Source: Polyangiaceae bacterium
GTDB taxonomy: Bacteria; Myxococcota_A; Polyangia; Polyangiales; Polyangiaceae
DNA length: 32,323 nucleotides
Assembly: GCA_020848455.1 (NCBI GenBank)
Contig: JADLAB010000337.1
Span: 1-32,323 of the forward strand
Direction: 5' to 3'
Notes under the pieces: generated by a model
Seen by the model: the letters and a program-made list of their open reading frames with translations, nothing else
What the model was told of the DNA's origin: nothing
The model's database searches: none
Position numbers and translations under genes: made by a program
Shown: piece by piece, positions 1 to 32,323 of the stretch
Layout: each line of letters starts with the position of its first letter
How positions within the stretch are numbered: position 1 is the stretch's first letter

Positions 1-2
1 CC

Positions 3-548
3 GAGCACGTCGCGCTCCTGCGCGGCATCAACGTGGGCGGCAAGAACAAGCTGCCGATGAAGGAGCTCGTGCCGCTCTTCGAGCAGGCCGGGTGCCGCGC
101 GGTGCGGACCTACATCCAGAGCGGCAATGTCGTCTTTCGCGCCGCCCGGGCGCGGGCGGCAAGCGTGCCCGAGATCGTGGCCGAGGCCATCCGGGCGCGC
201 CTCGGCTTCCGGGCGCCCGTCGTGCTGCGCACGGCCGACGAGCTCGGCGAGCTCGCGCGCGGCAACCCCTTCGTGCGGAGTGGCGCGGATGTCGGGGCCC
301 TGCACGTCGTGTTCCTCGCGGAGCGACCGACTGCGAGCCGGGTCGCGGCGCTCGATCCGGGCCGGTCGCCGCCGGACGAGCTCGTGGTCCGCGGGCGCGA
401 GATCTACCTCCTTCTGCCGAACGGCGTCGCGCGCACGAAGCTCACGAACGCGTACTTCGACGCGACGCTCGCGACGACGAGCACCGTCCGGAACTGGCGG
501 ACGGTGCTCGCGCTGCTCGAGATGACCGACCGCCCGAGCGGGCGCTGA
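3..548 (+). CDS. DUF1697 family protein, 5' end outside window
   Basis: The reading frame is open from base 3. The codons before the first in-window GTG (33) already encode the family-like N-terminus EHVALLRGINVGGKNKLPM, so the true start lies upstream of the window and the GTG at 33 is not the start. DUF1697 proteins are about 170-180 residues, normally begin with the ALLRGINVGG signature and have no established function. Nearly the whole protein is present, ending in a TGA at 546-548. The next gene follows after 67 bp on the same strand. Family assignment is confident; no biochemical role can be given. Confidence 0.85.
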   Translation, partial: EHVALLRGINVGGKNKLPMKELVPLFEQAGCRAVRTYIQSGNVVFRAARARAASVPEIVAEAIRARLGFRAPVVLRTADELGELARGNPFVRSGADVGALHVVFLAERPTASRVAALDPGRSPPDELVVRGREIYLLLPNGVARTKLTNAYFDATLATTSTVRNWRTVLALLEMTDRPSGR

Positions 549-615
549 GCACGCGGCCGCGAGCCCTGCCTGCGCGCTGTTCCCGTCGCCCCGGGTTCGT
601 GGCAGAAACGGGAAC

Positions 616-1545
616 ATGAGCGAGCAGAAGTACCGTTTGGTGACGCGCAGCGACTTCGACGGCCTCGTGTGCGCGGTGCTGCTCAAGGAGCTCGACATGA
701 TCGACGAGATCCTGTTCGTGCATCCGAAGGACATGCAGGACGGCAAGGTCGAGATCACGGGCCGCGACATCTCCACGAACCTGCCGTACGTGCCGGGCGC
801 GCACCTGGCGTTCGACCATCACCACAGCGAGACGCTGCGCGTCGGCAAGCCCGACAACTACATCTGCCGGGCCGATGCGCCGTCCGCGGCGCGCGTCGTG
901 TACGACCACTTCGGGGGCAAGGAGCGGTTCCCGCGCGTCGCCGACGACCTCATGGCCGCCGTCGATCAGGGCGACTCGGCCGCGTACAGCGAGGAGGAGA
1001 TCCTGAGCCCGAAGGGCTGGACGCTGCTCAACTTCCTGATGGACGCCCGCACGGGTCTCGGCCGCTTCCGCTCGTTCCGCATCTCGAACTACGACCTCAT
1101 GATGCAGCTCATCGACGCCTGCCGGACGCACGGCGTCGCCGAGATCCTCGAGCTGCCGGACGTGAAGGAGCGCGTCGAGCTCTACTTCGAGCACCACGAC
1201 AAGTTCAAGGAGCAGCTCCGGCGCTGCGCCACGGTCCACGACAAGCTCGTGGTGCTCGATCTCCGCGGCGAGGAGGTCATCTGGCCCGGCAATCGCTTCA
1301 TGCTCTATGCGCTCTACCCGGCGTGCAACATCTCGATCCACGTGCTCTGGGGCAAGCAGCGGCAGAACACGGTCTTCGCGGTCGGCAAATCCATCCTCGA
1401 CCGCAGCTCCCGCACCGACGTCGGCGAGCTCATGCTCACCTTCGGCGGCGGCGGGCACATCGCCGCCGGCACCTGCCAGGTCGACAACGACAAGGCGCAG
1501 GCGACGCTCGACGAGCTCATCGAGATCATCAACGAGGACGGCTGA
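616..1545 (+). CDS. DHH family phosphoesterase
   Basis: This 309-residue protein has the DHH/DHHA1 architecture of the exopolyphosphatase, RecJ and oligoribonuclease superfamily. The N-terminal metal site shows SDFDG (residues 12-16) and the namesake DHHH (67-70). The C-terminal DHHA1 substrate-binding domain ends in GGGGH (277-281) followed by IAAGTCQV. The family hydrolyses phosphodiester or phosphoanhydride bonds using two divalent metals, in the cytoplasm. The exact substrate (polyphosphate, short oligonucleotide or cyclic dinucleotide) cannot be decided from sequence; the length fits the exopolyphosphatase-like or nano-RNase subfamilies. No strong ribosome binding site precedes the ATG. 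A TerB-like gene follows 27 bp downstream and may be co-transcribed. Confidence 0.85.
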   Translation: MSEQKYRLVTRSDFDGLVCAVLLKELDMIDEILFVHPKDMQDGKVEITGRDISTNLPYVPGAHLAFDHHHSETLRVGKPDNYICRADAPSAARVVYDHFGGKERFPRVADDLMAAVDQGDSAAYSEEEILSPKGWTLLNFLMDARTGLGRFRSFRISNYDLMMQLIDACRTHGVAEILELPDVKERVELYFEHHDKFKEQLRRCATVHDKLVVLDLRGEEVIWPGNRFMLYALYPACNISIHVLWGKQRQNTVFAVGKSILDRSSRTDVGELMLTFGGGGHIAAGTCQVDNDKAQATLDELIEIINEDG

Positions 1546-1572
1546 GCGTCGCTCCGAGGTCGGGCCTTCGCC

Positions 1573-2082
1573 GTGTTCTCGTTCCTCAAGAAGAAGCGCG
1601 CCGCGGCCGATCCGGGTCGCGCGCGCGAGCTCTACGCCGCCGTCCGCAGCGCGCTCGGCGACGACGACGACGTGCACGTGCGCATCGTCGCCTCGACCGC
1701 GGCCCTGCTCGTGTGCATCGCCTATGCCGACTGCGACTACTCGCCCGAGGAGGAGGCCGTCGTGCGGAGCACGCTCGCCCGCGTGCAGGGGCTCGACGCG
1801 GCGGGCATCGCGGCCATCGCGGAGGTGCTGCGCGCCCACACGGTCGCCATCGCCTCGGCCGAGGCGACCACCTACGCCCGCGAGCTCGTCGAGCTCACGG
1901 AGCTCGACTTTCGGGCCCAGCTGCTCGACGTGCTCGTCGATCTCGCGGGGGCCGACGGCGTCCTCACGGTGAGCGAGACGAACGCCCTGCGCACGACCAC
2001 GCGCGCCCTCGGCCTCCCGCAGGAGATCTACACCGCGTCGCAGGCGCGGCACCGCGACAAGCTCGCCGTGCTCAAGCGCTGA
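1573..2082 (+). CDS. TerB-like (tellurite resistance TerB/DUF533-type) protein
   Basis: This is a 169-residue, largely helical protein. It carries two copies of the acidic helical signature typical of TerB domains: YADCDYSPEEE around residue 55, and LAGADGVLTVSE in the second half. A basic N-terminus (FSFLKKKRAA) precedes it. TerB-fold proteins are cytoplasmic or membrane-associated and are linked to stress and metal sensing; the precise function is unknown. The start is a GTG at 1573; no in-frame ATG makes a better N-terminus. The gene is 27 bp after the DHH gene and its 3' end overlaps the oppositely oriented ATP-grasp gene by 11 bp. Confidence 0.75.
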   Translation: MFSFLKKKRAAADPGRARELYAAVRSALGDDDDVHVRIVASTAALLVCIAYADCDYSPEEEAVVRSTLARVQGLDAAGIAAIAEVLRAHTVAIASAEATTYARELVELTELDFRAQLLDVLVDLAGADGVLTVSETNALRTTTRALGLPQEIYTASQARHRDKLAVLKR

Positions 2083-2977
2083 CGGGTCGGGTCGGGGTGG
2101 GTGGGCGTCCGCCGCGCGCGAGCCAGCGAACGACGGCGTCGGCGAAGTTCCGCGGCGCGGCCTCGTCCATGCGAAAGTAGAGCGAGGGCTCGATGGCCTC
2201 GAGCTCCATCAGGGCGAGCGTGCCGTCGTCGAGCCGCACGAGATCGACCCGCGCCTGCAGTGGCGCTCGGCCGAGCGCGCGGAGGACGCGCGCGCCGGCC
2301 GCGTGCAGGGCGGCGTCGGGCTCGAGGCGCGTGATGAGCCCGCCGTGCTCCTCCTGGACGCGGAAGTCGCCCCGCTTCGGCTGCTTCGTGACGGCGTGGC
2401 TGTAGCGGCCGTCGAAGTAGAAGAGCGAGTGCTCGCCCTCGTCGAGCACCGCGCGCACGAAGGGCTGTGCGAGGTAGGCGCGACCCGCGAAGCGCGCGGC
2501 GAGGGCGCGGGCCGAGTCGTCGGCGAGGGCGGGCGTGATGCGGTAGGCGTCGTCGGCGTTGGCTCCGACGGCGGGCTTCAGCACGCACTCGTCGCAGGCG
2601 AGGCGCGCGGGCAGGAGGCGAAGCTCGCCGGGCTCGAGGCCGACGCCGAAGAGCGTGGGGACGATGGCCACGCCGCGCTCGCGTAGCTCGCGGAGGTAGG
2701 TCTTCTCGGCGTTCCAGCGCACGAGCGCCGCCGGGTTCGCGAGCCGGACGCCGAGCGCCTCGATGCCGTCGAGCACGGCGAGGAACCCGGCGAGGTCGCG
2801 CTGGTAGTCCCACGGCGTGCGCACGATGACGCCGTCGTAGGCGCGCCAGTCCCGTGCCCTGCGCCACGGGATCTCGTCGACGACGAGGCCGCGGCGCTCG
2901 AGCTCGGCGATGGCGAGGGCGTCGTCGATGACGAAGCCCGTGCGATCCTCGAGCGTGAGCAGGGCGAGCCGGGGCAT
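2072..2977 (-). CDS. ATP-grasp domain protein (RimK/glutathione synthetase-like ligase)
   Basis: This 301-residue protein begins MPRLALLTLEDRTGFVIDD. It has the layout of small stand-alone ATP-grasp ligases: an N-terminal pre-ATP-grasp region ending near PWDYQRD, a lysine-containing nucleotide-binding strand (CVLKPAVGANADD), and a metal-binding end (ALMELEAIEPSLYF). Such enzymes join a carboxylate to an amine or thiol through an acylphosphate. Relatives include RimK, glutathione synthetases and the cycloserine enzyme DcsG; the substrate here is unknown. The ATG at 2977 was chosen because the family N-terminus begins there, although the frame is open far upstream as a GC artefact. The gene is last in an operon, 19 bp after dnaJ. 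Confidence 0.75.
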   Translation of the reverse strand: MPRLALLTLEDRTGFVIDDALAIAELERRGLVVDEIPWRRARDWRAYDGVIVRTPWDYQRDLAGFLAVLDGIEALGVRLANPAALVRWNAEKTYLRELRERGVAIVPTLFGVGLEPGELRLLPARLACDECVLKPAVGANADDAYRITPALADDSARALAARFAGRAYLAQPFVRAVLDEGEHSLFYFDGRYSHAVTKQPKRGDFRVQEEHGGLITRLEPDAALHAAGARVLRALGRAPLQARVDLVRLDDGTLALMELEAIEPSLYFRMDEAAPRNFADAVVRWLARGGRPPTPTRPVSA

Positions 2978-2996
2978 GGCGTGGGTCGCGGGGCGC

Positions 2997-4100
2997 TCAA
3001 TCGGCGGGCTTGCCGCTCGCCCGCTCGAGCTGGCGCAGGCGTTCGAAGAGCTCGCGCGCCTCGTCGGAGAGCTCGGTCGGGACGTCGACGCGCACGATGA
3101 CGTAGAGCGCGCCGCGCTCCCCGCCGCCGAGCTCGGGCAGACCCTTGCCCGGGAGCGGGAAGACGGCGCCGGGCTGGGTGCCGGCCGGCACGGAGAGGGC
3201 GGTCGGGCCGTCGAGCGTCTCGACGGCGAGCTCGGTGCCGAGCGCGGCGTCGGCGACCGACAGGCGCGCGACGTGGCTGAGATCGGTGCCGCGGCGCTCG
3301 AAGCGCGGATCGGGCGCGGTCTCGAGGAAGACGAGCAGGTTGCCCGCGGGCCCGCCCGGCGTCGGGCTCGGCATGCCGTGGCCCGCGACGCGCAGGACGA
3401 CTCCGTCCGTCGCTCCGACGGGGACGCGCACGCGCACTTCCTCCTCGCGCAGCACCGCGCCCGTGCCGGAGCAGCTCGGGCACGGCCGGTCGATGAGCTT
3501 GCCGCGGCCGCCGCAGGTCTCGCAGGTCGTGATGGTCTCGAACAGGACGTTGCCGCGTCGCGAGCGCTTCGCCTGCTGGCCGGTGCCGTGGCAGCCCTCG
3601 CAGGCGCGCGGCTGCGTCCCGGCCTCGGCGCCGCTGCCCTGGCAGGCGTCGCAGCTGTGGGTGCGGCGGAAGCGCACGGTCTCCATGCCGCCGTGGAGCA
3701 CGCGCTCGAGCGGCACCGCGAGCGCAACCTCGATGTCGGCGCCGGGCATCGGCCCCGCGCGGCGTGGGCGGCGCCCGAAGCGGTCGAAGAAGGGCGCGCC
3801 GAAGCCGAAGCCCAGGCCGCCGAGCAGATCGCCGAGGTCGAGGCCACCGAAGAGGTCGTCCTGCGAGACGTCGCTCACGGCGGCGAAGCCGTGCCGGTCG
3901 TAGCGCGCGCGCTTGTCGGGATCGGACAGGACGGCGAAGGCCTCGGCGATCTGCTTGAACTTCGCCTCGGCGTCGGGCGCGCGGTTGCGGTCCGGGTGGT
4001 ACTGCTTGGCGAGCTCGCGGAACGCGGTCTTGATCTGCTTGTCGTCGGCGTCGCGCGGCACGCCGAGCACCTCGTAGTAGTCGCGACGTGGCTCGGGCAT
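2997..4100 (-). CDS. dnaJ: Type I DnaJ/Hsp40 co-chaperone
   Basis: This 367-residue protein has all type I Hsp40 parts in order. The J domain (about residues 7-70) has the Hsp70-stimulating HPD triad at 35-37. A G/F-rich linker ([18 protein letters not shown]) follows. Four zinc repeats ([32 protein letters not shown]) come next, and then the C-terminal client-binding domains. It stimulates DnaK ATPase activity and delivers unfolded clients in the cytoplasm. A Shine-Dalgarno (GAGGTG) lies about 5 nt before the ATG at 4100. No dnaK or grpE is adjacent, so this is probably an additional DnaJ (CbpA/DnaJ2-like context) rather than the heat-shock operon copy. It sits between a thioesterase-like and an ATP-grasp gene. 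Confidence 0.93.
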
Positions 4101-4122
4101 GGGAGCACCTCGGGGGGCGGGC

Positions 4123-4938
4123 TCAGCCGAACACCGCCACGCACTGGCGCGAAGCGGCGACGAGCCGGCCGCGGTCGTCCCACATCCGGCCGTCCACCGT
4201 GGCGTAGCCGTCGCCCGCGGCGATGCCGTCGGCCTCGAAGCGCCACCAGGCCTCGGGCGCGAAGCCCTCGGCGGGGGGCGGCGCCGCGACATCGACCATC
4301 CACGTCACGGTGCTCGCCGGCACGCGGGCCGGCAGGAGCGGGAGCACGGGCGCGGGCCAGGCGTCGACGAGCGCGAGCAGGGCGGCGGCGTCGACCGGGG
4401 TCGGCGCCGCGTGGCGGATCCACCCGCCGACGTTCGCGACCGAGGCGCCCGCGAACGGAAAGCGGTCCGAGGCCCAGCGGAAGTCGAAGTGCTGCGTGAA
4501 GGCGGGCGTGACGCCCTCGAGGTAGGGGAAGCGGGCGAGCGCCTCCGCGGGGGGCGCGGCCGGCGGGGCGGCGGGTGCGAGGGCGAGCGTCGAGGGGCGC
4601 GACGCTCCGAACGCGGCGACCACGACCGCGCACGTCTCGCGCGCCTGCACGATGCGCGCCTCGGCGTGCGTGAGGGCCCGGCCGGCGCGCAGCAGCCGCA
4701 CCTCGATCTCGACCGGGCCCGCGACGGCGGGCGATACGAAATCGACGACGACGGAGCGGAGCGCGCGCTCGGGCGGCACTCGCGCGGAAAGTGCGCGCAG
4801 ACCGTGCGCGGCGACGAGCCCGCCGAAGGCGCCGCGGCCCTGCGTCCAGTCGTCGGGCACGCGGCCGACGAAGCCGTCGCCGCGCGGCTCGACGGCGGAG
4901 GCGAGGGCGAAGGGAGTGCTGGACGCGGGCGCGGTCAT
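4123..4938 (-). CDS. Acyl-CoA thioesterase-like (TesB-type double hotdog) protein
   Basis: This 271-residue protein matches the thioesterase-like superfamily with two hotdog domains. The N-terminal half has [20 protein letters not shown], the long-helix region of a hotdog fold. The C-terminal half has [12 protein letters not shown], then VTWMVDV and [20 protein letters not shown], ending in the typical [13 protein letters not shown] strand. Family members hydrolyse acyl-CoA or act on related acyl substrates in the cytoplasm. The start codon overlaps the stop of the upstream zinc-ribbon gene (ATGA at 4938-4935), so translation is probably coupled. The stop is 22 bp before dnaJ. Chain-length preference cannot be predicted. 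Confidence 0.8.
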
Positions 4939-5465
4939 CGGCCGAAGGGCGTTCGGGTGGGAAAGAGCTGCGCGAGGAGCTCGGCGCGCGCCGCCTCGTG
5001 GCGGGCCTCCGCGTCGTGCACCGCCCGAGCGATGCCCTGCGCCTCGCGGACGGAGAGCGCGCGGCGCAGCGCGTGGAGCTCGCCCGCATCGAACCAGGTG
5101 CCGTGCACGCCGCACACGTCGAGGCGCATCCGGACGCCGTGGCGCCGCTCGTCGGTCGTCGTGCCCGCGAGCTCGGCCTCGCAGTGCGGGCAGGCGAGCG
5201 CGCCGGTCGGCGCGGCTGCCGCGCGGAAGGCAGGGCCGGCTGCCGGAGCCTCGGGCGGCGAGCCGCCGGGAGGTCCCGTGCGCAGGCGCCCGATGAGCGC
5301 TCGCGCGGCGTCCGAAAGCGGCATGGCGAGCAAGCGCTGGCACCAGCGGCTGTCCACCCAGGCGCCGTAGCACGTGCCGCAGGCGTGGATCTCGAGGTCC
5401 GGGATGCGCGCGGCGTAGAGCTCGACGCGACAGCGCGGACAGCGGAGCTCGCTCCCTTCAAGCAT
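4935..5465 (-). CDS. zf-TFIIB zinc-ribbon domain protein
   Basis: This 176-residue protein has two TFIIB-type zinc ribbons. The first uses CPRC (residues 9-12) and CGTC (29-32) followed by YGAWVDS. The second uses CPHC (92-95) and CGVH (118-121) followed by GTWFDAGEL, the family hallmark. A proline/alanine linker separates them and the C-terminus is a charged helix. Such proteins bind zinc, but their partners are mostly unknown. The gene is first in a four-gene operon. A TAGCGT box lies 8 nt before the ATG, which suggests a leaderless mRNA. The stop overlaps the thioesterase start. Confidence 0.8.
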   Translation of the reverse strand: MLEGSELRCPRCRVELYAARIPDLEIHACGTCYGAWVDSRWCQRLLAMPLSDAARALIGRLRTGPPGGSPPEAPAAGPAFRAAAAPTGALACPHCEAELAGTTTDERRHGVRMRLDVCGVHGTWFDAGELHALRRALSVREAQGIARAVHDAEARHEAARAELLAQLFPTRTPFGR

Positions 5466-5473
5466 CGCGCTCG

Positions 5474-5479
5474 ACGCTA
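5474..5479 (-). promoter_or_regulatory. Candidate -10 box (TAGCGT) for the zf-TFIIB/dnaJ operon
   Basis: On the minus strand TAGCGT is followed by exactly 8 nt and then the ATG at 5465. The spacing places transcription initiation at or next to the start codon. No convincing -35 hexamer is seen. Confidence 0.4.
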
Positions 5480-5510
5480 GCACGCGCGCCCGAGCGCCGC
5501 GGCCCCACCG

Positions 5511-5579
5511 CGCCCGCCCGCACGCCCGCGCCCGCCCGCGCCCGCCCGCCCGCGCCCGCGCCCGCCCGCGCGCCCGCGC
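5511..5579. repeat. GC low-complexity tract of CGCCCG-type units
   Basis: About 70 bp made almost only of CGCCCG, CCCG and CACGCC units between two divergent genes. It resembles the larger tracts at 7375-7658 and 8958-9104. It encodes nothing credible. Confidence 0.7.
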
Positions 5580-5657
5580 TCGGTGCGAGGTGACGGCGGC
5601 TGCCGGACGCGCGATAGTGCTCTCATCCGCAGCGGCGGCGTGCGGAGGTACCGGCCG

Positions 5658-6665
5658 ATGTGCTCCTCTCTCCAGCTCGCAGCCCTGTGTCTGGCCATTG
5701 CGTTGCCCGCGTGCACCGGCGGCGACACGACGAGCGCGGGCGGCGGCGGCTCGGGCGCCGTCGGCGCGGGGACTGCCGGTTGGGGTGCGGGCGGCGGAGC
5801 CGGAGGCGCGGGCAGCGGGGCAGGTGGGCACGGCGCTGGCGGCGCTGGCGGCGGCTCGACGCCGGCCCCGCTCCGGCTCGCGCTCATCGGCGACTTCGGC
5901 GACGACTCGTCCGAGGAGGCCGCGGTCGCGGCGCTGGTCGCCGGCTGGAGCCCCGACTTCGTGGTGACGCTCGGCGACAACAACTACCCGGCCGGCACGG
6001 CCGCCACGATCGACGCCTCCATCGGGCAGTATTACCAGGCCTTCATCGGCAACTACGCGGGCGCGTACGGAGCGGGCAGCGTCGCGAACCGCTTCTTTCC
6101 CTGCCCGGGCAACCACGACTGGATGGCGGCCGGGCTCGCGCCCTACCTCGACTACTTCACGCTGCCCGGCAACGAGCGGTACTACGAGGTCGACTTCGGC
6201 CTCGTGCGCCTGTTCGCACTCGACAGCGACTCGCACGAGCCCGACGGGGCGACGGCCTCGAGCGTGCAGGCCGGCTGGGCAGAGAGCCGCATCGAGGCCT
6301 CGCCCGCGTGCTGGGATCTGGTCGTGTTCCACCACGCCGCCTACTCGTCCTCGGCCGCGCACGGTTCGACGACGCGCATGCGCTGGGCGTTCGAGGCGTG
6401 GGGCGCGGACGCCGTCTTCGGCGGGCACGACCACACCTACGAGCGGCTCGCGGTCGGCGGCATCCCGTACTTCGTCAACGGCATCGGGGGCGCCGGGCTC
6501 TACGCCTTCGGGACGCCCATCGCGGAGTCGGTCGCGCGCTACAACGACCGGCACGGCGCGATGCTCGCGACCGCGACGGTGAGCGACCTCACCTTCGAGC
6601 TCTACAGCGACGACGGCGTGCTCCAGGACAGCCACGTCGTGCAGAAGAACTGCCTCTCCCCATGA
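5658..6665 (+). CDS. Lipoprotein metallophosphatase (calcineurin-like/purple acid phosphatase-like)
   Basis: This 335-residue protein starts with a lipoprotein signal whose lipobox LPAC has Cys19. A Gly/Ala-rich linker (about 22-67) of the kind common in myxobacterial envelope proteins follows. The calcineurin-like fold shows the metal ligands in order: GDFGD (78-82), GDNNY (106-110), GNHDW (151-155), FHH (224-226) and GGHDHTYE (255-262). It should be a membrane-anchored, exported phosphomonoesterase or phosphodiesterase using two metals. The usual GDxH of the first motif is GDFG here, as in purple-acid-phosphatase-like enzymes. The ATG at 5658 is preferred because GGAGG lies 9 nt upstream and the signal peptide starts there. 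The stop overlaps the next ATG. Confidence 0.88.
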   Translation: MCSSLQLAALCLAIALPACTGGDTTSAGGGGSGAVGAGTAGWGAGGGAGGAGSGAGGHGAGGAGGGSTPAPLRLALIGDFGDDSSEEAAVAALVAGWSPDFVVTLGDNNYPAGTAATIDASIGQYYQAFIGNYAGAYGAGSVANRFFPCPGNHDWMAAGLAPYLDYFTLPGNERYYEVDFGLVRLFALDSDSHEPDGATASSVQAGWAESRIEASPACWDLVVFHHAAYSSSAAHGSTTRMRWAFEAWGADAVFGGHDHTYERLAVGGIPYFVNGIGGAGLYAFGTPIAESVARYNDRHGAMLATATVSDLTFELYSDDGVLQDSHVVQKNCLSP

Positions 6666-7315
6666 CCGAAGCCTCTCTCCAGGCCCTGCGCGGGCTGCGC
6701 GATCCCTCGACCCTGCGCTGGTACGTGATCCCGCTGCTCGCGTTCGTCTTCTACGTCTACGTGCGCGAGATCCAGGCGGCGCGGCGTAGCAAGAACTGGG
6801 ACGCCGTCGTCGCGGGGCTCGTGCTCTTCGGCGTGGACTTCGTGAACGAGACCGCCAACGGCTGGATCCTGAACCTGACCGGCCGCTCGGCCCTCTGGAC
6901 CACGCCGGGCGAGACGGCCCTGCGCACCATGGTGGGCTGGAACATCGAGATCATGTTCATGTTCGCCATCGGCGGCATCGTGTACTTCCACACGCTGTCC
7001 GACGACCCGAAGGCGCGCATCCTCGGCCTGCCCGAGCGCTGGTTCTGGGCCGTCGCCTACGCGGCCTTCTCGGTGCTCGTCGAGTGCCTGCTCAACGCGG
7101 GCGGCCTGCTCGTCTGGGAGTACCCGTTCTGGAACCGCTCGTTCGCGGGCGTGTGGCTCATCTTCCTCTTCTGGTACTTCCACTTCTACGTCGCCATCAT
7201 CCTCGTGCTCCGTCTCTCGACCCTGAAGAGGCGCCTGGCCGCCGTCGGCGGCATCTACGGCCTCGCCGTGGCGGGCAACGTGGTCGGCCTCGGCGTGCTT
7301 GGGTTTCAGTACTGA
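6662..7315 (+). CDS. Predicted six-TM membrane protein of unknown function
   Basis: This 217-residue protein has about six hydrophobic segments: near residues 22-38 (VIPLLAFVFYVYV), 47-62, 95-115 (IEIMFMFAIGGIVYF), 130-150 (FWAVAYAAFSVLVECLL), 160-185 (GVWLIFLFWYFHFYVAIIL) and 195-215. I do not recognise a family. Polar or charged residues inside or near membrane segments (FGVDFVNE, LVECLLN) hint at a functional pocket. It is translationally coupled to the phosphatase lipoprotein by an ATGA overlap at 6662-6665, so the two may act together in the envelope. It is followed by a 749-bp gene-free repeat region. Confidence 0.75.
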   Translation: MTEASLQALRGLRDPSTLRWYVIPLLAFVFYVYVREIQAARRSKNWDAVVAGLVLFGVDFVNETANGWILNLTGRSALWTTPGETALRTMVGWNIEIMFMFAIGGIVYFHTLSDDPKARILGLPERWFWAVAYAAFSVLVECLLNAGGLLVWEYPFWNRSFAGVWLIFLFWYFHFYVAIILVLRLSTLKRRLAAVGGIYGLAVAGNVVGLGVLGFQY

Positions 7316-7374
7316 GGAAATTGCGGTCGAAGGTCGCCGGTCGAAGGTCTGCGCGCCCCAGAGGCCCGCACCGA

Positions 7375-7658
7375 GCCCGCTCGCGCGCCCGCTCGCGCAC
7401 CCGCTCGCGCGCCCGCTCGCGCACCCGCTCGCCCACCCGCGCGCGCACCCGCACGCGCCCGCGCCCGCACGCGCGCCCGCGCCCGCGCCCGCGCCCGCTC
7501 GCGCCCGCACGCGCGCCCGCTCGCGCACCCGCACGCGCACCCGCACGCGCGCCCGCACCCGCGCCCGCGCGCGCGCCCGCTCGCGCACCCGCACGCGCGC
7601 CCGCACCCGCACCCGCGCCCGCGCGCGCGCCCGCGCGCGCGCCCGCGCCCGCACCCGA
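7375..7658. repeat. Hexanucleotide GC repeat tract (ACCCGC/GCGCCC family), C-rich on plus strand
   Basis: About 285 bp of degenerate 6-bp units such as GCGCCC, GCTCGC, GCACCC and GCACGC. Because the unit length is divisible by three, every frame stays open and would encode Arg/Pro/Ala strings; these are not genes. It lies upstream of the HUH transposase gene. A tract of the same unit family on the opposite strand lies downstream at 8958-9104. Just before it, CGGTCGAAGGTC occurs twice (7324-7335 and 7338-7349). Confidence 0.85.
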
Positions 7659-7744
7659 GGCCTGCGGACGTAACCACCCCCGGCTAGCCCGAAACGGACC
7701 GGGGGTTGGTTACGCGCCGAGGGGCCGTCGGGGCGGCCGCGCCG
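7654..7744. repeat. Direct repeat copy 1 (~91 bp) with REP-like palindrome
   Basis: This repeats at 7801-7892 with about 92% identity by eye. The core is an imperfect hairpin: left arm GTAACCACCCCCGG (7670-7683), a 15-nt loop, and right arm CCGGGGGTTGGTTAC (7699-7713), with one bulged base. A conserved tail running to GGCGGCCGCGCCG follows. Size and position next to a RAYT-like gene fit a REP element embedded in a longer unit. Confidence 0.8.
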
Positions 7745-7800
7745 GTGGTGCCGACGAGCGGACGCACACTTACGAGCGCGCGGCGAGCCGCGGGCGCGCG

Positions 7801-7892
7801 CCCGAGGCGCACGGACGTAACCAACCCCGGCTAGACCGAAACGGACCGGGGGGTTGGTTACGCGCCGAGGGGTCGTCGGGGCGGCCGCGCCG
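7801..7892. repeat. Direct repeat copy 2 (~92 bp) with REP-like palindrome
   Basis: This is the second copy, starting 147 bp after copy 1 starts. Its palindrome is stronger: GTAACCAACCCC (7817-7828) pairs perfectly with GGGGTTGGTTAC (7850-7861), extended by C7816-G7862. The loop contains CTAGACCGAAACGGA. Differences from copy 1 include a C/A change in the left arm and one extra G in the right arm. The two copies are in the same orientation. Confidence 0.8.
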
Positions 7893-8018
7893 CCTGGTGT
7901 GTGGGTCGGCTGCACGACGTCGCCTTGGCGGCAACCGCGGGGAGCCAGCCTGGCGGAGTCGTCTCGAGCCGCGCCCGGCGGGGCGGTCACTTTCCTCGCA
8001 ACCCGCGTGGCCGCGGTG

Positions 8019-8045
8019 TCGACCTGCACCGAGCACCGAGGTCGA
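8019..8045 (+). promoter_or_regulatory. Small hairpin in the leader of the HUH transposase gene
   Basis: TCGACCT (8019-8025) and AGGTCGA (8039-8045) form a perfect 7-bp stem with a 13-nt loop, 7 nt before the AAGGAG ribosome binding site (8053-8058). It could influence translation or be a binding site. The rest of 7893-8064 shows nothing else I can name. Confidence 0.35.
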
Positions 8046-8064
8046 GTCCACGAAGGAGCGTGAC

Positions 8065-8943
8065 ATGGCACTGGGGCACCACGTCGTCCTGAAGCTCTAC
8101 GACGAGCGGGTGATCGCGCCGACACCCGCGGCGCAACGGGTCCTCGGGCGCACGGCCCTGCGCGTCGGCGAGGGCTTCCCCCTGGTCGCGTTGCGGGCCG
8201 CCGACACGCACATCCATCTGCTCGTCGCCTGCGACGAGGCGACCGCGCGCGAGCTCGCGCGGCGCGTCGCGGGGAGCCTGCGGCGTGCGCTCGCGCTGCC
8301 CGTGCGCTTCGACCGGGCGCGCGCGACGCCCGTCGTCGATCAGCGCCACCTCCTGAACAGCTTCCGCTACGTGCTGCGGCAGCACGCGCGCCACGGCATC
8401 GCCTCGGACCCGCTGTTCGACGCCAGCAACCTGCCCGATCTGCTCGGCATGCGCCTGCTCGGCGCGTTCACGCAGGCACACGTGGGCGCCCTGCTGCCGA
8501 GGCTCGCGCGGCCCGAGCTCCGCGCGCTCCTCGGCGTGCCGGAGCTCGACGAGCCACGCCCGGTGTCGCTCGACGACCTCGCCGACGCGGCGGCTGGTGC
8601 GGCCGGCCTCGCGGACCTTTGCGACCGGTCGCGCGCCGCGGTGGCCGCGCGTCGTGCTGCCGCCCAGGCCGTGGCCCACTCGACCGCGACTGGCGCAACC
8701 GCGGCCTGCGCGACCGCGACTGGCGCGACCGCGAGCACCTCGACCGCGACCCACCCGAGCGCGCGCGAGCTCGCGTCGGCCCTCGGCGTCGGCCAGCACG
8801 CCGTGCGCAAGCTCCTGCTCCAGCCGGTCGAGCCCGCCCTCCTGCGCGCGGTGCGCCTGCAGCTCCGCGCGCGAGCAGCGCTGCGGACGCGCGCCCTCGC
8901 GGGGGCCGCCCTCGCGGGCGACCTCGCGGGCGCCGCGTCTTGA
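8065..8943 (+). CDS. Y1/HUH transposase-like protein (RAYT-type, IS200-like fold)
   Basis: This 292-residue protein has the signature of Y1 HUH single-strand transposases. The His-hydrophobic-His motif is HIH at residues 49-51 in DTHIHLLVACDE. The putative nucleophilic Tyr102 lies in the helix SFRYVLRQHARHG, where IS200/RAYT enzymes place it. The family nicks and joins single-stranded DNA at hairpins through a 5'-phosphotyrosine. After a low-complexity Ala/Thr linker (about 205-230), the C-terminus SARELASALGVGQHAVRKLL looks like a helix-turn-helix. AAGGAG lies 6 nt before the ATG. The gene is solitary, has no terminal inverted repeats, and follows two palindromic repeats. This fits a REP-associated, domesticated transposase better than a mobile IS. 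Catalytic residues look intact. Confidence 0.75.
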   Translation: MALGHHVVLKLYDERVIAPTPAAQRVLGRTALRVGEGFPLVALRAADTHIHLLVACDEATARELARRVAGSLRRALALPVRFDRARATPVVDQRHLLNSFRYVLRQHARHGIASDPLFDASNLPDLLGMRLLGAFTQAHVGALLPRLARPELRALLGVPELDEPRPVSLDDLADAAAGAAGLADLCDRSRAAVAARRAAAQAVAHSTATGATAACATATGATASTSTATHPSARELASALGVGQHAVRKLLLQPVEPALLRAVRLQLRARAALRTRALAGAALAGDLAGAAS

Positions 8944-8957
8944 GACGCGACCCCGAC

Positions 8958-9104
8958 GCGAGTGCGGGTGCGAGTGCGAGTGCGAGTGCGGGTGCGGGTG
9001 CGGGTGCGAGTGCGGGCGCGGGGGCGGGTGCGAGTGCGAGTGCGGGCGCGGGCGCGGGAGCGGGTGCGGGGGCGGGTGCGGGTGCGGGGGCGGGTGCGGG
9101 TGCG
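8958..9104. repeat. Hexanucleotide GC repeat tract (GCGGGT/GCGAGT), G-rich on plus strand
   Basis: About 147 bp of 6-bp units GCGGGT, GCGAGT, GCGGGG and GCGGGC fill the gap between the convergent transposase and ligase genes. The tract abuts the ligase stop codon (complement of 9105-9107). GCGGGT is the reverse complement of the ACCCGC units upstream, so the tracts form an inverted pair around the transposase. Runs of three or more G separated by 2-3 nt (about 9050-9103) fit a G-quadruplex pattern. Confidence 0.85.
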
Positions 9105-10499
9105 TCAGGGGGCTTCGCTCTGCCAGGCGACGAGCTTGCCGGCTCCGTTGCCGAGCTCCGGATCGAGGATGATCTCGATGCGGGCGTCGCGGCCGAAGAG
9201 CTCGCGCAGGGCGTGATCGACGACCTCGACGGAGATCGGCACGTGCGGCAAGGGGCGCAGGCGGAGCTCGAGCGCGAGGTCGGCGCGCTGCACGAGGGCC
9301 TGCTGCACGAAGGGCACGAGCGGGCGGATGGTGCGCGCCACGTCGACCGAGGTGACGGTGCTGCCGTCGAGGGCGCGGAAGCTCACGCTCGCGCGGCCCT
9401 CGAGGTCGAGGATGACGCGGGCCCGGCGCCCGTCGGGCAGGAGCGTCGTGCCGAGCCGGCCGTGGTCACCGGTGCGGTAGCGCACGAGGGGGAGGTACGG
9501 ATTGCGGCCGCCCGTCACGGTGAGCTCCCCGCGCGCGCCCTCGGGCACGCGCTCGCCGTCCGCGTCGAGCGCCTCGACGTACACGTCGGGGCAGAGCACG
9601 ACGTGCCCCTCGACGTCCGGCAGGGTGGCCGCGACCGGTCCGGTCTCGGTCGCGGAGTAGAGATCGACGACCGCGGCGCCGAGCCCCGCCGACACGGCGC
9701 GCGCCGTGGCGGGGGTGAGCGTGACCGCGCTCGACACGACGAGCTTCGGCCGGAGCGGCAGCTCGAGGCGCAGCACCTCGCCGAGCGACACCGGCTCGGA
9801 GGCGAGCAGGGTCGGCGCCCAGGCGGCGAGGAAGCGCGCGCGTGACGCGGCGCCGCCCGCCCAGTCGTGGGCGGCGAGGTTCACCTTCGCGAGGAGCGCG
9901 CCGGCCCATCCCGAGAGCGAGGTCGCGAACACGTAGGTGCGCTGCTGCACGCCCGCGTTGAGCGCGAAGGGCACCCCCGCCTCGGGCGCGAGCGCCACGC
10001 CGTGGAGGGCCGCGAGCCGCTCGAGGTGGGCGAGGTTCTGGACCATGGCACCCGGGTGGCTCGGCACGACGACCGAGTGGCCGGTGGTGCCCGAGGTCGA
10101 GTACACGATCGCCCGATCGAGCTCCGCGTCGCGCGGCACGAGCTCCTCGAGCCGCCGCGCGATGTCCTCGCGCGACGAGGTCGGCAGGTCCGCGAAGTCG
10201 CGCGCGCAGTCGAATCCGTAGGGCAGGGCGTCGAGGAGCGGCAGCGTGCCGCGGAGGGCGTCCACGCGCGCCGCCATGGCGGCCGAGGGCTCGCGCGCGG
10301 CCTCGAGCGGCTCGTCGGCGAGGGCGCGCCGGAACCGCGCCAGCGCCTCGAGCTCGCGTTCGCCCACGCGGTCGCCCATCGTGCGGTTCCACCGCGGTGC
10401 GTCGGGGTGCTCGAGCCAGCTGGTCAGGCCCTGCCACGCGCGCGCGCCGAGCAGGGGAGCCCTCGTGCGCCAGTCGTCGGGGATGGCGGTCGGCTGCAT
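9105..10499 (-). CDS. PaaK-like adenylate-forming (AMP-dependent) ligase
   Basis: This 464-residue protein is of the ANL superfamily and closest in style to phenylacetate-CoA ligase (PaaK)/LuxE acyl-activating enzymes. The nucleotide-binding P-loop is YSTSGTTGHS (residues 133-142). The A5-like motif YSATETGP and the A7-like motif YRTGDHG follow. A C-terminal GAGKLVAW carries the likely catalytic lysine of the last motif. It should activate a carboxylic acid as acyl-AMP and pass it to CoA or another acceptor; neither the acid nor the acceptor is known. The start follows the preceding gene's stop after only 2 nt. It is the last gene of the MoxR/VWA operon, which is an unusual partnership and suggests that it is the client or effector. 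Confidence 0.82.
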   Translation of the reverse strand: MQPTAIPDDWRTRAPLLGARAWQGLTSWLEHPDAPRWNRTMGDRVGERELEALARFRRALADEPLEAAREPSAAMAARVDALRGTLPLLDALPYGFDCARDFADLPTSSREDIARRLEELVPRDAELDRAIVYSTSGTTGHSVVVPSHPGAMVQNLAHLERLAALHGVALAPEAGVPFALNAGVQQRTYVFATSLSGWAGALLAKVNLAAHDWAGGAASRARFLAAWAPTLLASEPVSLGEVLRLELPLRPKLVVSSAVTLTPATARAVSAGLGAAVVDLYSATETGPVAATLPDVEGHVVLCPDVYVEALDADGERVPEGARGELTVTGGRNPYLPLVRYRTGDHGRLGTTLLPDGRRARVILDLEGRASVSFRALDGSTVTSVDVARTIRPLVPFVQQALVQRADLALELRLRPLPHVPISVEVVDHALRELFGRDARIEIILDPELGNGAGKLVAWQSEAP

Positions 10500-10501
10500 G
10501 G

Positions 10502-11113
10502 TCAGTCCTCGAAGGTCGTGCGCGCCGCCTGCAGGCGCTCCTCGTCCTCGCGGCGCTTGAGCTCCTCGAGCTTCTTCTTCCGCTCGGCCTCGCGCGTCTG
10601 CTCGCGTGCGCGCGCGTCGGCGAGCAGGCGCGCGCGCTTCGTGCTGTCGAGGGTCGCCAGCCGGTCCTCCGCGTCGGCGGAGAGCTCGTGGTCCGGCGCG
10701 AGCCCGAGGGCGTCGAGGCACACGCGCACGAGCTCCTCGCGCCTGTCCGGATCTTCGACGAAGGCGCGGGGCACGACGAGCGCCGCGAGCTCGCCGAGGC
10801 GGCCGGCGAGCAGGGCCGCGAGCTTGCCGGCGTCCGTGCCGGCGAACGCCTCGTCGTGGAGCAGCCAGGCCGCCACGAGCGCGACCCCGAGATGGCGCCG
10901 CGCGGCCTTGCGCGCGTCGCCACCGAGGGCGGCGGCCATGCGCACGGCCTCGAGCTCGGCCGGCTCGGCGGCGCGGGTCGCGCGATCGCGGAAGAGATCG
11001 GCCACGATCGCGGCCACGTCCACGCTGCCGGTGAGCCGCGCGTCGACGGGCGAGAGGAAGCACGCGGGCGCGGCCGCGAGCCGGTTCGAGAGTCGCTCCA
11101 CGTCGAGCGTCAT
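10502..11113 (-). CDS. Helical protein with C-terminal coiled coil, MoxR/VWA operon component
   Basis: This 203-residue protein is not a family I can name. The first 150 residues are Ala/Leu-rich helices containing the segment DPDRREELVRVCLDALGL. The C-terminus (about residues 165-203) is a strongly charged, coiled-coil-like helix with REQTREAERKKKLEELKRR. It has no signal peptide or membrane segment. The start overlaps the VWA gene stop (ATGA at 11113-11110) and the stop is 2 nt before the ligase start. This implies fixed stoichiometric production with its neighbours, and an adaptor or scaffold role is a reasonable guess. Confidence 0.7.
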   Translation of the reverse strand: MTLDVERLSNRLAAAPACFLSPVDARLTGSVDVAAIVADLFRDRATRAAEPAELEAVRMAAALGGDARKAARRHLGVALVAAWLLHDEAFAGTDAGKLAALLAGRLGELAALVVPRAFVEDPDRREELVRVCLDALGLAPDHELSADAEDRLATLDSTKRARLLADARAREQTREAERKKKLEELKRREDEERLQAARTTFED

Positions 11114-12987
11114 GCGCCTGCCTCCTCGAAGTGGAAGGTACGCCGCGCGAAGGCGCGCGCGAAGGCCACGAGCTCGGGCTCGCTCGCCACGAGGTGCACC
11201 TCGAAGCCGCACGCGGCGAGCTTGTCGATGTGCGCGCGGTAGTGCTCCGAGGCCGCGAGGCGCAGCACCGCCGTGGCGCCGCCCCCGGCGCGCTCGACCG
11301 CGAGCCGGGCCGTGTCCCAGCCGCCCACCGTGCCCTCGATCTCGCCGAAGAGGTCGCTGTCGCTCACCACGAGCACGTGTGCGGGGCGGCCGCGCGCCCG
11401 CGGCGCCCGGACGAAGGTCTCGGCCAGACGCGGCAGGCCGAAGGAGCAGCCCGTGCCGAGGTAGTCGACGAGGACCGCCAGGATCGCGGCCTCGTCCCGG
11501 ACGAAGCCCGCGGTCTCGGTGTGCGAGCCCTGGCCGTGCCACTCGCCCGACAGACACGCCATGACGCGCGCGCCGGCGCGCAGGGCCGACAGCGTCAGCA
11601 CCACGCCGGCGACGACCGGATAGGTGAGCTGGTGCGCCGGGTTGCCCATCGAGCCCGAGCAGTCGATGCCGACGTAGAGGTCGGGCGGGCGCCGCTCGGG
11701 CTCGCCGCCCTCGGTGACGCCGTAGCTGCGCTCGACCGTGGTCACGCCCGGCACGACGATCGGGCTCTTCAAGAGGGTCTCGAGCCAGTCGATGCGCTCG
11801 AGCGGGCTCCCGGCTTCCCAGGCGTCGAGGCCCTCGGGCAACGGCTCGCCCGCGCGCTCGACGCGCATCGCGGGAAAGGGGATGACGTGCGGCATGGCGA
11901 GCTCGCGGTAGTAGCGCGCGAGGAGCTCCTTCGGCTTGCGCGTCACGCCGACCGAGGCGAGCAGATCGAGGTACTGCTGGGGCGAGCGCCGCACGCTCCG
12001 TCGATCGGGTCGCCCGTCGCCGCGGACCGCGGGGCGGGTGGCCGTACCGGCTGGTGCGTCTCCGTCGCCCTCGTCCGCGTCGCTCGCCTCGTCCTCGAGG
12101 TCGCCCGCGATGCGCGCGTCGACGGCGGGGTGCTCGACCGCAGCGGGGTCGAAGTCGTCGTCGGTGAGCCCGTCGGGGATGGTGTCGCCGACCGGCGTGC
12201 CCGCGGTGTCGAGCCACTGGGGCACGGGCGGCGTGTCGGGCGCCATCTTCTCGAGGTAGGGCTCGAGGAGCTTCGCGAACGACGCCGCCCCGTCGAGGAA
12301 GCGCTCGCGGAACAGGCGCACGATGCGCGCGCCGAGCTCGGCGTCGGCGTCCACCTCGGGGCTCGGCCGGGCGACGAGCGAGCCCCCGGGCAGGCGCCAG
12401 AGTCGCTCGTACATGCGCTGGTACACGGTCCAGAGCGGCCCGGCCGGGTCGCGGCGCAGCACCCGGTAGACCGCGGCGAGATCGACCCCGGCGCTCCGCA
12501 CCAGCCGGTCGTTGAGCAGGAGGTCCGTGTAGAGGTTCGCGACGAGGCCCGCGAGCGAGGCCTGCGCCGGCGGCAGCGTGCGGCGGATGCGGTCGTGCAG
12601 ACGCACGTGCTCGCGGAGCGTGCCGGGCGCGTGCACGTAGTGGCCGACCTCGTGGGCGAGGATGGCGCGCGCGTGGGGCTCGAGCCCGAGCTCGACCACC
12701 TGCCGGAGGCTCACGACGATGCGCTCGTCCCGGAGGCGGATCATCGCGAACGAGCCCGTCAGGCCCTCGCGCTTCTCGTCCGCCACCGTGTGGCAGTAGA
12801 GCGGCGGCAAGAGGCGCGTGTAGGGGCTGAGCGCGGCGAGCGCCGCGGGCCAGGCCGCGGCGAAGGACGCCTCGGCGCGCGCCAGGGCGGCCGGTGTGAC
12901 GGCCGACTCCTCCGTGCCGGTGGTGACGGGTGGGCCGGGCGCGCCGGGGGTGGCGGGTGCGCCGGGTGTGGCGGGTGCGCCGCTCAT
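11110..12987 (-). CDS. Metallopeptidase-like plus VWA domain protein
   Basis: This 625-residue two-domain protein begins with a Pro/Ala/Gly repeat tail (APATPGAPATPGAPG). The N-terminal domain then has an HExxH-type zinc motif, HEVGH (residues 112-116), followed by YVHAPG and a conserved-looking NLYTDLLLND helix (151-160). An acidic linker (about 275-315) leads to a C-terminal von Willebrand A domain. That domain has a complete-looking MIDAS, DCSGS (442-446) with GTG at 511-513, and ends in EVHLVASEPE. Similar metallopeptidase-VWA proteins partner with MoxR ATPases as substrate-recruiting subunits. The start overlaps the previous gene's stop and the stop overlaps the next start, both as ATGA. 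It is probably cytoplasmic. Confidence 0.82.
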   Translation of the reverse strand: MSGAPATPGAPATPGAPGPPVTTGTEESAVTPAALARAEASFAAAWPAALAALSPYTRLLPPLYCHTVADEKREGLTGSFAMIRLRDERIVVSLRQVVELGLEPHARAILAHEVGHYVHAPGTLREHVRLHDRIRRTLPPAQASLAGLVANLYTDLLLNDRLVRSAGVDLAAVYRVLRRDPAGPLWTVYQRMYERLWRLPGGSLVARPSPEVDADAELGARIVRLFRERFLDGAASFAKLLEPYLEKMAPDTPPVPQWLDTAGTPVGDTIPDGLTDDDFDPAAVEHPAVDARIAGDLEDEASDADEGDGDAPAGTATRPAVRGDGRPDRRSVRRSPQQYLDLLASVGVTRKPKELLARYYRELAMPHVIPFPAMRVERAGEPLPEGLDAWEAGSPLERIDWLETLLKSPIVVPGVTTVERSYGVTEGGEPERRPPDLYVGIDCSGSMGNPAHQLTYPVVAGVVLTLSALRAGARVMACLSGEWHGQGSHTETAGFVRDEAAILAVLVDYLGTGCSFGLPRLAETFVRAPRARGRPAHVLVVSDSDLFGEIEGTVGGWDTARLAVERAGGGATAVLRLAASEHYRAHIDKLAACGFEVHLVASEPELVAFARAFARRTFHFEEAGA

Positions 12988-13982
12988 GCGCCCCCGGCCC
13001 GTCGCCCGAGCACGAAGACGGCGTGGCTCGTCGCGAGCGCCACGGCGGCGACGCCGGGCGACCTGGCTCCGCTCTTCGCGTCGCGGAGCTCGGGGAGCGA
13101 CACGCGGGCGCCGTCCCAGTCGACGACGCCGGCGGCGTTCAGCGTGAGGACCTGCGCTTCCGAGGCTCCCTCGAGCAGCGCCTCGCAGCCGAGCGGGGTC
13201 GGCACGAGCCGGGCCCCGAACACGTCCGCGAAGAGCTCGCGCACGACGTCGCCGTCCGTCGCGTAGAGGCGCCCGCCGAGGCCGTAGACGTCGGGGGGGC
13301 GGGCGAAGGGACCGCCGAAGCCCACGAAGCCGCCCACCCGCGCGACGACCGCGGGCGGGCCGAGCCGGGCGCGGGAGCCGGGGGGCGCGAAGCGGCGCTC
13401 GGGAGCGGGGTCGAGCTCGCGTGCGCCCGTCAGCGCCTCGCAGAGCTCCGGCCCGAGCGCCGCGGCGCGCGCGAGCGCCTTGTCGCGCGCCTCGGCGAGC
13501 CCGAAGCGCCAGGCGAGCACGAGGCCGGCGTCGTAGAGGGCCTCGTCCGACGCCGTGCAGCTCGGCGCGACGGTGCTCCAGGCGTCGAGCCAGCGCGTCG
13601 CCGTGTCGCGGCCGAGCTCGCGCTCGAGGCGCGCCCAGCCGTTGCCGAGCGCGCCGAGGAGCCGGCGCGGAGCGCGCCCGAGGGCCGGGCCGAAGCGGGG
13701 CAGGGCCGCGACGAGCGCCGTCTCGAAGGCGCCCGCCGTGCGCGCGCCGAAGAGCCCGCGCGCCTGCCCGCGGAGCGCGACCTCGAAGAGCGCGGTCGCG
13801 ACGGCCGGCGCCGCGCCCGCGGCCGGTGCGCCGAGCGCGTCCACCACCGGCGCGACCGTGCGCCGCAAGAGCTCGAGCGCCGCGTCGGGCTCGACCCCGC
13901 GGCCGTGCGTCCGGAAGAGCGCGTTCAGCCGCTCGCGCTCCCCGGCGCAGACGCCGCGGAAGAGCTCGCTCACGCCCGGCAT
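12984..13982 (-). CDS. Unrecognised MoxR/VWA operon protein with beta-rich C-terminus
   Basis: This 332-residue protein is of no family I can assign with confidence. The N-terminal two thirds are helical (LFRGVCAGERERLNALFRTH and similar). The last 110 residues look beta-rich with short strand-turn units (VYGLGGRLYATDGD, LTLNAAGVVDWDG, VAAVALATSHAVFVLGRR), reminiscent of beta-propeller blades. MoxR-VWA ternary systems are known to include beta-propeller-containing third partners, so this may be that component. The resemblance is visual and only about two or three blades could fit. The ATG at 13982 overlaps the MoxR gene end by 13 nt and the stop overlaps the VWA start. Confidence 0.72.
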   Translation of the reverse strand: MPGVSELFRGVCAGERERLNALFRTHGRGVEPDAALELLRRTVAPVVDALGAPAAGAAPAVATALFEVALRGQARGLFGARTAGAFETALVAALPRFGPALGRAPRRLLGALGNGWARLERELGRDTATRWLDAWSTVAPSCTASDEALYDAGLVLAWRFGLAEARDKALARAAALGPELCEALTGARELDPAPERRFAPPGSRARLGPPAVVARVGGFVGFGGPFARPPDVYGLGGRLYATDGDVVRELFADVFGARLVPTPLGCEALLEGASEAQVLTLNAAGVVDWDGARVSLPELRDAKSGARSPGVAAVALATSHAVFVLGRRAGGA

Positions 13983-15538
13983 CGCAGCCAGATCCGGTAG
14001 TTCGTGTAGCGCTGGTGCAGGTACTTCAGCGCGAGCACGTCGTCGTAGAGGTGCCCGTAGAGCTTGCCGCCCTTCTCGACGTCGCGGAGCGCGCGCTCGA
14101 TGGCAGCGAGCCGCTCGTCGACGGCGCGCTCGCCGAGCCCCTCGAGCCCGCGCTCGAAGAGCTCGAGCTCGCGCGCCGCGGGATCGCTGCTGTCGCGGTC
14201 GAGCCGGTCGTACTCCTGGCACGAGCGGTCGAAGAGCATGCGGATCCAGCTCACGAGATCGCTGCGGTAGGCCGCGTGCTCGGGCGCGTCGAAGGCGGGC
14301 GCGGTCTTGTGCTGCACGAGCTTGTCGTGGAGCACGAAGGGCAGGATCTGGCGCACGTCCTCGAAGCTTACCTCGGCGTTGCCGCGGAAGTAGGCGAGCG
14401 CCTTGGCGAACACGAGGCAGGTCATGAGCGCACGCACCGACAGCCCGTTGCGGGTCTGGGCGCCGATCGAGGTCGGATCCTCGAGCTCGCCCAGGCTCTC
14501 GAAGGGCACGCCCGCGACCTTGACCGTGTCCTTCGTCATGTACTCGAGCCGCCGCGCGGCCGGCTCGAAGAACTCGAGCTCGGACGCGAAGAACGCGATG
14601 CGCTTCTGCAGGCCGGCGGCGAGCGGGACGGCGCGCACCTCGCGCTCGATGCGGTCGAGCTCCGCGGGGGTGAACACGATCTCCTCGGGCACCGCGTTCT
14701 CGGGGCTCACCCCCTCTTCGATACGCTCCAGCAGGGCAGCGAGGAAGCGCGTGTTGAAGTGCAGCGCCTTGACGACGACGTCGATGCGGTCGCGCAGGGC
14801 CTCGATCACCTGGTAGGTGCCGCCGCCCGCGTCGTCGTTGGCGGTGAGGTACCAGGCGGCCGGCGGGCACTCGAAGATCTGGTCGTAGATCTCCGCGTAG
14901 TCGTCGCCCATCACCGTGAGCAGGGCCGACTGCGTGCGGGTCGGGATGCGGTTGTACTCGTCGATGATCTTGACGCGCATGCCGAGCCATTTGCGCCAGG
15001 CGATCTGGATCTCGTCCATGCTCTTGGCCGACACGAGCGACGACGGCAGCGGGTTGCCGAGCAAGTCCGCGATGGTCATCTGCGGCTGGCCGTGCTGGAT
15101 GCCCTGCCTCACCTCGCGGAGCGAGTAGCCGGCGAGGAGCGCGAGCAGGGTCGCGATGACCGTCTTGCCGCGCCCCGGGCCGCCGACGAGCAGGCAGCGG
15201 CGCCGGACCGCGAGGTTGAGCAGCGGCAAGAGCACGTAGCTCGAGTAGCTCTGCGCCGTCGGCAGGCAGAGCGGCACCTTGCGGGCGCCGAGCGCGAAGG
15301 CGGCGGGCGGCTCGGCCTGGAACTCGATGTCGTAAAAGGGGCTGATGATCGCGTGGTTGACGACCCAGAAGTAGGCCTGGCGGAGCTTCTCGTCGAGGGG
15401 CACGCCGCCCTCGGCGTCGCGGGGCGCCGCGTCGCCGAGCGGCCCCGAGTAGAGGTCGGCCACGTCGAAGGCGTGGCGCTCCGCAGCCGGCCGTGGACGG
15501 GTCGGCGCCTGACTGACTTGCTTGGACTTCGTGGGCAT
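13970..15538 (-). CDS. MoxR-family AAA+ ATPase
   Basis: This 522-residue protein has a complete AAA+ core: Walker A GGPGRGKT (119-126), Walker B VKIIDEYN with D193-E194, sensor 1 TANDD (232-236) and an arginine-bearing ALRDRID (247-253). The segment IPTRTQSALLTVMGDD is typical of MoxR proteins. A roughly 110-residue N-terminal extension and a long helical C-terminus are additions. MoxR ATPases form hexameric rings that remodel or activate clients through VWA partners. The ATG at 15538 is favoured because it begins a plausible N-terminus (MPTKSKQVSQ). It is first in the five-gene operon; no clear -10 box was found in the 109-bp divergent gap. Confidence 0.9.
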   Translation of the reverse strand: MPTKSKQVSQAPTRPRPAAERHAFDVADLYSGPLGDAAPRDAEGGVPLDEKLRQAYFWVVNHAIISPFYDIEFQAEPPAAFALGARKVPLCLPTAQSYSSYVLLPLLNLAVRRRCLLVGGPGRGKTVIATLLALLAGYSLREVRQGIQHGQPQMTIADLLGNPLPSSLVSAKSMDEIQIAWRKWLGMRVKIIDEYNRIPTRTQSALLTVMGDDYAEIYDQIFECPPAAWYLTANDDAGGGTYQVIEALRDRIDVVVKALHFNTRFLAALLERIEEGVSPENAVPEEIVFTPAELDRIEREVRAVPLAAGLQKRIAFFASELEFFEPAARRLEYMTKDTVKVAGVPFESLGELEDPTSIGAQTRNGLSVRALMTCLVFAKALAYFRGNAEVSFEDVRQILPFVLHDKLVQHKTAPAFDAPEHAAYRSDLVSWIRMLFDRSCQEYDRLDRDSSDPAARELELFERGLEGLGERAVDERLAAIERALRDVEKGGKLYGHLYDDVLALKYLHQRYTNYRIWLRCRA

Positions 15539-15634
15539 GGGGTCGCGGGCGAGGAGCGTCGCCGCGACGGGGGCGCGGGGCAACGGGGACGTGTAGGGGC
15601 TCCCGGCCCTCGTCCGCCGTGCGGAGCTCCGTGG

Positions 15635-15640
15635 TAACGT
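15635..15640 (+). promoter_or_regulatory. Candidate -10 box (TAACGT) exactly 7 nt before a start codon
   Basis: TAACGT is followed by CGGTCCG and then the ATG at 15648. Initiation about 7 nt after the box would give a leaderless transcript. No ribosome binding site precedes the ATG. Confidence 0.45.
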
Positions 15641-15647
15641 CGGTCCG

Positions 15648-16601
15648 ATGGTGCGCTTCGTCGGCCACGCCATCCGTCACCTCTACCGGCGCGAGCGCTG
15701 GCCCGCGCCGCTGCGCCGCCTCCTCGTCGCCGAGGGCATGTGCGAGTTCTACCGCACGCTCGCGCGCGGTCTCGCGCGGCCGCTCGCCCTCGCGCGCGCG
15801 GGTGCCGACGGCGCCGCCGAGCCCGACGGGCGCGCGCGCCGCGCCGCGGCCGAGGAGCTCCTGTCGCAGCTCTCGGTGCGCATGTTCGCGCGCCGCTACG
15901 CGATCCTGCGGCGGGAGCACGCGTCGCTGCCCGCGCTCGAGGACGAGCCGCGCGCCCTCGCGCTCCTCATGTCGCAGCTCTACCTGGTCGATCTCGCGCC
16001 GCGCTCGGCGTGGATCTTCGCGGCGCTCGGCGGACCGGCGCGCGGCCTCGGCGAGCGCTGGCGTGCGCGGCAGCTCGGCGCGCCGCTCGACGCCGAGGCG
16101 TGCTGGCGCGAGCTCACGGTGCACCTCGGCGAGGTGCTCGTCGTGTTGACGCAGGAGCTGCCGGCGCACCTGCCGCACGCGCGGCGCGTGCTCGGCGACA
16201 TCTGCTTCGTGTCGGGCCAGCGCTATGCGGGCCACTTCCGGCGCCTGTTCGCCCTCGCCGGGGAGCGCGGTGCCGATCCGGCCGCGCTCGCCATCGAGGT
16301 GCTGCGCACGAGCGAGTACCTCTACCGCGTGAACCCGGAGCACTGGGGTGGCACCGACGCCGCCGCGCGCACCGGCTACCTCGAGGGCACGGCCTGTCCC
16401 TGGTACACCGAGCCCGGCTGGGAGGCCGGTCACTGCGGGATCTTCGGGCGCTTCCAGGCGGGCGTGTGCGCGGAGTTCGGCCTCGGCTACGCCCTGACGA
16501 GCACGATCCCGAAGCACGGCGGCGCGACCTGCCGGGTGGATCTGAAGCCCCTGCCGGCGGAGCGCCTGCGGCGGCCGAAGGCGGCCGCGCTTTCGACCTG
16601 A
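15648..16601 (+). CDS. Unknown 317-aa protein with conserved-looking C-terminal Cys/His region
   Basis: I do not recognise this protein securely. The N-terminal 200 residues are helical and Arg/Ala-rich. The C-terminal 80 residues look catalytic or ligand-binding: EGTACPWYTEPGWEAGHCG, then FQAGVCAEFG, then IPKHGGATCRVDL. The spacing of Cys and Gly resembles the end of ATC-hydrolase-like (L-2-amino-thiazoline-4-carboxylate hydrolase) or V4R-type domains, but this is weak. No signal peptide is visible. It is divergent from the MoxR operon across 109 bp and could be connected with it. The ATG is probably at the transcript 5' end (see the TAACGT box). Confidence 0.7.
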   Translation: MVRFVGHAIRHLYRRERWPAPLRRLLVAEGMCEFYRTLARGLARPLALARAGADGAAEPDGRARRAAAEELLSQLSVRMFARRYAILRREHASLPALEDEPRALALLMSQLYLVDLAPRSAWIFAALGGPARGLGERWRARQLGAPLDAEACWRELTVHLGEVLVVLTQELPAHLPHARRVLGDICFVSGQRYAGHFRRLFALAGERGADPAALAIEVLRTSEYLYRVNPEHWGGTDAAARTGYLEGTACPWYTEPGWEAGHCGIFGRFQAGVCAEFGLGYALTSTIPKHGGATCRVDLKPLPAERLRRPKAAALST

Positions 16602-16613
16602 GCGCGTTGCGGG

Positions 16614-16619
16614 TATCGT
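16614..16619 (+). promoter_or_regulatory. Candidate -10 box (TATCGT) for the MYXO-CTERM protein gene
   Basis: TATCGT lies 49 nt before the GTG at 16669, giving a predicted leader of about 40 nt that contains GGGGAGA as the ribosome binding site. This contrasts with the leaderless-type genes in the window. Confidence 0.3.
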
Positions 16620-16668
16620 GGGTCGTCGTGGGCGCCGCTGGGGCGCTCGCGCTTCTGGGGAGAGCTCC

Positions 16669-18612
16669 GTGAACCTGCGCCTGCTTCTCGCTTCCGCCGC
16701 CGCGCTCGGCGCGGCCGGTCTCGTCACGCCCACCGCGCACGCCGCCACGTGCGACTTCAACGCCTGCACGCAGCAGATCCTCGCGGCTGCCGGCGTCGTC
16801 GTGAACGACATCTTCCGCGACACGAACGGCAACGACGCCTACAACTTGCCGGTCTACGGGTCGCTCTACAACGTCTGGCAGGGCTGCCCGCAGGAGTACC
16901 CGGCCGTGTGCGCAGGCACCTCGCTCCCGCCCTACAACTGCCCCGGCCAGTACAGCTGCGCCTCTCCGGCACCCACGTTCGCCAACGCGAGCAACTACCT
17001 CAACGCCGTCGACCACCTGTGGTGGCAGCCCTGTCGCCTCGGCAACGCCGCGCTCGTCGACGTGGGCGGCGGCCTCATGTGCCCGCAGGACTTCACCTGC
17101 ATCACGGACGACGTGGGCGGCAACTTCTACCCGTGGCAGGGGCTCGTGTTCGACCTCCACGGCCCGTCGAACAAGGTCGCCATCTTCGCGCAGAACGACC
17201 ACGGGCCGCAGCCCTGCGAGTCGCTCGAGTACACGGTGTTCCTCACCGACAACCCGCACGCGACCGAGATCATCCTCCAGCCCGCCGTCGACGGCGTCGA
17301 CCCCAACAAGTGGAACCGCGCGGTCCTGTCGAAGATCTACACCTGGGGCTTCTTCAACACCCGCGCGCCCGATCCCGCGACCTACGGCGTCGCCTGCGGC
17401 GACGTGCCCGAGTTCGCGGTCGAGGACGACTCCTTCGCGCAGGTCTTCTCGCTGCCCTGCGGCATCACCTTCCGCTACGCGTCGATCGTCGCGGGCAACG
17501 ACGGCCTCGATTTCCCGGCCTGCTCGTACAACAGCAACGAGGCCGAGCTCGACGCCGTCGCCGGCCTGACCGAGAGCGGCGCGGGCGTGTGCCCGGACGC
17601 CGACTCCGACCACTACGTCGACTGCGCCTGCCCGGGTGCCCCGCCCGTGTGCGACTGCGCCGACGCGGACCCCACCGTCCACCCCGGCGCCCCCGAGGCG
17701 TGCGATGCGCCGGCCGACGTCGACTGCGACGGCGCCGTCGGCACGCCGTGCGGCGAGGGCTACGCCTGTCACGCCAGCGTGTGCATGGTCGTCTGCACCG
17801 GCGGCGAGAACTCGTACTGCCCCCCGGGCACGACCTGCACCCCCATCGGCAACGGCAACGCCTGCGTGCCCGACGACTGCGGCTGCGCACCGGGGCAGGT
17901 GTGCGTGAACGCCGTGTGCGTGGACGCGTGCTCGACGGTGACGTGCCCTGGCGAGCAGATCTGCCAGGACGGCCAGTGCCTCGACCCGTGCGCGAACGTG
18001 GTGTGCCCGCCCGGGCAGAGCTGCCACGGCGGCACCTGCGTCTCGCCGTGCAACTGCTACCAGGGCAACGTCGGCTGCACGGAGGCCGGCACGGTGTGCG
18101 ACGGCGGCAACACCGACCTCTGCGTCTCGCCGCTCTGCGTCGGCGTGGTGTGCAACATCGGCGAGAGCTGCGACCAGGCGACGGGCCTCTGCGTCGGCTT
18201 CTGCGACGCCGGCGTGCACTGCCCCGAGGGGCAGAAGTGCGTGGAGCCGGACGGCTGCGTGCTCAACTGCGACGGCGTGACCTGCCAGCCCGGCTGGACC
18301 TGCGACCCCGCGACGGGCCAGTGCGCCGACACCTCGTGCGACAACGTCACGTGCTTCGCGCCGCAGTACTGCCAGAACGGCCTGTGCGTCGATCCCGGTA
18401 CCGGTGGCGGCGGCGGCGCGGGCGGTGGGGGTGGCGCCGGCGGCGTCGGGGCGGCGCCGGCCGGGCCGGGCGTGGCCGATCCCGTCGAGGAGGGCAGCTG
18501 CGGCTGCCGCACGGTGGGTCGGTCCGAGGGCGGCACGCTCGCGGGTCTCGCGCTCGCGCTCTTCGCGCTCACGGCCGGCTCGCGCCGCCGGCGCCCGGGG
18601 CCCCAGGCCTAG
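16669..18612 (+). CDS. Secreted Cys-rich protein with MYXO-CTERM sorting tag
   Basis: This 647-residue exported protein has four parts. A signal peptide ends near AHA (about residue 26). A globular region follows to about 300. A putative metal-binding motif of the DADxD...DCDG type (about 310-345, DADSDHYVDC to ADVDCDGAVG) comes next. Then come about 200 residues of EGF-like Cys repeats (CxxxxCPxGxxC type). After a Gly-rich linker the protein ends with SCGCR (Cys611 and Cys613), a hydrophobic stretch (LAGLALALFALTAG) and RRRR. This is the MYXO-CTERM arrangement that myxosortases cleave and anchor in the outer envelope. The GTG is preferred because GGGGAGA lies 5-6 nt upstream and the signal peptide begins there. 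The function is probably adhesion or surface binding. It shares its stop CTAG with the opposite gene. Confidence 0.88.
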   Translation: MNLRLLLASAAALGAAGLVTPTAHAATCDFNACTQQILAAAGVVVNDIFRDTNGNDAYNLPVYGSLYNVWQGCPQEYPAVCAGTSLPPYNCPGQYSCASPAPTFANASNYLNAVDHLWWQPCRLGNAALVDVGGGLMCPQDFTCITDDVGGNFYPWQGLVFDLHGPSNKVAIFAQNDHGPQPCESLEYTVFLTDNPHATEIILQPAVDGVDPNKWNRAVLSKIYTWGFFNTRAPDPATYGVACGDVPEFAVEDDSFAQVFSLPCGITFRYASIVAGNDGLDFPACSYNSNEAELDAVAGLTESGAGVCPDADSDHYVDCACPGAPPVCDCADADPTVHPGAPEACDAPADVDCDGAVGTPCGEGYACHASVCMVVCTGGENSYCPPGTTCTPIGNGNACVPDDCGCAPGQVCVNAVCVDACSTVTCPGEQICQDGQCLDPCANVVCPPGQSCHGGTCVSPCNCYQGNVGCTEAGTVCDGGNTDLCVSPLCVGVVCNIGESCDQATGLCVGFCDAGVHCPEGQKCVEPDGCVLNCDGVTCQPGWTCDPATGQCADTSCDNVTCFAPQYCQNGLCVDPGTGGGGGAGGGGGAGGVGAAPAGPGVADPVEEGSCGCRTVGRSEGGTLAGLALALFALTAGSRRRRPGPQA

Positions 18613-19334
18613 CTCTTCACCTCGAAGCTCGTGCGCCCGAGCTCCTTGCCGTCCTCGTCCCGCACGACGACGTGCCAGGTGCCGGGCGCCTTCGCCGCGG
18701 TGCGCTTGGCCCAGGTGCGCCACCGGGGGACGTCGCCGACCTTGAGCTTCACCGTCGTGCTCGCGCCCTTCGGCGACACGAAGGTGACGCGGATCTCGGT
18801 CGCCTTGCGCGGGGCGTTGTCGAGCTCGACGAAGGCGTAGACCTCGGCGTCGCCGGCCGAGAAGCTCGTCGCCGAGCCGACCGGCTCACGGCCCTCCACG
18901 CGGTGGCTGAGCACGAGGCGCTTGAGGCGGAGCTTCGCGTCGACGGCGGCGGGCTCGGCCGGGTCGTCGTCGTCGCTGCTCGCGGCCTTGTGGTGCGCGC
19001 TGCTCTTGGCGCGGTGGCGACCCTTGCCCGTGCCATGCTCGGGCTCGCCGCGGTCGCGCGTGGGCACCTTGGTCTCTGGCGCGGCGGCCGGCTCGTCCGC
19101 GGGCTCGTCGTCGTCGCCGCTCGCCTTGTCGGGCTGTGGCGGCGACGCGGGGCTCTCGGGCGCGGGCGCACCGGGCACCTCGAGGGCCTTGCCCCGGGAG
19201 AGCGGCGGCGCCTGCTCCGGCGTCACGGACGCGATGCGCTCGGGCTCGGCGCGCTCGCGCACGCGGTCGCACCCGCCGAGCAGAGCGAGCGCCGACACGA
19301 AGGACACGATGGGGATCACAGGGGTCGTTGCCAC
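18609..19334 (-). CDS. DUF2914 lipoprotein
   Basis: This 241-residue protein starts from a GTG. A lipoprotein signal with lipobox LLGGC (Cys22) is followed by a long disordered Pro/Glu/Asp linker including an HHK patch and an acidic SSDDDDP run. The last 100 residues form a DUF2914-type domain (LVLSHRVEGREPVG, then VYAFVELDN, then PRWRTWAKRTAAKAPGTWHVVV). DUF2914 is an envelope-located beta domain of unknown function. No in-frame ATG exists near the signal peptide, which is why the GTG is chosen. The gene converges on the MYXO-CTERM gene and the two stop codons overlap. Confidence 0.8.
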   Translation of the reverse strand: MATTPVIPIVSFVSALALLGGCDRVRERAEPERIASVTPEQAPPLSRGKALEVPGAPAPESPASPPQPDKASGDDDEPADEPAAAPETKVPTRDRGEPEHGTGKGRHRAKSSAHHKAASSDDDDPAEPAAVDAKLRLKRLVLSHRVEGREPVGSATSFSAGDAEVYAFVELDNAPRKATEIRVTFVSPKGASTTVKLKVGDVPRWRTWAKRTAAKAPGTWHVVVRDEDGKELGRTSFEVKS

Positions 19335-19389
19335 GCTCCGCGCATACGCCGAGTCGGGCGACAGGAGAAAGAAAGTGGCGAACTCTTCG

Positions 19390-19417
19390 CGCCCGCGCTC
19401 GAGCGCCCGCGCTCGAG
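19390..19417. repeat. Tandem duplication of a 14-bp unit (CGCCCGCGCTCGAG x2)
   Basis: Two perfect adjacent copies lie in the 131-bp gap between the DUF2914 gene start and the ABC permease end. The flanks continue with similar GC-rich units. Confidence 0.7.
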
Positions 19418-19465
19418 CAACGCGCCCGCGTTCCCTCGCCCCGCACCGTGTCGCGCGCGCCCTCG

Positions 19466-20254
19466 TTAGCTCGAGGCGCTCGTGTAGCTCCGGATGGCGG
19501 CGCGCCACACGAGCCGGCTCAGGCCGAGGAGCGCGAGCGCGCCGCCCGCGCTCGCGAGGGCCGTCCCGGCGTCGAGCGCGCCGAGCAGGGCCATCGCGGG
19601 GTAGGTCGTCATGACGGCGACGGGGATGACGAACGTGAACACGATGCGCCACGCGCCCCGGAACACCTGCACGGGCCAGCGCGCGGTGTCGAAGATCGCG
19701 CTCAAGAGATACGTGAGGTTATCTAGTCTAACTACCCAGAATGATGCGGCTGCGCACAGGATCCACAGCGCGTACATCGCCAGGACGCCGGTCGCGAAGA
19801 GGGCGAGCCCGACGAGCAGGTGACCGGGCTCCGGGCCGTGGCCGCGCAGGACGAAGGCGTACACGGCGACGCCCGCCGCGCCGAGCAGATCGAGCACCTT
19901 CCAGGGCTCGTAGCGCGACCCCGACACGAGCAGCTGTGCGTCGACCGGCTTCAGCAGGACGTAGTCGAAGGCGCCCGTGCGGATGCGGTCCACGAGCTCT
20001 ACGAGCGAGGGGTTCACGACGCCCTCGACGACCGCCCGCACGCCCATGAAGTACGCGAGCACGACGAGCGCCGAGGGCGCATCCCAGCCCGCCACGGTGT
20101 CGCGCTCGCCGTAGAGCACGAACAGGGGCAGCAGCGCGACGGCCATCCAGGCCGCCGACATGGCGCCCTCGACGAGGAAGTCGGCGCGGTAGGCCATCGC
20201 CGAGGCGACGCTCATCCGGAGCTGCACGCCGAGGAGCCGGAGGTAGCGTCTCAT
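19466..20254 (-). CDS. ABC-2 type permease (DUF990 family), second subunit
   Basis: This 262-residue integral membrane protein has about six hydrophobic segments. It contains the family-typical stretch FMGVRAVVEGVVNPSLVELVDRIRTGAFDYVLLKPVDAQ split over two regions, matching the conserved RxGxFDxxLLKPV motif. The DUF990/ABC-2 permease pair forms the export pore with the ATPase encoded two genes upstream. The start overlaps the first permease stop (ATGA at 20254-20251). The substrate is unknown; related systems are annotated as drug, daunorubicin-like or uncharacterised exporters. Confidence 0.85.
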   Translation of the reverse strand: MRRYLRLLGVQLRMSVASAMAYRADFLVEGAMSAAWMAVALLPLFVLYGERDTVAGWDAPSALVVLAYFMGVRAVVEGVVNPSLVELVDRIRTGAFDYVLLKPVDAQLLVSGSRYEPWKVLDLLGAAGVAVYAFVLRGHGPEPGHLLVGLALFATGVLAMYALWILCAAASFWVVRLDNLTYLLSAIFDTARWPVQVFRGAWRIVFTFVIPVAVMTTYPAMALLGALDAGTALASAGGALALLGLSRLVWRAAIRSYTSASS

Positions 20255-21060
20255 CCGCCCACCGCCTCGAAGCGCCGCACCCCGAGGCGCCACACCGTGA
20301 GCGCCACGAGGACGGTCGCCGCCGCCCAGCCGAGCTGCACCCCGAGCAGGCGGGCGAGGTCCGCACCCGACAGCGTGCGTGTCAGGAGCTCGACCGGCGT
20401 CGTCAGCATGGCCGGAAACGGCGTGAGCTCGGCCACGGTCGCCACCCAGCGCGGCAGGAGCGGCAGCGGCAGGAGGTAGCCCGACAGGAGCGAGAACAGG
20501 CCGAAGTACAGGTTCGCGATCGCCATCGACTTCGTGATGAAGAAGGCGAGCGAGCCGATGGTGAAGAGCGTGGCGAAGGTGACGAGCCAGGCGAGCGCGA
20601 CGGACGGCAGCACGCACAGGAGCTGCCCGGGGTCGCCGCTGAGCGCGCTCGCCCCCGAGCTCGCGAGCAGGACGAGCGCGATCGGCAGCGCCACGATGGT
20701 GCGGAAGGGGACGGCCGCGAGGTGACTCGCGCCGAGGGCCACGAAGGGGTGCACCGGCCGCAAGAGGCGCATCGCGAGCGCGCCCGTGCGGACTTCCTCG
20801 CTCACCTGCCACGACACCCACGAGCCCGTGAGGTTGCGCACGACGAGGGTCGCGAGGTAGTACGCGACGAAATCCGGCGAGGCGTAGCCCCGGAACGGGC
20901 CCTCGCCGGCCACGCTGGTCCACAGGCCGAGCATGACGAGCGGCAGGGTCGAGGTGAGCAGCCAGACCAGGAACTCGGCGCGGTAGGCCACCGTCTCGGC
21001 GACGCCCACGCGGAACAGGGTCGGCAGCGCCCGGAGCGCGCGGCTCGTGCCGGACCTCAC
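20251..21060 (-). CDS. ABC-2 type permease (DUF990 family), first subunit
   Basis: This 269-residue membrane protein has about six hydrophobic segments. Its YRAEFLVWLL N-terminal helix and SEEVRTGALAMRLLRPVHP motif match the other permease, which shows that the two are paralogous halves of one pore. The start is a GTG whose GTGA overlaps the ATPase stop (21060-21057), so the whole trio is translationally coupled. No binding protein belongs to the trio, consistent with an exporter. Confidence 0.85.
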   Translation of the reverse strand: MRSGTSRALRALPTLFRVGVAETVAYRAEFLVWLLTSTLPLVMLGLWTSVAGEGPFRGYASPDFVAYYLATLVVRNLTGSWVSWQVSEEVRTGALAMRLLRPVHPFVALGASHLAAVPFRTIVALPIALVLLASSGASALSGDPGQLLCVLPSVALAWLVTFATLFTIGSLAFFITKSMAIANLYFGLFSLLSGYLLPLPLLPRWVATVAELTPFPAMLTTPVELLTRTLSGADLARLLGVQLGWAAATVLVALTVWRLGVRRFEAVGG

Positions 21061-22073
21061 GTGGCGCCGCCCGCCTCGGCGGCCTCGCTCGCGGCCCGCT
21101 CCTCGCGCGCCTTGCCGAACATCGCCCGCAGGATCTCCTCGAGCGGCGGGTCCTCGATGGCGAGGTCGGCGACGTGCAGCGGCCCGAGCAGCCGCCCGAC
21201 CACGGCCGGGATCTCGCGCTCGACGACGCGCAGGGTCACGCGCGTGCCCTCGCGCAGGATGACGGCGCCGAGCCGCTCGAGCTCGTCCGCGCCGACCTCG
21301 CTCGTCAGCGTGAAGGACACGCGCTTGTCGGGGTCCATCGTCTTGACGAGCTGCCGGAGATCGCCGTCGTGGACGAGCTTGCCCTCGTCGATCACGAGGA
21401 TGCGCGGGCACAGCGCCACGACGTCGTCCATGTAGTGCGACGTGAGGAGCACCGTCGCCTCGTGGCGCTGGTTGTAGCGCCGCACGAAGTCGCGGATCGC
21501 GAGCTGCATCGCCACGTCGAGGCCGATCGTCGGCTCGTCGAGGAACAGCGTCTTCGGCCGGTGGAGCAGGGCGGCGGCGAGCTCGCACTTCATGCGCTCG
21601 CCGAGCGACAGCTGGCGCGTGGGCTTGTCGACGAGCTTGCCGAGCTCGAGCAGCTCGGTGAGCTCCGCGAGCGTGGCGTCGAACTCGGCCTTCGGCACGT
21701 CGAAGATCGCGCGGTTCATCGCGTAGGTCTCCGACGGCGGGAGATCCCAGATGAGCTGGGACTTCTGGCCCATCACGAGCGTGATCGAGCCGAGGAGCTC
21801 GGGTGGTCGCTTCGAGGGCACGTACCCGTCCACCGTCACCGCGCCGCTCGTCGGGTGGAGCAGCCCCGCGAGGAGCTTCAGCGTCGTCGTCTTGCCGGCG
21901 CCGTTCGGGCCGAGGAACCCGACGCGCTCGCCGCGCTCGATGCGGAAGCTCACGTTCTCGACCGCCCGGACGACCTCGTAGCGGCGCCGGAACACCGAGG
22001 CGAGCGCCGCCGCGAAGCCCGGCTTGCGGCGGTGCACCTTGAAGTGCTTCGTCAGCTCGTCTGCGCGGATCAC
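21057..22073 (-). CDS. ABC-2 exporter ATP-binding protein
   Basis: This 338-residue ABC ATPase has Walker A GPNGAGKT (55-62), signature LSLGE (154-158), Walker B LFLDEPT (175-181) and H-loop His212 in TSHYMDD. The insertion between the first strands (VFRRRYEVVRAVENVSF) is typical of ATPases paired with DUF990 permeases. It powers export by the two downstream permeases at the inner membrane. The start is a GTG at 22073; GAGG is only 2 nt upstream. A TAGCTT box at 22091-22086 predicts a leader of a few nt. It is divergent from the PhnD-like gene. Confidence 0.9.
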   Translation of the reverse strand: MIRADELTKHFKVHRRKPGFAAALASVFRRRYEVVRAVENVSFRIERGERVGFLGPNGAGKTTTLKLLAGLLHPTSGAVTVDGYVPSKRPPELLGSITLVMGQKSQLIWDLPPSETYAMNRAIFDVPKAEFDATLAELTELLELGKLVDKPTRQLSLGERMKCELAAALLHRPKTLFLDEPTIGLDVAMQLAIRDFVRRYNQRHEATVLLTSHYMDDVVALCPRILVIDEGKLVHDGDLRQLVKTMDPDKRVSFTLTSEVGADELERLGAVILREGTRVTLRVVEREIPAVVGRLLGPLHVADLAIEDPPLEEILRAMFGKAREERAASEAAEAGGAT

Positions 22074-22085
22074 GGCCTCGGGGGC

Positions 22086-22091
22086 AAGCTA
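22086..22091 (-). promoter_or_regulatory. Candidate -10 box (TAGCTT) for the ABC-2 exporter operon
   Basis: On the minus strand TAGCTT lies 12 nt before the GTG at 22073, predicting a leader of roughly 5 nt. It is about 50 bp from the divergent TACAAT box. Confidence 0.35.
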
Positions 22092-22138
22092 CACGAGGCC
22101 GCGGCGGATCGCGACCGCGGGTCGGCGCCGGAATGCAC

Positions 22139-22144
22139 TACAAT
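22139..22144 (+). promoter_or_regulatory. Candidate -10 box (TACAAT) exactly 7 nt before GTG 22152
   Basis: TACAAT is the best -10 match in the window and is followed by GCGCGCC and then GTG at 22152. The box overlaps the ATG at 22143, so a transcript from it could not use that ATG. Confidence 0.5.
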
Positions 22145-22151
22145 GCGCGCC

Positions 22152-23051
22152 GTGGCGCGCGACCCCGGCGACGAGCTCGTGGATCCGGCCGGGCACGCCC
22201 CGACCGAGGCCCTCGTGCGGGGCCCCCGCACCGCCGGCGCGCCCGGTGGCCTGCGCTTCGCCGCGGTCCTCGGCCCGGACGCCGAGACCTCGCACCCGAT
22301 CTTCGCGGGCCTGTGCGAGGCGCTCGGCCGCGCGCTCTCGGTCCCCGTGACGGGCGCGGCGTACGCGAGCTACGACGAGCTGCTCGAGGTGGTGGCGCTC
22401 GGGCGCTTCGAGCTCGTGTGGCTGCCGCCGCTCCTGGCGCTCCGGGCGGCGCGTGGCGCTGCCGCCGAGGCGGTCGTGCTGCCGGTGCGCAACGGGGCGG
22501 TGAGCTACTCGACCGCGCTCTTCGTGCGCCCCGACTCGCCGATCCGGGGCGTCGACGATCTCGGCGGCAGCCGCATCGCCTGGGTCGATCGCCTCAGCGT
22601 CGGCGGGCACCTCGTCGCGCGCGCGCTGCTCCGCGCGCGCGGCCTCGATCCGCAGCGGGTCTTCGCCGAGGAGCGCTTCCTCGGCTCGCACGGCGCCGTC
22701 GCCCGTGCGGTCGAGCGCGGGCGCGCCGACGTGGGCGCGTCCTTCGCGTACTTCGCGCGCCCCGAGGGCGGCGCCCGGCAGGTGCGGCACGCCGGCTGGG
22801 GCACCCTGCCGGTGCGGGTGCTGGTCGACGTCGGCGGCATCCCCATGGACCTGCTCGCCGTCCGACCGGGGCTCGCCCCCGAGCTCCGCCGCGGCGTGTC
22901 CGACGCTCTGCTCGCCCCGGGGGACGGCGACGTCGCGCGCCTCGCTCGGGCGCTCTTGTCCGCCGAGTCCTTCGAGCCGGCGCCGCCTGGGCTGTTCGAC
23001 GAGCTCGCGGGCGTGCTCGCGCACGTCGACTTCGACCCCACCGACGAGTGA
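22152..23051 (+). CDS. PhnD/SsuA-type periplasmic-binding-fold protein without signal peptide
   Basis: This is a 299-residue protein from GTG 22152, or 302 from ATG 22143. It has the phosphonate/phosphite-binding (PhnD-like) fold markers: an early strand LRFAAVLGPDAE, YDELLEVVALGRFELVWLPP, VDDLGGSRIAWVDRLSVGG, and FLGSHGAVARAVERGRADVGA. Classical members are periplasmic and feed an ABC importer. This one has no signal peptide or lipobox, and the adjacent ABC genes are an exporter on the other strand. A cytoplasmic sensor or an enzyme-like repurposing is therefore possible. GTG 22152 is favoured because TACAAT sits exactly 7 nt upstream and overlaps the alternative ATG. Confidence 0.8.
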   Translation: MARDPGDELVDPAGHAPTEALVRGPRTAGAPGGLRFAAVLGPDAETSHPIFAGLCEALGRALSVPVTGAAYASYDELLEVVALGRFELVWLPPLLALRAARGAAAEAVVLPVRNGAVSYSTALFVRPDSPIRGVDDLGGSRIAWVDRLSVGGHLVARALLRARGLDPQRVFAEERFLGSHGAVARAVERGRADVGASFAYFARPEGGARQVRHAGWGTLPVRVLVDVGGIPMDLLAVRPGLAPELRRGVSDALLAPGDGDVARLARALLSAESFEPAPPGLFDELAGVLAHVDFDPTDE

Positions 23052-23054
23052 CGC

Positions 23055-23100
23055 GCGCGGGTGCGGGCGAAGGTGCGAGCGCGGGCGCGGGCGGGAGCGA
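23055..23100. repeat. Short GC hexamer-like tract (GCGGGT/GCGAGC)
   Basis: About 45 bp of degenerate GCGGGC, GTGCGA and GCGAGC units between two same-strand genes. It resembles the tract at 8958-9104. Confidence 0.5.
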
Positions 23101-23117
23101 GCGTCTGGCCGACGGTG

Positions 23118-23123
23118 TAGAAT
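23118..23123 (+). promoter_or_regulatory. Candidate -10 box (TAGAAT) exactly 7 nt before ATG 23131
   Basis: TAGAAT is followed by CCGGCCG and the ATG. This is the same spacing as at 15648 and 22152. No ribosome binding site is present between the box and the ATG. Confidence 0.5.
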
Positions 23124-23130
23124 CCGGCCG

Positions 23131-23619
23131 ATGGCGCCCGCGCTCCCCACCGGCTCGTCGCGTGCGGATCTCGCGCTCGGGCTCGCGCTCGTGGCGAGCG
23201 TCGCCTCGTGCCGCGCGCCCGAGGTGGCGCCCGGGAGCGTGCCGATCGTCGAGCTTGCGCCCTCCGGCAGGACCGCTCCGGCGCCGCGTGCGACCGACGC
23301 GACCGAGGCGACGGACGCGCAGGGCGGCCTCGAGTCGAGCGCGGCGCCGGCCTACGTGCCGCCGGCGCCGAAGAAGCCCGGCTCCGCGGGGCCCGGCGCG
23401 GTCGGGGGCGCCACCGACCGCGATGGCGACGGCATCCCCGACCTCTACGACCGGTGCCCTTCGAACGCGGAGGACGTCGACGGCTTCGCGGACGCCGACG
23501 GGTGCCCCGAGGGCGACGACGATCGGGACGGCGTGCCCGACGTCGCCGATCGTTGCCCCACCGTGCCGGGCCTGCCGCCCGATGGCTGCCCCCGCGCCTC
23601 GACCCCGTGGAGGCCGTGA
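23131..23619 (+). CDS. Small lipoprotein with thrombospondin type 3-like calcium repeats
   Basis: This 162-residue protein has a lipoprotein signal with VASC (Cys27) and a Pro/Ala-rich linker. Two or three acidic repeats of the TSP3/OmpA-linker kind follow: DRDGDGIPDLYDRCPSNAED, DVDGFADADGCPEGDD and DRDGVPDVADRCPTVPG. Such repeats bind Ca2+ and normally connect outer-membrane domains. Here no OmpA domain follows, so the protein is short for the group. The stop lies 2 nt before the next gene's likely start, so the pair is probably an operon acting in the outer membrane. Confidence 0.78.
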   Translation: MAPALPTGSSRADLALGLALVASVASCRAPEVAPGSVPIVELAPSGRTAPAPRATDATEATDAQGGLESSAAPAYVPPAPKKPGSAGPGAVGGATDRDGDGIPDLYDRCPSNAEDVDGFADADGCPEGDDDRDGVPDVADRCPTVPGLPPDGCPRASTPWRP

Positions 23620-23621
23620 GC

Positions 23622-24260
23622 GTGGCCGCGCTCCCCACCCGGTGGCTCGCGGCGTGCGCGCTCGCGCTCGCCGGTGCGCTCGCGCCAGCGGCCGCCCGCG
23701 CGGAGGAGCCCGAGCCGTCCGACGGCGACGAGGACGTCTGGCTCGAGCCCGCGCCGCCGCCGCCGACCGAGCCCGCGTCCGCCGAGGGCGGGCTCCACTG
23801 GATCCTGCGCGCCGACGGCGGTGCGATCCTCCCGCCGGCGGGCCTCGGGGCGCTCACGGTCGGCGCTTCGCCGGATCCGCTGCTCTGGTTCGAGCTGTCC
23901 TTCGGCGGCAGCCCGTGGGGCTTCGGAACGGCGATCTTCCTGCGCGTGGAGCCCGCCGCGGCGCAGGCGCCCGAGGTCGTGGTCGCCCCCAGCCTCGACG
24001 TCGGCATGAGCTCCGTCTACGGCCCGGGCGGCTGGTACGTGATGGCGAACCTCGAGATCGGGCTCGCCCTGCGCCACGCGAGCGGCTTCGCGCTCCTCGC
24101 CGCCGCCGGCGAGCCCCTCGCCCTCACCGGCAACGCCGTCGCGGGCCTCGAGCGCTGCATCCCGCCCTGCGGCGCGTCGACGACGTGCGTGGTCCGCTTT
24201 CCGCCCACCTGCGGCTGGGGCATGCCCTATGGCCGTCTCGGGCTCGGCTACGTGTTCTAG
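23622..24260 (+). CDS. Secreted beta-rich envelope protein, unknown function
   Basis: This 212-residue protein has a signal peptide (LAACALALAGALAPAAARA, cleavage before EEP) and an acidic/proline stretch. About 150 residues of alternating strands follow (ALTVGASPDPLLWFELSFGG, WYVMANLEIGLALRHASG), ending in an aromatic YVF. This ending is typical of outer-membrane beta-barrels. Four cysteines (CIPPC, CVV, PTCGWG) near the end may form disulfides. The GTG at 23622 is preferred because GGAGG (23609-23613) is 8 nt upstream; an earlier GTG at 23616 overlaps the previous stop but has only 2-nt spacing. I cannot assign a family. Confidence 0.65.
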   Translation: MAALPTRWLAACALALAGALAPAAARAEEPEPSDGDEDVWLEPAPPPPTEPASAEGGLHWILRADGGAILPPAGLGALTVGASPDPLLWFELSFGGSPWGFGTAIFLRVEPAAAQAPEVVVAPSLDVGMSSVYGPGGWYVMANLEIGLALRHASGFALLAAAGEPLALTGNAVAGLERCIPPCGASTTCVVRFPPTCGWGMPYGRLGLGYVF

Positions 24261-24355
24261 GGCGGTGGCGTCGGGGCTCGGCACGCGCCGCGCGCGCGCC
24301 CGTATCGCGGGCGGCTCTTCTCCCCGCGCGGCCGCCCCGCTATGCACGCCGTGCC

Positions 24356-24742
24356 TTGGCCAGCAAAGGTCGCCCCTACCGCACCGTCCTCGTCGAGGGC
24401 TTCGAGGTCCTCATCGGCCGCGGCGCCGACGACAACGACTACCTCACCTTCGACGTCGCCGCGCCGCACGACCTCTGGATGCACGTCGCGGGCGGCACGG
24501 CGGGCAGCCACGTCGTCGTGCGCAACCCCGATCGCGTCGAGGTCCCGCGCTCCGTCCTCGAGGTCGCCGCGGCCGCGGCCGCCTGGTACTCCAAGGCCTG
24601 CGGCGCCCCGAAGGTGGAGGTGCACGTCTGTCGCGCCTCGGACGTCTCGAAGCCGCGCGGTGCGCCCGCCGGGCTCGTCGAGCTCGCGCGCTGGAAGAGC
24701 CTGAAGGTGCGCCCGGCCGCGCCGGGGCCCGAGGGCGACTAG
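24356..24742 (+). CDS. Stand-alone NFACT-R (DUF814) domain protein
   Basis: This protein of about 128 residues consists of one NFACT-R domain. The signature pieces are EGFEVLIGRGADDNDYLTFD, DLWMHVAGGTAGSHVVVR, EVPRSVLEVAAAAAAWYSKA and LKVRPAAP. In RqcH/NEMF/FbpA proteins this domain binds RNA in ribosome-associated quality control. Here the NFACT-N and helical parts are absent, as in known small NFACT-R-only bacterial proteins. No in-frame ATG or GTG precedes the domain; the TTG at 24356 is the most likely start and has no obvious ribosome binding site, so the start is uncertain. Confidence 0.8.
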   Translation: MASKGRPYRTVLVEGFEVLIGRGADDNDYLTFDVAAPHDLWMHVAGGTAGSHVVVRNPDRVEVPRSVLEVAAAAAAWYSKACGAPKVEVHVCRASDVSKPRGAPAGLVELARWKSLKVRPAAPGPEGD

Positions 24743-24805
24743 CGCGCGCCGAAGGCGTGGCGCGCGACCCCGGACCGCGCCATGGTTCCGCCCCTGGAGG
24801 AACGC

Positions 24806-25300
24806 ATGACCGCATCGATCTACGCCATCCCGGTCCGGACCATCGACGGCGAGGAGACGACCCTCGAGAAGTACCGGGGTCGGGTGCTGCTCGTCGTCAA
24901 CGTCGCGAGCAAGTGCGGCTTCACGCCGCAGTACGACGGGCTCGAGAAGCTCCACAGAAAGTACGCCGCCCGAGGCCTCGCCGTGCTCGGCTTTCCGTGC
25001 AACCAGTTCGGCGCGCAGGAGCCCGGCGACGAGGCGGAGATCAAGACCTTCTGCTCGACGAGCTTCGACGTCACCTTCCCCATGTTCGCGAAGGTCGCCG
25101 TGAACGGCGGCGACGCGCACCCGCTCTACGTCGCCCTCAAGAAGGCCCGCCCCGGCGTCCTCGGCACCGAGGCCATCAAGTGGAACTTCACGAAGTTCCT
25201 CGTCGGCCGCGACGGGCAGGTGCTCGAGCGCTACGCGCCGAACGACAAGCCCGAGTCCCTCGAGAAGGACATCGAGGCGGCCCTCGGCGCCGGGACGTGA
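24806..25300 (+). CDS. Glutathione peroxidase (Cys type)
   Basis: This 164-residue thioredoxin-fold peroxidase has the catalytic tetrad visible: Cys37 in NVASKCGFTPQY, Gln67 in FPCNQFGAQEPG, and Trp126-Asn127 in KWNFTKFLV. The peroxidatic residue is Cys (TGC), not selenocysteine. It reduces hydroperoxides in the cytoplasm, in bacteria usually with thioredoxin. GGAGG lies 5 nt before the ATG at 24806, which makes this start better than the in-frame ATG at 24782. The length matches bacterial BsaA/BtuE-type enzymes. It converges on the thiolase gene. Confidence 0.93.
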   Translation: MTASIYAIPVRTIDGEETTLEKYRGRVLLVVNVASKCGFTPQYDGLEKLHRKYAARGLAVLGFPCNQFGAQEPGDEAEIKTFCSTSFDVTFPMFAKVAVNGGDAHPLYVALKKARPGVLGTEAIKWNFTKFLVGRDGQVLERYAPNDKPESLEKDIEAALGAGT

Positions 25301-25331
25301 ACGGGGTCGAAGCTCGCCGCTCGCGGCGCGC

Positions 25332-25401
25332 AGCTCGAAGGTTCGAGCTCGAAATGTAAAACGGGCGCGGCGCGGTCCCCCCCGGGAGCCCGCACCGCGC
25401 C
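25332..25401. terminator. Inverted repeats between convergent genes, possible bidirectional terminator
   Basis: Two hairpins sit in the 134-bp convergent gap. AGCTCGAA (25332-25339) pairs with TTCGAGCT (25342-25349), overlapping a perfect TTCGAGCTCGAA palindrome. GGCGCGGT (25369-25376) pairs with ACCGCGCC (25394-25401). No T-run follows either, so intrinsic termination is only inferred from position. Confidence 0.4.
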
Positions 25402-25434
25402 CGCGCACGCTGGCGAGGACGCGCCTTGCGCCCG

Positions 25435-26601
25435 TCAGCCCGCGCGCTCGAAGAGCCCCGCGGCGCCCATGCCGCCGCCGATGCACATGCTCACGACGGC
25501 GTAGCGAGCGCCGCGCCGCCGCAGCTCGTAGAGAGCCGTCGCGACGAGCTTGGCGCCGGTGCACCCGAGCGGGTGGCCGAGCGCGATCGCGCCGCCGTTC
25601 ACGTTGAGCTTCTCGTCGGGAATGCCGAGCTCGCGCTGGCAGTACACCGACTGGCTCGCGAAGGCCTCGTTCACCTCGAAGAGGTCGATGTCCTTCACGG
25701 AGAGGCCCGTCTTCGCGAAGAGCTTCCGGATGGCCGGCACGGGCCCGATGCCCATGATCGTCGGATCGACCCCGACCGTGACGAACTGGCGGAAGTACCC
25801 GAGCGGCTTCACGCCGAGCGCCTTCGCCTTGTCGGCGCTCGTGACGAGCGCCGCCGCGGCGCCGTCCGAGACGGGCGAGGCGTTGCCGGCCGTGACCGTG
25901 CCGTTGAGCGCGAACACGGGCTTGAGGGCGGCGAGCCCCTCGAGCGTGGTGTCCGCGCGCGGCAGCTCGTCCACCTTGAACTCCCGGGGCACGCGCTCGC
26001 CGTTCTTGAACGAGAGCGCCGTCACGGGGACGATCTCGGCGTCGAAGCGGCCCTCTTTCTGCGCGGCCGCCGCCTTCTGCTGGCTGCGGAGCGCGAACTC
26101 GTCCTGGGTCTGACGGCTCACCTCGAAGCGCTTCGCCACGGTCTCGGCCGTGATGCCCATCGGCGTGTAGACCGACGCGAAGCGCTCGATCGCCTCGAGC
26201 GAGGCCGAGAGCTTGTTGCCCGTCATGGGCACCATGCTCATCGACTCGACCCCGCCCGCCACGACGACGTCCGCCGAGCCGAGCGCGATCGAGCCGGCCG
26301 CGAGCGCGATGGCCTGCAGGCCGCTCGAGCAGAAGCGGTTGACCGTCACGGCGCTCGTCTCGACGGGCAGCCCGCCGAGCATGCCCACGACCCGCGCGAT
26401 GTTGAGGCCCTGCTCGCCCTCGGGGAAGGCGCAGCCGAGCACGAAGTCCTCGACGTCCGCGGGCTTGATCTGGGGCAGGCGCGCGAGCAGGCCGCGCACG
26501 ACCTCGCCCGCGAGCTCGTCCGGCCGCCGCAGCGCGAGCGAGCCCTTGCCGCCCCGGCCCACGGCCGAGCGGACAGCATCCAAGATGACGATGTTCTGCA
26601 T
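25435..26601 (-). CDS. fadA: Acetyl-CoA acyltransferase (3-ketoacyl-CoA thiolase)
   Basis: This 388-residue thiolase has all catalytic elements: nucleophile Cys91 in [18 protein letters not shown], His343 in [15 protein letters not shown] and Cys373 in [10 protein letters not shown]. It cleaves 3-ketoacyl-CoA with CoA to acetyl-CoA and a shortened acyl-CoA, the last step of beta-oxidation. The start at 26601 has GGGAG 6 nt upstream and lies 11 nt after the fadN stop, so the two are co-transcribed. The length and GHPLGCTGA context fit FadA/AtoB-type degradative thiolases. Confidence 0.93.
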
Positions 26602-26612
26602 GGGTCGCTCCC

Positions 26613-28982
<2,370 letters not shown>

Positions 28983-29008
28983 GGAGAGCTCCTTCGTTTG
29001 GCGCGGCG

Positions 29009-29014
29009 GACGCT
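29009..29014 (-). promoter_or_regulatory. Candidate -10 box (TAGCGT) for fadN-fadA
   Basis: On the minus strand TAGCGT lies 26 nt before the fadN ATG, predicting a leader of about 19 nt that still contains AAGGAG. It is the same hexamer as at 5474-5479. Confidence 0.35.
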
Positions 29015-29064
29015 AGCGCAACCGGGGGGAGCCTGCCACCCGGGCGGACGCCTCGCGAGCGCGT

Positions 29065-29078
29065 TTGACGCGCGTCAA
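29065..29078. promoter_or_regulatory. Perfect 14-bp palindrome TTGACGCGCGTCAA, candidate operator
   Basis: The palindrome sits in the 261-bp divergent gap between fadN (28982) and the AgmX-type lipoprotein gene (29244), about 50 bp upstream of the fadN -10 box. Its symmetry fits a dimeric regulator (TetR or GntR type). The target regulator is not in the window. The rest of the gap shows nothing else clear. Confidence 0.45.
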
Positions 29079-29243
29079 CTCGGGGCGCGCGGCCCAGGAG
29101 TCCGCGCGGGGGCGGGCGTGAGGACGGGCCTCGCCGTGGCTCCCGTGCCCGTGCAAGGCGGGCCCCGGGCGGCCCGCCGAGGCGCGCGCTGGCGTGGCGT
29201 CCGCGCGCTTGTCGCTCGGCCGGCTCCGCGCGAAGCTCGCCAG

Positions 29244-31484
29244 ATGAGCGTCACACGCCACCCGGGAGCCCGCGCCTTCGGGGCCCTCTGCCTGCTCTTC
29301 GCGGCCTGCGTCCCCCCCGCGCCCCCGGTCGCGCCGGGTCCTGGGCCCGCACCGACGCGCTCCCCGGCCGCCGACCGCTGCCTCCCGGAGCCGGTCGTGG
29401 CTTCGCTCTTCACCTGCCCCGCGCGGCGCCCCGACGACGGCGAGCCCATGATCTGGCCGCGCCCCTCGCACGTCGTCGACCCGCGACCGCTGCCGGTCGA
29501 GCAGCCGGTCACGACCGCGGCGATCGCGGCGCTCGTGCGCCGCGACGAGCTCCTCCCACGCCTCGACCCCGCCGCGCAGAAACCTCTGCTCGCCGCCGAC
29601 GCTGCTCTCGCCGCAGCCGCTTCCGACGACAGCAAGCTCGCGCCGGCGCGCACGGCCTACGAGGCCTTCCTCGCGACGCCGCCCACAGCGGGCGGGGCAG
29701 GGGCTCTCGAGCCCTACGCGCGGTTCCAGCTCGCGCGCACGCTCTGGCTCCTCGGCGAGCCCGCGGCCGCGCAGGCCGAGCTCCTGAGGGTGATCGGGCT
29801 CGGCGGCGAGCTCGGCGAGCCAGCGCGGCGCGAGCTCGTCGCGCTCTACGCGCGCCACGGCGATCCGGCGAGCGCGTACGACGTGCTCCGGGCGCTCGCG
29901 CCGGCTGGCGGCGCAGGCGACGGGCGGGCGCTCGAGCTCGTCGAGGCCGTCGCGCGCGAGGCCGAGCGCACGGGGCAGCTCGCGACCGCCGCGGCGCTCT
30001 ACGAGGAGCTCGAGCGGCGCGCCGGGGCGAGCCCGCGCGCGTGCGCCTACGGCCTCGGACGCGCGCGCGCGGTCGTCGGCATGAAGAGCTACCCGCCGCC
30101 CGTCCTCGAGGCGTTGAAGCACGAGGTCGAGCGCTTGCAGCGGCTCGCGGCGGCCGGTCAGGACGGCGCCGCCGGGGCGGAGGTCGCGCGCTGCCGCGCG
30201 GCGGCCCTTTCTCTCGGGACCGAGGTCGCGACCCGCTGGCACGTCGAGGCCGTGGGCGCGCGCGGGGTGTGGGGCACCCGCGACAACCGCACGTTCGGCG
30301 CCGCGCGCGAGCTCTACCGCCTCCTGCTCGGCGCCTTCGGCGACGCGGACCTCGCGTCTCCCGAGGTCGATCTCCTGCCCGCGGCGCGGCCGAGCGCCCA
30401 CCGGTTGAAGTGGGCCCTCGCCGAGCTCGACACGGCCGAGCGCCGCGGCGAGTGCGCTCCAGCCTACGACGAGCTGCACGCGCTCGAGCCGGACGCGGCC
30501 GAGCCCGTCTACCGCGCCGTCGCCTGCTACGCCGAGCGCCCGGACTTCGGGCTTGCCGCCGGCCGCCTCGAGCCCGGGCCGCGCGAGGAGCTCCGCCCGG
30601 AGCTCGCGGCGCGCGTCGCCATCCTCGGCCGCTACCTCTGCCTCGGCGAGCCACCGCGCTCGTTCGCCGAGGCCTACGCCAGCTACGTCGCCGCGAAGCT
30701 CGACCGAGCGCGCATCTTCGCCGCCGCGCACGAGTGGCCGGAGGCCGCCGCGGCGCTCCGCGACGTCGCCGTCCACCATCCGGACCACGAGGACGCCCCG
30801 CGCGCCGGCCTCTTCTACCTCGAGATCCTGAAGCTCCTCGGTCCCGAGCGCTCCGCCTGCGCCAGCGACCTCGCCGCCGAGGCGAAGCTCCTCCACGACC
30901 TGCACTGCGGCGCGCAGGGGGTCGGCCACGGAGACTTCGAGCCGTTCCGGCGGAGCTCGGACGCGAGCGAGCGACGCACGCTCTGCGCCGCCCTCCGGGT
31001 TCACGCCGCCGGCCTCGTCCCCCCGCCGCTCGACCCGCCGCTCGCCGCGTTGCCGCGCCCGTCCGAGCCCGAGGACCCGCCGCTGAGCATCCGCATGGGC
31101 GGCGGCGCCTCTCGCGAGCACATCCTGCCCATCGAGCTCGTCGAGCAGCGCGCCCGGGCCCGCCTCGGCGCCATGCGCGGCTGCTACGAGCTCGGCCTGC
31201 GCCGCAACCCCACGCTCGAGGGCCGCATCGAGCTCCGCTTCGTCATCGGCCGCGACGGCTCGGTCTCCCAGGTCGACGGCCGCTCCTCCGCCGAGCTCGA
31301 AGCCGCCAAGGTCACGGCCTGCGTCGTCCGCAGCGCCTACGGCATGAGCTTCCCGCCGCCCGGCGACCACATCCTCACGATCGACTACCGGCTCGGCTTC
31401 ACCCGCGCCCTCGGCCTCATCCCGCCCCAGCCCGAGGACGCCGCCCGCGTCGTCCGCGATCCGGGCGAAGGGCCGGGGCCGTGA
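29244..31484 (+). CDS. Large lipoprotein with TPR-like helices and AgmX/PglI-type C-terminal domain
   Basis: This 746-residue protein has a lipoprotein signal with LFAAC (Cys22), then a Pro-rich segment. About 550 residues of helical pairs resembling tetratricopeptide repeats follow (ARFQLARTLWLLGEPAAAQAELLRV, AAALYEELERRAG). The C-terminal 100 residues (RARLGAMRGCYELGLRRNPTL to GRIELRFVIGRDGSVSQ to CVVRSAYGMSFPPPG) match the AgmX/PglI C-terminal, TonB-C-like domain frequent in myxobacteria. That domain is linked with gliding and envelope proteins; the function here is unknown. The ATG at 29244 begins the signal peptide; upstream in-frame openness is a GC artefact. Confidence 0.82.
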   Translation: MSVTRHPGARAFGALCLLFAACVPPAPPVAPGPGPAPTRSPAADRCLPEPVVASLFTCPARRPDDGEPMIWPRPSHVVDPRPLPVEQPVTTAAIAALVRRDELLPRLDPAAQKPLLAADAALAAAASDDSKLAPARTAYEAFLATPPTAGGAGALEPYARFQLARTLWLLGEPAAAQAELLRVIGLGGELGEPARRELVALYARHGDPASAYDVLRALAPAGGAGDGRALELVEAVAREAERTGQLATAAALYEELERRAGASPRACAYGLGRARAVVGMKSYPPPVLEALKHEVERLQRLAAAGQDGAAGAEVARCRAAALSLGTEVATRWHVEAVGARGVWGTRDNRTFGAARELYRLLLGAFGDADLASPEVDLLPAARPSAHRLKWALAELDTAERRGECAPAYDELHALEPDAAEPVYRAVACYAERPDFGLAAGRLEPGPREELRPELAARVAILGRYLCLGEPPRSFAEAYASYVAAKLDRARIFAAAHEWPEAAAALRDVAVHHPDHEDAPRAGLFYLEILKLLGPERSACASDLAAEAKLLHDLHCGAQGVGHGDFEPFRRSSDASERRTLCAALRVHAAGLVPPPLDPPLAALPRPSEPEDPPLSIRMGGGASREHILPIELVEQRARARLGAMRGCYELGLRRNPTLEGRIELRFVIGRDGSVSQVDGRSSAELEAAKVTACVVRSAYGMSFPPPGDHILTIDYRLGFTRALGLIPPQPEDAARVVRDPGEGPGP

Positions 31485-31505
31485 CCCCGGCCACGTGACA
31501 CGGCG

Positions 31506-31559
31506 GCGCCCCGCACCCGCACCCGCTCCCCGGGGCGTCGGGCGCGCGGCGTGGGGCGC
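31506..31559. terminator. Weak inverted repeat between convergent genes
   Basis: GCGCCCC (31506-31512) can pair with GGGGCGC (31553-31559) around a 40-nt loop that contains CCCCGGGG and short ACCCGC units. Its position between two convergent gene ends suggests a shared terminator. There is no T-run. Confidence 0.25.
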
Positions 31560-31564
31560 GACGG

Positions 31565-32323
31565 CTACCACACCTCGAAGTACACGCTCTGTCGTCGCGC
31601 CCGCACGGGCCGCAGCGCCACGTAGGCCGACGCCGGCGGGGCCACGGTCGGGTTGCGGGCCTCGACCGTGAGCTCGCCCGAGCCCCAGGTGAACTGCGTG
31701 AGCCAGTCGTGGGGGAGCCGGAGCTCCGTCACGCCGGAGGGCGGATGGCAGATGAAGACGGCGTTGTCCCAGTCGAGGTTGAAGTCGAGGCGCACGCCGA
31801 CCTCCGTCGCGTCGCCGGGCTGCCAGGCGACGAGGTGCGTACCGTCCGGCTCGAGCGGGGCAGGGGTCGGGCCGGGGGGCGGCGCGAGGATGGTCGGAGC
31901 GGAGGGGAGGACGGCCGGGGCCGTGAACGCGGGCACGTCGGCGGCGCCTCCGCCCGCGAACCCGAGGTCGATCGGGCCCGGGACGAGCCAGCCTGGCAGC
32001 GGATGCGCGGGATCGCCCGTGGCGCGCGAGTCGACCCCGTAGTGCGCGCCGTCGAAGTCGATGGCGAGCAGCTCGCCGGCCGTGCCCGCCGTGAGGTGCC
32101 CGGCGTCGACCTCGGGCGGCGGCGGCGGCGGCGGCGGGTCCGGTGGCATGCCGCCCGATTGATAGTAGAGGTCGCAGACGACGCCGTCCGGCGTCGGCAC
32201 CGTGTCGACGAAGCCCGAGACGGGCGCGTCGGGGTCCCACGGCTGCGCGTAGAACGCCGCCGACAGCGCCAGTTGCTCCCACGCGCCGACGCTCGTCTCG
32301 AGCAGATGCGTGAGCCGCACGAC
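31565..32323 (-). CDS. Unknown protein, 5' end outside window
   Basis: The frame is open to the window edge, so the N-terminus is missing; the GTG at 32320 is not trusted as a start. The visible 250 residues contain THLLETSVGAWEQLALSAAF, a polyproline run (DPPPPPPPP) and Pro/Ala linkers. A C-terminal beta-rich domain follows (GTHLVAWQPGDATEVGVRLDF, WGSGELTVEARNPTVAPP, ending YFEVW). The composition suggests a secreted or lipoprotein-type envelope protein, but no signal peptide can be seen because the start is outside. I do not recognise the family. The stop TAG is at 31565-31567. Confidence 0.65.
   Translation of the reverse strand, partial: VVRLTHLLETSVGAWEQLALSAAFYAQPWDPDAPVSGFVDTVPTPDGVVCDLYYQSGGMPPDPPPPPPPPEVDAGHLTAGTAGELLAIDFDGAHYGVDSRATGDPAHPLPGWLVPGPIDLGFAGGGAADVPAFTAPAVLPSAPTILAPPPGPTPAPLEPDGTHLVAWQPGDATEVGVRLDFNLDWDNAVFICHPPSGVTELRLPHDWLTQFTWGSGELTVEARNPTVAPPASAYVALRPVRARRQSVYFEVW

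Follow-up and report, generated by a model that had tools for sequence, protein, structure and literature searches.

The hairpin repeats and the neighbouring gene

The window (the whole analysed stretch of 32,323 nucleotides from an uncultured Polyangiaceae bacterium) contains a gene at 8065-8943 that is preceded by two hairpin-bearing direct repeats. The first-pass annotation had regarded the combination as a possible myxobacterial REP/RAYT system. The following features of the gene are relevant:

8065-8943, + strand: gene for a predicted RAYT-like Y1 HUH/Tyr protein with a C-terminal helix-turn-helix (HTH), 292 aa, ATG start
8053-8058, + strand: ribosome-binding site AAGGAG, read from the sequence
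8209-8217, + strand: HUH motif codons H49-I50-H51, within D-T-H-I-H, from the homologue alignment
8368-8370, + strand: putative catalytic Tyr102 (RYVLRQ, Q106 at +4), from the homologue alignment
8761-8820, + strand: predicted C-terminal HTH (weak HTH_50 match, HTH_23 in homologues, helices in the structural model)

The encoded protein is a divergent Y1 protein

It had been noted from the sequence that H49-I-H51 and Tyr102 of the Y1 transposases are kept in the gene. These residues were indeed found to be nearly invariant in an alignment of 70 homologues: H49 and Tyr102 were present in all 70 sequences, and H51 in 69 of them. H95, H110 and D47 were also nearly invariant. Four residues downstream of the Tyr, Q was present in 51/70 and N in 19/70 homologues. 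Pro at Tyr+5 was not conserved in these 70 sequences, so that the Y---NP signature was absent, and a conserved Trp upstream of the Tyr was not found either (W in at most 12/70 in any column of residues 76-102).

The 292-aa protein did not match Pfam Y1_Tnp or NCBIfam REP_Tyr at the curated cut-off; this reflects the reach of these models and is not a biological criterion. Weak matches were present among the 70 homologues, 10 to Y1_Tnp and 13 to REP_Tyr_transpos. At the C-terminus, the protein itself had a weak match to HTH_50, HTH_23 was detected in 31/70 homologues, and the AlphaFold model (pLDDT 85.6) has helices at this position. The fold nearest to the model was that of the E. coli RAYT in complex with a REP hairpin (4er8; Z 11.2, 133 residues), and the next chain was 2.3 lower (Z 8.9). 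With Foldseek alone, 4er8 (E 0.0037) was placed just behind a Thg1-like chain, and when the homologue profile was compared with the PDB, 4er8 was top-ranked (E 0.13). The hhalign alignment to two NP-type Y1 proteins that the genome also encodes extended over the full length, including the HTH (probability 94, E 1.2e-7). Together, the fold and profile comparisons place the 292-aa protein in the TnpA-Y1 (HUH, single Tyr) superfamily, as a divergent member.

Two other candidates were rejected. The similarity to Thg1 (Z 8.9) was taken as a fold resemblance only, because Thg1 is not known to be an HUH/Tyr enzyme. Esi, an epothilone regulator that was raised by a literature match, is unrelated to the 292-aa protein.

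The hairpins are part of a longer repeating unit

Upstream of the gene the following elements were mapped:

7670-7713, + strand: hairpin copy 1, GTAACC...GGTTAC, 44 nt (R1 model 49 bits, fold z -3.3)
7817-7861, + strand: hairpin copy 2, 45 nt (R1 model 60 bits, fold z -3.2)
7670-7816, + strand: 147-nt repeating unit, hairpin plus spacer, with a period shared with most dispersed arrays
7750-7771, + strand: second conserved module in the spacer, CGACGAGCG..CGCACACTT, from the aligned units of 11 arrays

The direct repeats, 7654-7744 and 7801-7892, were identical in 85/92 columns (92.4%), in agreement with the about 92% given before. Both hairpins are in direct orientation upstream of the gene, and they are the only GTAACC...GGTTAC elements in the window. 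As single-stranded DNA, copy 1 had a folding energy of -14.0 and copy 2 of -12.9 kcal/mol; the z values listed above are relative to dinucleotide shuffles, nearly all of which folded less well than the two copies. The annotated hairpin is present in each repeat, and the description of its interior had to be refined: the 15-nt loop goes with a 14-bp arm and itself holds a small CCG/CGG hairpin. A larger conserved unit was also correctly recognized, but its length of ~91 bp was not, since the dispersed arrays give about 147 nt. The unit, a 45-nt hairpin plus a spacer, repeats every 147-148 nt or so, and up to 169 nt in some dispersed arrays. The spacer module ends with CACTTGG, or with CACACTTA in the window copies. 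The window hairpins have diverged from the dispersed copies, with 49 and 60 bits versus about 70 bits.

An Rfam scan of the repeat region gave no match. The GT[AG]G tetranucleotide was absent from the hairpin foot in the copies for which the feet were listed. GTAG is instead found inside the loop of the dispersed copies, and CTAG at this place in the window copies, a resemblance to the E. coli REP foot that may be a coincidence. There was no constant hairpin foot, of the CnGA type or otherwise, and the GGGGWSAS motif was absent from the hairpins. With both copies upstream and direct, a terminal inverted-repeat layout was also not present.

The gene is bracketed by C/G-rich hexamer-like tracts (window 7370-7655 and 8955-9105), which are about 78% mutually complementary and of low complexity. 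Similar C/G-rich tracts adjoin other repeat arrays in the genome.

The hairpin family is dispersed in the genome

A covariance model revealed 48 strong copies of the GTAACC hairpin at 24 sites in the source genome, nearly all of them intergenic. The presence of tens of intergenic copies had been proposed as a supporting observation at the outset, and it was made. Most arrays are tandem and run head-to-tail, and thus inverted pairs (REPIN/BIME) are not the pattern. When three families were pooled, 66 of 77 repeat copies were outside predicted genes, versus 24% of random positions; the underlying coding scan was crude, preferring an antisense ORF over the gene at 8065-8943, and the value is a rough guide. 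Frequent locations of the arrays are directly behind a stop codon and in the interval between two convergent genes.

When 107 further genomes from the family were scanned, the model detected 8 copies in the one congener with a match, and one weaker site each in two others. A chance or low-complexity origin of the repeats was ruled out by reversed-pattern, control-window and shuffle controls. Several short matches in the first DNA search were probably spurious.

Paralogues have their own hairpin families

The first search revealed three further paralogues in the genome, which are 60, 46 and 44% identical to the 292-aa protein. Within the genome the paralogues are 42-70% identical, and D-T-H-x-H, Tyr102 and Gln106 are invariant among them. 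Separate dispersed families were counted for the paralogues on contigs C406 and C541; the C86 paralogue has two near-identical hairpins upstream. The C406-type hairpin was present in 21 perfect-stem copies, which form two subfamilies (reversed-pattern control 0), and the C541-type hairpin in 15 copies (control 1), not counting one match at C185 with an interior unlike the family.

The orthologue pairs C541/L049 (89.6% identical) and C406/L047 (74.8% identical), from two species, each share one hairpin type. In a genome of another family of the phylum (G004), the hairpin beside the homologue is of a quite different type and was present in 16 copies (control 0). No single motif was shared by all of the hairpin families: ACTT at the stem-loop junction was present in only 11/38 families under a strict criterion.

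Two NP-type Y1 proteins with a C-terminal HTH, L181 (G000:C35) and L180 (G000:C535), were also seen to have their own upstream hairpins, GGTCATCCCCGAAATTCTCCC... and CAGTTCCC..GGGAACTG, respectively. From these sequences, further gene-hairpin pairs seem to be present in the source genome.

Homologues and their linkage to repeated hairpins

Of 379 Myxococcota genomes, 30 contain homologues. A limited test with two peptide patterns against 84,980 named genomes gave matches only in Myxococcota/deltaproteobacterial MAGs. A repeated hairpin, defined as a 34-66 nt hairpin with at least two occurrences within 1 kb, was present at a distance of up to 1 kb from 37/79 homologues, but only in 2/138 control windows, which were drawn from genomes that themselves carry homologues. 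The Fisher p value of 2.6e-17 is optimistic because several homologues share one genome; the contrast itself is not. The expectation that hairpins are conserved beside orthologues, also formulated in advance, was thus borne out. The other 42 of the 79 homologues had no repeated hairpin by the 1-kb criterion, and some of these are at contig ends.

Further observations concern single homologues. The genes are often only a few hundred bases away from a contig end (e.g., L086, L087, L095 and L096), as expected if repeats break assemblies. L050 (CAITIQ010000469.1, about 3559-7397) is flanked by seven hairpins, which have one orientation upstream and the other downstream, unlike the direct arrays elsewhere. 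In another genus, a homologue is located beside GGAACCAACCCCGGGTAGA... hairpins (L184, G407:C69:4066-4110), which have a similar interior and in which one T-A stem pair is replaced by G-C, a compensatory change.

Comparison with a sister species

The congener with 8 copies, G387 (MAG Myxococcales NC_groundwater_1660, recognized by identical proteins), is a draft that is 86% complete. Its syntenic locus has flanks that are 92-96% identical, and it lacks one segment:

7320-8524, + strand: segment absent from the syntenic locus G387:C47, comprising both hairpins and the catalytic HUH/Tyr half

The gene is thus truncated in G387, which has the 8 GTAACC copies, versus 48 in the source genome with the intact gene. 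The quality of the copies differed as well: perfect 8-bp stems were present in 37 of the 42 scored copies of the source genome, but only in 2/8 of G387, where the stems of the other six are broken (p 7e-4). Four G387 sites are common to the source genome, and they contain single copies versus two or three in tandem. At two G387 sites the array is absent, and at a third there is one unit versus three in the source genome. The L048-type gene gave the reciprocal result. It is intact in G387, and only residues 215-293 are left in the source genome; the respective hairpin has 33 perfect copies in G387 versus 12 in the source genome. For the reciprocal copy-number table the Fisher p value was 1.4e-9 by copies, which are not independent within one array, and 0.0012 by sites (24, 6 versus 7, 14), in both cases for one species pair of draft MAGs. 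Both truncated genes, L163 (G000:C13:3125-3361) and L209 (G387:C47), have kept the C-terminal HTH half and not the catalytic half.

Each of the two hairpin families thus has more copies in the genome with an intact cognate gene, and this suggests that the repeats are maintained by the enzyme. The comparison is suggestive and not a proof, because it comprises one species pair and draft genomes. No exact empty site, either with a clean junction or with a target duplication, could be read at the sister-species sites, because the intergenic flanks have diverged. The pattern agrees with a report on E. coli, in which REPINs were more numerous in genomes that have the RAYT than in genomes that lack it (PMC8049555).

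These results also bear on a different explanation, i.e., that the protein is a domesticated DNA-binding regulator and the hairpins are terminators or operators, which were spread by recombination or slippage without the protein. The C-terminal HTH, the frequent location of arrays behind stop codons or in convergent intergenic regions, and the hairpins in front of the gene itself would all be in line with such a role. However, the HUH motif and the Tyr are nearly invariant in the 70 homologues, which argues against a mere binder, as it would not need them. In addition, the repeat number tracks the intact catalytic half: the HTH half survives in the truncated genes, and the repeats are few. A regulator is thus rather improbable.

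Relationship to known Y1 systems

TnpA-Y1 proteins have been split into three classes (PMC6006769), and, as judged from its sequences, the myxobacterial family fits none of them fully. With REP/RAYT systems (E. coli 4er8; PMC2817692, PMC8266576) it shares the Y1 HUH fold and the location of the gene beside the hairpins that belong to it. In both, copies are scattered between genes, several genes are present with a separate repeat family for each, and an intact gene goes with a higher number of repeats (for E. coli, see PMC8049555). In contrast to REP/RAYT, there is neither a GT[AG]G foot nor a Trp motif, the signature is Y---[QN] without P, the hairpin is longer (45-50 nt) and embedded in a ~147-nt unit, the arrays are direct and tandem instead of inverted pairs, and the protein has a C-terminal HTH. 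Fold, layout, cognate hairpins and single-copy divergent paralogues notwithstanding, a canonical, E. coli-type REP/RAYT system (class 2 TnpA-REP) is very unlikely by the criteria of PMC6006769, i.e., foot, Y---NP and Trp. From the first-pass label, RAYT-like could be retained, based on fold and profile, whereas REP/RAYT in the strict sense could not, as foot and Y---NP are lacking. Its wording of a distinct variety with a C-terminal HTH was the right level of description.

For the HTH-bearing members, the closest association described so far is that of the TIRYTs (PMC3733652). Subclass 2.1/TIRYT proteins (PMC6006769, PMC3733652) are similar in size (~240-290 aa) and in having a C-terminal HTH/Bac_DnaA_C-like domain, and the full-length profile match to the two NP-type HTH Y1 proteins of the source genome is a further likeness. 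Self-complementarity, clustering and dispersal, as in the myxobacterial repeats, are also described for some TIR families (PMC6006769, PMC3733652). However, subclass 2.1 has Y---NP and was reported to be without REPs (PMC6006769), and the repeats of TIRYTs are terminal and inverted and frequently carry GGGGWSAS (PMC3733652), unlike the myxobacterial copies. Class 3, listed for Planctomycetes, Acidobacteria and Proteobacteria (PMC6006769), is similar in that Q and not NP follows the Tyr and that many-copy, atypical hairpins flank the genes. But class 3 has the Q at +5, a CnGA foot and a Trp motif, whereas in the myxobacterial family the Q is at +4 and the other two are absent.

IS200/IS605 TnpA proteins (IS608, ISDra2) have a similar fold (Z 7.8-8.8) and Y---Q, but the myxobacterial genes are divergent single genes without IS structure and with an extra C-terminal domain. 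Least likely of all is a degenerate IS200/IS605-like insertion sequence with non-autonomous remnants: the Y---Q signature as in class 1 and the Y1 fold would fit, but no tnpB was seen near the gene among the window ORFs, the draft has no near-identical full-length copies (the closest own paralogue is about 60% identical), and synteny around the gene is kept in the sister species. In the openly accessible literature, no description of such a system in myxobacteria was found.

Proposed mode of action and significance

The gene probably encodes a host-resident Y1 HUH single-stranded DNA endonuclease of the RAYT/TnpA-Y1 kind, with the 45-nt GTAACC...GGTTAC hairpin as its substrate. Several points count against this reading: the copy number of tens, not hundreds, the divergence of the window hairpins from the dispersed copies, the absence of a readable empty site, the 42 homologues with no repeated hairpin, and the restriction of the reciprocal comparison to one species pair. 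TnpA-IS200 and TnpA-REP recognize a bulged, folded single strand, nick it with a Tyr linkage and transfer the strand (PMC8266576), which makes the same route likely here; the 292-aa protein has the residues and the fold that this route requires. By analogy, we infer that the protein acts on these repeats, with nicking at a cleavage site and a transfer step. The unit would be exposed as a single strand, probably at replication forks, and the strand would fold. The protein would then bind the irregular hairpin and nick beside it via Tyr102, and the unit would be transferred or copied into intergenic sites. Tandem arrays could grow by the same reaction or by replication slippage. The C-terminal HTH may aid duplex binding or dimerisation, and each paralogue would serve one hairpin family.

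A more specific proposal is tentative, and we consider it possible rather than probable: the proteins could form a clade of Y1 HUH enzymes, mostly from Myxococcota, that has not been described before, in which a composite unit of ~60-150 nt is amplified head to tail and seeded intergenically, unlike REPIN dispersal, in which recognition is by the irregular hairpin interior and not by a 5' guide tetranucleotide, and in which the dependence is strictly between one gene and one hairpin.

The persistence of RAYTs, and the question of whether the repeats depend on them, have been discussed chiefly on the basis of E. coli and Pseudomonas. The myxobacterial family, which escapes the standard models of Pfam and NCBIfam, adds a separate lineage in which one genome has several gene-hairpin pairs. 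It extends the hairpin-associated Y1 enzymes to proteins with a C-terminal HTH, for which REPs had been reported to be absent, and the reciprocal gene loss between the sister species makes cognate dependence directly testable.
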